A stretch of 61,673 nt of DNA, from contig JAUUDM010000003.1 of NCBI GenBank assembly GCA_030826765.1, positions 1 through 61,673 on the forward strand, given 5' to 3'. The DNA comes from Nautiliales bacterium. GTDB taxonomy: Bacteria; Campylobacterota; Campylobacteria; Campylobacterales; JAADDX01. Shown here in pieces: positions 1 through 61,673 of this stretch (positions are counted from its first letter, which is position 1; each line of letters opens with the position of its first letter). The position numbers were made by a program, and so were the translations under genes. Under the pieces are notes generated by a model. That model saw only the letters and a program-made list of their open reading frames with translations, ran no database searches and was not told the origin of the DNA.

Positions 1-135
1 ATTACTAAATATAGCATTAAATGAGATAAATAAGCTAGAACAAATTCAGAAAAAATTATATTTAATTTCTTGGAAAATTTCTCTAAATTAAAATAAGAAA
101 AATTACTAAAATTTAGTTTTTTCAGGATTGACTAA
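1..135 (+). mobile_element. Right end of a probable insertion sequence (truncated by the window edge)
   Basis: The segment ends with TTTTTCAGGATTGACTAA (118-135), whose exact reverse complement occurs at 61536-61553 next to what looks like the start of a transposase gene. A reading frame open from the window edge stops at 89-91, about 26 nt before this repeat, as expected for a transposase gene close to its terminal inverted repeat. The family cannot be named from this fragment. The 18-bp match is seen directly; the IS interpretation is inferred. Confidence 0.5.
2..91 (+). CDS. C-terminal tail of an unidentified, possibly transposase, protein
   Basis: Frame 2 is open from the left edge to a TAA at 89-91, encoding 29 residues ending WKISLN and rich in Lys, Leu, Ile and Asn. 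There is no recognisable domain. Its only support is position: it ends just before an 18-bp repeat that is matched by an inverted copy at the right end of the window. It could equally be a chance open frame in AT-rich DNA. Confidence 0.3.
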   Translation, partial: LLNIALNEINKLEQIQKKLYLISWKISLN

Positions 136-282
136 ATAAACGAAATAACTACAAATTTTAACGAAAAAAAACGTTAAAACAGTGTGCTTCAAACCCGAAG
201 GGCGCTTGCGTTGACACTTTTTAGATTTTTAGAGTGTTAAAAAATTTGTTTTATTATTGAGTGTTTTAGGTCAGTGCTAAAA
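136..282. other. Non-coding stretch with a GC-richer patch and inverted repeats
   Basis: No convincing gene. The segment contains a perfect 8-bp inverted repeat, TTTTAACG (156-163) and CGTTAAAA (172-179), with an all-A loop. A patch at about 181-216 is much richer in G and C than its surroundings. A second imperfect dyad is TTGACACT (210-217) with AGTGTTAA (233-240). On the minus strand a frame lacking stops runs from about 228 to 106 but has no credible start, so I do not call it a gene. Confidence 0.5.
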
Positions 283-1083
283 TTAATCCCAACCAAAAAA
301 TAAAAACATAGAAGCAACTATATAATCTGCTATAAAAACAGTAATAGAAGCTAAAACAACAGCCGTTGTCGTGCTTCTACCTACCCCTTTTGCTCCACCA
401 CTTGTGTTATATCCTACATATGTAGCAATTGCCGAAATTAAATATGCAAAAACAACTCCTTTTACTAAACCTTGCATAAAATTTTTAAATTCAGCATATT
501 GCCTAATTGTGTTTAAATAAGCAGTAGCATTTATATCCAAAACATAAGTAGAAACAATATAAGCACCTATGTTTGCAATAGTATCAAACATTAAAATTAG
601 TATGGGAAGAGAAATAATCATTCCTAAAATTCTTGGAACTATTAAATATTGTTTAGAATTAACAGCCATCACATCTAAAGCATCTATCTGTTCTGTTACT
701 TTCATAGTCCCAAGCTCAGCTGCTATTGCACTAACTGAACGACTAATTACCATAAGAGTTGCAAAGACTGGTCCTAATTCTTTACAAATAGATATAAATA
801 TAGTATATCCCATATAATTTTCTATTCCAAATTTATGAAAGGCACTGTATAATTCAACTACTTCAACCATCCCCATAAAAAAGGCAGTTAAAAAAATAAC
901 TAAAAAAGCATTCATACCAATAATTTCTATTTGAGATAATGTTTCTTTTATTCTAAATGGTCTTTTAAAAAATAGTTTTAATACTTCTAACTGAAAAATA
1001 GAAAATCTTCCTAATGTCCCAATTATTAGATCAAATATCTTTAAAACTCCACTTCCTATTTTAAAAAAGAAATTTTCTATCAA
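283..1083 (-). CDS. mlaE: MlaE-type ABC transporter permease (lipid/organic solvent transport)
   Basis: A 266-residue integral membrane protein of the MlaE/YrbE permease family, which moves phospholipids between outer and inner membranes together with an ATPase (MlaF) and an MCE-domain protein (MlaD). The family hallmark lies at residues 115-140, containing AAELGTMKVTEQIDALDVMA, followed by further membrane segments. The start is TTG at 1083 with AAAGG 7 nt upstream. It is divergent from fliL. The mlaF and mlaD partners, expected downstream on this strand, are absent: the DNA there runs into an insertion-sequence end. Length is normal for the family. Confidence 0.88.
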   Translation of the reverse strand: MIENFFFKIGSGVLKIFDLIIGTLGRFSIFQLEVLKLFFKRPFRIKETLSQIEIIGMNAFLVIFLTAFFMGMVEVVELYSAFHKFGIENYMGYTIFISICKELGPVFATLMVISRSVSAIAAELGTMKVTEQIDALDVMAVNSKQYLIVPRILGMIISLPILILMFDTIANIGAYIVSTYVLDINATAYLNTIRQYAEFKNFMQGLVKGVVFAYLISAIATYVGYNTSGGAKGVGRSTTTAVVLASITVFIADYIVASMFLFFGWD

Positions 1084-1105
1084 AGTTGAACCTTTTTTTG
1101 GTAAA

Positions 1106-1111
1106 ATTATA
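1106..1111 (-). promoter_or_regulatory. Predicted -10 box for the mlaE permease gene
   Basis: On the minus strand the sequence reads TGATATAAT, an extended -10, preceded by a T run and followed by the RBS and TTG start of the permease. It lies in the 48-nt divergent gap with fliL. Confidence 0.55.
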
Positions 1112-1131
1112 TCAAAAAAAAAGGATATAAA

Positions 1132-1677
1132 ATGGCAGAAGAAAAAAAAGAAGAAGAAAAAGAAGAGAAAGAAGAAAAATCAGAGGGTGGAAATAAATTA
1201 ATTTTAATTATTATTGTAATTTTATTACTTTTACTTTTAGTAATAGGTGGTTTAGTTGCTTATTTTTTACTCTCAAGTAATGATAAGCCTGATGATACAC
1301 AAAATCCTGATAAAAAAGTAGAACAAAAAACAGATACAAAACAAGAAGTTAAAAAAGATAGTGAAGCATTAGAAATTGGACCTATTTATCCACTTGATCC
1401 ATTTACTGTAAATTTAAAAAGTACAGGCGGAAGTAGATATTTAAAATGTACAATTAATCTAGAAATTGATTCACCAGATACTCAGCCAGAACTTGATAAA
1501 ATCAAACCTGCTATTAGAGATGTTATAATTAGAATTCTTTCAAGTAAAACAGTTCCTGAAATTTCAACTGCTAAAGGAAAAGAAAAACTAAAAGAAGAAC
1601 TGAAAAAGAATATAAATGCTATTTTACCAAAAGGTGAAATAAGACATGTATATTTTACAGCTTTTGTTATTCAATGA
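1132..1677 (+). CDS. fliL: Flagellar basal-body-associated protein FliL
   Basis: 181 residues: a highly charged cytoplasmic N-terminus of Lys and Glu (1-20), one transmembrane helix (about 23-47), a linker, and a periplasmic FliL domain from about 80 with the typical IYPLDPFTVNL motif. FliL sits at the flagellar stator-rotor interface and influences stator function and torque. The RBS AAGGA is 6 nt before ATG. The stop overlaps the acpS start by 4 nt (ATGA), suggesting translational coupling. The other flagellar genes in the window (fliFGH) lie 21 kb away. Confidence 0.92.
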   Translation: MAEEKKEEEKEEKEEKSEGGNKLILIIIVILLLLLLVIGGLVAYFLLSSNDKPDDTQNPDKKVEQKTDTKQEVKKDSEALEIGPIYPLDPFTVNLKSTGGSRYLKCTINLEIDSPDTQPELDKIKPAIRDVIIRILSSKTVPEISTAKGKEKLKEELKKNINAILPKGEIRHVYFTAFVIQ

Positions 1678-2021
1678 TAGGTATTGATATAGTTTCAATT
1701 GAAAGAATTGAAAAAAGTATAGAAAAATTTAATAATAAATTTAAAAATAGATTTATGTCCAAAAGTGAGCAAGAATGGGCTATTAGTCCCTCTTCTATTG
1801 CTGGAATATGGGCAAGTAAAGAAGCTTTTTCCAAAGCAATTGGAACTGGAATTGGAAAAGAATTTTCTTTTTTGGATATAGAAATAACAAAAACTAAAAA
1901 AGGTAAACCTGTTATAAATCTTTTAAATAAGAATTTACGAAACTCTCTAAAAAACAGACAAATAGATGTTTCTATAACTCACGATGGTGGCTTTGCTATA
2001 GCTGCTGTAATTATACTTTAA
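1674..2021 (+). CDS. acpS: Holo-[acyl-carrier-protein] synthase
   Basis: 115 residues, normal for AcpS. It transfers 4'-phosphopantetheine from CoA to apo-ACP for fatty acid synthesis. The Mg2+/CoA-binding signatures are present: GIDIV at 3-7 (Asp5) and WASKEAFSKA at 46-55 (Glu50), plus a C-terminal SITHDGGFA segment. It starts inside the fliL stop codon and is followed 9 nt later by aat. The fliL-acpS order is also what I recall from Campylobacter. Confidence 0.95.
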   Translation: MIGIDIVSIERIEKSIEKFNNKFKNRFMSKSEQEWAISPSSIAGIWASKEAFSKAIGTGIGKEFSFLDIEITKTKKGKPVINLLNKNLRNSLKNRQIDVSITHDGGFAIAAVIIL

Positions 2022-2030
2022 AGGATAATA

Positions 2031-2735
2031 ATGTATCAAATATCACAAAAACCCCCTATTTATTATTTAGATGATTATACATTTCCAAACCCTTATGAAG
2101 CTTTTGAAGATGGTTTTGTAGGTGCAAGTTCTGATTTAACTCCTCAAAGGCTTTTAAATGGATATAGTAAAGGATTTTTTCCTTGGTATCAAGCTGAAGA
2201 TGGCTTGTTTCATTGGTATAATATTGATAAAAGAATGATTCTTTATACTAATAAGGTAAAAAAAACTAAAAAATTACTTCAAAAATTAAGAAGTGCTAAT
2301 TGGGATTTTAGAATTAATACAAATTTTAAAGAAGTTATAAAAAATTGCTCATCTATCAAAAGACCTATTCATCATGGAGATAGCTGGATTACTAATGATT
2401 TTATAGAAGCTTATACAAATTTACATAAACTTGGCTTTGCTATGAGTGTAGAGAGTTATTTCAAAGATGAGTTAGTTGGTGGTTTTTATGGAGTGGGAAT
2501 TGGTAATTATTTCTCAGGTGAAAGTATGTTTGCCAAAAAAAGTGATGCAAGTAAATTAGCACTTATTTATTTTTGTGAAGTATGTCAAGATAATGGGATT
2601 GAATGGATTGATTGTCAAAGTGGAAGTGAACATTTAGAGAGAATGGGTGCTGTTAAAATAGATAAAACAGAATTTATTCCAATGCTTGAAAAAAGTATAA
2701 AAAAGGAAAATAATGATACAAAAAATTTTGGATAA
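2031..2735 (+). CDS. aat: Leucyl/phenylalanyl-tRNA--protein transferase
   Basis: 234 residues of the Aat family. The enzyme attaches Leu or Phe from aminoacyl-tRNA to proteins with N-terminal Arg or Lys, producing type 2 N-degrons for ClpS-ClpAP. The N-terminal FPNPYEAF and GYSKGFFPWY segments, and the central GGFYGVGIGNYFSGESMFAKK region around residues 150-170, are diagnostic. RBS AAGGA precedes ATG. The end overlaps the next gene by 23 nt. ClpS and ClpA are encoded elsewhere in this window (41.9-44.4 kb). Confidence 0.95.
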   Translation: MYQISQKPPIYYLDDYTFPNPYEAFEDGFVGASSDLTPQRLLNGYSKGFFPWYQAEDGLFHWYNIDKRMILYTNKVKKTKKLLQKLRSANWDFRINTNFKEVIKNCSSIKRPIHHGDSWITNDFIEAYTNLHKLGFAMSVESYFKDELVGGFYGVGIGNYFSGESMFAKKSDASKLALIYFCEVCQDNGIEWIDCQSGSEHLERMGAVKIDKTEFIPMLEKSIKKENNDTKNFG

Positions 2736-3141
2736 TCAAAAAAATTTAAAAGAACTTTATTATGAAAAAATGGATAAATTAAGAGAAACTTTTGATTTTA
2801 ATAATCAAAATGAGACTTTTAATAAGTTATTAGAATATTCTAATGAATTAGAAAAAGAAATAGAAAATCATTTTACTTTACAAAATAAACTAACTAATCA
2901 AATAAATAAAGAAGTTGATAGAATTGTATTAGAAAATATGCTTGTTAGAAGAATTATGCTAAATATGAATAATAAAATTAAACAAGGTGCTATAAATAAA
3001 GATGTTAATATCTTTGCTTTTTTTGATGAATTTGAGGAAATTTTAAGAGCTTATCTTAAAAAAGAAGAAGGGCTTTTTATTCAAGAATTAGAAATTGCTA
3101 CAAACGAAGAAGAAAAAAAGAAAATTAAAGAGATTATTTAA
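2713..3141 (+). CDS. Conserved hypothetical coiled-coil protein
   Basis: 142 residues, very rich in Lys, Glu and Asn, predicted almost entirely alpha-helical with heptad-like stretches (about 1-75 and 100-142). It has no signal peptide, membrane segment, cysteine or catalytic motif that I recognise. The ATG has AAGG upstream and lies inside the end of aat (23-nt overlap), so it is probably co-translated. Its 3' end overlaps dnaJ (opposite strand) by 8 nt. Function unknown. Confidence 0.75.
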
Positions 3142-4234
3142 ACCACCCTTTTACTTTTTCTATTGCTTCTTCAAAAATAGATTTATGAGCGTTTACCTCT
3201 TTTCCAAAACTTTTATGAAGTTTTTCAAGTAATTCTTTTTGTTCATCTGTTAATTTTTCAGGATAAATAATTTTTAAAATAGCTATTAAATTACCTTTTC
3301 TTCCTGTATGAACATTAGGTATTCCTTCTTGTTTAAATCTATATTTTGTTTTATCTTTTGTATGAGGTTTGATTTCAAGCTCTTTTTCACCTGTTAAAGT
3401 AGGTATTTTTATTTTATCCCCTAAAATAGCACTTGTAAAGAAAATAGGTACCTCAACGAAAATATCATCACCATTTCTTTTGAAAATTTTATCTTCTTTT
3501 ACTGTAATATGAATATATAAATCCCCTCTTCTTCCATCAAAATCTTCATTACCTTTATTTGGTATTCTCATTCTCATACCATCATCTACACCTGCTGGTA
3601 TGTCAAGTTCTATTTTATCTTTGTTTATTTTATATCCACTACCTTTACATTCATCACACTCTTCATCTATGATGATTCCACTACCTTGGCAAGTTGGACA
3701 AGTTTGAGCAACTTTCATAAATCCATGGCTCATAAATACTTGACCTGCACCTGAGCAAGTAGGACATGTATGTGATTTTTTTGCTCCTGTTCCATTACAA
3801 GATTTACAAATAGTATAATATTCATACTCTTCTTCTTTTTTTACACCAAAAACCGCTTCTTTAAATTCAAGTTCAACTTCTATTAAAATATCTAAATTAT
3901 ATGGAGTTTCTTTTCTTTTTTCTCTTCTTCCACCAAATCCAAACATTTCTTCAAAAATATCTTCAAATCCACCAAAACCTCCAAATCCACTACTACTTCC
4001 ACCCATTTGTCCATCAAGTCCAGCTTTCCCATATTTATCATAAATTGCTCTTTTTTTATCATCGCTTAAAACTTGATAGGCTTCATTTATTTTTTTAAAC
4101 ATTTCTTCAGCTTCTTTATCACCAGGATTTCTATCTGGATGGTATTTCATTGCTTTTTTTCTATATGCTTTTTTTATTTCTGCTTTTGTCGCTGTTTTTG
4201 ATACTTCTAAAATTTCATAATATTCAAATTCCAA
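3134..4234 (-). CDS. dnaJ: Chaperone protein DnaJ (Hsp40)
   Basis: 366 residues with full type I architecture: J-domain (1-65) with HPD at 32-34, Gly/Phe-rich linker (about 75-102), four zinc-binding CxxCxGxG repeats (from 143, 157, 179 and 193), then the two beta-sandwich substrate domains. It stimulates DnaK ATPase and delivers unfolded clients. The start is TTG at 4234, preceded by GGAGA; a TGATATAAT box lies upstream. No dnaK or grpE adjoins it. Confidence 0.96.
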
Positions 4235-4266
4235 ATTATCTCCTTAAAAATAGTTTTTTTGACGCA

Positions 4267-4272
4267 ATTATA
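4267..4272 (-). promoter_or_regulatory. Predicted -10 box for dnaJ
   Basis: The minus strand reads TGATATAAT about 35 nt upstream of the dnaJ TTG start, after an A/T-rich stretch. No CIRCE- or HrcA-type inverted repeat is visible here. Confidence 0.55.
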
Positions 4273-4352
4273 TCATAAATTTAAATTGTTACTAAAAGTT
4301 AAACAGATAATTGTTTTATATATTATTTAAGTTATTATTAAGAAAAAAGAGT

Positions 4353-4358
4353 TATAAT
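4353..4358 (+). promoter_or_regulatory. Predicted -10 box of the hydrogenase-4-like operon
   Basis: TATAAT about 80 nt upstream of the first gene of the complex, in the divergent gap with dnaJ. It is followed 6 nt later by a perfect inverted repeat. Confidence 0.5.
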
Positions 4359-4364
4359 TCGGCA

Positions 4365-4395
4365 TAAGTTTTTAAACTTAAACTAACCTTAAACT
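4365..4395 (+). promoter_or_regulatory. Inverted and direct repeats, candidate operator of the hydrogenase-4-like operon
   Basis: Directly after the -10 box lies a perfect palindrome, TAAGTTT-TT-AAACTTA (4365-4380). The heptamer TTAAACT occurs three times, at 4372, 4378 and 4389. This falls around and just downstream of the expected transcription start, where a repressor site would act. The repeats are seen directly; regulation is inferred. Confidence 0.4.
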
Positions 4396-4433
4396 CTTTG
4401 GAGCTTATCGAATATCACAAAAGGTTGCTAACT

Positions 4434-6293
4434 ATGTTTAATTTTGATTCCCTTTCGTTGTTGTTTGTTTTTTTAATCTTACTTGGTGCAATTCCAAATC
4501 TATTTTATGCAAGTGGATATTTATCACATATAAAAAGAAAAACACACTTTTTAATCCACTATTTTACATTTATTATTTCAATGATTGGAGTTGTTATCTC
4601 AAATGAAGTTGTTGTATTTTTATTTTTTTGGGAAATTATGAGTTTAACTTCTTGGCAATTAATTCTTACAGAACCAACAGAAAAAGCAATTAAATCTGCA
4701 CGATTTTACTTTTTTATGACCCATTTTGGTTTTGTATTTATTTTACTATTTTTCTTAATACTTTCACCTGATAACGCATTTGCATCATTTAATGATATGA
4801 AAGAATTAGCAAATAACTTTAAATACCCTACTCTATTATTTGCTTTAATTACAATTGGATTTTTAAGTAAAGCTGGAGCTGTTCCTTTTCATGTATGGCT
4901 TCCTTATGCTCATCCAGAAGCACCGAGTCCAGTTTCTGCACTTATGAGTGGAGTTATGTTAAAAGTTGCAATTTATGCCTTTTTAAGATTTATATTTATT
5001 TTACCAAATTGGCAACTTGAATGGGGAGTTATTATTTTAACTATTGGTGCATTATCAAGTTTAATAGGAGTTTTATACGCACTTGCAGAACATGATATAA
5101 AAGCACTCCTTGCAAATCACTCTATTGAAAATATTGGAATTATTTTAATTGGTATTGGTGTTGGTATGATTTTTACTAATTTACATCTTTACACACTTGC
5201 CGCTTTTGGTTTTATTGCTGCAGTTTATCATACATTTAACCATATGAGTTTCAAAGCCTTACTTTTTATGAGTGCAGGTTCAGTTCTACATCAAACACAT
5301 ACAAAAAATATGGAAAGCTATGGTGGACTTATTAAAACTATGCCAGTTACTGCTTATCTATTTTTGATAGCAGCTATTTCTATTTCAGCACTTCCACCAA
5401 CCAATGGATTTTTGAGTGAATGGATGATTTTTCAAAGTATGTTAAGTTCACATAGTGTTGATGATATTATTTTAAAACTTGCTTTTCCTTTTGCAATATT
5501 TGCTCTTGCTTTAACTGGAGGACTTGCAATAGCTTGTTTTGTAAAAGCATTTGGTATAACATTTTTGGGACTTGAGAGAAGCTCAAATGCAAAACATGCT
5601 AAAGAAGTTAATAAGCTTATGTTAATTGGACAAATTTTAATGGGAGGTGTTGTTATATCTCTTATGTTATTTTTACCAAATATTATTCATTTGATAAATG
5701 TATCTTTACCTATAGTTGATATTTATTCAAAACTATTTCCAAATTATTTTGTGATGCACTCATTAAATGGTGGTGCAGTTGCTCCACTTTTACTTTTAGG
5801 AGCACTTATTGTAATTACGGCACTAATAGTATATGTTTATAAATCTCTAAATTTAAAAGAGAGAATCTATCACACTTGGGCTTGTGGATATAATACAAAT
5901 TCAAGAAGTCAATATACAGCCACAGGATTTGGTGGACCTATTAGAAGATTCTTTGAATGGCTTTATAAACCAGAAGTTCATTCTCATAAAACTACATTAG
6001 CAGGACATAAAACTAAATTTAGCGATTCACTTTTTGAAGTACATGTAAAACCTCTATTTGAAAAATCTTTATATGATAATACAAAACTTTTAGTAGATAA
6101 AATAAGTGATATTATTTACAAATGGAGTAATTTTGAAAAAGAAAAATATGCTTCTTTAATCTTTATTTTATTAGCAACTGTTCTATTTAGCTATAGAGTT
6201 TTTGCTCATCAAAGTAGTTGGGGAAGTATTTTACTTGAATTTACAGTAATGTCTATATTTATCAAAATTATTATAATAGGAGATAAAAAATGA
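4434..6293 (+). CDS. hyfB: Hydrogenase-4 subunit B-like / NuoL-type antiporter-like membrane subunit
   Basis: 619 residues from ATG 4434, which has AAAAGG 9 nt upstream; a longer TTG start at 4398 in the same frame is less likely. Polytopic protein of the NuoL/MrpA family, with the expected intramembrane charges: Glu67 in LFFWEIMSLTSW, Lys146 in FLSKAGAVPFHVWLP, Lys177, and a later His/Lys helix (HTFNHMSFKALLF). The C-terminal WACGYNTNSRSQYTATGF block is typical of HyfB. It probably carries out ion translocation in the complex. It heads six genes; the next starts within its stop codon. Confidence 0.88.
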   Translation: MFNFDSLSLLFVFLILLGAIPNLFYASGYLSHIKRKTHFLIHYFTFIISMIGVVISNEVVVFLFFWEIMSLTSWQLILTEPTEKAIKSARFYFFMTHFGFVFILLFFLILSPDNAFASFNDMKELANNFKYPTLLFALITIGFLSKAGAVPFHVWLPYAHPEAPSPVSALMSGVMLKVAIYAFLRFIFILPNWQLEWGVIILTIGALSSLIGVLYALAEHDIKALLANHSIENIGIILIGIGVGMIFTNLHLYTLAAFGFIAAVYHTFNHMSFKALLFMSAGSVLHQTHTKNMESYGGLIKTMPVTAYLFLIAAISISALPPTNGFLSEWMIFQSMLSSHSVDDIILKLAFPFAIFALALTGGLAIACFVKAFGITFLGLERSSNAKHAKEVNKLMLIGQILMGGVVISLMLFLPNIIHLINVSLPIVDIYSKLFPNYFVMHSLNGGAVAPLLLLGALIVITALIVYVYKSLNLKERIYHTWACGYNTNSRSQYTATGFGGPIRRFFEWLYKPEVHSHKTTLAGHKTKFSDSLFEVHVKPLFEKSLYDNTKLLVDKISDIIYKWSNFEKEKYASLIFILLATVLFSYRVFAHQSSWGSILLEFTVMSIFIKIIIIGDKK

Positions 6294-7216
6294 TTCAATA
6301 TATTTTAACAACTCTTCTTATTTTTATAATTGCTCCATTTTTAACAGGGCTAATAAAAAGTATTAAAATGTTTTTGTTATTTAAGAAACCAATTTCACCA
6401 TTTCAACCATATCTAGACTTAAAAAAGTTATTTAATAAAGAAATAATTTATTCAAAAGAAACCTCATCAATTTCAAGAATAGCACCATTTTTAATTTTAT
6501 CTCCTATTGTTTTAGTTGTTTTTTTACTTCCTCCTATTTTTTCAGGAAGTTTTTATATATCTTTTATGGATGCTTTTACAATTACAGGACTTTTAAGTCT
6601 TTCAACATTTTTTTTAATGTTGATTGGACTTGATAGTGCAAGTAGTTTTGGAGGAATTGGAGCAAGTAGAGAATCTTTTATTTCTGCTTTGGTAGAACCA
6701 GCAATGATACTAACAATTTTTTCAGTTTCTTTAATTGGACAAAATATCAATATTGGAGCAAGTGCTTTAAATTTAGCAAATAATTTTCCATTAGAACATA
6801 GTGCAAGTTTTATTTTGGCAGGTATTAGTTTTTTTATTTTATTAATTGCAGAAAATGGAAGGATTCCAATAGATAATCCAGAAACTCACTTAGAGCTTAC
6901 AATGGTTCATGAAGCTATGATTTTAGATGTAACAGGTGCAAATTTAGCTCTAATTGAACTTGCAGGAAGTTTAAAATTTATTATTTTTGCTTCAATTTTT
7001 GTAACTCTTTTTATTCCTTTTGGAGCTGACTTATGCTGGTGTTTAGCAGTAACAATTTTTATTTTAAAATTATTCTTTGTTGCATTAGCAGTTGCGTTAG
7101 TTGAGGTAAATGGTGCAAAACTTAGACTTTTTAAAGTTCCTAATTTACTTGGAATTGCTATAATTTTTGGATTTTTAAGTTTAGTTACATTCTATATTTT
7201 AGGGGGAAATCAATGA
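6290..7216 (+). CDS. hyfC: Hydrogenase-4 subunit C-like / NuoH-type membrane subunit
   Basis: 308 residues with about eight membrane helices. It is the NuoH/HyfC membrane anchor that links the hydrophilic electron-transfer arm to the ion-pumping subunits. Family signatures are the cytoplasmic loop FKKPISPFQPYLDLKKLF near the N-terminus and AENGRIPIDNPETHLELT with several acidic residues in the middle. It overlaps hyfB and the following gene by 4 nt each (ATGA), suggesting coupled translation and fixed stoichiometry. Confidence 0.9.
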   Translation: MIQYILTTLLIFIIAPFLTGLIKSIKMFLLFKKPISPFQPYLDLKKLFNKEIIYSKETSSISRIAPFLILSPIVLVVFLLPPIFSGSFYISFMDAFTITGLLSLSTFFLMLIGLDSASSFGGIGASRESFISALVEPAMILTIFSVSLIGQNINIGASALNLANNFPLEHSASFILAGISFFILLIAENGRIPIDNPETHLELTMVHEAMILDVTGANLALIELAGSLKFIIFASIFVTLFIPFGADLCWCLAVTIFILKLFFVALAVALVEVNGAKLRLFKVPNLLGIAIIFGFLSLVTFYILGGNQ

Positions 7217-7806
7217 TAAATGCACTTATTGGCTTTTTTATAGCTATTTTAATTTCAGCTTTACTTACTACAAGACTTTATAAACTTTTCTTTTGGTATG
7301 CTCTAAACTCTTTAATGCTTGGAAGTATCGCCATAATTTTAGGACTTGAAATTACAGATAAAGCTATGATAACTACGGGAATTATTACAATAGTTATTAA
7401 ATTTTTATTAATTCCATATATTTTAAAATATATAACAAAAAAATTTGATATAGATAGAAAAGCTCCTCCAAGTTTAACTATTCAATATTCAATTATTATA
7501 GTTCCTATAATTTTAGTATTTACTTTTTATTTAATTTCACCTATGCTTGACTCTTTTGGAGGAAATAGTAATTATGTTGCAATTGCAATTAGTAGTCTAT
7601 TTTTATCACTACTTTTAATAATAGAACAACAAAATATATCTGCAAGAATTGTAGGATTTTTATTTGTTGAAAATAGTCTGTTTTTATTAGGAATCAGTGC
7701 TGTTGAAGGGATGCCAATGTTAATTGAACTTGGTATATTTGTAGATTTAATGATGTTAATCATAATCATAAATCTATTGTTTAAAAATGAAGGAGAAACT
7801 ATATGA
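7213..7806 (+). CDS. hyfE: Hydrogenase-4 subunit E-like membrane protein
   Basis: 197 residues, almost wholly hydrophobic with about six helices, matching HyfE in size. HyfE corresponds to a NuoK-containing segment of complex I. An acidic residue lies in a membrane helix near LGLEITD and another in the ENSLFLLGISAVEG region. The assignment rests on composition, length and place between hyfC and hyfF. 4-nt overlaps occur on both sides. Confidence 0.82.
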   Translation: MINALIGFFIAILISALLTTRLYKLFFWYALNSLMLGSIAIILGLEITDKAMITTGIITIVIKFLLIPYILKYITKKFDIDRKAPPSLTIQYSIIIVPIILVFTFYLISPMLDSFGGNSNYVAIAISSLFLSLLLIIEQQNISARIVGFLFVENSLFLLGISAVEGMPMLIELGIFVDLMMLIIIINLLFKNEGETI

Positions 7807-9191
7807 ATCTAATTTTTATACCACCTATTTTAATATTTTTATTAAGTTATACAAAAATCAATAGAATTTTAATGAGTATAATTGCCACAAGTGTAATAAT
7901 ACCATCTGTTTGGATTATTTTTCATCCATTTAATAATGATTATTTTATGGTAGATAAATTAAACTCTTTTATAATGCTAATTTCTTCAATTGTTGGGATT
8001 GGTGTAAGTATTACAATGATAAGTCTTCCAAAAAGAATACCTTTAAAAGAAAAAAATATAAAAAGATTTTATAGATTCTTTAGTGTTTTTTGGCTTGGTT
8101 TAACTATTTCAATTTTAGCAAACAATATGGGACTTTTTTGGATTGGGCTTGAGTTTGCAACACTTTCAACTGTTTATATGATAAAAGTAAAACCTACACC
8201 AAATGCGCATAAAGAAGCGTGGAAATATTTAATTATTGGTGCTATTGCTATTGCCTTAGTTCTGTTTGGAATTATCTTAATGTATGGAAGTGCCAAAGAA
8301 ATACTTGGTGCAAACGCTATGAACTTTTTAGCACTTTCACAAAATACAGCTCACATCAATCACTTTTTATTTGAATTAGGATTTTTTATTGCTATTACTG
8401 GACTTTTTGTAAAAATGGGATTTTTTCCTATGAATTTGTGGCTTGCAGATATTGAAAGAAGTGCAATTTATCCAGTAGGGGCATTATTTAGTGGAATTTT
8501 AGAATCTGCTATTATTTTAGGATTTTTTAGATTTTCTCAAATTGAGATGCAAATTAATTATTCTCATTTAATTGGATTTGTTTATACTTATGCACTTTTT
8601 ACTCTATTTATGGTAAGTTTTTTAATCTATAAAGCAAAAGATTTTATAAGACTTTTCTCACTTTCAGGAATTGAACATATGACACTAATTTCATTATTTT
8701 GGGTTAGTGGTGGATATTTTGCAGCTCTTTTACATTTTGCCGCACATGCACTTTTTAAACCAGGTTTATTTTTATCAACTGGTATTTTAGAACAAAATGG
8801 TAAATTTAATTTCAAAGGTGTTTTAAAAAATATAAATCCAAAATATGTAAGTTTAATAATATCTGCATTATTACTTGGAGTTGTATCTCTTCCACCAAGT
8901 CCTATGTTTTTTAGTGAAATATTTGGATTTAAATCAATGATAAACATTGCTAAACATTCAGATTATTTTATTTTAATGATAGTTGGAATTGTTTTTATCT
9001 TAATTTTACTAAGCATAATTTTCTACAAATTTGTAAATGTTTATCAAGAAGGATTATATGAAAATGATAATAACAGAGAAAAAAAAGTATATTTAAGTGA
9101 AAAAATTATGCTTATTTTATTTTTTGTATCATTAGTGGCCCTACTTTTTGGATTTGATTATATTGATATAATAGCAAAAGGATTAAAATGA
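7803..9191 (+). CDS. hyfF: Hydrogenase-4 subunit F-like / NuoN-NuoM-type antiporter-like subunit
   Basis: 462 residues with about 14 helices, from the NuoL/M/N antiporter-like family. Characteristic elements are FWIGLEFATLSTVYMI (membrane Glu), FVKMGFFPMNLWLADI (membrane Lys) and the His/Lys helix LLHFAAHALFKPGLFL. It is the second potential ion channel of the complex beside the HyfB-like protein. It overlaps hyfE and the large-subunit gene by 4 nt each. Confidence 0.88.
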   Translation: MNLIFIPPILIFLLSYTKINRILMSIIATSVIIPSVWIIFHPFNNDYFMVDKLNSFIMLISSIVGIGVSITMISLPKRIPLKEKNIKRFYRFFSVFWLGLTISILANNMGLFWIGLEFATLSTVYMIKVKPTPNAHKEAWKYLIIGAIAIALVLFGIILMYGSAKEILGANAMNFLALSQNTAHINHFLFELGFFIAITGLFVKMGFFPMNLWLADIERSAIYPVGALFSGILESAIILGFFRFSQIEMQINYSHLIGFVYTYALFTLFMVSFLIYKAKDFIRLFSLSGIEHMTLISLFWVSGGYFAALLHFAAHALFKPGLFLSTGILEQNGKFNFKGVLKNINPKYVSLIISALLLGVVSLPPSPMFFSEIFGFKSMINIAKHSDYFILMIVGIVFILILLSIIFYKFVNVYQEGLYENDNNREKKVYLSEKIMLILFFVSLVALLFGFDYIDIIAKGLK

Positions 9192-10555
9192 GAAGATTTA
9201 TAACAAGATTTGCATTAGATTTAGGAGATGTTTTTGAAATTCAAGATGTTTTTGAAGGAAAAATAATAAAACATCAAATTGATAAAAAAAACCCTGAAAT
9301 AGAAACTATTACAAAAGATTATCCAGCTGCTATTTGGATGGAGAGAAAAATAAGAGATGAATTTGGAATAAATTTTATTGATAGTTTTGATAATAGACCA
9401 ACTATCAAACACGAAAGATTTCCAAAAGATATTTATCCTTTAAGAAAAGATTTTACTCAAAAAGAGATTGAACTTAGCGATTTTATTCCTTATAAATATG
9501 AAGAGATTGCAGGTGATAATGTTTATACAGTTCCAGTTGGACCAATTCACGCAGGAATTATTGAACCAGGACATTTCCAATTTTCACAAGCAGGTGAAAG
9601 AATGCTTCATCTTGAAGTAAGACATTTTTATAAATATCGTGCAATAGAAAAAATGTGTGAAAATAAAAATCCTCTTGAAATTAAAAAGATTGTAGAAAGA
9701 ATTAGTGGAAATGAATCTATTGCTTATCAAATCGCACTTTTTGAAATATTATCTGAATCTTGTGAAATAGAAATTCCAAAATCTCTGAAACAAAAATATG
9801 CTACCCTTTTAGAAGTAGAAAGGATTATTCACCATTTAACAAACATAGGATTTATTCCGAATGATGCAGGTTTTGGTGCTGCACTTGCTTATGGTTCAAA
9901 ATTAGCAGAAGAAACAAGAAGAATTTTAGCAAGAATTACAAACCATCGTTTTGGATTTGGAGCAATTAAAGAAAATATAGAAATTGATTATAAAGAATTA
10001 ATTGAATTTGTTGATTATTTAGAACAAGAAATTATTTATTTTAGAGATTGGATTTTTGATATTCCATCAATTTGGGATAGACTTGATACTACAGGAATTT
10101 TAACTATTGATAAAGCCGTAAAATATTCTGTTGTAGGAGTTGGAGCGAGAGCAAGTGGATTAGAAATTGATAGAAGAAACAATGAATGGTATAAAAACTT
10201 TGGTTTTATTTTGCAAACGGAAAAAAAAGGAGATGTAGCAGCAAGATTTAAACTTAGAATAAAAGAAATTTTAAATTCTATAGAAATAATAAAAAATTTT
10301 AAAACTTCTGAAAATGAAACTATTAAATTTAGTAAGTTTAAAGATGGAGAATATACGAGTTTTGTAGAAAGTAGTATTGGTGAGCTTTTTATGTTTATGA
10401 AAATAAAAGATGGAATTATTGATAGATTTTATGTTCGTGATGCAAGTCATATTAATTGGCAAGCTTTTCATACAACAATTTATAAAGATATTATAGCCGA
10501 TTTTCCACTAATAAATAAAAGTTTTGATTTAAGCTACGCTGGAAATGATTTATAA
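9188..10555 (+). CDS. hyfG: Hydrogenase large-subunit-like protein lacking the NiFe cysteines (HyfG/Ehr-type)
   Basis: 455 residues: an N-terminal NuoC/30-kDa-like part (about 1-90) fused to a NuoD/HycE-like part. In active [NiFe] enzymes the first ligand motif is CGxC; here the aligned residues are Ser173-Gly-Asn-Glu176 (ERISGNESIAY). The C-terminal DPCxxC is replaced by Asp418-Ala-Ser-His-Ile-Asn423. The whole protein has only two cysteines (157, 192), neither in a ligand position. It therefore cannot bind a canonical NiFe centre and resembles Ehr complexes or complex I NuoCD. The C-terminus is intact (ends SYAGNDL), so truncation is not the cause. Substrate unknown. Confidence 0.85.
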   Translation: MRRFITRFALDLGDVFEIQDVFEGKIIKHQIDKKNPEIETITKDYPAAIWMERKIRDEFGINFIDSFDNRPTIKHERFPKDIYPLRKDFTQKEIELSDFIPYKYEEIAGDNVYTVPVGPIHAGIIEPGHFQFSQAGERMLHLEVRHFYKYRAIEKMCENKNPLEIKKIVERISGNESIAYQIALFEILSESCEIEIPKSLKQKYATLLEVERIIHHLTNIGFIPNDAGFGAALAYGSKLAEETRRILARITNHRFGFGAIKENIEIDYKELIEFVDYLEQEIIYFRDWIFDIPSIWDRLDTTGILTIDKAVKYSVVGVGARASGLEIDRRNNEWYKNFGFILQTEKKGDVAARFKLRIKEILNSIEIIKNFKTSENETIKFSKFKDGEYTSFVESSIGELFMFMKIKDGIIDRFYVRDASHINWQAFHTTIYKDIIADFPLINKSFDLSYAGNDL

Positions 10556-10564
10556 GGATAGAAA

Positions 10565-11065
10565 ATGTTAAAATTTTGGGAAAAAAGAGTAAAAACTGGA
10601 ATAATTACAGAAAATTTAGAATTTGATAAAGAATTAAATGAAATTCAAAAAAATATAAAAGATAAAATCAAAAAGAATTTTGCAGGAAGCTTAGCTATTA
10701 GGATGGTTGATAGTGGAAGTTGCAATGCTTGTGAGGCTGAATGTAATGCTTTAAGCAATCCTTATTATAATTTAGAAAGACTTGGTATTCACTTTGTAGC
10801 ATCTCCAAGACACGCTGATGTTATGCTTTTAAGCGGAGTAGTTACTGCAAATATGTATCACCACGTAGTCGATGCTTATAATCAAATCCCAGAACCCAAA
10901 TGGGTAATTGGTGTGGGTGATTGTATAAAAGATTTAAGTGTTTTTGAAAAAACTTATGCAATAAAAGCAGATGTGCCTTTTAAAATAGATTATTTTATCG
11001 AAGGTTGCCCTCCAACTCCAAAAGATGTAATTAAAGGAATTTTTGAGTTTCTAAAAACTCTTTAA
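10565..11065 (+). CDS. hyfI: Hydrogenase small-subunit-like / NuoB-type Fe-S protein
   Basis: 166 residues of the NuoB/HycG family. It keeps four cysteines expected to bind the proximal [4Fe-4S] cluster: Cys53 and Cys56 (GSCNACEAEC), Cys120 (GVGDC) and Cys148 (EGCPP), with an extra Cys60. The SPRHADVMLLSG motif is typical. So electron transfer up to the large subunit seems intact although that subunit lacks nickel ligands. It begins 9 nt after hyfG. No ferredoxin-like hyfA/hyfH, formate dehydrogenase or hyp maturation gene is present nearby. Confidence 0.9.
   Translation: MLKFWEKRVKTGIITENLEFDKELNEIQKNIKDKIKKNFAGSLAIRMVDSGSCNACEAECNALSNPYYNLERLGIHFVASPRHADVMLLSGVVTANMYHHVVDAYNQIPEPKWVIGVGDCIKDLSVFEKTYAIKADVPFKIDYFIEGCPPTPKDVIKGIFEFLKTL
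11045..11065 (+). terminator. Weak terminator-like hairpin at the end of the hydrogenase-4-like operon
   Basis: GAGTTT (11045-11050) pairs with AAACTC (11055-11060) across a 4-nt loop and is followed by TTTAAAATT. The stem lies in the last codons of hyfI. It is short, so this is a weak call. Confidence 0.3.
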
Positions 11066-11084
11066 AATTCTATCAATATATAAA

Positions 11085-11891
11085 TTATTTTTCTTTTAAC
11101 TTCTTCAAAGCATCATAAGCTTCATTTATCTCTTTTAGGCGTTGCTCAGCATAATCAAGCATATCTTTTGGTAAATTTTTACTAGCTAGCTTATCATAAT
11201 GATATTGTTTTACTAATTCTCTATAATTTTTCTTTATAGTTTCCCAATCATCTGTTGGTTTTGAATTTAAAATTTCATAATAACTATTTGAAGCTTTTGT
11301 TTCAAATTTCATAGCTTCTTTAATCTCTTTTAAAATTTCATTTTCTCCATCAATTCCAGCAAGTTCAGTTAAAACTTTTAAAACATAAGCTTTTGCAGAT
11401 TCATCTAAATCTTTTAATTTATTAGCAATTTCTTTTATATTATCTTTTCTATCTTTCTCACGATTAAAAATCTCTTCATAAATATCAATAACATCAGGAG
11501 TTTTATGTGTCAATTTTGCAAGTTCTAAATATCTTTCAGAAATATATTTTGCTTCTTCACTACTAACAACTCCGTTATCTTTTGCAACTTTTGCCATAAG
11601 AGAAACTATTACACCATCTAAATCATCCAATACCTCATAATAGTTATAATGCTTTTTCTCTTCTTTAGGTGATTCATACGCTTTATAATTAAAACTACTA
11701 TTTTCAGTTTTATTTTCATTATCCATATAAGCTTCTTTATGCTTATTTGGTGCACCACAATAAATACAAAATTCATCATCACATTTGATATTTTTACCAC
11801 AATTTTCGCATTTACATCCAAATTTATTTATATTTTCATAAACTTTATATGCAATAAAAATTGCTATAATTAATAAAATTAAATTCATCAT
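11085..11891 (-). CDS. Membrane-anchored zinc-ribbon, TerB-like, J-domain protein (DjlA-like) with degenerate HPD
   Basis: 268 residues: an N-terminal membrane helix (about 2-16), a zinc ribbon (Cys28, Cys31, Cys42, Cys45), a linker, a helical TerB/DjlA-like domain (about 85-195) and a C-terminal J-domain (about 203-268). The J-domain catalytic motif, normally HPD, is His231-Tyr-Asp233. The rest of the J-domain (YYEIL, KNYRELVKQY, INEAYDALKKLKEK) is well kept. The start ATG overlaps the stop of tlyA by 4 nt. It may be a DnaK co-chaperone at the membrane, or a J-like scaffold if HYD is inactive. Confidence 0.75.
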   Translation of the reverse strand: MMNLILLIIAIFIAYKVYENINKFGCKCENCGKNIKCDDEFCIYCGAPNKHKEAYMDNENKTENSSFNYKAYESPKEEKKHYNYYEVLDDLDGVIVSLMAKVAKDNGVVSSEEAKYISERYLELAKLTHKTPDVIDIYEEIFNREKDRKDNIKEIANKLKDLDESAKAYVLKVLTELAGIDGENEILKEIKEAMKFETKASNSYYEILNSKPTDDWETIKKNYRELVKQYHYDKLASKNLPKDMLDYAEQRLKEINEAYDALKKLKEK

Positions 11892-12601
11892 TTTTTATTT
11901 CCTTTAAAGTGTAAAATATATTCTTTATTCCCTTCTTTTCCTAAAATTGAACTTTCTTCTTCTCTAATTAAGTCCCAACCTAAAAACTCACATTGTAATT
12001 TAAAATTTTCTAAAGCAGAAAAAATTGCTCTTTCATCAATAACTACACCTTTTTTATCTCTTTTTACATTTCTTCCTACTTCAAATTGAGGTTTAAAAAG
12101 TAAAATAATATCTTCTTTTGCAAAAGCATTGATTTTTTCTATAATTTTAAGAAGTGATATAAAACTAACATCACTTACAATAATATCAAATTTCTCAGGA
12201 TACTGAAATTCTCTAATATCTGTTTCCTCATAAACTTCACTTTTTTCATCATCTCTAATTTTAGAATGTAATTGATTTTTACCTACATCAACACAAACAA
12301 CTTTTTTAACTCCATTTAAAAGTAAAACTTCACTAAAACCACCCGTACTACTTCCAATATCAAGGGCTATTTTATCTTGAACATCTATATTATATTTATC
12401 AATATAATTTTTTAATTTCCAAGCAGCCCGACTTACAAAAGTTTCACCTAAAACTTCTATTTTATCATTTTCATTTACTTTATAAGATGATTTTTTAACT
12501 ACATCTCCATTAATTCTAACTTTTTCATTTTTAATAGCTTCATCTGCTTTATTTCTACTTTCAAAATAACCATTTTGCATTAAATATTTATCTAATCTCA
12601 T
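11888..12601 (-). CDS. tlyA: TlyA-family rRNA 2'-O-methyltransferase (S4 + FtsJ-like)
   Basis: 237 residues: an N-terminal S4 RNA-binding domain (about 1-60, RLDKYLMQNGYFESRNKADEAI) and a Rossmann SAM methyltransferase domain with ALDIGSSTGGFSE around residues 80-92. TlyA enzymes 2'-O-methylate 16S and/or 23S rRNA, and Campylobacter homologues affect capreomycin sensitivity. It overlaps gpsA by 4 nt upstream and the J-domain gene by 4 nt downstream. Whether it modifies one or both rRNAs cannot be read from the sequence. Confidence 0.9.
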   Translation of the reverse strand: MRLDKYLMQNGYFESRNKADEAIKNEKVRINGDVVKKSSYKVNENDKIEVLGETFVSRAAWKLKNYIDKYNIDVQDKIALDIGSSTGGFSEVLLLNGVKKVVCVDVGKNQLHSKIRDDEKSEVYEETDIREFQYPEKFDIIVSDVSFISLLKIIEKINAFAKEDIILLFKPQFEVGRNVKRDKKGVVIDERAIFSALENFKLQCEFLGWDLIREEESSILGKEGNKEYILHFKGNKK

Positions 12602-13479
12602 TTCAATAAATCCCTTAAACTTTTATTTATATCTTTCCCGTTTAATATATGATAAACCTCATCTGCTATTGGAGTATAAATGCTAAATTTTTTACTTAGT
12701 TTATAAATAGCTTCGCTTGTCCATACACCTTCTGCAACCTCACCCAATTCGTCTAAAATAATATCTAATTTTTTACCTTTTGCAAGCCCAAGCCCTACTC
12801 TATAATTTCTTGATAACACACTATTTGCAGTTAAAAACAGATCTCCACTCCCAGCAAGTCCCAAAATAGTTTCTCTTTCTCCACCAAAAACTGAACTAAA
12901 TCTATCCATTTCAACAAGTCCCCTTGCTAAAAGAGATGCTTTTGCATTATTTCCTAAATTAAGTCCTTCACAGATTCCACTTGCAATAGCAATTACATTT
13001 TTATAAGCCCCAGCAACCTCAACTCCCATTACATCCTTACTAATATAAGTTTTTATAAAATCTGGAAAAAATTCACTAAATTTCTTTGCTAAACTAATAT
13101 TATAACTTGCAATTACAAGAGCAGTTGGTTTTTTTTCCATTACTTCTTTTGCAAAACTTGGTCCCCCAATATAAGCTAAATTTTCTTTACTTACATACTC
13201 TTCATAAATTTCATTTATAAATTTAAAATTTTCTTTATCAATCCCTTTTGAAGCAACTAAAATTTTTTTATTTTTTAAATCTATTTTTTTAAGAAATTCT
13301 TTTAGACTTTGTGTAGCAACGGAAATCACTAAATATTCACTTTTTAAAGCTTCATCTAAATTTACGAACCCCTCAATTTTTCTTTTAGTTCTTGAAGTAA
13401 TTTTTACTTTATTATCTATTTTAAAAGCATTAAATAATGCTTCTCCCCATTTACCTGCTCCGATTACTGAGAGTGCCAT
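12598..13479 (-). CDS. gpsA: Glycerol-3-phosphate dehydrogenase [NAD(P)+]
   Basis: 293 residues, slightly short for GpsA. It reduces dihydroxyacetone phosphate to sn-glycerol-3-phosphate for phospholipid synthesis. The N-terminal nucleotide-binding motif VIGAGKWGEAL (5-15), the GPSFAKEV segment, and the catalytic lysine in VAGAYKNVIAIASG are present. Its start overlaps the end of the RCK gene by 16 nt. It is in a tight minus-strand cluster with tlyA and the potassium channel genes. Confidence 0.95.
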   Translation of the reverse strand: MALSVIGAGKWGEALFNAFKIDNKVKITSRTKRKIEGFVNLDEALKSEYLVISVATQSLKEFLKKIDLKNKKILVASKGIDKENFKFINEIYEEYVSKENLAYIGGPSFAKEVMEKKPTALVIASYNISLAKKFSEFFPDFIKTYISKDVMGVEVAGAYKNVIAIASGICEGLNLGNNAKASLLARGLVEMDRFSSVFGGERETILGLAGSGDLFLTANSVLSRNYRVGLGLAKGKKLDIILDELGEVAEGVWTSEAIYKLSKKFSIYTPIADEVYHILNGKDINKSLRDLLK

Positions 13480-14168
13480 TTTGTAGATTCCTCCATTTCG
13501 TTTTTTATTCTTTCTATTTCGCTAGAAGGGCCAATTACAACTAATACATCTCCTCCATCAAGTTTATGGTCATAATTACCTACAAATTGTAATTTATTAC
13601 TTTTTTCTTTATCTATAATTCCAACTATTACTAAATTATATTCTTTATCTAATTCTATTTCACTAAGTCTTTTTCCGTCTAAAAATGAAGCATCAATAAT
13701 ATCAATTTGAGAAAAATACAAATCTGAATCTTCAAAAACTATAGAATGAATTATATCGATTGTTACTGGCTTTTTTATCATAGTATCTATTCTTTTAGCT
13801 ACAATATCGAATGGAGAAATAATTTTATTTACCCCAGCAAGTCTATATCGATGAATGTACTCTTTATCCTCTGATTTTGCAATAATTTTGACATTTTGGT
13901 TTAAATTTCTAATACTTAAACTTAAAAATAGGTTTCTTGCTTCATTCTCCAAAGCACATATTGCAATTTCAGCATCTTTTATACCTATATCAATTAACTC
14001 TTCATCTAATATTTCAGTAGATAATAACTCAATATTTAAATATCCATCATTTTCAGCATCTTTTTTTTCTTCTTCATTAAATACTACAATAATAAAATCT
14101 TTTTTATCAAGTTCATATGCTACAGCTTTACCATTTTTTCCATATCCAAAAAGTATCTTTTTTATCAT
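13464..14168 (-). CDS. Stand-alone RCK (TrkA-N/TrkA-C) potassium channel regulatory protein
   Basis: 234 residues: an N-terminal Rossmann RCK domain with FGYGKNGKAVAYEL (GxGxxG) at about 8-20, and a C-terminal TrkA-C-like domain ending in GGDVLVVIGPSSEIERI. It has no membrane segment. It overlaps the upstream channel gene by 4 nt, so it is probably a soluble subunit or paralogous ligand-sensing ring for that channel. TrkA for a separate uptake system is an alternative, but no trkH is present. Confidence 0.8.
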   Translation of the reverse strand: MIKKILFGYGKNGKAVAYELDKKDFIIVVFNEEEKKDAENDGYLNIELLSTEILDEELIDIGIKDAEIAICALENEARNLFLSLSIRNLNQNVKIIAKSEDKEYIHRYRLAGVNKIISPFDIVAKRIDTMIKKPVTIDIIHSIVFEDSDLYFSQIDIIDASFLDGKRLSEIELDKEYNLVIVGIIDKEKSNKLQFVGNYDHKLDGGDVLVVIGPSSEIERIKNEMEESTKWHSQ

Positions 14169-15745
14169 ATTGGTTTCTCTACATAATTATATTTAAAATA
14201 TTTTATACTTCTATTATCCCCTATTACCAATAAAACATCCCCTTTTTCAAGTATAACATCTGAATCAGGATTGAAATAAAAATATTTATTTTTTACCTCT
14301 ATTGTGTGAGAATAATGTTCACTTTTATTTGTCTTAACTATTCCAATTAAAATTAATTTATAATTTTTTAATTCTATTTCTCCTATAAATTTATTTTCTA
14401 AATAAGAATTTTCTAAAACTTCAATTTCATCAACACCAGTTTTAGTATTATTTTCAAAAATTGTAGTAATAACTTCAAATGATACAGGATTACCAATATA
14501 TTCTCTAACTAATAAAGAAAATGCTTTTGTAGGATTCAAAACTATATTTGCACCAGCTTTTTTTATTTTTTCTCTATTTCTTTCATCATTTGCAATGGCT
14601 ATCATTTTTGTTCTTGGTGCATATGAATGCAAAGAAAGAGTTAAAAAAGTATTGATAATATCATTATTTGTTAAAATCATTATATATTTAACATTTTTAA
14701 AGTCAAATAATTCTAAAATATCTTTTTTTGTAATATCTGCTTTTAAAGCCAAAAATCCTTTATTATTTGCTTCTAAAATTTTTTCTTCATCAGTATCAAC
14801 TATAATAAATTTTTCTCTATTTTTTTTAAAATTTTCGGCAACTAATTCTGTAATCTTAGAATATCCACAAATTAAATAAAACTCTTTTAATTTGTGAGCT
14901 TCTGTTTCAATTCTATTTAATTTCATCTCTTGTAATCTCTCTTCAAAAGCAGATGCAATAATTGAAGTTGTAAAAGATATAAAAGCAACCCCTGCCAAAA
15001 TCAAAAACATAGTTAATACTCTACCTTGATAAGTTACAGGGGAAATATCTCCAAAACCAACAGTAGAAATTGTTACTAAACTCCAATAAAGAGCATCAAA
15101 AAAGTTATGAATATTAGGATTTTTCCCATATTCAAAAACATAAATAATAGCCCCACCAATAAAAACAATAAAACCAACTAACATAAGGAGGGTTAAAATT
15201 TCAAATTTTTTCGTAGTTACAATTGAAAGAAACTTATTTATACTTTGTGTATATCTTAATACTTTAAAAAGTCTAAATAACATAAATATTCTTAAAATTC
15301 TAAAAGCTCTAAATACTGGTAATATAGCTAATAAATCAATAATAGCAAATGGACTTTTTATATAATCAAATTTTTTCTTTAAAATCTCAAAACATACTTT
15401 TTTAGTATTAAATTTTCTATTTAAAAATGTAGACTCTTCAAGTTCATTTAAAATAATCTCTCGATTATCATTATAAATCCATAATCTTAATAAATATTCA
15501 ATAATAAAAATAGTAGTGACTACATAGACATCATAAATATAAAGAAATTTTCCTAATTGATTTTTTACATCATAAAGAAGTACAAAAACACTACTTAAAA
15601 CCATAAAAATCATAAATGAATCAAAAACTTTTTTATATTTATAAGAATTATTTTCTAAAAGATTATAAAAAAACCTTTTAGTTTTTTTATATCTTTCACT
15701 TGAATTTAAATACCTAGCTATAAAAATTAAGAATTTTGCAATCAA
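14165..15745 (-). CDS. Voltage-gated K+ channel with C-terminal RCK domain
   Basis: 526 residues. Six membrane helices: S4 carries the basic series Arg146, Arg149, Arg152, Arg158, Lys161, Arg164. The pore helix is followed by the selectivity filter TVGFGD (228-233). After S6 comes a cytoplasmic RCK module (about 275-410) with a degenerate nucleotide-binding turn ([12 protein letters not shown]), then a TrkA-C-like domain ending in [10 protein letters not shown]. It is a ligand- and voltage-responsive potassium channel of the Kch/MthK type. 4-nt overlaps occur with gatB upstream and the RCK gene downstream. Confidence 0.88.
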
Positions 15746-17175
15746 GAAAGCTTCTCTTTTAAAATTTTATTTACACTTGCAGGATTTGCACTACCTTTTG
15801 TAGCTTTCATTACTTGACCTACAAAGAATCCAAATAGTTTATCTTTTCCTGCTTTATATTCTTCTACTTTATCACTGTTTTTAGTTAAAATTTCATCAAT
15901 AATAGCAATTAATGCACCTTCATCATTCATTTGTTTAATTCCAAGTTTTTCAATTGCATTATCAACTTCAATAACTTCTTCCATAAGTAAATCAAGTAAA
16001 TCTTTTGCACCTTTTCCATTAATTGTTCCATCTTCAACTCTTGCAATAACTTTTCCTAATGTTTTAGCACTAATTGGAGATTTTGTAATATCAAAAATTC
16101 CTGCTTTTTTTAGTCTTCCAAGTAATTCAGTAGTTAAATAATTTACTGCATTTTTACCACTAACTTTACAAGCCACAACTTCTTCATAAAACTTAGCCAT
16201 TTCTAAATCACTTGTTAAAACTAAAGCATCATACTCTTTTATTCCATACTCTTTCATAAATCTCTCTTTTTTCTCATCTGGAAGTTCTGGAATTTCAACA
16301 GCCATAGTCTCATCATCAATTTCAAGTGGTAATAAATCTGGATCCGGAAAATATCTATAATCAGCACTATCTTCTTTACCTCTCATAGATTTAGTAACAC
16401 CTTTATTTACATCAAAAAGTCTTGTTTCAAGATAAACTTCATCTTCATAAGTTCCATCTTCATAAGCTTCAATTTGTCTTTCTACTTCATATTCGATAGC
16501 TTTTGCAATATGTCTAAATGAATTTAAATTTTTGATTTCAACTCTTGTTCCAAACTCTTCTTGACCTTTTGGTCTAATTGAAACATTTGCATCACATCTA
16601 AAACTACCTTCTTGCATATTTGCATCACTAATTCCGATATATCTTACAATTGCGTGAAGTTTTTTAAGATAAAGAATAGCTTCTTCGCTACTTCTCATAT
16701 CAGGCTCACTAACTATTTCTAAAAGTGGAGTACTTGCTCTATTTAAATCAACTTTTGAAACAGGACCTTCATGCATATTTTTACCAGCATCCATCTCTAA
16801 ATGCGCTCTTGTTACACCAATAGTTTTTTTACTTCCATCTTCAAAGTCAATTACCAATTCACCTTTTCCAACAATTGGAATTTCAAATTGAGAGATTTGA
16901 TAACCTGTTGGTAAATCTGGATAAAAATAGTTTTTTCTTGCAAAAATAGATTTTCTGTTAATTTGGGCATTTATTGCTTTTCCAAACATAACTGCTTTTT
17001 TCATAGCTTCTTTATTCATAACAGGCAATGCCCCTGGAAGTGCCAAACATACTGGACAAGTGTGAATATTAGCATCATCTCCAAAACTTGTAGGACAAGA
17101 ACAAAATAATTTACTTTTTGTATTTAATTGTACATGTACTTCTAAACCTATAACTGTTTCATAATATTTATTCAA
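15742..17175 (-). CDS. gatB: Aspartyl/glutamyl-tRNA(Asn/Gln) amidotransferase subunit B
   Basis: 477 residues, standard length. GatB is the tRNA-binding and kinase subunit of GatCAB, which converts Glu-tRNAGln (and Asp-tRNAAsn) to the amide. N-terminal signature [21 protein letters not shown], the zinc-site cysteines ([19 protein letters not shown]), and a C-terminal YqeY-like tail ending VNKILKEKL are present. gatA and gatC are not in the window. It heads the minus-strand cluster containing the K+ channel. Confidence 0.96.
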
Positions 17176-17202
17176 AATATTCTCCTTTATTTTATATTTC
17201 TA

Positions 17203-17208
17203 ATTATA
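17203..17208 (-). promoter_or_regulatory. Predicted -10 box for gatB and downstream genes
   Basis: TGATATAAT on the minus strand about 30 nt before the gatB start. Confidence 0.5.
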
Positions 17209-17263
17209 TCAAAAATCCTATATTTCTAATTATCAATTCTCCATTTTTAATTATCAATTATGT
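17209..17263. repeat. Short AT-rich direct repeats between gatB and ilvA
   Basis: On the minus strand ATTGATAATTA occurs twice within about 30 nt (17225-17260 region), separated by AAAATGGAGA. A similar ATAATTGATAATNAA motif occurs between hisC and pheA (about 26683-26700). No coding potential. Confidence 0.4.
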
Positions 17264-18472
17264 TCATTCAACTACAAATCTAAATCCATTTTTATATAAT
17301 GCTTTTTTTATCTCTTCTTGATGCTCTTCTCCTCTTGTTTCAAGTGCTACAGAAACATTTGCATCACCAAATGATAAATTTACATCAGTTCTATCATAAC
17401 CAATTTGAACAATATTTGCTTTTGTATCTTTTAATATTTCAGTGAGTTTCATTAAACTTCCAGGCTTATCTATTAAAGTTACAATAAGTTTCATTTTTCT
17501 ATGAGATTTAATAAGCCCTTTTTCAATAATAATATTTACCATTGTGACATCAATATTTCCACCACTTACAACAACTCCAACTTTTTTAGGCGAATTAAAT
17601 TTGATTTTATGATGCATAAGTGCAGCAACTCCTACAGCCCCAGCACCTTCTACTACAATTTTTTGTTTTTCCATCAAATAAAGAATAGCATTTGCTATTT
17701 CTTCATCATCTACCATAACAATATCATCTACAATATTTTTAATTATTTCAAATGTTTTAGGATTTGTATCACGAACTGCTATCCCATCAGCTATTGTTTT
17801 TACACTTGTAGAATCTTGTATGATTCCACTTTTATATGAGTTATACATAGCAGGCGCTCCACTTGAAACAACTCCAATAACTTTGATATTTTGATTTATA
17901 GCTTTAGCAGCAGTGGCTACCCCACTAATAAGACCACCACCACCGATAGGAACTATAATAACTTCCAAATCTGGTTGTTCTTCCAACATCTCAAGTGCAA
18001 TTACACCTTGACCTGCCATTACTTCATAATCAGCAAATGGATGAATAAAAGTAAGTCCTTTTTCTTCAGCCAATTTTACCGCGTGAGCATAAGCTTCATC
18101 ATAATTATTTCCAGCTAAAATAACTTCTCCGCCATGACTTTTAACACCACTAACTTTCGTCATAGGAGTGGCTTCTGGCATTACAATTGTTGAAGGAATA
18201 TTAAAATAACTCGCACTATATGCAACACCTTGAGCGTGATTTCCCGCACTTGCAGCTATTACCCCTTTTGATTTTTCTTCTTCACTTAAAGTTGCTATTT
18301 TATTAAAAGCCCCTCTGAGTTTGAAAGAACCTGTATGTTGAAGATTCTCTTTTTTTAGATAAATTTCATTACCTATCATTTGAGATAAAACTGGTGCATA
18401 AGCAAAAGGAGTTTTTACAACAACGTTGCTTATATTTTTTTGTGCCTTTTTTACAGATTCTAAATTAAGCAT
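17264..18472 (-). CDS. ilvA: Threonine ammonia-lyase (threonine deaminase) with ACT domain
   Basis: 402 residues from ATG 18472. It deaminates threonine to 2-oxobutanoate for isoleucine synthesis. The PLP lysine is Lys51 in TGSFKLRGAF; the phosphate-binding loop IPIGGGGLISG is present; a C-terminal ACT domain starts near 325 (KLIVTLIDKPGSLMKL). The open frame extends 29 codons further upstream, but that part lies inside the preceding gene. ATG 18472 sits in an 8-nt overlap with the CoA-binding gene and matches the family's N-terminus. Biosynthetic IlvA versus TdcB-like is not certain. Confidence 0.9.
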   Translation of the reverse strand: MLNLESVKKAQKNISNVVVKTPFAYAPVLSQMIGNEIYLKKENLQHTGSFKLRGAFNKIATLSEEEKSKGVIAASAGNHAQGVAYSASYFNIPSTIVMPEATPMTKVSGVKSHGGEVILAGNNYDEAYAHAVKLAEEKGLTFIHPFADYEVMAGQGVIALEMLEEQPDLEVIIVPIGGGGLISGVATAAKAINQNIKVIGVVSSGAPAMYNSYKSGIIQDSTSVKTIADGIAVRDTNPKTFEIIKNIVDDIVMVDDEEIANAILYLMEKQKIVVEGAGAVGVAALMHHKIKFNSPKKVGVVVSGGNIDVTMVNIIIEKGLIKSHRKMKLIVTLIDKPGSLMKLTEILKDTKANIVQIGYDRTDVNLSFGDANVSVALETRGEEHQEEIKKALYKNGFRFVVE

Positions 18473-18899
18473 TTTGGCATCTTTTATCTTCAACCATTGT
18501 GCATTTATCTTGAACAGCTTCAAGTCCACCATCTTCAGCAATTTTAACTGCTTCATCATTTATTACAGTCTCTTGCATCCAAAAATACTTAGCCCCAATT
18601 TCTACCGCTTTTTTCGCAATTGGAGGAGTATCAGTGCCTTTTCTAAAAACTACTACCATATCAACTTTTTCAGGGATCTCATCTAAACTTCTATAAACTT
18701 TTTCCCCTAAAATAGTCTCTTCTCTTGGATAAATTGGAATAATTTTTACTCCTTTATCTTGAAAATATTTAGCTACAATATTACTATCTCTATGAGCTTT
18801 TGGAGAAAGCCCTACCACCGCCATAACTTTTGTATCTGCTAACATTTTACATAATTTTTCGTCTCTTTTTCCTGCACTTGGTAATTCGCAACTTGACAT
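18465..18899 (-). CDS. CoA-binding-domain protein (YccU-like)
   Basis: 144 residues, a single Rossmann CoA_binding domain like that in succinyl-CoA synthetase alpha. Typical elements are VMAVVGLSPKAHRDSNIVAKYFQ, YPREETILGEKVYRSLDEIP, VFRKGTDTPPIAKKAVEIGAK and a C-terminal WMQETVINDEA. Such proteins bind CoA, but their role is not established. It lies 11 nt after gltX and overlaps ilvA by 8 nt. Confidence 0.85.
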   Translation of the reverse strand: MSSCELPSAGKRDEKLCKMLADTKVMAVVGLSPKAHRDSNIVAKYFQDKGVKIIPIYPREETILGEKVYRSLDEIPEKVDMVVVFRKGTDTPPIAKKAVEIGAKYFWMQETVINDEAVKIAEDGGLEAVQDKCTMVEDKRCQNA

Positions 18900-18910
18900 A
18901 ATTTCTCCTT

Positions 18911-20203
18911 TTATTTAATCAAATCTTTTAAAATATCTTTAATAGCTGGATAAATATCACTAATATTTGGTCCATGACTTTGATTTGTTAAAAGCAATCT
19001 TAAAGGTATAAAAAGTTTTTTTCCTTTTAAATTTGTATTTTTTGAAATTCTATTTTTAAAATCATTATAATCTTCTTCTAAATCACTGTTTAAAATCTCA
19101 TTTTTGATAAGTTCTATCTCTTCTTGCCACTCTTCATTTAAAGTTCTTTTTGTTAAAACTTCATCAATCTTAGATTTTAATTCTTTCAGAGTTGATGCTT
19201 CTTCTAAATAAACTTTTGCTAAATTATTAAGTGATTTATGAATTTGAAGTAAAGATGATAAATCATCAATATTTTTTAAATGTTCTCTATTTATAAATCT
19301 AAGTTTATCAATATCAAATTTAGCTGGTGCTTTTGAAAGTTTTTTCAAATCAAAAAATTCTATTGCTTCTTCAAGAGTAAAAATCTCTTTTGGAGTTTTA
19401 TTTCCAAGTAAAACTAAATAATTTGCAATCGCTTCTGGTAAAAATCCTTCTTCTAAAAGCCATAAAACACTTGAAGCCTCATCTCTTTTACTCATTTTTT
19501 TACCTTCACTATTTAAAATAATAGGAAGATGAGCGTATTCTAAATTTTTATTATATCCAACTGCTTTTTGAATTGCTATTTGTTTTGGAGTATTACTTAA
19601 ATGATCTTCCCCTCTTATGATTAAAGAAATATCATAAAGCATATCATCAATAGCACAAGCAAAATTATAAGTAGGAATTTTATTTTGTCTTAAAATTACA
19701 AAACTATCTACATCAAAAGGCTCAAATTTCAAATGCCCCTTTACATAATCATCAAATTCAATTGCTTCTTTTGGTTTTTTTAGTCTAACTACAAAGGATT
19801 CATCTTCTCTTTCTAAAACTTCAACATCAGTTAAATTTTCACATTTTCCTGAATATCTATAAGGTCTTTTCTCTTCGCTTGCTTTTATTCTCTCTTTTTC
19901 AATATCTTCAGGAGTACAAAAACAAACAAATGCTTTTTTATGAGTTAATAAATCAGTTGCAAATTTCCAATGAGTTTTGAAATTACTACTTTGATAAACA
20001 ACTTGGTCATATTTTATATTGAAAGCATTTAAAATATCTAAAATTGCTTTATCTTTTCCTTCAATATTTCTCTCATTATCCGTATCTTCAATTCTTATCA
20101 AAAGTTTTTCATTTCTTTGTTTCGCTACAATATAATTAAATAAAGCTACTCTTAAATTTCCTATATGCATATCACCTGTTGGACTTGGTGCGAATCTTAA
20201 CAT
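18911..20203 (-). CDS. gltX: Glutamyl-tRNA synthetase
   Basis: 430 residues, class I aminoacyl-tRNA synthetase. It shows [15 protein letters not shown] (HIGN signature) at 4-18 and KMSKRD near 235, followed by a short C-terminal anticodon-binding part. Campylobacterota usually carry two GltX proteins with different tRNAGlu/tRNAGln preferences; which one this is cannot be decided here. With gatB in the window the indirect Gln-tRNA route is consistent. A promoter lies in the 47-nt gap after dxs. Confidence 0.94.
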
Positions 20204-20227
20204 TTAATTCCTTTAAAGTTTTTTGAA

Positions 20228-20252
20228 ATTATACTAATTCTGTTTAAGAATT
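20228..20252 (-). promoter_or_regulatory. Predicted gltX promoter with a small dyad
   Basis: TATAAT on the minus strand at 20228-20233, preceded immediately upstream by a 6-bp inverted repeat, AATTCT (20236-20241) and AGAATT (20247-20252), which also overlaps the end of dxs. Confidence 0.45.
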
Positions 20253-22059
20253 ACAATTTTATTTTTTCTTTAACCCTCTGTGCTAAACTTTCGACATCAA
20301 TTTTTAACATTTTTTCAATATCTTTTGTTTGACCGTGTGGAATGAATTTATCTTCTATTTCAAATGAAATAATATCTTTTTCTATTTTGTTTTCAACATA
20401 AAACGCTTCTAAAGTTTCTCCAACCCCTCCTATTTTAGTACTATCACTAAATACAAAAATAGTTTTTGCTTGGATACTTTTAAGAAGTTCTTCATCTAAT
20501 GGTTTAATAAATCTTAAATCAATTACTCCTACTTCGATTCCATCTTTTTTTAAAAGTTTATTAACTTGCCAAGCTCTTCCAACTCCATTTCCATAACCTA
20601 TTAACATAATATTATTACTCTCTTTTAATATTTCGCCTTTTCCATATTCAAATGAAGTCGGCTTGGCTTCTACTTCATAAAAAGCTCCTCTTGGATAACG
20701 AAAGGCTGTTGCATTTTTAGTGTAACTAATAGCAAAATCTATAGCATATTCAAGTGTTTTAAAACATCTTGGAGCAAAAATTGTAATATTTGGAATAATT
20801 TTTAGAAATCCAATATCAAAAAGTCCTTGATGAGTCTCTCCATCTTGTCCTACAAGCCCTGCTCTATCAATTGCAAAAATGACAGGATGCTTATCAATAC
20901 AAACATCGTGTATAATTTGGTCATATCCTCTTTGTAAAAATGTAGAATAAATAGCGACAAAAGGACGAAATCCTTCTTTTGCAAGTGGAGCCATAGAAGT
21001 AACTGCATGTTGTTCTGCAATTGCTACATCCCAAAATCTATCAGGATATTTTTCCATAAGTGATTTCATTCCTGTTCCACTTGGCATAGCAGCAGTTACT
21101 CCTACTATTTTTTCATTTTCATCTGATTTTTTAAGTAAATAATCACTAAATACTTTTGTAGCACTCATTCCAGAAGGCTTCAAAGGTTTACAAGTTTCTT
21201 TATCAAATGGAGCTACTCCATGCCAATGCTCAAAATGTCCCTCTGCTTGTTTATACCCTTTTCCTTTAATTGTTTTTGCATGAACTACAACAGGCTTTTT
21301 TAACTCTTTTGCTATTTGTAAAGTTTCAATTATTTCTTTTAGATTATGTCCATCAATTGGTCCAATATATTCAAGTCCCATCTCTTCAAAAATAATTCCA
21401 TTTATAGCAAACATTTCCTCAAACTTTTTAGCTGCATATTTAAAATCTTGTGGGAGAGTATCTAAAAAGCCTTTGAATTTATCTTTAAAACCTTGATAAA
21501 ATTTACCAGCTTTCATTTTAGTTAAATATTTACTAATTGCACCTGTTGGCTTGCCTATACTCATTTCATTATCATTTAAAATAATAACTGCTGGATATTT
21601 TCTAAACCCTAATTCATTCATAGCTTCATAAGCCATCCCTGCACTCATACTTCCATCACCAATAAAAGCTACTGGTATTCTATCTTCATTTTTTAGTTTT
21701 ATAGCTTTTGCAGCGCCAACTGCCACAGAAATAGAAGTAGAAGAATGTCCCGCACTAAAATAATCATATTTACTTTCACTTGGACGAGTATATCCACTAA
21801 TCCCATCAATTTGGCGTAGTCTGTCAAATCTATCCCATCTATCAGTTAACATTTTATGAGCATAAGCCTGATGAGAAACATCAAAAATAAATGGGTCTTT
21901 TTCAACATCAAAAACATAATGCATTCCTATAATTAATTCAACTGCTCCTAAAGTTGAGCTTAAATGTCCTCCATTTTGAGAAACACTATCAATAATTTTT
22001 TCCCTTATTTCTTTTGATAATTCTTCTAATTCTTCTATATTTTTATTTTTTATATCCAA
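20251..22059 (-). CDS. dxs: 1-deoxy-D-xylulose-5-phosphate synthase
   Basis: 602 residues. It condenses pyruvate and glyceraldehyde-3-phosphate with thiamine diphosphate, the first step of the MEP isoprenoid pathway. The ThDP motif GDGSMSAGMAYEAMN, the catalytic HGVAPFD region, the pyrimidine-domain signature AIAEQHAVTSMAPLAKEGF and the DRAGLVGQDGETHQG segment are all present. It follows fliH with a 3-nt gap, the same fliF-fliG-fliH-dxs order I recall from Helicobacter and Campylobacter. Confidence 0.97.
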   Translation of the reverse strand: MDIKNKNIEELEELSKEIREKIIDSVSQNGGHLSSTLGAVELIIGMHYVFDVEKDPFIFDVSHQAYAHKMLTDRWDRFDRLRQIDGISGYTRPSESKYDYFSAGHSSTSISVAVGAAKAIKLKNEDRIPVAFIGDGSMSAGMAYEAMNELGFRKYPAVIILNDNEMSIGKPTGAISKYLTKMKAGKFYQGFKDKFKGFLDTLPQDFKYAAKKFEEMFAINGIIFEEMGLEYIGPIDGHNLKEIIETLQIAKELKKPVVVHAKTIKGKGYKQAEGHFEHWHGVAPFDKETCKPLKPSGMSATKVFSDYLLKKSDENEKIVGVTAAMPSGTGMKSLMEKYPDRFWDVAIAEQHAVTSMAPLAKEGFRPFVAIYSTFLQRGYDQIIHDVCIDKHPVIFAIDRAGLVGQDGETHQGLFDIGFLKIIPNITIFAPRCFKTLEYAIDFAISYTKNATAFRYPRGAFYEVEAKPTSFEYGKGEILKESNNIMLIGYGNGVGRAWQVNKLLKKDGIEVGVIDLRFIKPLDEELLKSIQAKTIFVFSDSTKIGGVGETLEAFYVENKIEKDIISFEIEDKFIPHGQTKDIEKMLKIDVESLAQRVKEKIKL

Positions 22060-22062
22060 ACT

Positions 22063-22836
22063 TTAACCCTTTAAAATATTTTCTTTTATTGTTTTAAATC
22101 TATCATGAATTTCTGCTTCAATATTACCGCTATCGCTTAAAATAACAACTCCACCTGGACTTATTGCATTATCAGGTGTAATTTTTACTTTTTCAAGTTG
22201 TAAATTTTCTTTCACATATTCATAATCAAGCGAATTTATTTTTATTTCTATTTTTGTAGCTTCTTTTATATCATTTATAAGCTCTTTAGTCAAATTCAAA
22301 GCTATCTCTTTTGAATATTTACTAAGTTCTTTTGCAATTACTTGTTCGGCTATATCCATAGCAACACTTACAAGCTCTTTTTCTATACTTTCTGCTTTAT
22401 TTTGATATTCCTGATAAACTTTTTCTACTTTATCAATTGATTCAACTAATTTACTAAGTCTTTCTTTAATTTCTTCTTCATTTTCACTTTTAGCTTTATT
22501 ATACCCTTCGTTATATCCATCTTTATATGATAATTCTTTTACCTCAGCTAATTGTTTTTGAAACTCTTGTTGCTGAGTTTCAAATTGCATTTGCATTTTT
22601 ACAAGTTGACTTGAAAGTTCATCACTTTTTTTTAATAAATTCTCAATTAATTCATTATTATTTTCAGTATTACTATTAGTAAAATTATTTTCTAAATTTT
22701 CAGGAATATTTTTAGCATCAACTACTCCATCTTGTGATATTTTATTTTTTGTAATATTATCATCTGTTTTCAGAGGTTTTAATGCATATTTTTCAACTAT
22801 ATGTCTTCCTTCTTCTGCATTTAAAATCTTCCCCAT
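22063..22836 (-). CDS. fliH: Flagellar assembly protein FliH
   Basis: 257 residues. FliH regulates the FliI ATPase and anchors the export apparatus. It has a variable N-terminus, a long Glu/Gln/Lys-rich coiled coil (about 65-165) and a C-terminal FliH/HrpE-like domain (about 165-257) with LVSVAMDIAEQVIAKEL and the SPGGVVILSDSGNIEAEIHDRF signature. It overlaps fliG by 1 nt. fliI is not in the window. Confidence 0.92.
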   Translation of the reverse strand: MGKILNAEEGRHIVEKYALKPLKTDDNITKNKISQDGVVDAKNIPENLENNFTNSNTENNNELIENLLKKSDELSSQLVKMQMQFETQQQEFQKQLAEVKELSYKDGYNEGYNKAKSENEEEIKERLSKLVESIDKVEKVYQEYQNKAESIEKELVSVAMDIAEQVIAKELSKYSKEIALNLTKELINDIKEATKIEIKINSLDYEYVKENLQLEKVKITPDNAISPGGVVILSDSGNIEAEIHDRFKTIKENILKG

Positions 22837-23861
22837 TATTCAATCACTTCCTCTTCTGCTCCAACTGAGACTTTACCTTCTTCAGCAAGTTGTTGTACTA
22901 TTTCTATAATCTTTCTTTGTGCTGCTTCTACATCCTTTACTTTTACAGGACCTAAAAATTGTAATTCTTCTACAAATGCTTCAGCTGCTCTACTTGACAT
23001 ATTATCTAAGAATTTTTGTTTTAGTTCTTCATTTGCTCCTTTAAGTGCAATCATTAAATCTTGTTTGTCTGCAGCTTTTAAAATTTCAACTATTGCTGTT
23101 TTATCTAATTTAATAATATCATCAAATGTAAACATCATCTCTTTAATTTGATTTGCCAAGGAATCATTTACTTGCTCAATATATGAAAGTGTACTTTTTG
23201 CTGATTTTTGGCCTAATCTATTAAAGATTTCAGCAACAAATCTTGTTCCACCTACCTCAACTTTATAACTTGTAAGAGATTCTAATTTACTTTCTAAAAT
23301 AGCACTAACTCTTTTAATAATTGTAGGAGAAATGTCTCCAAGATTAGCCATTCTTATCAATACTTCAGCCCTTAAGTCATCACTAAAATAACTAAGTGTT
23401 TCAGCTGCACTTGTTGGGTCCATATGAGCTAAAATTAAAGCAATTGTTTGAGGATGTTCATGTACAATAAAGTCTGCAAGTTGTTCTGGTTTAACTTTTT
23501 CTAAGAATCCAAAATTTTGCTCACTTTGAAGTGATTTAGAAAGTCTATCTAATACTTTTTTAGCTTCTTCTGGTCCAAGAGCTTTATAAAGAATCTCTTT
23601 TGCATATTCCATACCACCACTTGAAATATATTGATTTGATTGAAAAATTACATAAAATTCTTCCAAAACTGCACTGGCTACTGCTTTATCTACAGCTCCT
23701 GCAGTAGCTATATGTTTTGATATTTCTGTAATACTTTCTACATCTAAATATGTAAAAATTTGCGCTGTTAAATCTTCCCCTAATTGAAGAAGTAAAATAG
23801 CTATTTTTTCTTCCATACTTAATTCATCTAAATATGCCTGTTGTTGTGGTGTCAATGCCAT
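22836..23861 (-). CDS. fliG: Flagellar motor switch protein FliG
   Basis: 341 residues with three armadillo-like domains: N-terminal FliF-binding (EEKIAILLLQLGEDL), middle (EHPQTIALILAHMDP, the EHPQ motif at about 135) and C-terminal torque domain with charged helix (MMFTFDDIIKLDKTAI, SSRAAEAFVEELQFLGPVKVKDVEAAQRKI). It forms the C-ring part that contacts the stator and sets rotation direction. It sits between fliF (3-nt gap) and fliH (1-nt overlap). Confidence 0.97.
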   Translation of the reverse strand: MALTPQQQAYLDELSMEEKIAILLLQLGEDLTAQIFTYLDVESITEISKHIATAGAVDKAVASAVLEEFYVIFQSNQYISSGGMEYAKEILYKALGPEEAKKVLDRLSKSLQSEQNFGFLEKVKPEQLADFIVHEHPQTIALILAHMDPTSAAETLSYFSDDLRAEVLIRMANLGDISPTIIKRVSAILESKLESLTSYKVEVGGTRFVAEIFNRLGQKSAKSTLSYIEQVNDSLANQIKEMMFTFDDIIKLDKTAIVEILKAADKQDLMIALKGANEELKQKFLDNMSSRAAEAFVEELQFLGPVKVKDVEAAQRKIIEIVQQLAEEGKVSVGAEEEVIE

Positions 23862-23864
23862 TTA

Positions 23865-25568
23865 TTACCCCTTTTTATGCTCTTCTGATTCTTTAAGCAA
23901 AGATTGTAAGACACTTGCAAATTCTTCAGTCTTTTCTTCTGCCATATCTTTAATTCTTTCAAGTAAAACATCGTATTTCAAATCTTCTTGGTTAATTTCA
24001 TTATTAATACCAAGTTGTTGTTCTACTTTACTTTTTAACTCTTTTAGTTTATCATAAGTATCTTCAACTTCTTCTTCTTCAAAATTAATCTCTTTTTTAG
24101 TAAAATCTTCTTCTTCAGATTTAATTTCTAACATTTTTTCACTAAAAGGTGTAATAACTTTTTTATAAAAAATAAATAAAATTATTGCTAAAAAAAGATA
24201 TTTTAAAATAGGCTCAAATGGCCCTACATATTGGGAAATCATCATAGTAACCTTATTTACTGGAGTTAATGTATGTTCTGTAGTATTTGAAACATTAAAT
24301 TGAAAATTACTTACACTTACATCATCTCCTCTTTTAGGATTAAATCCGATAGAACTTTTCACTAAATTAGTAATTGAAACTAAATTATTTTTAGACAAAG
24401 GAACATAAGTAAGTTTATCTTCTCCTTTTTTATCCTTTTTCATATCATATTTACCATCAACTACTACTGCTGCGGTAATTCTTTTAATTTTAACAAAATT
24501 TTCTGTTGTATCTTTTATAGTTTTAGATATTTCATAATTTGTAGTTGTTGTAGATTTATTATATTTATCTTTTAATTGCCCAGATTTAAGTCCTTGAACT
24601 GGACCTATATTACTCACCGCCCCTGGAACCCCTCCAATTTGTTTTGGAGAATAACCTTCTCTTTTTTCTTCCATTGTTTGTTCACTTCTAACTACATTAT
24701 CAGGAGAAAAAATTTCTGCTTTACTTTTTACTTTTGAAAAGTCAAAATCAACATCGACTTTTGCAACCACCTTATTATATCCACCTACAATTGGTGCTAA
24801 AATATCTTTTATTTTTTCTTCTAAAGCTTTTTCATATCTTTTTTTATAAATAAGTTCAGCTTTTAAAAGTTCATTATTTGCTGTTAACTCATCATTCTCA
24901 CCAAGTAAATCTCCATATTGATTTATAATCTTTACATTTTCTGGCTTAAGTCTAGGAATTGCAGCTGCTACTAAATTCTTTATTCCAATTACTTGCTTTG
25001 GACTTAAAACCATATTTGGTCTAAGCTCAATCATTACAGAAGCAGTAACTGGAACTTTTTGAGATACAAACAGTGATTCTTTTGGTTTTGCTATATTTAC
25101 TTTTGCACTTTTAACTGCATTAATTGATTCAATTGTAGAAGAAAGTTCCCCTTCTATTGCTCTTAAATATTTAATATTTTGTTCAAAATCTGTAGCACCA
25201 AACTCTTGTTTATCAAAAAGAGAAAAACCAACTTTACTATTTTTAGGTAGACCTAACGCTGCAATTTGAAGTCTTACTTTTTGTACTCTATCTTTTGGTA
25301 CTTCAATAACTCCATCTTTTGGTATTTTATAAGGAATTTTATTTTTATCCAAATCTTGTACAATTAAAGCTGCATCACTTGGCTTTAGATTTTCAAATAA
25401 TACTCTATATCCATCATCTCCATTTACTTTAGAAGATGAATTATAAACAATTAAAAATGATATTAATGCTACAATAAAAACAATAGTACCCACAATAATT
25501 ATTTTTTGTTGTTTATTTAAGTTTTTTGTAAGTGCAATGATTTGTTTTATAAGTGCATTAATATCCAT
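23865..25568 (-). CDS. fliF: Flagellar MS-ring protein FliF
   Basis: 567 residues. It forms the membrane MS-ring on which the flagellum is built. There is an N-terminal helix (about 24-44), periplasmic ring-building motifs (YRVLFENLKPSDAALIVQDL, GYSLFDKQEFGATDFEQ-like segment), a second helix near 440-462, and an acidic cytoplasmic tail (to 567) that binds FliG. It starts 5 nt after hisC, so amino-acid and flagellar genes share one transcript region. Confidence 0.96.
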   Translation of the reverse strand: MDINALIKQIIALTKNLNKQQKIIIVGTIVFIVALISFLIVYNSSSKVNGDDGYRVLFENLKPSDAALIVQDLDKNKIPYKIPKDGVIEVPKDRVQKVRLQIAALGLPKNSKVGFSLFDKQEFGATDFEQNIKYLRAIEGELSSTIESINAVKSAKVNIAKPKESLFVSQKVPVTASVMIELRPNMVLSPKQVIGIKNLVAAAIPRLKPENVKIINQYGDLLGENDELTANNELLKAELIYKKRYEKALEEKIKDILAPIVGGYNKVVAKVDVDFDFSKVKSKAEIFSPDNVVRSEQTMEEKREGYSPKQIGGVPGAVSNIGPVQGLKSGQLKDKYNKSTTTTNYEISKTIKDTTENFVKIKRITAAVVVDGKYDMKKDKKGEDKLTYVPLSKNNLVSITNLVKSSIGFNPKRGDDVSVSNFQFNVSNTTEHTLTPVNKVTMMISQYVGPFEPILKYLFLAIILFIFYKKVITPFSEKMLEIKSEEEDFTKKEINFEEEEVEDTYDKLKELKSKVEQQLGINNEINQEDLKYDVLLERIKDMAEEKTEEFASVLQSLLKESEEHKKG

Positions 25569-25573
25569 CTATT

Positions 25574-26656
25574 TTATACCATTTCTTTTAATATTTCAAA
25601 AACTTTATCATTTTGTTTAGTTGTGCCAATAGTTATTCTTATAGCATTCATTTTATATCCTGCTAAATTTCTAACTATTATACCCTTTTTTAATAATTTA
25701 TCGCTAAGTTTTGTAGAATCTTCTACAAAAATAGTAATAAAATTTGTATAACTTTCAATATATTTTAGATTTTTTTCTTTGCAAAACTCTTCATATCTTT
25801 TCATTTCAATAAAATTATTTTTTATACTTTCATTTACAAATTCTTCATCACTAAGTGCAACAATCGAAGCTTTTAATGATAAAGTAGTTATATTAAATGG
25901 AGGTCTAAGTTTATATAGATTTGAAATAATATATTCATTTGCAATCCCATATCCTACTCTCATACCACCAAGACCATAAGCTTTACTAAAAGTTCCTGTA
26001 TATAAAATATTTTTATATTTTAAAATATCTTTTGGCTCTATTTTTTTATTACTATTTTTAAATGAAGCATATTCTTGATAAGCACCATCTATAATAATTA
26101 ATACATTTTCATCAACTTCTTGTATAAATTTTTCTACATCGTTCCAATCTAAACATTCCCCTACTGGATTATTTGGGAGACAAAGGAAAATAATATCTGG
26201 ATTGTCACTCAATTTTTCTCTAAATTCATCTAAATTATGAAAATTAGATTCAGTTTTTAAAATTTCAGCTCCAATATGTTTAGCATAAATTTCATACATT
26301 GCAAAAGTTGTATTTGCCATCAAAACTTTTTTAGGCTCCACTGCATGGATAGCAAATTCTAAAACTTGATCAGACCCTGCCCCAATTATTATATTTTTAT
26401 CATTTACACTAAATTTTTTAGAAAGTGCTTCTTTTAATTCATACATAGAATCATCAGGATAAACGCTCATTTGATCTACTATTTTTGATACTTCTTCTTG
26501 AACTTTTTTACTACATCCATAAGGATTTTCATTACTTGCAAGTTTGATTATATCTTTTGGCTTAATCCCATATTCTCTAACAACCAACTCAATTGGCTTA
26601 CCTGCTTCATAAGTCGTTAGTTTTTCTAATTTTTGACTAAACATTTTTTTCTCCAT
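25574..26656 (-). CDS. hisC: Histidinol-phosphate aminotransferase
   Basis: 360 residues, fold type I PLP enzyme. It transaminates imidazole-acetol phosphate to histidinol phosphate, and family members may also act on aromatic amino acids. ASNENPYG near 40, the PLP lysine in TGTFSKAYGLGGMRVGYG, and the final RITIGT segment are present. A second in-frame Met at residue 5 is a possible start. hisB lies 29 kb away. It is adjacent to pheA upstream and fliF downstream. Confidence 0.92.
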   Translation of the reverse strand: MEKKMFSQKLEKLTTYEAGKPIELVVREYGIKPKDIIKLASNENPYGCSKKVQEEVSKIVDQMSVYPDDSMYELKEALSKKFSVNDKNIIIGAGSDQVLEFAIHAVEPKKVLMANTTFAMYEIYAKHIGAEILKTESNFHNLDEFREKLSDNPDIIFLCLPNNPVGECLDWNDVEKFIQEVDENVLIIIDGAYQEYASFKNSNKKIEPKDILKYKNILYTGTFSKAYGLGGMRVGYGIANEYIISNLYKLRPPFNITTLSLKASIVALSDEEFVNESIKNNFIEMKRYEEFCKEKNLKYIESYTNFITIFVEDSTKLSDKLLKKGIIVRNLAGYKMNAIRITIGTTKQNDKVFEILKEMV

Positions 26657-26696
26657 TTTTTAATTATAAATTTTTCATTATTCATTATCAATTATT

Positions 26697-27755
26697 TTAC
26701 TCTCCCTTTACATAACTTCCAAGCCAAGTTATATTTTCTTTATCTATTATTTTTGCAACATTTTCTTCATCAATATGACCTTCAAAATCTATATAAAAAA
26801 GTGAATGAAAACTATCATCTTTTAGAGGTCTTGATTCTATTTTTGTTAAATTAATATTAGCATCTTTAAATTCTTTAAGTAATTCAAATAAAGCTCCACT
26901 CTTATGAGATGTTTTAGCAATAATAGAAGTTTTATCATTTCCACTTTTCTGAGTTTTATAATCACTTATTACAATAAATCTTGTTCTATTAGCTTCATTA
27001 TCTTCTATTTTTGCGAATAAAAGTGGTAATTGATATAATTTTGCTGCAATATGTGAACAAATTGCCCCTGCTTCTTTATCTTCTTTCGCTAATTGTGCAG
27101 CTTTTGCAGTTGATTCTGTTGGAATAAATTCAGCTTCTATTAAAGAATGCTCTTCTAAAAATGTTTTACATTGATTATAAGCTTGTGGATGAGAATATAT
27201 TCTTTTTATTTTTGTTATATCATCTTCTGTAGATGCAAACGAATGATGAATATCCATAAAAATTTCATTTACAATTTTTACATCATATTTTCTTAGACTA
27301 TCAAGTGTAACACTTACAATTCCTTCTGTATTGTTTTCAATAGGAACTACTCCATATTTACTCTCTTTGAAAGATACACTTTTAAAAACAGCTTCAATAT
27401 TTAAAACTGGTAAATATTTTCCAGTAGCACCAAACCTACTTTCTGCTGCTTGATGAGTGAATGTCCCAATAGGTCCTAAAAAGGCTACTCTTTCAGTTCT
27501 TTCTAAATTTCTACTTGTAGAAAATATCTCTAAAAATATAGCTTCAATATCATCTCTTTTTAAAAGTCCATTTTGAGACTCACTTAATTTAGTAAGTCTA
27601 TCAATAATCTCTTTTTCTCGCTCAGGTCTATAAATTGGAGCATTTGAAGAGTTTTTGTACTCTCCTACTTTTCTAACAATCTCCATTCTTTTATTTAAGA
27701 GAGTTAATAACTCTTCATCTATTTTATCAATCTCTTTTCTAAGTTCATTTAGCAT
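26697..27755 (-). CDS. pheA: Bifunctional chorismate mutase/prephenate dehydratase
   Basis: 352 residues: N-terminal AroQ-type chorismate mutase (1-85, ELRKEIDKIDEELLTLLNKRMEIV), prephenate dehydratase (about 92-270) with FLGPIGTFTHQAAESRFG, the NNTEGIVSVTLDSLR motif and NRTRFIVIS, and a C-terminal ACT domain with the phenylalanine-binding ESRP. It makes phenylpyruvate for phenylalanine. It follows lysA by 11 nt. The same pheA-hisC-fliF order is known to me from Campylobacter. Confidence 0.96.
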   Translation of the reverse strand: MLNELRKEIDKIDEELLTLLNKRMEIVRKVGEYKNSSNAPIYRPEREKEIIDRLTKLSESQNGLLKRDDIEAIFLEIFSTSRNLERTERVAFLGPIGTFTHQAAESRFGATGKYLPVLNIEAVFKSVSFKESKYGVVPIENNTEGIVSVTLDSLRKYDVKIVNEIFMDIHHSFASTEDDITKIKRIYSHPQAYNQCKTFLEEHSLIEAEFIPTESTAKAAQLAKEDKEAGAICSHIAAKLYQLPLLFAKIEDNEANRTRFIVISDYKTQKSGNDKTSIIAKTSHKSGALFELLKEFKDANINLTKIESRPLKDDSFHSLFYIDFEGHIDEENVAKIIDKENITWLGSYVKGE

Positions 27756-27766
27756 TATTTTGCCTT

Positions 27767-28966
27767 TTATAAATAATCTTTCTCAAGTGCTATTAAATCT
27801 TCAAATGTTTCTCTTCTTCTAATAAGTTTATCTTCTCCATTAACGATAGCAACTTCTGCAGGTCTTGGACGGGTGTTATAATTACTACTCATTACAAATC
27901 CATATGCTCCAGCACTATGAATTACAACTAAATCATTTGGTTTTGTTTTAGGCACTTCTATATTTTTTGCAAAAAAGTCTCCACTCTCACACACAGGTCC
28001 CACAATATTTGCTTTACTTTTTTCTTCATTATCAGTTAAAACTTCAATTTTATGATAAGCATTATATAGACTAGGACGTATTAAATCATTCATCGCACCA
28101 TCAACAATTACAAATCTTTTATCTCCATTTACTTTTTCATATAAAACTTTTGTAAGAAAATATCCACCATTTCCTGTTAAATATCTACCAGGTTCCATAC
28201 AAATAGTAACATCAAGACCTTGTAATGTTTCTAAAATAGCTTGTGCATAATCATATGGTTCAATTAAAGTTTCATTATCATAACAGATTCCAAGTCCACC
28301 ACCTACATCAAAAAATTTGATATCAATATCAACTTTTTGAAGCTTTCTAACTAAATCAGAAACAACTTGACTTGCTTCTTTAATTGGTTCAAGCTCAGTT
28401 AATTGACTTCCTATATGAAAATGAATACCAACTGGATCTAAATTTTCACTCGTTTTAGCTTGAAGATACATTCTTGTTGCAGTATCAATATCTACTCCAA
28501 ATTTATTTTCGTGCAGTCCTGTTGAAATATATGGATGAGTTTTTGGATCAATATTTGGATTTACTCTTATTGAAATTCTCGCTTGTTTATCTAATTTTTT
28601 AGCAATTTTCTCAACTCTTTTCATTTCAGCCATTGATTCAAGATTTATCATTAAAATATCAAGTTTTAATGCTTCTTCAATCTCATCATCTCTTTTCCCA
28701 ACTCCTGACAAAATAATTTTATATTTAGGGATTCCTGCTAATAATGCCCTTTTAACTTCTCCAATACTAACACAATCAGCACCACTTTCAAGAGATGCAA
28801 AATGTTTTATTACAGAAAGATTAGAATTAGCCTTTACTGCAAAATTTATTAAACTTTTTCTTGCTCTAAATGCTTCTTTTAGTTTTTTATATTGCTCTGT
28901 AAAATGGTTGAATTCATATACATATAAAGGGGTTGAATATTTTTGGGCTAAATAATTAAAATCCAT
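27767..28966 (-). CDS. lysA: Diaminopimelate decarboxylase
   Basis: 399 residues, fold type III PLP enzyme making lysine from meso-diaminopimelate. It shows the PLP lysine in NFAVKANSN (about 42-50), the glycine-rich FFDVGGGLGICY motif, EPGRYLTGNGGY, and CESGDFFAKN with the second active-site cysteine. An extended -10 (TTGATAAAAT) lies upstream, overlapping the end of the LptF/G gene. It begins the lysA-pheA-hisC-fliFGH-dxs run. Confidence 0.96.
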   Translation of the reverse strand: MDFNYLAQKYSTPLYVYEFNHFTEQYKKLKEAFRARKSLINFAVKANSNLSVIKHFASLESGADCVSIGEVKRALLAGIPKYKIILSGVGKRDDEIEEALKLDILMINLESMAEMKRVEKIAKKLDKQARISIRVNPNIDPKTHPYISTGLHENKFGVDIDTATRMYLQAKTSENLDPVGIHFHIGSQLTELEPIKEASQVVSDLVRKLQKVDIDIKFFDVGGGLGICYDNETLIEPYDYAQAILETLQGLDVTICMEPGRYLTGNGGYFLTKVLYEKVNGDKRFVIVDGAMNDLIRPSLYNAYHKIEVLTDNEEKSKANIVGPVCESGDFFAKNIEVPKTKPNDLVVIHSAGAYGFVMSSNYNTRPRPAEVAIVNGEDKLIRRRETFEDLIALEKDYL

Positions 28967-28991
28967 AAAAATTTCCTTTTTTTTTGTATGG

Positions 28992-28997
28992 ATTTTA
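28992..28997 (-). promoter_or_regulatory. Possible -10 box for lysA
   Basis: TTGATAAAAT on the minus strand, 26 nt upstream of the lysA ATG, directly after the stop codon of the permease gene. Confidence 0.35.
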
Positions 28998-30029
28998 TCA
29001 AATTTTTTTAAAATAATAAATAGCTAAGAGTAAAAGTAATGTAAATGGAGTCAAAAAAAGTATATTAGGAGATAAAATTCCATTAAGAGACACCTTTTTT
29101 GCAAGCAAAAATAGAGCCCATAATAATATAGAACTAATTAAAGAGATTAAAATGTAAATTGTAATATTTGAAATTCTACTGTGAATTGGCGCTTTAAAAA
29201 ATAAAATACTCATTAAAAGTAAAAAAGAAAGAGGTGGTATTATTGCATTATAAATATAAACTTTGATAAAATTTGTATTTACATCCTCTTTTTTTAAAAA
29301 ATATAAAGCATCTATTGCTTCTTTTAAAGTCATAGTAGATTTAGTTTCTAATTTATTTAAAATAGTTGGTTTAAATCCTTTTAAAAAAGTTCCTTTTATA
29401 TGTTTTATAACTATATTATCATTATATATTTCTTTTACAAAAATATCATTTGAAAACCATTCATCATTTTTAAAAAATGCTTTTTTTACAAAAAATAATC
29501 GATTAATTTTATCATTATTAACTTTAAAAAATTTAATACCCTCTGCATATTTAGAATAAATATTTATCTTATTAATATAAATAATCTTATCTTTAAATTT
29601 AAAAAATAAATCTTTATTTGTTTTATTCGAAAAATCATTATTTTTTATACTTTGAGCATTATTTGCAAAAAGAGAAAATTTAGTAAATTGAAAGCCTATA
29701 AAAAACAGAGTAAAAATTAAACTGAACATAAAAAATGGCTTATATAATGTTTTTAAAGAATATCCTAGTGATAAAAAAGAAATAAACTCATTTTTTTTCA
29801 CTAATTCTATTATTGTAACAATCATAGCAAATAACAGAGTAAGTGGATAAATTAAAAGTGTAGCATTTCCTGCTTGATAAAAAGCATATAAAAACTGTAA
29901 GTTAAAGCTATCTGATAATTTATCTTTATTAAACATAAAATCAATAAACACAAAAAAAGATACTAAACTCAAAGTAATAATCAAAAAATTTTTAAAATAT
30001 AAAATAATTAAAGTTCTAAAATAAATCAA
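28998..30029 (-). CDS. LptF/LptG family lipopolysaccharide export permease
   Basis: 343 residues with the YjgP/YjgQ layout: three N-terminal helices (to about 120), a periplasmic beta-jellyroll region (about 130-240) and three C-terminal helices. These permeases extract LPS from the inner membrane with LptB and pass it to LptC and LptA, both encoded at 56.6-57.5 kb here. LptF versus LptG cannot be decided. It follows pth by 1 nt. Confidence 0.82.
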   Translation of the reverse strand: MIYFRTLIILYFKNFLIITLSLVSFFVFIDFMFNKDKLSDSFNLQFLYAFYQAGNATLLIYPLTLLFAMIVTIIELVKKNEFISFLSLGYSLKTLYKPFFMFSLIFTLFFIGFQFTKFSLFANNAQSIKNNDFSNKTNKDLFFKFKDKIIYINKINIYSKYAEGIKFFKVNNDKINRLFFVKKAFFKNDEWFSNDIFVKEIYNDNIVIKHIKGTFLKGFKPTILNKLETKSTMTLKEAIDALYFLKKEDVNTNFIKVYIYNAIIPPLSFLLLMSILFFKAPIHSRISNITIYILISLISSILLWALFLLAKKVSLNGILSPNILFLTPFTLLLLLAIYYFKKI

Positions 30030-30030
30030 A

Positions 30031-30576
30031 TTAACCCTTTAAAGAGTATTTTGAAGGAGTTTTTTCATTCCAATCAAATATAGCTTTTTCTACATTTTCA
30101 AGTGTTTTAGATAATGTTTCTAATTCTTCTTCTTTAAATTTTCCTAAAACATAATCAACAACTTTTATTTCTCCTTCTGGTCTTCCTATCCCTATTCTAA
30201 ATCTATTATAATCATTTCCAATATGAGAATCTATTGATTTAAGACCATTGTGTCCAGCATTTCCACCACCTTTCTTAAATCTAAGAGCTCCTAATTTCAA
30301 ATCTAAATCATCATGAATTACAATAATATCATTATTATCTATTTTATAAAAATTTTTGACAGCTCCTACACTTTCACCTGATAAATTCATATAGGTAGAA
30401 GGTTTTAAAAAAAGAAAATCTCCACTTTTAAAAAGTTGACCTTTAAAAATAGGTTTATTTATAGTTGTATAATTCTCCAAATTTGATAAAACTTTATCAA
30501 TAGCAATAAAACCTATATTATGTCTTGTGTTTTCATATTCTTTGCCAATATTACCAAGTCCAACTATGAGAATCAT
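30031..30576 (-). CDS. pth: Peptidyl-tRNA hydrolase
   Basis: 181 residues. It releases peptides from peptidyl-tRNA dropped by ribosomes. Catalytic elements are present: [18 protein letters not shown] with Asn and His at about 8-21, the [12 protein letters not shown] motif, VIHDDLDL with the catalytic Asp, and [17 protein letters not shown] precedes the ATG. It sits between rplY and the permease gene, as in Helicobacter and Campylobacter. Confidence 0.96.
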
Positions 30577-30589
30577 CGAAAGCCTTTGA

Positions 30590-30632
30590 AGTTAAATTAT
30601 AAATTTAATACAATTATACTTATAATTTAACT
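30590..30632 (-). promoter_or_regulatory. pth promoter enclosed in a 12-bp inverted repeat
   Basis: The arms AGTTAAATTATA (30590-30601) and TATAATTTAACT (30621-30632) are perfect inverted copies separated by 19 nt. Between them the minus strand carries TATAAT (30613-30618), the best -10 for pth. A dyad around a promoter suggests an operator or alternative RNA structure; this is inference. Confidence 0.45.
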
Positions 30633-30665
30633 CCTAAAAAGGAGAAAGCTAAATTATTTAGCTTT
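30631..30665 (-). terminator. Terminator of rplY overlapping its stop codon
   Basis: A 10-bp inverted repeat (30645-30654 and 30656-30665, AAAGCTAAAT and its complement) covers the final Lys-Ala-Lys-stop codons of rplY. On the minus strand it is followed by TCTCCTTTTT and a second small hairpin, CTCCT (30631-30635) with AGGAG (30640-30644). Confidence 0.55.
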
Positions 30666-31190
30666 GATTACACCAACTACTGGAACTGAAGGGTTAATAT
30701 AACATTCAACACCTTCTGGGAAGTTGATATCTCTAATTAAGATATTATCTCCAACATCTAAATCATTTACATCTAATTCAAAGAAGTTTGGAAGTTTTTC
30801 TGCAGTTGTTTTAACTTTAATTCTTCTTCTATGATAAATTAAAACACCTTTATTTTTAAGTCCTTTTGGTGTTCCAGTAACTTTAATAGGAACTTGGTAA
30901 TAAGTTTTTACACCATCTTGAGCTAAAAGTAAATCAACATGAACAAGTTTACTTGTAACAGGATCTTTTTGATATTCTTGAATTACTACTTTATAAACAT
31001 CATCTCCAACTTTAACATCAAATGCAAGTGTTTCTTTGTTTCTTACACTTTTGATAAATTCGTTTTCTTTAAAAGCTGCATTTATGTTTTCTTTATTTTT
31101 ACCATAAATGTTAGCAATTAGATAACCATCCTTTCTTAAAGCTTTTGTAGCTTTTTTATCAGTACTCTCTCTAATAATACCTTCTAACAT
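30654..31190 (-). CDS. rplY: 50S ribosomal protein L25/general stress protein Ctc
   Basis: 178 residues: an N-terminal L25 domain binding 5S rRNA ([14 protein letters not shown], about 17-30, to about 90) plus the C-terminal TL5/CTC domain (about 95-178). It is the long form found in many bacteria. A strong TGATATAAT box and AAAGGA RBS precede it. It is followed by pth. Confidence 0.95.
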
Positions 31191-31221
31191 TATTCAATCC
31201 TTTAAATTTTTTTGAAATGGA

Positions 31222-31227
31222 ATTATA
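31222..31227 (-). promoter_or_regulatory. Predicted -10 box for rplY
   Basis: TGATATAATTCC on the minus strand about 32 nt before the rplY ATG, with an upstream T-rich stretch typical of Campylobacterota promoters. Confidence 0.55.
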
Positions 31228-31265
31228 TCATAAATTTCTATTTTTTTATATACATAAATCATTTA

Positions 31266-32405
31266 TTATGATTTTAAAGCAATAATTTCCTCTTTTTCTT
31301 GACTTGGATCCATATTAGCAAGTTCAGCCTTTTTAATTTTAAGAGCTAAATCATCAGGAATTGAAGCTGTTCTTAAGGCTGCTTCTTTTGTAATCTTTCC
31401 ACTTAATACTAACTCAACTAATGAATCATCAAAACTTTGAGTTCCATAAACTTCATGACCTTCTTCAAGTGCATCTTTAATCTCACTATCTCTATTTTCT
31501 CTAATTAATTCAGCAATTCTTGCTGTTCTAATTAAAATTTCCATAGCAGCCACCCTTTTGTTATCCACAGTTTTAATAAGTCTTTGAGAAATAACTCCTT
31601 CTAAAATATCAGCCAATGTAAGTCTTACTCTGTTTTGTTCATTTGGTGGAAACATACCTATAACTCTATTTACTGTTTCTTTTGCATCAAGTGTATGAAG
31701 TGTTGAAAAAACTAAATGTCCTGTTTCAGCTGCGTGCAATGCAATTTCAATAGTTTCAACATCTCTCATTTCTCCAATTAATATAATATCCGGATCTTCT
31801 CTCAAAGCACCTCTTAATGCATTTGTAAAACTTAAAGTATCTTGTCCTATACTTCTTTGCTCAATTACACACTTATTCTCTTTATGAACAAACTCTATTG
31901 GATCTTCAATTGTTATAATATGTTTTGCTTTTGTCTGATTTATTTCATTTATCATTGCAGCTAATGTTGTTGATTTACCACTTCCTGTAACACCAGTTAC
32001 TAAAACAAGCCCTCTTTCTTTATTAACTAATTTATATAAAGCTTGAGGCATTTTAAGTTCATCAAGAGTTGGTATTTTTGCTGGAATTACCCTTAATACG
32101 ACTGATGGACCATCTAATTGAAAAAAGGCATTAGCTCTAAATCTATAATTCTCATCAAGTTTAAAAGTAAAATCTATCTCTTTATTTTCTATAAATTCGG
32201 TTATTCTACCTCTAAGTAAAGCTCTACAAATTTCCATTCCTGTTGCTCTATTAAGTTTAACATTTGAAAGCCTATGAATATCCCCTTTAATTCTTGCAGA
32301 AATATATCCACCTGATTTTATAAATAAATCACTTCCCCCTAACTCAATCATCTTATATAAAAAAGCTTTTACTTGTTCAAGTAATTTAATTTGTTCTTCA
32401 TTCAT
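31266..32405 (-). CDS. pilT: PilT-type twitching motility ATPase
   Basis: 379 residues. Hexameric retraction ATPase of the PilT/PilU branch of secretion ATPases: Walker A GVTGSGKSTTLAAMI, Asp box IITIEDPIEFVH, Walker B LREDPDIILIGEMRD and His box GHLVFSTLHT. The N-terminal PAS-like domain (FLYKMIELGGSDLFIKSGG) is intact. No other type IV pilus gene is in the window. It lies 32 nt after tal; PilU is an alternative name. Confidence 0.88.
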   Translation of the reverse strand: MNEEQIKLLEQVKAFLYKMIELGGSDLFIKSGGYISARIKGDIHRLSNVKLNRATGMEICRALLRGRITEFIENKEIDFTFKLDENYRFRANAFFQLDGPSVVLRVIPAKIPTLDELKMPQALYKLVNKERGLVLVTGVTGSGKSTTLAAMINEINQTKAKHIITIEDPIEFVHKENKCVIEQRSIGQDTLSFTNALRGALREDPDIILIGEMRDVETIEIALHAAETGHLVFSTLHTLDAKETVNRVIGMFPPNEQNRVRLTLADILEGVISQRLIKTVDNKRVAAMEILIRTARIAELIRENRDSEIKDALEEGHEVYGTQSFDDSLVELVLSGKITKEAALRTASIPDDLALKIKKAELANMDPSQEKEEIIALKS

Positions 32406-32437
32406 TTTAATCCCTTTTTATGCCTCTTTATTACTTT

Positions 32438-33388
32438 TTACTTTAAAGTATTCAACATATCCTGAAAACTATTTTCAAAAGCTTCTAATCCCTCTTTCAT
32501 TAAAGTATCATAAGTTTGTTGCATAGAAATATTTGCAGGAGTTAAAAAACTAAAAAAGGCATCTATATGTTTAGTTTGAAACTCAAATGCAGGATTTAAC
32601 TCTTTATTTTTGATGTATTCAATTACATCAAGTGGCAGAGTTAAAACTGAATTATCTAAATTTAATTGAGTCACATAATAATCTTTTTCTAAATAATCCT
32701 GTTTAACCCCCGTTGAAGCAAAAAGAGTTTTTACATTTGGTAATCTTTTTTCATTTAATTGATTATAAATTTTAATAGCATTAAAAAATCCTATTCTATC
32801 TTTACTTAAATTAAATTTTGCTAACTTGTCATTTAAAGCTCTGTCAAATCTACTCACAAAAACAGAAATCACACCTTCATTGTTTGCTGGAAGATTACTT
32901 AAAGCTTCAGCACATTGCATAGCTTGATTTGGAGAAAAAACAAGTGTAGCATTTATATTAATTCCCCTCTTTGCCAAATCAGCCATTGCTTTATATCCAG
33001 CCTCAGTAGCAGGAACTTTTATCATAAGATTATCTCTTTGGATTTTATCAACAAGTCTTAAAGCTTCATCGACTGTACCTTTGTAATCATTAGCAAGTTT
33101 TGGATTTACTTCAATACTCGCAAATCCATCATTTCTATCATTATAATTATCTTCTAACACATCACAAGCTTTTTTGATATCAGTTACAGCTAATTCTTCA
33201 TAAATTTCTTCAGGAGATTTACCTTTTAATTTTGCAATATCTTCTTTATAAGCATCACTTTTTGTAATAGCATTTGCAAAAATAGCCGGATTTGAAGTAA
33301 TTCCATTTACTAAACCACTATTTACTAATTCTTTAAATTCATTATCTAAAAAACTTCTTTCCAAATAATCTACCCAAATACTTGCCAT
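32438..33388 (-). CDS. tal: Transaldolase
   Basis: 316 residues, class I aldolase fold. It exchanges a dihydroxyacetone unit in the non-oxidative pentose phosphate pathway. N-terminal motif GLVNGITSNPAIFANAI and the Schiff-base lysine in DNLMIKVPATEAG are present. Its start codon shares a base with the thiS stop (1-nt overlap). Confidence 0.93.
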   Translation of the reverse strand: MASIWVDYLERSFLDNEFKELVNSGLVNGITSNPAIFANAITKSDAYKEDIAKLKGKSPEEIYEELAVTDIKKACDVLEDNYNDRNDGFASIEVNPKLANDYKGTVDEALRLVDKIQRDNLMIKVPATEAGYKAMADLAKRGININATLVFSPNQAMQCAEALSNLPANNEGVISVFVSRFDRALNDKLAKFNLSKDRIGFFNAIKIYNQLNEKRLPNVKTLFASTGVKQDYLEKDYYVTQLNLDNSVLTLPLDVIEYIKNKELNPAFEFQTKHIDAFFSFLTPANISMQQTYDTLMKEGLEAFENSFQDMLNTLK

Positions 33389-33588
33389 TATCCACCTCCT
33401 ACAAATTGTAATATTTCTAACTTATCATTCTCTTTTGGAATAAATTTATTCCACTCATCTTTTTTAACTATCTCCATATTTACAGCAACTGCCATAGCTT
33501 TATCTTCTATCTCTAATTTTTTTAAAATTTCTAAAATAGTAAGTGGAGTTTCAAACTCCTTCTCTACTCCATTGATAATTAACTTCAT
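33388..33588 (-). CDS. thiS: Sulfur carrier protein ThiS
   Basis: 66 residues, ubiquitin-like beta-grasp fold (MKLIINGVEKEF, TILEILKKLEI, VAVNMEIVKKDEW). The C-terminal VGGG tail is the site of adenylation and thiocarboxylation that supplies sulfur for the thiazole of thiamine. It overlaps glyS by 4 nt and tal by 1 nt. No other thi gene is in the window. A MoaD-type carrier is less likely given the length and central motifs. Confidence 0.85.
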   Translation of the reverse strand: MKLIINGVEKEFETPLTILEILKKLEIEDKAMAVAVNMEIVKKDEWNKFIPKENDKLEILQFVGGG

Positions 33589-35561
33589 ATAGTAATTTCC
33601 TTAATATCTGCAATATTACTAAATGCTTTATAAATATTTCCTATTAAATTTATTCTATTTTGTTTTAATTTTTCATCTTCTACATTTACCATTACATTAT
33701 CAAAAAAGTTATCAATCTCTGGTTTTAAACTAAATAAAGCATCCATTTTTTCTAAATAATCTAATTCAAGTGAATTTTTTTCTTTAAATGCTTTATATAA
33801 TTCTTTTTCTGCATCTTCCACTAACAAACTTTCATTAACTTCAGAAATCTCTGCATCTTTTACAATATTTGCAACTCTTTTAAATGTAGTAAATACCTCA
33901 GCGAAATCATCAGAATTTACAATTTCATTTAATGCTTTTATTTTTTTATCAATTTCAATGATATTCGTATCACCACTTGCAAGCACAGCTTTAATTACAC
34001 TTGGATTTACATCTTTATAAAGTTGGAAAAGTCTTTCTAAAATAAATTCAACAACTAAATTTGTATTAAATTCAGCATAATTGTCTTTTATTTCTTCTAC
34101 AAATTCTTCTAAATTTAAGCTTAAATTATTCTCTTTTATTAAGTTAATAATAGCAATTGCCGCACGTCTTAGTCCAAATGGGTCTCTATTTCCTTTTGGT
34201 AAATTTCCAATACTAAATAGCGCCATTAAAGTATCAAATTTAACTGCAAGTGAAACAATTGCACTAAATTTATTGCTTGCACTATTTGAATATTGCTCTT
34301 TTATAGCAATTGCTACTTTTTCATTTTCATCAAATTTTAAAGCATAATAATATCCCATAATTCCTTGAAGTTCTGTAAATTCAAATACCATTTCACTAAG
34401 TAAATCAGCTTTACTTAACATTACAGCTCTTTTTATTAATTCTTTATCTTCATTGAATTTATTTGCTAAAATTTCAGCAATTTTTGCTTCTCTAAGCTCT
34501 TTATCATAAACAGTTCCAAGCTTATCCATATAAGTAATATTTTTAAGACCTTCAACATTAAACCCGTTTTTCAAATCATTTTCCCAGAAAAATAGTCCAT
34601 CACTAAGTCTTGCTCTTAAAACTCTCTCATTTCCATTCACTACTTCTGAATAATCATCAGTTTTAGCATTACTTACTACTATAAAATTATTTGATAATTT
34701 TCCATCTTTATAAACAGGGAAATATCTTTGATGTTCTTTCATTGAAGTAATAATAACTTCTGGTGGTAATTCTAAAAATTTCTCTTCAAAAGTTCCAAGT
34801 AAAGGAGTCGGATATTCTGTAATTGTAACAATCTCTTCAAGTAACTTTTCATCGATTTCAACTTTTAGATTATTATTTTGTTCTATTTTTTTGATTTCAT
34901 CTAAGATTCTTTTTCTTCTTTCATCAGGATATAAAACAACTCCGTTTTTATCTAATTGACAAAAATAAGTTCCTACAAAATCAATAAAAATAGGCTCTTT
35001 ATAATTTCTATGACCAAATGTAAAATCAGCACTATTTACTCCATAACTTGAAGTAAATAAAATAGGCTCATCTTTTAAAATAACATTTATCCATCTAATA
35101 GGTCTGATAAACTCTTTTGGATTAGCACCCCATCTCATTGATTTACCAAAATTCAATGAATCTAAAAATTCATCTACCATTTCAGCAAGTAATTCTTTTG
35201 AAACTTTGCCTTTTATCTCTTTTTTAATATATAAAAATTCTTGATTACCTTTTGTTTTATAACTAACTTCATCTAAACTAATTCCATTTTTTTTAGCAAA
35301 CCCTTCAACTGCTTTTGGATTTTTATCAGCAATTGCTTTTGGTGCACCCCAAATTTCTTCTATTTTATCTTGTTGTTTTGTGGGAAATTCTCTATGCCAT
35401 AAAACTAATCTTCTTGGCGTGTAATAAAAATTAAACTCACATTCAAGTGAATTTTTCTCTAAAATATTATTCCATTTTTTTTCAATATTTGATAGTTCCT
35501 TTAAAAAAGGAATGGCAGGTAACTCTTCTACCCCTATTTCAATAAGTAATGGTTTTAACAT
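33585..35561 (-). CDS. glyS: Glycyl-tRNA synthetase beta subunit
   Basis: 658 residues, normal for the beta chain of the alpha2-beta2 GlyRS. It starts MLKPLLIEIGVEELPAIPF, carries SMRWGANPKEFIRPIRW (about 140-155), the KEHQRYFPVY motif and GNLPKGNRDPFGLRRAA, with a C-terminal anticodon-binding-like region. The catalytic alpha subunit gene (glyQ) is not here. A promoter lies in the gap after the DJ-1 gene; thiS and tal follow with overlaps. Confidence 0.96.
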   Translation of the reverse strand: MLKPLLIEIGVEELPAIPFLKELSNIEKKWNNILEKNSLECEFNFYYTPRRLVLWHREFPTKQQDKIEEIWGAPKAIADKNPKAVEGFAKKNGISLDEVSYKTKGNQEFLYIKKEIKGKVSKELLAEMVDEFLDSLNFGKSMRWGANPKEFIRPIRWINVILKDEPILFTSSYGVNSADFTFGHRNYKEPIFIDFVGTYFCQLDKNGVVLYPDERRKRILDEIKKIEQNNNLKVEIDEKLLEEIVTITEYPTPLLGTFEEKFLELPPEVIITSMKEHQRYFPVYKDGKLSNNFIVVSNAKTDDYSEVVNGNERVLRARLSDGLFFWENDLKNGFNVEGLKNITYMDKLGTVYDKELREAKIAEILANKFNEDKELIKRAVMLSKADLLSEMVFEFTELQGIMGYYYALKFDENEKVAIAIKEQYSNSASNKFSAIVSLAVKFDTLMALFSIGNLPKGNRDPFGLRRAAIAIINLIKENNLSLNLEEFVEEIKDNYAEFNTNLVVEFILERLFQLYKDVNPSVIKAVLASGDTNIIEIDKKIKALNEIVNSDDFAEVFTTFKRVANIVKDAEISEVNESLLVEDAEKELYKAFKEKNSLELDYLEKMDALFSLKPEIDNFFDNVMVNVEDEKLKQNRINLIGNIYKAFSNIADIKEITI

Positions 35562-35587
35562 ATATAAATCCTTAAAGTTTTTAGGTA

Positions 35588-35593
35588 ATTATA
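35588..35593 (-). promoter_or_regulatory. Predicted -10 box for glyS-thiS-tal
   Basis: TGATATAATTACC on the minus strand about 27 nt before the glyS ATG; preceded by a T-rich run. Confidence 0.5.
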
Positions 35594-35631
35594 TCAAAAA
35601 GAAGTATTTAAAGAAGAGTAAAAAGAGGAGT

Positions 35632-35649
35632 TTAGCAAAAATCTGCTAA
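35632..35649 (-). terminator. Hairpin overlapping the stop codon of the DJ-1 family gene
   Basis: TTAGCA (minus strand) pairs with TGCTAA, which contains the TAA stop, across a 6-nt loop; the following bases, ACTCCTCTTTTTACTC, are T-rich. It separates tatA-tatC-DJ-1 from the glyS promoter. Confidence 0.45.
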
Positions 35650-36183
35650 TAATCCAGCTTTTAGTTGATTATATTTTTCCTCTCCCACAAATTTTTTAAC
35701 AATTTCAAGTCCAAAACACATAGCTGTAGCAGGACCTTTTGAAGTAAGAACATTTTTATCTTCTACTACCTTTTTATCACTTACATAACCTTCTTTTCTA
35801 ATGTTTTCTTCCCATCCTGGATAAGCAGTATATTTATCTTTTAAAACTCCTGCTTCTTTTAGAGCAATCGGAGCTGCACAAATAGCACCTACATATTTGC
35901 CTTTTTCATCCATTTCTCTTAGAAGAGATTTCACTTCTTCACTTTTTGCTAAATTGGTAGCACCTGGTAATCCCCCTGGTAACACTACTAAATCAAGTTC
36001 GTCAGCACTTACTTTATCAATAGTAGTATCAGTTTCGATTTTTAGATTGTGAGCTGAAGTTATAACACTTCCTCCAACTCCGGCAACAATAACTTCAATA
36101 CCACCTCTTCTCATTACATCAATTAATGTAACTGCTTCAATATCTTCAAAACCTTCTGCTAAAGGTACACATACTTTTACCAT
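35632..36183 (-). CDS. DJ-1/PfpI family protein (deglycase/protease-like)
   Basis: 183 residues, class I glutamine amidotransferase-like fold. The conserved acidic residue is in PLAEGFEDIEAVT (about 7-19) and the nucleophile cysteine in VGAICAAPIALKEAG (around residue 100). Members of this subfamily (DJ-1/YajL/ThiJ) are linked to oxidative stress and glyoxal detoxification; the actual substrate is unclear. It follows tatC by 12 nt. Confidence 0.85.
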   Translation of the reverse strand: MVKVCVPLAEGFEDIEAVTLIDVMRRGGIEVIVAGVGGSVITSAHNLKIETDTTIDKVSADELDLVVLPGGLPGATNLAKSEEVKSLLREMDEKGKYVGAICAAPIALKEAGVLKDKYTAYPGWEENIRKEGYVSDKKVVEDKNVLTSKGPATAMCFGLEIVKKFVGEEKYNQLKAGLLADFC

Positions 36184-36195
36184 CTTTTCCTCCTT

Positions 36196-36933
36196 TTATT
36201 GATTTTCTTGCTTTTCTTCTTTATCCAAATCTTTATAAGGATTTACAGATTTAGCAACCAAAATAGAAACTCCATATAAAATAATAAGTGGAATTGCCAT
36301 TAAAAGTTGTGTCATTGGATCAGGTGGAGTAAGAATAGCTGCTACTACAAATATAATAACAACAGCATATCTAAATCCTTCTATTAATGTTTTATCTGTA
36401 ATTAAATCAAATTTTGCTAAAGCATATGAAAATACTGGAAGCTCAAATGCTATTCCAAATCCAAACATAAATTTAGCAAAAAAACCTATATACTCATTCA
36501 TTTTAAGCATCGCTACAAAATCAACGCCACCAAAATTGATTAAAACATTTGCACCAAATGGAAAAACCACATAATAAGCAAATGCAACTCCACTTAAAAA
36601 CATTACAGTTGACCAAAAAACAAATGGAACTGCCATCTTTTTTTCATTCTCATAAAGTGCAGGTGCGATAAACTTCCACACTTGCCACATTATAAAAGGC
36701 AAAGCCAATACAAACCCAGCATAAAGTGAAATTTTTAGTGCTGTAATAAATGGTTCAGCTAATGATGTAAATATCATAGGCTTATCAAAAGCCTGTTCTA
36801 ACGGTTTTTTCATCCAAGCATAAACAATCTGCCAATTCATAAATACAATTAAAAAAGCAACCCCATAAGAGATTACTATTTTAAAAAGTCTATTTCTTAA
36901 TTCAGCAATATGCGGTCTAATTTCATCAAGCAT
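36196..36933 (-). CDS. tatC: Sec-independent protein translocase TatC
   Basis: 245 residues with six membrane helices. TatC recognises twin-arginine signal peptides. Typical motifs are HIAELRNRL near the N-terminus (about 7-15), the FTSLAEPF loop, and a conserved membrane Glu in FGIAFELPVFSYAL. It overlaps tatA by 1 nt. Its substrates are not visible here. Confidence 0.95.
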   Translation of the reverse strand: MLDEIRPHIAELRNRLFKIVISYGVAFLIVFMNWQIVYAWMKKPLEQAFDKPMIFTSLAEPFITALKISLYAGFVLALPFIMWQVWKFIAPALYENEKKMAVPFVFWSTVMFLSGVAFAYYVVFPFGANVLINFGGVDFVAMLKMNEYIGFFAKFMFGFGIAFELPVFSYALAKFDLITDKTLIEGFRYAVVIIFVVAAILTPPDPMTQLLMAIPLIILYGVSILVAKSVNPYKDLDKEEKQENQ

Positions 36934-37160
36934 TATGCTTCTTTTTTAGTTTCAGTTTCTTTATCTAATTTTATTTCAGTAGTTTTATTCTCAACTTCTT
37001 TTTTTTCTTCTTCAGCATCTACTGTTTTCATCTCTTCTTTGAAATTTTTAATACCACTTCCAATTCCTTTTGCAAGTTCTGGTATCTTTTTAGCTCCAAA
37101 TAACAACACTACAATCACTAAAATAATAATTAACTCTGTACTACTTAATCCCATCTTCAA
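36933..37160 (-). CDS. tatA: Sec-independent protein translocase TatA
   Basis: 75 residues: one N-terminal membrane helix (about 5-21), the hinge [14 protein letters not shown] and an amphipathic helix, then an acidic tail. The FGAKKIP hinge marks it as TatA rather than TatB. It is directly upstream of tatC; tatB is not in the window. A TACAAT -10 (37183-37188) lies upstream, divergent to ligA. Confidence 0.9.
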
Positions 37161-37182
37161 TCCTTTTGTTAGTTTTTTGGTA

Positions 37183-40390
<3,208 letters not shown>

Positions 40391-40394
<4 letters not shown>

Positions 40395-41812
40395 TTTTTA
40401 AACTTACTAAAATCAAATTTTTCTTTAATTTCATAAATAAATTTTTCTTCATCGTCTAAATAATCATCTATTTGATAATCAAAAATATCGGGTTTTATCT
40501 CTTTTTTATCAATAAAGCCCTCACCTAAAACCATCATAATTTTTTCAAAGTCATCATAAAAATATTCTTGTAAAAGAGGAATAATTTTATTTTTGAATAT
40601 ATTTGTTAGCTCTTCTATCGTTGGATTATTTTCTAAACTCATAAAATAAGAATGCCCTATCATATGGTCTCTATCGTATAAATATTCAATTCTTTTATTT
40701 ATAATTTCAAGCATATTTTTAATATCAATTCCATCAACTTCGATACCTTCTAAAAGTTCAGGTTTTGGCATCATTTCAATAAATTCAAATCTTCTTCTAA
40801 GTGCTGTATCAAGCAAAGCAATACTTCTATCAGCAGTATTCATTGTACCTAAAATATACAGATTCTTTGGCACTCCAAATTCTTCGTTTGAATAAGGAAG
40901 TCTTACTTTTATCTCTTCATCTGCTCCAATTCTTTTGCTCGATTCAATAAGTGTTATAAGTTCTCCAAAAATTTTTGAAATGTTTCCACGATTTATTTCG
41001 TCTATTATTAGGATGTAGTTTTTAAGATATTCTTTTGCTTTATCTGATAATTCCTTAAAAATTCCATCCTTCACACTATAACTTAAATTCCCATTTTCAT
41101 CGCTTTCAGCCTTTATTCCTTCCACAAATTCTTCATAACCATAACTTTGATGAAAAGTTACAAATTCAATTTGCCCTTTTTCTTTATATTCATCAAATCT
41201 TCTTTTTAATTCTTCTCTATCTTCATTTTCTAATTCTCTCAAACTTTTATTTTCTATTATTGCTAAAGCTCTATTAATTATATTATAAGTTTTTCCCGTC
41301 CCTGGAGGTCCATAAAGTATTCGATTTAATGGTTTAATTCCTTTCTCTCTATTTTCTTTCTCACTATTTTTATTATTATATTGGTAAATATTGTTATCAT
41401 TTAAAATATCTTTATTTTTATACCAAGGTTCTTTAATTATATTACTTTTTTGTAATTCGTCAGAAACATATTTTAAAATTTTCGGATATTTATCTAAACA
41501 GTATCTTATAATCCCATTCTTTGGCAATCCTAATTCTTCTAATTTTTTTCTATTAAATTTTTTTGATAATTCATCATTAAATTTACTAATAAGAATTAAA
41601 TCAAATTTTTTATTTTTTTTATCTATATTAACTATTTTAACTAAATACTTATATTGTTGTATATTACCAGAAATATATAATAATGCTAATTGCCCTTCTT
41701 TTTGAATACAACCAAGTCCACCACCCCATCCTTCATATTTTTTAAATTGTTCAAGTTTTAATCTAGCATCATTTTGATTTGGATTATTTGGAATAACTGC
41801 TATTTTTTTCAT
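40391..41812 (-). CDS. mcrB: McrB-like AAA+ GTPase with an unidentified N-terminal domain
   Basis: 473 residues. The C-terminal two thirds are the McrB AAA+ GTPase: Walker A GPPGTGKT (168-175), Walker B LIIDEINRG (268-276), and the McrB signature GTMNTADRSIALLDTALRRRF (322-342). The first 120 or so residues form a separate domain (GQLALLYISG, YKYLVKIVNI) that loosely resembles PUA-like/EVE modified-base readers; this is my guess from strand pattern, not a firm match. It starts at ATG 41812 with GGAGA upstream, and mcrC overlaps its end. Confidence 0.88.
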
Positions 41813-41842
41813 TCATTATCTCCTAGCAATAACTTTTTCTAA

Positions 41843-41867
41843 ATTATAACAGAAATTTTGCTATAAT
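41843..41867. promoter_or_regulatory. Divergent promoters for mcrBC (minus) and clpS-clpA (plus)
   Basis: Minus strand TATAAT at 41843-41848, about 31 nt before mcrB. Plus strand TATAAT at 41862-41867, about 28 nt before clpS. Confidence 0.55.
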
Positions 41868-41894
41868 AATCTCTTATAAAAAGAAAGGAATTTT

Positions 41895-42191
41895 ATGGCT
41901 AACACTGAATTAGATTATGATATTGATATAGATTTAATGAAACCAAAAATGTATAAAGTTATTTTGCATAATGATGATTATTCGACTTTTGATTTTGTAA
42001 TAGATGTTTTAATGACTGTTTTTCATAAATCAAAAGATGAAGCAGTGGAACTTACTCTAAAAGTCGATAGAGAAGGATTTGCTATTGTTGGGATTTATCC
42101 ATATGATATAGCAGAGACAAAAGTTAGTATGGTAAAATTTATGGCAAAAGAAGCTGGATTTCCTTTGCTTGCTACAATGGAGGAAGAATGA
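41895..42191 (+). CDS. clpS: ATP-dependent Clp protease adaptor ClpS
   Basis: 98 residues. ClpS binds proteins with N-terminal Leu, Phe, Tyr or Trp and hands them to ClpA. The family motif YKVILHNDDYSTFDFVIDVL (about 20-40) and the later YDIAETKV segment are clear. RBS AAAGGA precedes ATG. It overlaps clpA by 4 nt. Confidence 0.96.
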   Translation: MANTELDYDIDIDLMKPKMYKVILHNDDYSTFDFVIDVLMTVFHKSKDEAVELTLKVDREGFAIVGIYPYDIAETKVSMVKFMAKEAGFPLLATMEEE

Positions 42192-44353
42192 ATATAACAA
42201 CAAGACTTAATAAAATTTTACAATATGCCCTTCAAGATGTAAAAAGAAGAAAAAATAGATTTGTAACATTAGAGCATATTTTTTATGCAATGCTTAGAAA
42301 CTCTACAATGTCTTCACACTTAAGAACTTTAGGAGCTGATATAGAGTTTTTGATAATTACTCTTGATAAATATTTGGATACTTATATAGAAAAAATAGAT
42401 GAAATACCAGAAGAATTTCAACCAGTAGAAACTGATGCTTTTCAAAGAGTTACAAATAGAATGTTTGAACATCTTCAAGGTATTAGAAGAGATGAAGCAA
42501 ATGAATTTGATATGTTAGCTTCTATGGCTGAAGAAAGTGAAAGCTTTTTTATGCAGCTATTATCTCGTTTTGGAATAGATAAACTTGATATTTTACAATA
42601 TATTTCATCATTACATTTAGAAAATGAAAATAACCCAAAAAAAGAGAGTGAAATAGAAAAATACACTATTGAAATGGTTAGTGAGGCTCTAAAATATGAC
42701 AATGTTATAGGAAGAGACAAAGAAATAAATAGAGTTATGCAAGTTTTACTACGAAGAAAGAAAAACAATCCAATATTAGTAGGTGAAGCGGGAGTTGGAA
42801 AAAGTGCAATAGTTGAAGGACTTGCAAAAAAAATAGCTATTGGAGATGTGCCACCAGTTTTACAAAATAAAAAAATATTTTCTCTTGATATAGGAAGTTT
42901 AATAGCTGGAACAAAATATAGAGGTGAATTTGAAAAAAGAATGAAACTTGTTTTGAATGAACTTAAAAAATATGACGAGCCAATTTTATTTATCGATGAA
43001 ATTCATATGATAGTTGGTGCGGGGGCTAGTGGAAGTGGAACAATGGATGTTGCAAACTTACTAAAGCCAGCTCTTGCAAGAGGTGAAATTAGATGTATTG
43101 GTGCAACAACTTATGAAGAATATAAAAAAACATTTGAAAAAGATAGAGCCCTACACAGAAGATTTCAAAAAATAGATATAAATGAACCAAGCATCAGTGA
43201 TGCTATTAAAATTTTAAAAGGTTTAAAAAACAAATATGAAGAGTTCCATAATGTAAAATACTCAAACGAATCAATAATTACAGCCGTAGAACTTAGTAAA
43301 AAATATTTAAGAGAAAAATTTTTACCAGATAGTGCTATTGATATAATAGATGAAGTTGGAGCGCAATTTAAACTAAAAAACAAAAATAGAATTTCAAAAA
43401 CGGATATAGAAGATATAGTTTCACAAATGGCAAACATTCCAAAAGAATCAGCAAAAACAGATGAAATTGAAAAACTAAGATTACTTGAATATAACCTAAA
43501 ACAAAAAGTATTTGACCAAGATGAAGCAATTCAAAATATTGTAAAAGTTATCAAAAGAAAAAAAGCAGGACTTACAAGAGATGATAAACCGATAGGAAGT
43601 TTTTTATTTGTTGGACCTACTGGAGTTGGAAAAACAGAAATTGCAAAACAACTTGCTAAAACTATGGGTATTCATTTTGAAAGATTTGATATGAGTGAGT
43701 ATCAAGAAAGCCATAGTGTAGCCAAACTAATCGGAAGTCCCCCTGGATATGTTGGATATGAAAAAGGTGGGCTTTTAACTGAAACTATTAGAAAACATCC
43801 TCATACTGTTTTACTTTTGGATGAAATAGAAAAAGCACATCCTGATATTGTGCAAATTTTACTACAAGTTATGGATAATGCAAGTTTGACAGATAGTGAA
43901 GGAAGAAAAGCAGATTTTAGAAATGTAATTTTAATAATGACTTCTAATCTTGGAGTTGGACAAGGAAGCAATATCGGATTTAATCAAGAAAAAAGTGACT
44001 TTAAGGAGGAAGCTATAAACAGATTTTTTGCACCGGAATTTATAAATAGACTTGATAGTGTAATTAGATTTAAACCACTTAGTAAAAAAGCCTTACTTCA
44101 AGTAGTAGATAAATTTATGTCAGAAACGATTGAAAAACTTAAAAAAAGAAACATAACTTTAACTCTTACAAATAAAGCAAAAGAAGAGTTAATCAAACGA
44201 GGATATAATCCAAAAATGGGTGCAAGACCAATGGCAAGAGTAATTGAAAATGAAATAATTGAGCCTTTAAGTGATGAAATACTATTTGGAAAACTTAAAA
44301 AAGGTGGAAAAGTAGAAATAGATTTTGATAAAAAATTTCTTTTTAAGTTTTAA
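42188..44353 (+). CDS. clpA: ATP-dependent Clp protease ATP-binding subunit ClpA
   Basis: 721 residues. Double AAA+ unfoldase that feeds ClpP. N-terminal repeat domain (1-145), first ATPase with Walker A GEAGVGKSAI and the pore-region sequence GTKYRGEFEKR, second ATPase with GPTGVGKTEIAKQLAK, GYVGYEKGGLLTE and the C-terminal domain ending in a lysine-rich tail. clpP is not in the window. It is co-translated with clpS. Confidence 0.96.
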   Translation: MNITTRLNKILQYALQDVKRRKNRFVTLEHIFYAMLRNSTMSSHLRTLGADIEFLIITLDKYLDTYIEKIDEIPEEFQPVETDAFQRVTNRMFEHLQGIRRDEANEFDMLASMAEESESFFMQLLSRFGIDKLDILQYISSLHLENENNPKKESEIEKYTIEMVSEALKYDNVIGRDKEINRVMQVLLRRKKNNPILVGEAGVGKSAIVEGLAKKIAIGDVPPVLQNKKIFSLDIGSLIAGTKYRGEFEKRMKLVLNELKKYDEPILFIDEIHMIVGAGASGSGTMDVANLLKPALARGEIRCIGATTYEEYKKTFEKDRALHRRFQKIDINEPSISDAIKILKGLKNKYEEFHNVKYSNESIITAVELSKKYLREKFLPDSAIDIIDEVGAQFKLKNKNRISKTDIEDIVSQMANIPKESAKTDEIEKLRLLEYNLKQKVFDQDEAIQNIVKVIKRKKAGLTRDDKPIGSFLFVGPTGVGKTEIAKQLAKTMGIHFERFDMSEYQESHSVAKLIGSPPGYVGYEKGGLLTETIRKHPHTVLLLDEIEKAHPDIVQILLQVMDNASLTDSEGRKADFRNVILIMTSNLGVGQGSNIGFNQEKSDFKEEAINRFFAPEFINRLDSVIRFKPLSKKALLQVVDKFMSETIEKLKKRNITLTLTNKAKEELIKRGYNPKMGARPMARVIENEIIEPLSDEILFGKLKKGGKVEIDFDKKFLFKF

Positions 44354-44359
44354 TTATGA

Positions 44360-44365
44360 TAAAAT
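44360..44365 (+). promoter_or_regulatory. Possible -10 box for the hybrid sensor gene
   Basis: TGATAAAAT, an extended -10, directly after the clpA stop codon and about 30 nt before the ATG of the next gene. Confidence 0.35.
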
Positions 44366-44394
44366 ATATTATATATTTAAAAAAGGTATAAATA

Positions 44395-45858
44395 ATGAAA
44401 ATTTTAATTATAGAAGATTCCAAATCAATAAATAACACATTAAAAAAATCATTAGAGAAATTTTTTGAAAATAGTGAAATATTTCAAGCTTTTAGTATAA
44501 AAGAAGCTATAAATTTCCTTGATAAGCAAACATTTGATTTAGTATTAACTGACTTAAATCTTCCAGATGGAGATGGGGATGAAATAATAAATGAATATGG
44601 AAAAGATAATAAAATAATTGTTTTAACAGGTGATACTGATTTTCAAAGACGAAATTACCTTTTTTCAGAAGGAGTTATTGATTATTATCTTAAAACTATG
44701 CCTCTTGATTATACTATTACAAAAATAGTTGAAAAATACAATCAACTTCAAAAAAATAAAAACTATAATATATTAATAGTAGATGATTCTGCCTTTTCAA
44801 GAAATTTAATTAAAAAAATATTAGTAAGAAATAACTTTCAAGTAAAAACAATTTCTACTGGAAAAAATATAATAGCACAATTAAAAGAATTTAAGGCAAA
44901 TTTGATTATAGTAGATATAGAAATGCCTGATATAAATGGTATTGAAGTTATAAATAAAATAAGAAAAACAGATCTCAACACTCCTATTATAGCAATGTCT
45001 GGTAGTCATAATTCACAAAATGAAGTTTTACATATGATGAAAAATGGAGCAAATGATTTTATATCAAAACCTTTTAATATTGAACTTCTTATAATAAAAG
45101 TAGAACAATTTATAAAACTTGAAGCATTACATACAAATTTAATTAAAAAAAATAAAGAACTTGAAAAATTAATTTCTCTTAAAGAATTTGAAATAAAACA
45201 AAAAGAAGATGAACTTATAAAACAATCAAAACAAGCAATAATGGGTGAAATGCTTGATTATATTATTCATCAATGGAGACAACCTTTAAATGCTATAAAA
45301 TTAGAACTTATGAAATTTGAGATTGAAAATCCTAAATTTGAAAATTCTCCATTTATATCAAATATTTCATCAAAAGTTTCAGAATTAAATGAAATTATTG
45401 GTGACTTTAGAAGCTTTTTTAGAGAAGATACAAAAGAAAATATAAATTTAAAAGATGAATTATTTAAAATTACAAAAATGATAAAAGATTTACTTATTAT
45501 GAATAGTATTTTAGTAAATATAGAAGGAGATGATATTAATATAGAATTTAATAAAAATAATCTAAAACATATTATGTTTGTTCTAATTAATAATTCTATA
45601 GATGCTTTCAAAGAAAAAGAGATTAAAGAAAGAAATATCAATATAAAAATAGAAGATAATAAATTAATTTATGAAGATAATGCAGGTGGAATACCTACAG
45701 AAATTCAAAATAAAATATTTGAACATAATTTTACAACTAAAAAAAATGGAACAGGAATTGGGCTTTATATGGTTAAAAGAATCTTAGAAAAAGATAATTT
45801 AAATATAAACTACGAACCAATTGCTAGTGGAAGCAGATTTATAATAGATTTAAAATAA
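44395..45858 (+). CDS. Hybrid signalling protein: two receiver domains followed by a histidine kinase
   Basis: 487 residues, soluble. Receiver 1 (about 1-120, ILIIEDS, phospho-Asp in LVLTDLNLP); receiver 2 (about 124-245, ILIVDDSAFSR, Asp in LIIVDIEMP, SKPF Lys loop); a short coiled coil; a histidine kinase with H-box MGEMLDYIIHQWRQPLNAI (about 283-301), N-box IMFVLINNSIDAF and G-boxes DNAGGIP and GTGIGLYMVK. Receivers precede the kinase, opposite to usual hybrids, and no sensor or membrane segment exists. Its input is unknown. It has its own RBS (AAGG) after clpA. Confidence 0.88.
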   Translation: MKILIIEDSKSINNTLKKSLEKFFENSEIFQAFSIKEAINFLDKQTFDLVLTDLNLPDGDGDEIINEYGKDNKIIVLTGDTDFQRRNYLFSEGVIDYYLKTMPLDYTITKIVEKYNQLQKNKNYNILIVDDSAFSRNLIKKILVRNNFQVKTISTGKNIIAQLKEFKANLIIVDIEMPDINGIEVINKIRKTDLNTPIIAMSGSHNSQNEVLHMMKNGANDFISKPFNIELLIIKVEQFIKLEALHTNLIKKNKELEKLISLKEFEIKQKEDELIKQSKQAIMGEMLDYIIHQWRQPLNAIKLELMKFEIENPKFENSPFISNISSKVSELNEIIGDFRSFFREDTKENINLKDELFKITKMIKDLLIMNSILVNIEGDDINIEFNKNNLKHIMFVLINNSIDAFKEKEIKERNINIKIEDNKLIYEDNAGGIPTEIQNKIFEHNFTTKKNGTGIGLYMVKRILEKDNLNINYEPIASGSRFIIDLK

Positions 45859-45896
45859 ATCATATAAGGTAAAAATAGTAGTAATATAAATTTTTT

Positions 45897-46475
45897 TCAA
45901 ACCCTATCATACCAAAAGTTTTTTATATTTTCCTGCTCTTTTTTAATAGTAGTTTTATCTCCGTGTCCAGGTAAAACTATTTTATCATCATTAATTTTCA
46001 GAAATTTATCAAAACTTTTTTTCATATCACTCGGTGAGGAATAAGGAAAATCAACTCTTCCAATACTTCCATTGAAAATAAAATCCCCACTAAACATATA
46101 TTCATCGATTTCTATTGTCATACATCCTGGAGTATGTCCTGGAAAATACTGGAAACTAACATTAACGCCATTTATATCAATAGTTTCATCTTTACTGATT
46201 AAAACATCAGCTTTTGCTTTTGGCACTCCAATATTGAAAATATCTTCACTTAACATAAATTCATCATTTTTATGGATATATACAGGAATTTTATATTTTT
46301 TTTGTAGTTCAGACACACTCCAAACATGGTCAAAATGTCCGTGTGTCAAAAGTATTGCTTTTGGATTTGTAACATTTTTACTAACCCAAGAAGTAGCATT
46401 TACTCCTGGATCAATTATAATATCTTTATAAATATAGCAATTTGTCTGATAATCTCCACAAGGTTTAACTAGCAT
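45897..46475 (-). CDS. Metallo-beta-lactamase-fold hydrolase (glyoxalase II-like)
   Basis: 192 residues. It contains the metal-binding THGHFDH motif (around 70-76), further His at FPGHTPGCM, Asp in MFSGDFIF, and His in VLPGHGDKT near the C-terminus, a full set for a binuclear site. It belongs to the small glyoxalase II-like MBL proteins, whose substrates are often thioesters. It overlaps the end of RNase Y by 11 nt. Confidence 0.85.
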   Translation of the reverse strand: MLVKPCGDYQTNCYIYKDIIIDPGVNATSWVSKNVTNPKAILLTHGHFDHVWSVSELQKKYKIPVYIHKNDEFMLSEDIFNIGVPKAKADVLISKDETIDINGVNVSFQYFPGHTPGCMTIEIDEYMFSGDFIFNGSIGRVDFPYSSPSDMKKSFDKFLKINDDKIVLPGHGDKTTIKKEQENIKNFWYDRV

Positions 46476-48018
46476 AGCTAACTGCCCTCACTTCTCTAAT
46501 TACCATTACTTTAATTTCTCCTGGATAAGAGATTTTTTGTTCTATCTCTTTTGCTATTTCTTGACTCATCAAAATTGCTTCATCATCATTTACCAAATCA
46601 GCTTCTACCATTACTCTAACTTCTCTACCTGCATTAATTGCATAAGCCAGTCTTACATTTTCGTGATTTGATGCTATTTCTTCAATTCCTTGAACTCTTT
46701 TTAAGAAACTCTCAAGCACTTCTCTTCTTGCCCCTGGTCTTGCAGCACTCAAAGCATCTGCAGTACAAACAACAGCAGCTTCGATACTTTTGACTTCTTC
46801 TTCTCCATGATGGGCTTTAATTGCATTTAAGACTTCACTTGGTTCATTATATCTTTTACAAATATCATATCCTAAAGTTACATGACTTCCTTCAAAATCA
46901 TTAGTCAAGGCTTTTCCAATATCATGCATAATTCCTGCACGTCTTGCAAGCAGTTCATCTCCACCAATTTCAGCTGCCATAGTTCCAGAAAGATATGCAA
47001 CTTCAAGTGAATGTCCTAATGCATTTTGTCCATAACTTGCTCTATATTTTAATTTTCCAATCAATTTTATAAGCTCTGGATGAATAGCACAATTACCAAG
47101 ACCAAGCTCAAGAATTACATTTTCACCCTCTTCTAAAACTTTTTCTTCAAATTCTTCTAAAACTTTTTGATGTATCTCTTCAATTCTTGCTGGATGTATT
47201 CTTCCGTCTTCTACAAGTCTTGTAATAACCTCAACTGCTACTTGTCTTCTATATATGTTGAAATGACTTATAGTAATCGCATTTGGAGTATCATCTACTA
47301 TAATATCTACTCCCAATGTTGATTCAAGTGATTTGATGTTTTTACCATCACGACCAATAATTCTTCCTTTTATTTCATCATTAGGAATATGAACAACATT
47401 TATAAGTCTTTCCCCTGCAAATTCCCCTGCAAATCTTGTAGTTGCTTGTGCTATTACCCAATTTGCTTCTTTTTTTGCATTTCTCTCAGCTTCTTTTACT
47501 GCTTTTCTTACAATATGAGCCATATCAGCTCTTGCGTCTTGTTTAGCTTGTTCTAAAACTATTTCTTTTGCTTCTTCTTTTGTAAGACCTGCACCTCTTT
47601 CGATAAGTCTTTCAGCTTCTTTCATTTTAGCATTATATTTTTCTTTTTGTTTTGCTAAGCGCACTTTTTCTTTTTCAAGATTTTTAAATTCTCTTGAAAG
47701 TGTTCTGTCTTTTACAATCTGTTCTTGAATAAGTTCATTTAATTCTCTCTCTTTTTGATCTAATAATAACTCTTTTTTTTCAAACTCATTTTGCATTTTT
47801 ATAAGCTCAGAGTCATAATGCTTCTTAATTTCAAGCTCTTTTTCAGCTATCTCATTTTTAGCATTTTTTAGTAAAATTTCTGCTTCATGCTCAATTACTT
47901 TTGCTTTCGCCTGAGCTTGGGCTACATATACATCATATTTAGCATCATTAAGTTTTTTTTGTATTAAAAACCCTGCTATTAGGGATACACCCGAACTGAC
48001 TAAGACTTCTATTATCAT
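46465..48018 (-). CDS. rny: Ribonuclease Y
   Basis: 517 residues from ATG 48018 (AGGAG 6 nt upstream; the frame can be read from GTG 48033 as well). Membrane-anchored endoribonuclease for mRNA turnover: N-terminal helix (about 2-20), a long coiled coil (about 25-200), a KH domain (GRIIGRDGKNIKSLE) and an HD domain (LARRAGIMHDIGKAL, about 350). The first 71 nt overlap the 5-FTHF cycloligase gene in another frame. Confidence 0.95.
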   Translation of the reverse strand: MIIEVLVSSGVSLIAGFLIQKKLNDAKYDVYVAQAQAKAKVIEHEAEILLKNAKNEIAEKELEIKKHYDSELIKMQNEFEKKELLLDQKERELNELIQEQIVKDRTLSREFKNLEKEKVRLAKQKEKYNAKMKEAERLIERGAGLTKEEAKEIVLEQAKQDARADMAHIVRKAVKEAERNAKKEANWVIAQATTRFAGEFAGERLINVVHIPNDEIKGRIIGRDGKNIKSLESTLGVDIIVDDTPNAITISHFNIYRRQVAVEVITRLVEDGRIHPARIEEIHQKVLEEFEEKVLEEGENVILELGLGNCAIHPELIKLIGKLKYRASYGQNALGHSLEVAYLSGTMAAEIGGDELLARRAGIMHDIGKALTNDFEGSHVTLGYDICKRYNEPSEVLNAIKAHHGEEEVKSIEAAVVCTADALSAARPGARREVLESFLKRVQGIEEIASNHENVRLAYAINAGREVRVMVEADLVNDDEAILMSQEIAKEIEQKISYPGEIKVMVIREVRAVSYAS

Positions 48019-48559
48019 TTTTTCTCCTATCACAAACCAAATTATAAGTTATATAGGAGTCAGCTTTTATATCATAAATATCCGTTACTATATCTTTTGT
48101 AACACATGGATAAATCTGAACAAAAATAATCTCTGGGTTATATTTCAATTTATCAAAAAATCTATCATACATTCCTTTACCAAAGCCAACTCTTTTAAAA
48201 TTATTATCTATTCCAATAATTGGAACGACTGCTACATCTATCTTTTCTTTTGTTTTATTCTTATTTTTTGGTTCGTATATATTAAATTTCTTTTTTTCTA
48301 AAGGCAAAGAGTATTTTACCATTTTAAAGCTTACATCTTCCATAAATGGGACAAAAATTTGCTTATTTTTTCTTTTTAATTTTCTTATCAAATCTTTGGT
48401 AACTACTTCATTACCCATAGAAAGATAAAGAAGTATATTTTTATATTTTTTGTTACTTAACTTCTTTAAAAGTTCTTTTTGAATTTTTTTATCCAGTAAA
48501 TATCTGTTTTTTTTATTTAAAATTTTAATACACTCTTTTCTAAATTCTACTTTATCCAT
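47948..48559 (-). CDS. 5-formyltetrahydrofolate cyclo-ligase
   Basis: 203 residues. It converts 5-formyl-THF to 5,10-methenyl-THF. The N-terminal RKECIKILNKKNR, the substrate region FVPFMED, the VAVVPIIGID strand and the family signature RVGFGKGMYDRFF are present. The last 23 or so residues are read through the start of the RNase Y gene and do not look conserved, so the functional domain probably ends near ITYNLVCDRR. A TATAAT overlaps that of the divergent lipoprotein gene. Confidence 0.85.
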   Translation of the reverse strand: MDKVEFRKECIKILNKKNRYLLDKKIQKELLKKLSNKKYKNILLYLSMGNEVVTKDLIRKLKRKNKQIFVPFMEDVSFKMVKYSLPLEKKKFNIYEPKNKNKTKEKIDVAVVPIIGIDNNFKRVGFGKGMYDRFFDKLKYNPEIIFVQIYPCVTKDIVTDIYDIKADSYITYNLVCDRRKNDNRSLSQFGCIPNSRVFNTKKT

Positions 48560-48577
48560 TTTATCTCTTTTTTTTGA

Positions 48578-48587
48578 TATAATTATA
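48578..48587. promoter_or_regulatory. Overlapping divergent promoters
   Basis: Plus strand TGATATAAT (-10 at 48578-48583) serves the lipoprotein gene. On the minus strand a TATAAT at 48582-48587 serves the cycloligase-RNase Y genes. The two boxes share bases, so the two directions may exclude each other. Confidence 0.5.
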
Positions 48588-48604
48588 TTTAAAAAAGGCT
48601 TAGA

Positions 48605-49036
48605 TTGCGATATATTTTACTAATTTTTTCATTATTATTAATTGGGTGTAACAATCAAACAACTTCCAAAAAAGCACACTCAGAAAGTAATGAAACAGTA
48701 TCTTTAATAGAAACACAAGCTATTATAGTTAAAAAACAAACCAAAACTATTGCTAAGTTTCCAAATTTAATTTTTAAAGAAGAAAATAATACTATTTTTT
48801 ATGAAACTAATACAACTAATATTCTTTTATTTACAAATGATAATAAATTATCGTTAATACAAAAAGAAGAATTAACTAAATATAAAACTGATTTTTATTC
48901 TATTAATAATGATAAACTTAAAAAATATTTTAAAATAAATATATTCCCAACTATTATAATTTTAGATAAAAACAGTACAAAAAAATATGAAGGCTTTATT
49001 CCAAATGAAGTCTTAAAATATGAAATAAAGGATTAA
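48605..49036 (+). CDS. Thioredoxin-fold lipoprotein without a CxxC motif
   Basis: 143 residues starting at TTG 48605 (AAGG 6 nt before). A lipoprotein signal peptide ends LLLIGC with the lipidated Cys at residue 15. The later part has a thioredoxin-like pattern: strand NILLFTNDN, helix, strand DFYSIN, and the cis-Pro-type FPTIIILDKNS then a glycine-containing loop. The CxxC expected after the first strand is missing; the only cysteine is the lipid anchor. Campylobacter has a thioredoxin-like gene beside ftsY. Its function is unknown. Confidence 0.7.
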   Translation: MRYILLIFSLLLIGCNNQTTSKKAHSESNETVSLIETQAIIVKKQTKTIAKFPNLIFKEENNTIFYETNTTNILLFTNDNKLSLIQKEELTKYKTDFYSINNDKLKKYFKINIFPTIIILDKNSTKKYEGFIPNEVLKYEIKD

Positions 49037-49037
49037 A

Positions 49038-49937
49038 ATGTTTGGTTTTTTAAAAAAAACAAAAGAAAAAATAACAAAAGGTTTAGCAAAAACAACAGAA
49101 GCTATTAAATCTGTAATTCCAGAAAAAAAAGAAAAATATCCAAAAGATGTAATTGAAGAAATTTTAATCGAAAGTGATATAGATTATGATTTAGTAGAAG
49201 GAATAGTAAACAGACTTCCTGATGTTGTTGCAAGAGAAGATTTAAGAAAAGAACTTTCAAAAATATTTGGTAACATAAAACATTATGAAAAGCCAGAAGC
49301 TAAACCATTTGTAGAATTAATCATAGGTGTAAATGGTGCAGGTAAAACAACAACTATTGCAAAACTTGCAAACAAATACAAAACTGAAGGTAAAAAAGTT
49401 ATCTTAGGTGCAGGAGATACATTTAGAGCAGCTGCAATTGAACAACTTAGCCGTTGGGCAAAAAAATTGGATGTTCCTATTATCGCTACAAAACAAGGAC
49501 ACGATGCAAGTGCAGTAGCATATGATACAATCTCTTCTGCTATTTCAAAAGGTTACGATAATGTAATTGTAGATACTGCAGGAAGACTTCATACTCAAAC
49601 AAATTTAGCGAATGAACTTAAAAAAATAGTCCGAGTTATGGATAAAGCAATGCCAAATGCACCTCATAGAAAAATATTAATTCTTGATGGAACACAAGGA
49701 AACAGTGCCACAGAACAAGCAAAAGCTTTTAATGAAATGGTTGGAATTGATGGAATTATTATTACAAAACTTGATGGAACTGCAAAAGGTGGTTCACTTT
49801 TTAGTATTGTATGGAATTTACAACTTCCTGTATTTTATATAGGAGTTGGAGAACAACCAAATGATTTAATAGAATTCGATAAAGTGGAATTTATTGATAC
49901 TATTTTAGATGGAATTTTCAAACAAAATAATGGCTAA
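49038..49937 (+). CDS. ftsY: Signal recognition particle receptor FtsY
   Basis: 299 residues: the NG GTPase core with a short basic N-terminus, lacking the long acidic A domain. GTP motifs GVNGAGKTTTIAKLA (about 97-111), DTFRAAAIEQL, DTAGRLH and TKLDGTAKGG are intact. It docks ribosome-SRP complexes at the membrane. It begins 1 nt after the lipoprotein gene and overlaps radA by 8 nt. Confidence 0.97.
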   Translation: MFGFLKKTKEKITKGLAKTTEAIKSVIPEKKEKYPKDVIEEILIESDIDYDLVEGIVNRLPDVVAREDLRKELSKIFGNIKHYEKPEAKPFVELIIGVNGAGKTTTIAKLANKYKTEGKKVILGAGDTFRAAAIEQLSRWAKKLDVPIIATKQGHDASAVAYDTISSAISKGYDNVIVDTAGRLHTQTNLANELKKIVRVMDKAMPNAPHRKILILDGTQGNSATEQAKAFNEMVGIDGIIITKLDGTAKGGSLFSIVWNLQLPVFYIGVGEQPNDLIEFDKVEFIDTILDGIFKQNNG

Positions 49938-51234
49938 AAAAAAACAAATATTTGAATGTCAAGCGTGTGGATACACAAGTGGTAAATGGATGGGTAAATG
50001 TCCTAATTGTGGAGAATGGGATAGTTTTATAGAAATAAATGAAAAAGTAATTTCAAATCCTACGACTAACACTGTTTCAAAAGTTATCTCTATTGATGAG
50101 GTTAAAGAAGATGAAATCGAAAGATTTACAAGTGAAAATGATGAATTTGATTTAGTTTTGGGTGGAGGAATTGTTCCAGGTAGTTTAGTATTAATTGGCG
50201 GTAGTCCCGGGGTTGGTAAATCAACACTAATGCTAAAAATTGCTTCAAATATAAATAAAAAAGTACTTTATGTAGCCGGAGAAGAAAGCCCAGGACAAAT
50301 AAAACTTAGAGCAAATAGACTCAAAACTCATAATAAAGATTTGTATCTATATCCTGAAATAATTTTAGAAAATATAATTTCTGAAATAAAAAAAGGATAT
50401 GAATTAATTATAATTGATTCAATTCAAACAATATATTCAAATAACATAACATCAGCACCTGGAAGTGTTTCACAAGTAAGAGAAACTACATTTGAGCTTA
50501 TGAGACTTGCAAAAGAACTTAGAATTCCTATTTTTATAATCGGACACATTACAAAAGAAGGCTCAATCGCAGGACCAAGAATTTTAGAACATATGGTCGA
50601 TACTGTTTTATATTTTGAAGGTGATGCAAGTAAAGAACTTAGAATTTTAAGAGGATTCAAAAACAGATTTGGTTCAACTAGTGAAATTGGAATATTTGAA
50701 ATGACAAAAACAGGAATTGAATCTGCAAAAAATAGAACATTTTTTTCTAAAAAACCTCAAATTGGAAGTGCAATAACTGTTATAATGGAAGGAACTCGCC
50801 CTATTGTTATTGAAGTTCAAGCGTTAGTTGCCGAAAGTTATGGAAATCCCAAAAGAAGTACAACTGGATATGAAAATAATCGATTGAATATGATTTTAGC
50901 ACTTTTAGAAAAAAAGTTAAATTTACCCTTTAATCAATATGATGTTTTTGTAAATATTGCTGGAGGTATCAAAATTAACGAACCAGCTGGAGATTTAGCA
51001 GTAATCGCCGCTATTTTATCATCTTTTCGTGATAGAGAAATAAGCAAAGAAACTGTTTTTATCGGAGAAGTTAGTTTAGTTGGTGATATTAGAGATGTTG
51101 TGAGTTTGGATACTCGTTTGAAAGAAGCTAAAAGTATGGGATTTACAAAAGCAATAGTTCCAAGCAAACCTATTGAAAATTATTTCAAAACTTATATTGT
51201 TACAGAAGTGGAAAAATTAGTAGATTGGATGTAA
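49930..51234 (+). CDS. radA: DNA repair protein RadA
   Basis: 434 residues from ATG 49930, which lies 8 nt inside the ftsY end; the frame is open seven codons further upstream. It aids branch migration in recombination. N-terminal four-Cys zinc finger (CQACGYTSGKWMGKCPNCGEW region), RecA-like core with Walker A GGSPGVGKST, the RadA-specific KNRFGSTSE, and a C-terminal Lon-protease-like domain (about 270-434). The FtsY-RadA pairing is also found in Campylobacter. Confidence 0.96.
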   Translation: MAKKKQIFECQACGYTSGKWMGKCPNCGEWDSFIEINEKVISNPTTNTVSKVISIDEVKEDEIERFTSENDEFDLVLGGGIVPGSLVLIGGSPGVGKSTLMLKIASNINKKVLYVAGEESPGQIKLRANRLKTHNKDLYLYPEIILENIISEIKKGYELIIIDSIQTIYSNNITSAPGSVSQVRETTFELMRLAKELRIPIFIIGHITKEGSIAGPRILEHMVDTVLYFEGDASKELRILRGFKNRFGSTSEIGIFEMTKTGIESAKNRTFFSKKPQIGSAITVIMEGTRPIVIEVQALVAESYGNPKRSTTGYENNRLNMILALLEKKLNLPFNQYDVFVNIAGGIKINEPAGDLAVIAAILSSFRDREISKETVFIGEVSLVGDIRDVVSLDTRLKEAKSMGFTKAIVPSKPIENYFKTYIVTEVEKLVDWM

Positions 51235-51249
51235 AATAAAAAAGAAGAA

Positions 51250-51267
51250 AGAAGCTTATTTAGCTTC
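51250..51267 (-). terminator. Rho-independent terminator of the malic enzyme gene overlapping its stop codon
   Basis: On the minus strand GAAGCT pairs with AGCTTC (51251-51256 and 51262-51267) with the stop codon in the loop, followed by TTTCTTCTTTTTTATTTT. It is convergent with radA, and is the best terminator in the window. Confidence 0.6.
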
Positions 51268-52548
51268 GTAGTCGATTCCTTCTTTTTCTTTAAGTTCATT
51301 AATTAAATGTTGTTTATATTCATTAATATCAATATTTAATCTTGCAACTCCACTATCAATTGCAGCTTTTGCAACTGCTGCTGAAACGTCCACAAAAACT
51401 CTTCTATCAAATGGTTTTGGTAAAATATAATCTTTACCAAATTTTAAATCAGCACCATTATAAGCATCTTTTACATATTGAGGAACTGGTTTTTTAGCAA
51501 TTTCAGCTAATGCATGACAAGCTGCTAATTTCATTTCCATATTTACTGCTTTTGCTCTAACATCTAATGCACCTCTAAAAATATACGGGAAACCTAAAAC
51601 ATTATTGACTTGGTTTGGATAATCACTTCTTCCTGTTCCAAACATTAAATCTGGTCTAACTTCAAGAGCAAGTTCAGGTTTTATTTCTGGGTCTGGATTT
51701 GCCATAACAAAAAGCATAGCATTTGGAGCAAGTGTTTTAACCATATCTTGAGTAATACAATTTGCAACAGAGTTTCCTACAATAACATCTGCATCTACCA
51801 TAGCATCTGCAAGAGTTTCGATATCCATATCAACAGCCCAAGGTTGTTTATATCTGTTTAAATCAGTTCTTTTTGTTGTAATTGGACCTTTACTATCTGT
51901 TACTATCATTGTTTTTGCTCCAAGAGCTTTATACATTTCACAAGCTGCAAGTCCAGCTGCTCCTGCACCAATTACAACGATTTTTAAATCTTCAATTTTT
52001 TTACCACTAATTTCACAACCATTTAAAATAGCTGCTGCTGAAATAATTGCCGTTCCGTGTTGGTCATCGTGGAAAATTGGAATATCACAAATTTCTTGAG
52101 CTCTTTTTTCAATATCAAAACATTCTGGAGCTTTAATATCTTCAAGATTAATTCCACCAAATGTAGGTGATACTTGTTTTACAAATTTTACCATTGCATC
52201 AACATCAAGTTCATCAACTTCAAGATCAAAACTGTTTACATGAGCAAATTTTTTAAATAATACACCTTTTCCTTCCATAACTGGTTTTCCAGCTAATGCA
52301 CCGATATTTCCAAGCCCTAAAACCGCTGTTCCATTTGAAATAACTGCTACTAGATTTCCTTTTGTAGTATAATCATATGCTAAATCTGGATTTTTTTCAA
52401 TTTCTAAACAAGGTTCTGCAACCCCTGGTGAATATGCAATTGATAAATCTCTTGCATCTCTTACTGGTTTTGTAACTTCTACACTAATTTTTCCTGGGAT
52501 TGGTTTAGCATGATATTCTAAACACTCTTCTTTTGTAATAGGTTTCAT
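51256..52548 (-). CDS. NAD(P)-dependent malic enzyme (decarboxylating)
   Basis: 430 residues, the short MaeB-type catalytic core without a phosphotransacetylase domain. It converts malate to pyruvate and CO2. Signatures: [18 protein letters not shown] (about 30-47), the catalytic [41 protein letters not shown] metal site, and Rossmann [13 protein letters not shown]. It starts at ATG with AAGGAG upstream. It may work in either direction in an autotroph; this is not deducible. Confidence 0.92.
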
Positions 52549-52575
52549 TTCTATTCTCCTTGATTTTTTGATACA

Positions 52576-52648
52576 ATTATATAAAAGATTTTTAAAAAGT
52601 TACTAAATTAAACACTTTTAGTATTATTTATATTTAAAGTGTTACAAT
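52576..52648. promoter_or_regulatory. Divergent promoters for the malic enzyme gene (minus) and tatD operon (plus)
   Basis: Minus strand TATAAT at 52576-52581, about 28 nt before the malic enzyme ATG. Plus strand TACAAT at 52643-52648, about 18 nt before tatD, giving a short leader with AAAGGA. Confidence 0.5.
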
Positions 52649-52665
52649 TTGTAAAGGATAATATA

Positions 52666-53421
52666 ATGATTATAGATACTCACTGCCATTTAGATAATGA
52701 AAAATATTACAAAGATGTAAATGAAGTTATAAAAAGAGCTGAAGAAAATGGTGTTAAAGAGTTCATAATTCCAGCAGCTTCTCCAAAAGATATAAAAAGA
52801 GCAGTTGAATTGAGTGAAAAATATGATGAAATATATTTTGCAGTTGGTATTCATCCTCTTGATATAGAAAATTTTAAAATAGAATATTTGCATAATTATA
52901 TAACTCATCCTAAATGTGTAGCAGTTGGAGAAATTGGACTTGATTATCACTATACTAAAGAAACAAAAGAGCTTCAAATTGAATTATTTAAAAAACAACT
53001 TGATATTGCAATAGAATATAATAAACCTGTAATCATACATATCAGAGAAGCAAATCAAGATGCTTTTGAAATTTTAAAAGATTATGTTTCAAAATACCCT
53101 ACTCTAAAAGGTGTTTTACACTGTTTCAATGCTGATGCACAATTTTTAAAACTAAGCAATAATTTTTATTATGGAATAGGTGGTGTAATTACATTTAAAA
53201 ATGCAAGAAAACTAATAGAAGTTTTTCCTAAAATTCCTAAAAACCGTGTTATAATAGAAACAGACAGTCCTTATTTAACCCCTCATCCATATAGAGGACA
53301 AAGAAATGAACCTTTTTTTACTACTTTAGTAAGAGATAAAATAGCTGAACTTTGGAATATTACACCAAAAGAAGTAGAAGAAATTACAACGAAAAATGCA
53401 AGGGAGCTTTTTAATATATGA
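52666..53421 (+). CDS. tatD: TatD-family metal-dependent deoxyribonuclease
   Basis: 251 residues from ATG 52666 with AAAGGA 7-8 nt before; an upstream TTG would overlap the promoter. TIM-barrel hydrolase: MIIDTHCHLD metal ligands (His6, His8), GIHPLDIE, GEIGLDYH, IHIREANQD, HCFNADAQ and TDSPYLTPHPYRG. It is the first gene of a continuous ten-gene operon. It overlaps mltD by 4 nt. Confidence 0.94.
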   Translation: MIIDTHCHLDNEKYYKDVNEVIKRAEENGVKEFIIPAASPKDIKRAVELSEKYDEIYFAVGIHPLDIENFKIEYLHNYITHPKCVAVGEIGLDYHYTKETKELQIELFKKQLDIAIEYNKPVIIHIREANQDAFEILKDYVSKYPTLKGVLHCFNADAQFLKLSNNFYYGIGGVITFKNARKLIEVFPKIPKNRVIIETDSPYLTPHPYRGQRNEPFFTTLVRDKIAELWNITPKEVEEITTKNARELFNI

Positions 53422-54800
53422 AATATATACTTATATTTATACTTTTTATTACTAATATTTATGCTTTTGTAACCACAAATATTACAAAAAACCCTAATTT
53501 AATAGCCTTAAATTATTTAGATATAAATCCTTCTTTTATAAAAGATAAAAATACTAATCATCTTTTTAATATATATTCAAAAAGAAAAAAAAGATATTTT
53601 TTAAATATTTTAAAAAATGCTTCTTCTTACATTCCACTTATAAAAAAGGAGATCAATAAAGCACAAATCCCATCAAATATAATTTTTGTTGCAATGGCTG
53701 AGAGTTATTTTTCTTCTACTGCTAAAAGTAATAAAAAAGCCATAGGCTTGTGGCAATTTATGCCAGATACTGCTAAAAGATTTGGATTAAAAATAAATAC
53801 TTATATTGATGAAAGAAGAGATCCTATAAAATCTACAATTGCTGCTATAAAATATCTATCCCTTTTAAAAAAACAAACAGGTAAATGGTATCTTGCAATT
53901 ATGGCTTACAATTGTGGTGAAGCAAGAGTTGTTGAAGCTGTTACAAGAGCAAAACTTGATCTATATTGTAAAAGTCATAAATGTAGAAAAAGTAAACAAA
54001 TAAAAAAATTAAGAACTCTTATAAAAGAATATCAAAAAGATCATAGAAAATTTTCTAAATTATATTATGCTTTTAAAGAATCTAATAAATTATATCCTAA
54101 AAATCTAAAATTAGAAAATTTATTAAGAGTTCAAAAAGGTTTAAAAAGACAATATTTGCCAAAAGAAACAAGAAAATATATTCGTAAAATTATAGCTATG
54201 AATTTTTTATTAAATTCTGATAATTTTGTAAAATATAATAATCATTATTTATTAAATAGAGGTAGTGTATCAAATCTAATAAAAGTAAATGTTCCTGCTG
54301 GAACTTCATTAGGATATATTTCTAAATTTTTAAACATTGACTATTCTATACTTAGAAAAACTAATCTTCATCTAAAATATGGCTTTACTCCACCAAATGA
54401 AGATAGTTATATTTATATTCCTTATAATAAATTAGCATTATTTAGAATGCAATTTAATAACAAAAATATTGCTAAAAAAATTATTTATAAAGTAAAAACT
54501 GGTGACTCTCTTAATAAAATCGCAAAAAATTTTAAAATAAACTATAAAATAATAAAAGACTTTAATCACTTAAAAACATCTTTATTAAGAGTAAATCAAA
54601 CATTGGTAATTCCAATACGACATAATATAAAAATCCCTAAAATTATAACTTATAGAGTAAAAAAAGGTGATTCTCTTAATAAGATCGCAAGAATATATCA
54701 TACAAAAATTAAAAAAATACAAAAATTAAATAATTTAACAAACTATATAATACATCCAAATCAAAAATTATCAATTCCAACTTATATAACAATGAGATAA
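53418..54800 (+). CDS. mltD: Membrane-bound lytic murein transglycosylase D with LysM repeats
   Basis: 460 residues: a signal peptide (1-16), an SLT domain with catalytic Glu95 in FVAMAESYFSS and the GLWQFMPDTAKRFGL and MAYNCGEARV motifs, and two C-terminal LysM domains (about 366-408 and 414-457, each with YRVKKGDSLNKIA-like starts). It cleaves peptidoglycan. No lipobox Cys is obvious, so it may be periplasmic. It is followed by rlpA after 3 nt. Confidence 0.92.
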   Translation: MKYILIFILFITNIYAFVTTNITKNPNLIALNYLDINPSFIKDKNTNHLFNIYSKRKKRYFLNILKNASSYIPLIKKEINKAQIPSNIIFVAMAESYFSSTAKSNKKAIGLWQFMPDTAKRFGLKINTYIDERRDPIKSTIAAIKYLSLLKKQTGKWYLAIMAYNCGEARVVEAVTRAKLDLYCKSHKCRKSKQIKKLRTLIKEYQKDHRKFSKLYYAFKESNKLYPKNLKLENLLRVQKGLKRQYLPKETRKYIRKIIAMNFLLNSDNFVKYNNHYLLNRGSVSNLIKVNVPAGTSLGYISKFLNIDYSILRKTNLHLKYGFTPPNEDSYIYIPYNKLALFRMQFNNKNIAKKIIYKVKTGDSLNKIAKNFKINYKIIKDFNHLKTSLLRVNQTLVIPIRHNIKIPKIITYRVKKGDSLNKIARIYHTKIKKIQKLNNLTNYIIHPNQKLSIPTYITMR

Positions 54801-54803
54801 ATT

Positions 54804-55535
54804 ATGAAAAATTTTTTACTACTTTTAATACTTATCTTTTTTACAGGATGTTATGAAAGTAATAATGTATATTTACCTAATACAGTAAATTACTCAAATT
54901 ATAATAACTCAAAAAAAAGCAGTAATACAAAAATACAAAAACCTTATTATGTATTGGGTAGATGGTATTACCCCGCTCCTACTTATAAAGGTCAAACTTT
55001 TAGAGGAATTGCTAGTTGGTACGGTCCTGACTTTCATGGTAAATTAACTGCTAATGGTGAAATTTATAATATGTATGCTTATACTGCTGCAAATAAAACA
55101 TTACCTCTTGGAACAATAGTAAAAGTAACTAATCTAAATAATAATAAAAGTGTAGTTGTAAGAGTTAATGACAGAGGCCCTTTTGTAAAAGAAAGAATTA
55201 TTGATTTAAGTTATGCAGCAGGTAAAAAAATAGGAATTGATAAAACAGGTACTGCACCTGTTAAAATATTAGTGCTTTCTACACCAATTTCTTTAAAATA
55301 TAAAAATAATTTATCTTATTCTAAACAAAAAAATGATACAATAAAAATTCAAATTGGTGCTTTTAGTTCTTTAAAAGGGGCAAAAATAACAAAAAATAAA
55401 TATAAAATATTTAATACATATATTAAAAATAAGAATGGTATATATAAAGTATATATAGGAAATTTTAAATCAAAAAAAGAAGCTAATAATTTTAGAATAA
55501 AATATAATATTCATGGATTTATAACTAAGGAATAA
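54804..55535 (+). CDS. rlpA: Septal ring lytic transglycosylase RlpA-like lipoprotein
   Basis: 243 residues: a lipoprotein signal with lipidated Cys in FFTGCYES (about 16), a double-psi beta-barrel (about 70-160; GIASWYGPDFHGKLTANGE and VVRVNDRGPFVKERIIDLS), and a C-terminal SPOR domain (about 175-243; IQIGAFSSLKGA) that binds denuded glycan at septa. It cuts bare glycan strands. The partner gene mltD is immediately upstream. Confidence 0.93.
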   Translation: MKNFLLLLILIFFTGCYESNNVYLPNTVNYSNYNNSKKSSNTKIQKPYYVLGRWYYPAPTYKGQTFRGIASWYGPDFHGKLTANGEIYNMYAYTAANKTLPLGTIVKVTNLNNNKSVVVRVNDRGPFVKERIIDLSYAAGKKIGIDKTGTAPVKILVLSTPISLKYKNNLSYSKQKNDTIKIQIGAFSSLKGAKITKNKYKIFNTYIKNKNGIYKVYIGNFKSKKEANNFRIKYNIHGFITKE

Positions 55536-55537
55536 AT

Positions 55538-56107
55538 ATGACAGAATTAAAAAGAGAAACAAAAGAAACAAAAATAGATATAAAAATAGATATAAATGGA
55601 AAAGGTAATTATAATATATCCACTGGAATTGGATTTTTTGACCATATGTTAGAAGCTTTATCAAAACATAGTGGTATTGATATGCAAATAAATTGCAAAG
55701 GTGATACACATATAGATTATCATCATTCTGTAGAAGATGTAGGAATAGTTTTAGGTCAAGCTTTACATAAAGAAATATTTCCTATCTCAAATGTAGAAAG
55801 ATATTCAAATGCAGTTGCTGTGCTTGATGAAGCTGCAGTAGAGTGTGATATTGATTTAGGTGGAAGGCCTTATTTAGTTTATAAACTTCCAATAGATGGA
55901 GCTATTAAAGATTTTGATATGGAACTATTTGAAGAGTTTTTTAAAAGTTTAGTATTTAATTCAAAAATAGCTTGTCATTTAATATTAAAAAGAGGAAGAA
56001 ACAAACATCATATAGCTGAATCAGCATTTAAATCATTTGCAGTAGCTTTGAGAAGAGCGCTATATTTTAGAGAAGATGAAACACCTTCAACAAAAGGAAT
56101 ATTATGA
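55538..56107 (+). CDS. hisB: Imidazoleglycerol-phosphate dehydratase
   Basis: 189 residues, the monofunctional HisB. It has STGIGFFDHMLEALSKHSGID (about 28-48), the metal-binding HHSVEDVGIVLGQAL and the C-terminal KRGRNKHHIAESAFKSFAVALRRA with the second HH. It converts imidazoleglycerol phosphate to imidazole-acetol phosphate, the substrate of HisC. A histidine gene inside an envelope operon is a curious but clean arrangement; it overlaps kdsC by 4 nt. Confidence 0.95.
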   Translation: MTELKRETKETKIDIKIDINGKGNYNISTGIGFFDHMLEALSKHSGIDMQINCKGDTHIDYHHSVEDVGIVLGQALHKEIFPISNVERYSNAVAVLDEAAVECDIDLGGRPYLVYKLPIDGAIKDFDMELFEEFFKSLVFNSKIACHLILKRGRNKHHIAESAFKSFAVALRRALYFREDETPSTKGIL

Positions 56108-56598
56108 TAGAATTAATAGTATTAGATGTAGATGGCACTTTAACAGACGGAACTATTTATTATTCAAATGAAGGTGAAGAAATAAAAGGTTTTAATATAA
56201 AAGATGGATTGATGATAAAAAGTTGGAATATGCTTGGTAAAAAAAGTGCAATTATCACAGGAAGAACAAGTAATATTGTAGATAAAAGAGCAAAAGAATT
56301 AGATATAACCTTCATTCGTCAAGGTATTAAAGATAAAAAAGCTGAACTTGATAAAATATTAAAAGAAAATAAAATTTCATATAATAGTGTTGCATTCATA
56401 GGTGATGATATGAATGATTATAAATTATTAAATAGAATAAAAGAGAGTTATTGTCCATATGATGCCAATCCCATTATTCAAGATTTAGTAAAACATCGCC
56501 TACATAGAAATGGTGGGCAAGGTTGTGTTGCTGAAATGATTGAAATGATTTTAAAACAAGAAAAACTTGAAGAAGAGTTTATGAAATTATGGGTATAA
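56104..56598 (+). CDS. kdsC: 3-deoxy-D-manno-octulosonate 8-phosphate phosphatase
   Basis: 164 residues, HAD phosphatase without a cap (C0 type). Nucleophile and acid Asp8 and Asp10 in VLDVDGTLTDG, motif II Thr/Ser in AIITGRTS, Lys region, and GDDMNDYKLL. It dephosphorylates KDO-8-phosphate for LPS core synthesis, fitting the LptC-LptA genes that follow. It overlaps both neighbours. Confidence 0.92.
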   Translation: MIELIVLDVDGTLTDGTIYYSNEGEEIKGFNIKDGLMIKSWNMLGKKSAIITGRTSNIVDKRAKELDITFIRQGIKDKKAELDKILKENKISYNSVAFIGDDMNDYKLLNRIKESYCPYDANPIIQDLVKHRLHRNGGQGCVAEMIEMILKQEKLEEEFMKLWV

Positions 56599-57080
56599 AA
56601 GAGATATTATTTACTTTTTTTTTAATTGTAGCTATTTCTATTCCTTTCTTTTTTAAACAAAAAGAAATAAATGTAGATAAAAAAATAAATTTACCAAATA
56701 TAGAAATCAAAAAAGGAAATTTTAAAAAATTTACATTAAAATTAGAAGAAAAAGGTACTTTTGAAAAATTAAATTATATGAGTAATAATAATTATACAAT
56801 ATATAATTTATTTATGAATATATTAGATAAAAATGCTAATTTAAAATCTCAGAGAGTACATTTTAATAATCTATATAATTTTTATAATCTATCATATATG
56901 ACCGATGATTATATATATAATGCGAATAAAGCTATATATAATCCTAAGAGTAAAATAACAACATCTGATTATTTTACTTTTTTTAATAAAAAAATTGATG
57001 GAAAAGGTGAAAATATGAGATATAAAGATGATATAATAACAGCTCATAATATAAAATATATAATTAAAGGTTTTAAATGA
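56589..57080 (+). CDS. lptC: LPS export ABC transporter periplasmic protein LptC
   Basis: 163 residues with one N-terminal membrane helix (about 6-22) and a beta-rich periplasmic domain. The sequence is divergent and the assignment depends partly on context: after kdsC and directly before lptA, the same order as in Campylobacter. It bridges the LptBFG complex to LptA. 10-nt overlap with kdsC and 4-nt overlap with lptA. Confidence 0.78.
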   Translation: MGIKEILFTFFLIVAISIPFFFKQKEINVDKKINLPNIEIKKGNFKKFTLKLEEKGTFEKLNYMSNNNYTIYNLFMNILDKNANLKSQRVHFNNLYNFYNLSYMTDDYIYNANKAIYNPKSKITTSDYFTFFNKKIDGKGENMRYKDDIITAHNIKYIIKGFK

Positions 57081-57529
57081 TAAAAAAAATATTATTTTTC
57101 TTACTATTCATTTTTAGTTGGGGTTCAAACCTAGAAATAACTTCAAAAGATTTTAAATATGATAAAGTAAAAAACATATCTTATTTTTCAAAAGATGTAA
57201 ATGTTACAAAAGAAAAAGATAATATTTTAAGTGATTTATTAACTGTATATTTTAATAAAAATAAAAAAATAGATAAAATGGTTGCTAAAAAAAATGTAAG
57301 ATTTTTAATTCATGATAAAAATTCTACATACAAAGGAACTAGCAATATTTTTACTTATATAGCACCTAAAGAATTATTTGTTTTTGAAGGAAATGTCCAT
57401 ATTACAAAAGTTGAAGATAATCAGCAACTTTTTGGAAATAAAGTAATTATAAATAAAAAAACAGGTGAATCAAAAGTATTTGGGAAAAATTCAAAACCTG
57501 TTAAATTTATACTAAAGGTAAATGATTGA
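57077..57529 (+). CDS. lptA: LPS transport periplasmic protein LptA
   Basis: 150 residues: a signal peptide (about 1-18) and an OstA/LptA beta-jellyroll (LEITSKDFKYDKVKNISYF; ADKMVAKKNVRF-like strands; FEGNVHITKVEDNQQLFGNK). It forms the periplasmic bridge for LPS. It overlaps lptC and engB by 4 nt. Confidence 0.88.
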   Translation: MIKKILFFLLFIFSWGSNLEITSKDFKYDKVKNISYFSKDVNVTKEKDNILSDLLTVYFNKNKKIDKMVAKKNVRFLIHDKNSTYKGTSNIFTYIAPKELFVFEGNVHITKVEDNQQLFGNKVIINKKTGESKVFGKNSKPVKFILKVND

Positions 57530-58110
57530 AAATAAAATCAGTAAAATTCATAAAATCAGCACAAAGCATAAAAGATTCAATTGACCCAAATTTCAATGAA
57601 GTTGCATTTATGGGTAGAAGTAATGTAGGGAAAAGTAGTTTTTTAAATTCTCTTACTAATCAAAAAATAGCAAAAACATCATCAACTCCAGGTAAAACTA
57701 AATTAATAAACTTTTTTGAGGTTATATATGAAAATGATGCAAAAACAATTTTTGTTGATTTACCGGGATTTGGATATGCAAAGGTAAGTAAAAAAGAGCA
57801 AGGAAATTGGCAAAAAAATTTAAATGATTTTATAGCTAATAGATTTAATATAAAACTATTTGTTCAACTAAGGGATGCAAGACATCCTAATCTAGAAATA
57901 GATAATCAAGTATATGAATATCTAAATTTTATAAAAAAAGCAGATCAACAAATTTTAACTATCTTTACAAAAAGTGATAAACTTAAACAAAATGAACTTG
58001 CTAAATTAAAAAAAGAGTATCCAGAGTCAATTTTTGTATCTAACCTCAAAAAAAGAGGAATTAAAGAAGCTAATGATAAGATTTATTCTACACTATTTGG
58101 AGATTTTTAA
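57526..58110 (+). CDS. engB: Ribosome biogenesis GTP-binding protein EngB (YsxC/YihA)
   Basis: 194 residues. GTPase with G1 GRSNVGKSSFLN (about 31-42), the TSSTPGKTKLINFFEV switch, G3 DLPGFGYAKV, G4 TKSDK and G5 SNLKKRG. It acts late in 50S assembly. The start is TTG 57526, overlapping the lptA TGA; an ATG four bases earlier is in another frame. Confidence 0.96.
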   Translation: MKIKSVKFIKSAQSIKDSIDPNFNEVAFMGRSNVGKSSFLNSLTNQKIAKTSSTPGKTKLINFFEVIYENDAKTIFVDLPGFGYAKVSKKEQGNWQKNLNDFIANRFNIKLFVQLRDARHPNLEIDNQVYEYLNFIKKADQQILTIFTKSDKLKQNELAKLKKEYPESIFVSNLKKRGIKEANDKIYSTLFGDF

Positions 58111-58565
58111 TGAAAATAATGAAACCAACTCTTAAAGATATACCTAAAATTCAGACATTATTAACACCTTTTGTAATAGAAGGTATTATTTTACAAAGAG
58201 ATGATGATGAAGTATCTACTAATATTCGCTCATATATAGCAATAAAAAAAGATGATAAATTTATAGCGATAGGAGCACTTCATATTTATTCTCAAGAATT
58301 AGGAGAAATTAGAAGCTTAGCCGTTGATAAAGATCATCAACGACAAGGATTAGGTAAAAAAATAGTAAAAGAACTAGAAAAAGAAGCAAAATTTTTAGGA
58401 TTAACAAAATTATTAACACTTACTTATCAAAAAGAGTTTTTTGAAAGTTTAAATTTTAAAGAAATTCCAAAAGAAGAAGTACCAAGTCAAAAAGTATGGA
58501 GTGATTGTATCAAATGCCCTCATTTTCCAAATTGCAACGAAATATCACTTATAAAAACTATTTAA
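58110..58565 (+). CDS. argA: GNAT N-acetyltransferase, probable short-form N-acetylglutamate synthase
   Basis: 151 residues, a single GNAT domain: EIRSLAVDKDHQRQGLGKKIVKELE carries the acetyl-CoA-binding Q/RxxGxG/A motif. The tail VWSDCIKCPHFPNCNE with three cysteines resembles the stand-alone ArgA-type NAG synthases known from mycobacteria and Campylobacterota. If so, it starts arginine synthesis. The substrate is inferred. It overlaps engB by 1 nt; GGAG precedes the ATG. Confidence 0.72.
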   Translation: MKIMKPTLKDIPKIQTLLTPFVIEGIILQRDDDEVSTNIRSYIAIKKDDKFIAIGALHIYSQELGEIRSLAVDKDHQRQGLGKKIVKELEKEAKFLGLTKLLTLTYQKEFFESLNFKEIPKEEVPSQKVWSDCIKCPHFPNCNEISLIKTI

Positions 58566-58948
58566 TCGACATAACAATTCCTTTTATAATTGTTATGTTT
58601 AGTAGTAGTTTTATACTATTTCCTCTTTTTATAGGAATTATAATTACATTAAAGTTTAGATTATTATTTTTAATAAATTTTTTAGCTTTTACAGAAATTA
58701 CACACAATTATCCACTATTTTTACTACTATTATTTACAATAATTTATAAAAAATATATTTATACTTTTTTAGAATTAAAAATAGATAAGCAATATATTGA
58801 ATATGTTTCTATTATTTTCATATATATTCTGTTTTTTAGTTTTTTATCCTCTTTTTTAATGATTAACTCTATTCCTTTTACTTTTAGCTTGAATTATATA
58901 TTTTATTATATTTTACTGGAAATATTGGTTTTAAAAGTACTTAAATGA
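58514..58948 (+). CDS. Small integral membrane protein, possibly MreD-like
   Basis: 144 residues from ATG 58514 (a TTG three codons earlier is also possible). About four to five hydrophobic helices separated by short polar loops; no catalytic motif. It precedes the PBP2 gene with a 4-nt overlap. That position, and topology, match MreD-like rod-shape proteins, but sequence similarity is not evident. Campylobacter has an unnamed membrane protein at the same place. It overlaps the GNAT gene by 52 nt. Confidence 0.7.
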   Translation: MPSFSKLQRNITYKNYLIDITIPFIIVMFSSSFILFPLFIGIIITLKFRLLFLINFLAFTEITHNYPLFLLLLFTIIYKKYIYTFLELKIDKQYIEYVSIIFIYILFFSFLSSFLMINSIPFTFSLNYIFYYILLEILVLKVLK

Positions 58949-60732
58949 GACAAAAAATAATTCTAACACTTATATTTTTATTGTATTTATTAATTATACT
59001 AAGGGTAACTGATTTATCTATAATAAATCATAAATTATATACAGACTTAGCTAACAATAATATTCATAAAAAAATATATATAAAACCAATTCGAGGAATT
59101 ATTTATGATATAAATCATAATCCAATAGCATATAATAAACTTAGATTTTCCCTGCTTTTAAAACCTCACTTAAAAAATATAGAATTAAATAAAACTATTA
59201 ACTTTATAAATAATTATATAAAAATAGATGAAAATAAAATTTTTAAAAATTATAAGAAACAAAACTCATGGTATAATCAGCAATTTATAAGTATAATAGA
59301 TTATATTAAATATAAAGATATTTATTCATATTTCCCTATTTTAATACAAAATAAAAATATAAAAATAGAATCTGATTATTTAAGAATTTATCCGCAAAAA
59401 GAAAGATTAAGTCATATTTTAGGATATGTAGGAAAAGCAAATCAACAAGAAATTAATAAAAATCCAGAACTTAAATATATAAAAATAACTGGTAAAAATG
59501 GAATAGAAAAAGAGTACAACAAAGAATTAACAGGAACTTTAGGATATATAAATGTAATTGTTAATGCAAAAAATAAAATAATAAAAAAAATAAATGAAGT
59601 AAAACCTACTACCCATAATTTAACATTAAACATAGATATAAATTTACAAAAATTTATATTTAACCTTTTTAAAAAATCTCATAAAAAAGGAACTATAATC
59701 GTTATGGATACTAAAGGTAGAATTATTTCCATGGTAAACTATCCTTCTTATGACAATAATCTGTTCGTAAAAGGAATATCTACTAAAGAGTGGCAAAAAT
59801 TAATCCATAATAATTTCAAACCTTTTCTAAATAAAGCAATAGCGGGGCTTTATCCTCCTGGTTCTGTTGTAAAACCAGCTATTGGACTAATTGCTATTGC
59901 AAGTGGAAAGATAAGTCCATATAAAAAATTATGGTGCCCTGGCTATATAAAAATAGGAAATAGAAAATTTAGAGATTGGAGAGCAGCTGGTCATGGATTT
60001 ACTGATATATTTAAAGCTATAAAAAGAAGTGCAGATACATATTATTATCAAATTGGTTTATTACTTGGGATTGATTATATATCTGCAAATCTTAAAAGAA
60101 TGGGATTTGGTAAAAAAACAGGAATAGATTTGCCAAATGAAAGAAGTGGAATAATTCCAAATAAAGAGTGGAAACAAAAAAGATATCATCAAAGTTGGTT
60201 TATTGGAGAAACTTTAAATAGCTCAATCGGTCAAGGATATGTTTTAGTTACTCCCTTACAAGTGGCAGTAAATACTGCACTTATAGCAACTGCTAAATTA
60301 CCTGTTCCTCAAATTATAAAAAGTATTGATTCTAATATAGTTATACCAACACAAAAAAATATATTAACAAAAAAAGAGATAAAAATGTTACCTCTTATTA
60401 GAAAAGGAATGTGGGAAGTTTGTAATTCCCCTGGTGGAACTGCTGCAAATTATATAAATATTCCCTATTTTCAAATAGCTGGTAAAACAGGGACAGCACA
60501 AGTTCATTCAATTCCTCAAGATGTAAAAAAAAGAAAAAGAGAAGATGAACTTGCCTATTGGAAAAGATCACATGCTTGGCTCACAACTTATGGACCATAC
60601 AAACATCCACAATTTATAGTTACAGCTATGATAGAACATGGAGGTCATGGTGGTAGTGCAGCGGGTAAAATGGTTAGCAAAATTTATAAAAAATTGGTAG
60701 AATTACATTATATAAAAGTAAAAGGAAAATAA
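58945..60732 (+). CDS. mrdA: Penicillin-binding protein 2 (peptidoglycan DD-transpeptidase)
   Basis: 595 residues: an N-terminal membrane anchor (about 5-24), the dimerisation/pedestal domain (about 40-220; IKPIRGIIYDINHNPIAYN), then the transpeptidase with SxxK in YPPGSVVKPA, SxD in KRSADTYYYQ and KTGT in AGKTGTAQVH. It builds lateral wall with RodA. It overlaps queC by 1 nt. RodA is not in the window. Confidence 0.95.
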   Translation: MRQKIILTLIFLLYLLIILRVTDLSIINHKLYTDLANNNIHKKIYIKPIRGIIYDINHNPIAYNKLRFSLLLKPHLKNIELNKTINFINNYIKIDENKIFKNYKKQNSWYNQQFISIIDYIKYKDIYSYFPILIQNKNIKIESDYLRIYPQKERLSHILGYVGKANQQEINKNPELKYIKITGKNGIEKEYNKELTGTLGYINVIVNAKNKIIKKINEVKPTTHNLTLNIDINLQKFIFNLFKKSHKKGTIIVMDTKGRIISMVNYPSYDNNLFVKGISTKEWQKLIHNNFKPFLNKAIAGLYPPGSVVKPAIGLIAIASGKISPYKKLWCPGYIKIGNRKFRDWRAAGHGFTDIFKAIKRSADTYYYQIGLLLGIDYISANLKRMGFGKKTGIDLPNERSGIIPNKEWKQKRYHQSWFIGETLNSSIGQGYVLVTPLQVAVNTALIATAKLPVPQIIKSIDSNIVIPTQKNILTKKEIKMLPLIRKGMWEVCNSPGGTAANYINIPYFQIAGKTGTAQVHSIPQDVKKRKREDELAYWKRSHAWLTTYGPYKHPQFIVTAMIEHGGHGGSAAGKMVSKIYKKLVELHYIKVKGK

Positions 60733-61397
60733 TGAAAGCCGTAGTAATTTTAAGTGGTGGAATGGACAGTACAACAACAGCATATATAGCAAAAAACCAA
60801 GGTTATGAAGTTATTGCTGTTCATTTTAATTATGGACAAAGAACTGAAAAAAGAGAATTAAAAGCATATAATGATATTTGCAATGAACTAAATATTACCA
60901 AAAAATATGTAATTGATTTAGATTTTTTTACTCAAATTGGAGCAAGTGCTTTAACTGACAGAAATATTTCTGTACCAACTGCTGGTTTAGAAGAAGGTGT
61001 ACCTGTAACTTATGTTCCATTTAGAAATGGTATATTTTTATCAATTGCTGGTGCTATTGCAGAAAAAGAAGATGCAAAAGCTATGTTTATAGGTGTTGTT
61101 GAAGAAGATAGCAGTGGATATCCTGATTGTACAGAAAAATTTATAAAAAGTATGCAAGAAAGTATAAATTTAGGAACAAAAAAAGAAACTCAAATAGAGA
61201 TAAAAACTCCCCTAATTCATCTAAAAAAAGAAGATATTGTAAAAAAAGCTTTGCAAGAAAATGTAAACTTAAGTCTAACTTGGAGCTGTTATCAAAATGA
61301 AGATAAAGCTTGTAGAGTTTGTGATAGTTGTAGATTAAGACTAAAAGGCTTTAAAAAAGCAGGATTTAAAGACCCTATTTCTTATTTAGAAAAATAA
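60732..61397 (+). CDS. queC: 7-cyano-7-deazaguanine synthase
   Basis: 221 residues. ATP-dependent conversion of carboxy-deazaguanine to preQ0 for queuosine. PP-loop SGGMDSTTTAYIA (about 8-20), HFNYGQRT, and the C-terminal zinc site (CYQNEDKACRVCDSCRLRL) are present. It is the last complete gene of the tatD operon; downstream DNA is degenerate. Confidence 0.96.
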   Translation: MKAVVILSGGMDSTTTAYIAKNQGYEVIAVHFNYGQRTEKRELKAYNDICNELNITKKYVIDLDFFTQIGASALTDRNISVPTAGLEEGVPVTYVPFRNGIFLSIAGAIAEKEDAKAMFIGVVEEDSSGYPDCTEKFIKSMQESINLGTKKETQIEIKTPLIHLKKEDIVKKALQENVNLSLTWSCYQNEDKACRVCDSCRLRLKGFKKAGFKDPISYLEK

Positions 61398-61401
61398 TAT
61401 T

Positions 61402-61535
61402 TTATTTTTCTTTTAAGTTTTTTAAAGTATCATAACCTCTCATTTATTTTTTTTATATAGCACTGCTTCAAATCCTAAAGAATGTTGAAAAATTACTACT
61501 CCAAATGGAAGTAAATTTATAATAAAATTAATTAA
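61402..61535 (-). pseudogene. Decayed coding remnants between queC and the right insertion sequence
   Basis: Complement of 61402-61449 reads INE, then with one extra base GYDTLKNLKEK-stop. This is very close to the end of the J-domain protein at 11085-11130 (INEAYDALKKLKEK), both in protein and in DNA. The rest (61440-61535) is open on the minus strand (ends AVLYKKNK) and, on the plus strand, could be a broken kinase-like tail (TTPNGSKFIIKLIN-stop after an in-frame TGA). These are fragments, not functional genes. Confidence 0.35.
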
Positions 61536-61597
61536 TTAGTCAATCCTGAAAAACACTATCAATCCCTATTTTAAGGTAATATTAACCAATAATTTGG

Positions 61598-61648
61598 TAT
61601 AATTTCGACCAATAAGATATAAAATATGACTAACTTTCTGGTCGAAAT
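61598..61648 (+). promoter_or_regulatory. Promoter and dyad of the putative transposase gene
   Basis: TATAAT (61598-61603), with ATTTCGACCA (61602-61611) and its perfect inverted copy TGGTCGAAAT (61639-61648) 27 nt apart, spanning the likely transcription start. It could be a regulator binding site or a leader hairpin that limits transposase expression. Confidence 0.45.
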
Positions 61649-61660
61649 ATAGGTGAAAAT

Positions 61661-61673
61661 ATGCAAAAAAATC
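61661..61673 (+). CDS. Start of a putative transposase gene (cut by window edge)
   Basis: ATG with AGGTG 5 nt upstream; only MQKN plus one base is inside the window. The transposase call rests on the terminal repeat and promoter just upstream, not on the protein. Confidence 0.35.

Follow-up and report, generated by a model that had tools for sequence, protein, structure and literature searches.

A six-gene Ehr complex with a vacated [NiFe] site in a Nautiliales bacterium, and Ehr relatives that also lack iron-sulfur ligands

A six-gene operon resembling that of hydrogenase 4 lies within a 61,673-nucleotide stretch of DNA from a Nautiliales bacterium (the window), raising the question of what such a membrane complex does when its large subunit contains none of the four Ni-ligand cysteines. 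The operon consists of six co-directional ORFs at about 4434-11065 of the + strand (Table 1), with overlapping or adjacent junctions, as an earlier note on this DNA had described, and, again in agreement with that note, genes for a ferredoxin subunit, for a formate dehydrogenase and for maturation are absent from it. The start previously placed at 4353 is wrong, as there is no start codon there and an in-frame stop follows. The first ORF opens at TTG 4398, and the HyfB-like protein likely starts at ATG 4434, behind AAAGG, which would give 619 aa, a length as in the orthologues. The gene order is the same across the Campylobacterota orthologous operons. A promoter and terminator scan of the operon gave scores no better than those of shuffles.

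Table 1. Positions in the window of the six genes and of the two former Ni-ligand motifs
Feature	Position	Strand	Evidence
HyfB-like antiporter-type subunit	4434..6293	+	Proton_antipo_M 2.1e-54; hydrogenase 4 subunit B 4e-163 (Pfam/NCBIfam)
HyfC/NuoH-like membrane subunit	6290..7216	+	NADHdh 1.3e-29
HyfE-like membrane subunit	7213..7806	+	NCBIfam hydrogenase 4 membrane subunit 9.3e-16, under curated cut-off
HyfF/NuoN-like antiporter-type subunit	7803..9191	+	Proton_antipo_M 6.2e-24
Large subunit (NuoC+D/HycE-like, EhrL type)	9188..10555	+	Complex1_30kDa+49kDa; HycE 7z0s_E 1.2e-41
S173-G-N-E176, position of first Ni-ligand motif CGxC	9704..9715	+	alignment
D447-L-S449-Y-A-G452, position of second motif DPCxxC	10526..10543	+	alignment
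Small subunit (NuoB/HycG-like)	10565..11065	+	Oxidored_q6 1.5e-20; MbhJ 6cfw_J 1.6e-25

For the large subunit, an alignment that took in 14 orthologues placed S173, E176, S449 and G452 where four-cysteine hydrogenases have their Ni ligands. As previously counted, the protein has just two cysteines, C157 and C192, and neither occupies a ligand position. Alignment to real hydrogenases agrees with the earlier pairing of SGNE (173-176) with CGxC, but not with that of DASHIN (418-423) with the second motif; DASHIN aligns with the RAATYNNW stretch, and DPCxxC falls in the final nine residues. The C-terminus is complete, as had been stated, ending at L455, three residues past the last ligand position, and it lacks the protease-cleaved tail present in true Hyf relatives. 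The replacements S-G and S-Y-A-G are conserved in all Campylobacterota members, none of which has a cysteine at any ligand position. The motif loss therefore does not stem from chance, decay or sequencing error, since substitutions and gene order are common to the Campylobacterota orthologues. Around the empty [NiFe] position the proton-path residues Glu126, His216, Arg321, Glu360 and Asp447 are kept. HycE residues were re-mapped by a 12-residue offset for an internal tag in chain 7z0s_E. The best fold match of the large-subunit model was HycE (TM 0.82); the model gives no usable pocket, its confidence being low at residues 101-139 and 449-455.

We searched the window's genome, which is 99.7% complete, for the true group 4 NiFe hydrogenases that the earlier note had proposed to look for, and found no NiFe hydrogenase at all. 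HypD was likewise not found, indicating that no Ni site can be made. Four more Ehr-bearing genomes (G040, G241, G243 and G260) were likewise without HypD and gave no PF00374 match over cut-off. Four Cys ligands, a processed C-terminal extension and Hyp maturation, which characterise group 4 [NiFe] hydrogenases, are thus all missing here, and the genome strengthens the earlier case for a maintained complex over a decayed hydrogenase. As this Ehr bearer has neither hydrogenase nor HypD, H2 chemistry leaves the list of candidates.

That the complex is a hydrogenase whose ligands are cryptic, or that the assembly is in error, would accord with the database gene names, and with the published account of Nautilia profundicola, in which a six-gene hyc operon is described as a group 4 H2-evolving hydrogenase (PMC2628731). 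We give this practically no credence, as both the alignment and the lack of a maturation gene refute it, and the N. profundicola large subunit itself has zero cysteines. That published operon (GAmH_0723-0718; PMC2628731) has its six genes in the same order, encoding proteins that we find to be 64-79% identical to those of the window. Its cysteine-free large subunit calls for a reading as Ehr, and this 'H2-evolving' hyc operon appears from its sequence to encode an Ehr complex, an assignment that is new here. N. profundicola is a named strain apparently carrying the same operon, whose published hydrogenase needs re-reading.

The window's complex is, by sequence, a member of the already published Ehr (energy-converting hydrogenase-related) family, and the earlier assignment to this kind is upheld. 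It combines a group 4 homologue, carrying S173-G-N-E176 instead of CGxC and S449-Y-A-G452 instead of CxxC, with antiporter-like, NuoH-like and HyfE-like membrane subunits and a small subunit. In the large-subunit tree it falls in one 90-row clade (100/98), apart from Hyf and Ech, with the Ehr reported in Nitrospira, Nitrosotalea and CPR bacteria, which likewise lack the CxxC motifs (PMC10284858, PMC10432482, PMC7304191). Membership was judged against these, the compared loci leaving out the original Ehr, Geobacter GSU0739-0745 (PMC7894505, PMC8691401). The Ehr of Nitrospira and ammonia-oxidising archaea mostly have the same six genes, B-C-E-F-G-I, whereas the CPR Ehr examined have the small-subunit gene first and lack the [4Fe-4S] ligands. 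The Campylobacterota copies make up a deep clade of their own (100/100, stem 2.4) and differ from other Ehr in their 455-residue large subunits with H215 and D447, and in C60 of the small subunit. Large-subunit orthologues turned up in 23 of the class's 298 genomes, and members of the wider family in both bacteria and archaea; a scan of genome contigs returned over 580 matches with an alignment query and none with a single-protein query. Ehr occurs widely, in nitrifiers, methanotrophs, methanogens, vent bacteria and ultra-small bacteria.

The same 90-row clade also takes in four-cysteine group 4 hydrogenases (of Selenomonas, Thermincola and others; L065, L092), nested within it at up to 39% identity. 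These share the window's motifs around PIHAGIIEPGHF and DFPLINKSF, but retain the full set of four Ni ligands, at the positions of S173, E176, S449 and G452 in the window. The free tree requires two changes, and a single no-Ni clade was not rejected (p-AU 0.53); we therefore make no claim of repeated loss of the Ni site.

The small subunit, in contrast, retains C53, C56, C120 and C148, the predicted [4Fe-4S] ligands, which all Campylobacterota members keep and which the earlier note had correctly reported as intact. It had overlooked a fifth cysteine, C60, invariant within the Campylobacterota clade and absent elsewhere. The membrane subunits, previously described as HyfB/C/E/F-like, were confirmed by Pfam and NCBIfam matches; the one for HyfE is weak, although its place in the operon is conserved. 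Channel residues are conserved in the HyfB-like (E79, K158, K189, K235 and H282, numbered from TTG 4398), HyfC-like (E136, E188, E202 and E208) and HyfF-like (E117, K204, H315 and K319) subunits.

On these grounds we favour, at about an even chance, an Ehr ion pump that takes up electrons from ferredoxin by way of a single cluster and reduces a substrate other than H+. The operon encodes no NuoI/HycF-type entry subunit and no NADH module, so that the donor would be soluble and of low potential, most likely ferredoxin as we infer from the context, and would donate straight to the small-subunit cluster. Electrons would then pass to a non-H+ substrate at the vacated site, where charge movement would drive translocation of H+ or Na+ by way of HyfC and both antiporter-like subunits, as the conserved channel residues suggest. 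Run in reverse, an ion gradient could supply reduced ferredoxin to the cell's 2-oxoacid:ferredoxin oxidoreductases; the genome encodes two POR-type subunits. Compared with the E. coli formate hydrogenlyase Hyd-3/Hyf, with which it shares the HyfB/C/E/F-like arm and HycE and HycG homologues, the complex is without Ni ligands, the canopy Arg, HycB/HycF, formate dehydrogenase and the C-terminal processing tail.

A ferredoxin:menaquinone oxidoreductase, in effect a simplified complex I, would fit the fold and the homology of the large subunit to NuoCD, and the pocket vacated here is the one from which the quinone site of complex I arose. We nevertheless consider it unlikely, as Gly174 and Ile125 occupy the positions of the quinone Tyr and His of NuoD, and Ile397 that of the canopy Arg/Lys, all of which weakens the quinone-like acceptor suggested earlier. 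Family members occur, moreover, in Methanoregula and Patescibacteria, which are not known to have quinones. Complex I differs further in the adjacent CysCys of NuoB, replaced here by C53-x2-C56, and in its NuoEF(G) input module, which is absent from the operon; NuoF (Complex1_51K) was not found in the genome.

Many Campylobacterota use sulfur, as would suit a sulfane-sulfur or polysulfide reductase acting by the proximal cluster itself. Its model is the MBS of Pyrococcus furiosus, also a complex I-superfamily member that has lost Ni ligands and one that reduces polysulfide at its cluster (PMC7684303). MBS activity, however, needs a shortened loop with a three-cysteine cluster, and MbsL retains two Ni-ligand cysteines (PMC7684303), whereas the window shows a four-cysteine cluster of hydrogenase-type CxxC spacing in place of that loop and has kept none of the Ni-ligand cysteines. 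It also lacks an entry subunit like MbsN, and its membrane subunits are a different set. The family is, in addition, common in aerobic nitrifiers and methanotrophs, and we regard this reading as very improbable.

In Methanosarcinaceae, Methanoregula, Altiarchaeales, Dehalococcoidales and Patescibacteria we identified Ehr small subunits that lack the [4Fe-4S] ligands, in otherwise complete complexes that have lost the Ni ligands too and have intact channel residues. In the first group, a near-invariant D/T/D/N replaces the ligands; in the patescibacterial genomes searched, the ligand-free copy is the only small subunit of such kind. By sequence, these Ehr have no recognisable redox centre left. 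A single clade for these members was rejected (p-AU 0.015, for a group named after seeing the sequences), and the ligands appear to have been lost at least twice, once in methanogens, Altiarchaeales and Dehalococcoidales and once in Patescibacteria. This loss in methanogen and patescibacterial Ehr is new here; we found no report of it in a literature search that did not extend to the 2013 paper said to have set out Ehr as a class.

With two lineages without the ligands, not every Ehr can depend on electron transfer through the cluster. The window's complex could be a non-redox ion transporter, with the hydrogenase-like arm a ligand-binding regulatory or conformational module for the antiporter-like subunits and the cluster structural or a sensor. 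The ligand-free complexes argue for this, as does the location of several patescibacterial copies after F-type ATP synthase genes, but we think it rather unlikely for the window, as all Campylobacterota members keep the four ligand cysteines and C60, needless in a non-redox arm, as well as the proton path to the pocket. It is similarly doubtful, if conceivable, that the job shared by all Ehr needs no electron transfer, the family being a hydrogenase-derived ion translocator otherwise driven or gated and the window's cluster an add-on or sensor. The data suggest a role other than hydrogen turnover, and one that may not in every case involve electron transfer. The relatives without cluster ligands raise directly the question of ion translocation without electrons in the complex I superfamily, which bears on coupling in complex I.

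Finally, we clustered the neighbours of 94 loci, reading contiguous same-strand genes, and found no recurring partner gene beside the operon across them. In keeping with ferredoxin as donor, a 2-oxoacid:ferredoxin oxidoreductase with its own ferredoxin adjoins the operon in one relative, and four Nitrospirota loci have a homologue of this enzyme's alpha subunit upstream; this neighbourhood is limited to 5 of the 94 loci, four of them from one phylum. Beyond this, recurring neighbours were F-ATPase genes in Patescibacteria, SulP transporters in a few loci and a background of response regulators and ABC transporters.

We identified orthologues of the large subunit in 14 genomes of other genera among 60 relatives (53-70% identity); in a sample of 298 genomes from the class, 23 carry one. 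Gene order is identical wherever the relatives' locus is complete, and the ligand replacements are common to all Campylobacterota members, indicating that this is a maintained complex, as the earlier note had proposed. In one relative (L041) the small-subunit gene lies ~5 kb away from the rest of the operon. In the window, the operon comprises six genes flanked on both sides by DnaJ-domain genes of the opposite strand. A start at 4353, given previously, has no start codon and is followed by an in-frame stop; the HyfB-like gene most likely begins at ATG 4434. In two relatives (L037 and L057) the HyfB-like gene is present as two tandem copies, which may give the complex three antiporter-type subunits.

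Operon genes in the window (~4434-11065) and features at other loci
Feature	Location	Strand	Remark
HyfB-like antiporter subunit	first gene of operon	+	
HyfC/NuoH-like subunit	within ~4434-11065	+	
HyfE-like subunit	within ~4434-11065	+	
HyfF/NuoN-like subunit	within ~4434-11065	+	
Large subunit, fused NuoC-NuoD/HycE-like		+	455 aa
Small subunit, NuoB/HycG-like		+	166 aa
Flanking DnaJ-domain genes	3134-4234; 11085-11891	-	one with weak TerB match
Tandem HyfB-like genes	L037:3058-6840; L057		
Second Hyf-like large subunit, G028	L047:3842-5425		
Fused NuoCD, own genome	L051:8743-10392		
Ehr operon, G077	~674-680 kb (L174 = G077:C1:665000-684000)	-	
FeS-less small subunits, first set	L075, L072, L073, L088, L067		
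FeS-less small subunits, second set	L090, L098, L103, L105, L107, L119, L122, L144		
FeS-less small subunits, further loci	L155-L162, L164-L173		

For the large subunit, ligand positions were taken from E. coli HycE (7z0s_E). The first nickel-ligand motif falls on S173-G-N-E176, as first read; the second, formerly placed at DASHIN (418-423), aligns instead with D447-L-S449-Y-A-G452, near the C-terminal end. As noted earlier, the protein has just two cysteines (C157 and C192). The protein terminates three residues beyond the last ligand position and thus has no maturation tail, unlike true Hyf relatives. Its structure model is good overall (pLDDT 82, pTM 0.85), with HycE the best fold match (TM 0.82) and complex I NuoCD the next, and is weak at residues 101-139 and the final residues, so that the pocket is not resolved in it. 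Among HycE residues described previously (PMC9474812; 7z0s_E chain number = HycE number + 12), equivalents are kept at Glu126 (E193), His216 (H284), Arg321 (R395), Glu360 (E437) and Asp447 (D529). Canopy Arg478 is replaced by Ile397 and Ser283 by His215, and Gly174 and Ile125 stand where complex I has its quinone-site Tyr and His. Thus, the proton path is retained, while the nickel ligands, the canopy Arg and the quinone pair are all missing. In HyfB, HyfC and HyfF, the ion-channel residues are shared with true Hyf and conserved family-wide. G028 encodes a second Hyf-like large subunit that differs strongly, with TAGTTAF and LGLSVAEND at the ligand positions, and represents a further nickel-free lineage lying outside the Ehr clade.

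Neither a NiFe large subunit nor HypD was found in the complex's own genome (GCA_030826765.1; 1.51 Mb, 99.7% complete); four other Ehr-bearing genomes (G040, G241, G243, G260) likewise gave no HypD and no PF00374 match above cut-off. The presence of two POR-type subunits is a sign that reduced ferredoxin is made or used in this cell. The sole other large-subunit homologue is a fused NuoCD. NuoF is absent from this genome, and its only complex I lacks that subunit. In this NuoCD, as in that of L027, His and Tyr of the quinone site are missing (HPAS-GP, RICFMDN); L026, L029 and L031 retain HPASHG and RLNY.

A profile search recovered >580 relatives, from Nitrospira, methanotrophs, Acidobacteria, archaea, Patescibacteria and others. 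In a large-subunit tree computed with the ligand columns left out, the analysed rows fall together with a set of four-cysteine hydrogenases in one clade (100/98), separate from Hyf and Ech, within which Campylobacterota copies form a single subclade (100/100) on a long stem. Reported Ehr carriers (Nitrospira, Nitrosotalea and CPR; PMC10284858, PMC10432482, PMC7304191) fall inside this clade. The first Ehr to be named was that of Geobacter. A single origin of the nickel-free state was not rejected. Ehr is immediately preceded by a SulP-family transporter gene in four loci, three from methanotrophs and one acidobacterial (L089, L109, L115, L120).

The six-gene Nautilia profundicola operon GAmH_0723-0718 was published under the name hyc as an H2-evolving hydrogenase of group 4 (PMC2628731). 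The G077 Ehr operon, whose large subunit has zero cysteines, appears to be this operon, matched by gene number, strand and approximate position rather than by accession.

In the small subunit, C53, C56, C120 and C148, earlier considered intact, match the four proximal-cluster ligands with hydrogenase spacing, and are retained across the Campylobacterota clade, as is the clade-specific C60. The complex in the window is best read as a redox-driven, single-cluster ion pump, which ferredoxin or flavodoxin would feed, with a putative acceptor in the vacated pocket; running in reverse, it might supply reduced ferredoxin. Anatomy and conservation are observed directly; we infer donor, acceptor, ion and direction. 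Neighbourhood evidence for ferredoxin at Ehr loci is thin.

The strongest argument against assuming redox chemistry as the common Ehr function is the relatives whose small subunits lack the [4Fe-4S] ligands (FeS-less). The four ligands are replaced by D/T/D/N in Methanosarcina, Altiarchaeales, Dehalococcoidales and Methanoregula (D/A/D/N in one Methanoregula). In Patescibacteria they give way to mixtures of T/D/S, C/E/A, D/G/A and D/N, sometimes with C56 alone retained. The loss recurs in another eight Methanosarcinaceae genomes, in two of which the contig exceeds 4 Mb, and in 10/10 matches from the class of one patescibacterial genome, ruling out a single assembly fault. In seven patescibacterial-clade genomes, one a Saccharibacterium, no small subunit of this kind other than the FeS-less one was found. 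On the tree two changes are needed, and a topology uniting all FeS-less members in one clade was rejected (p-AU 0.015). These complexes, in two separate lineages, are otherwise complete and have no recognisable redox centre left. In Patescibacteria, several Ehr operons (L098, L105; also L090, L103, L119) directly follow F-type ATP synthase beta/epsilon genes.
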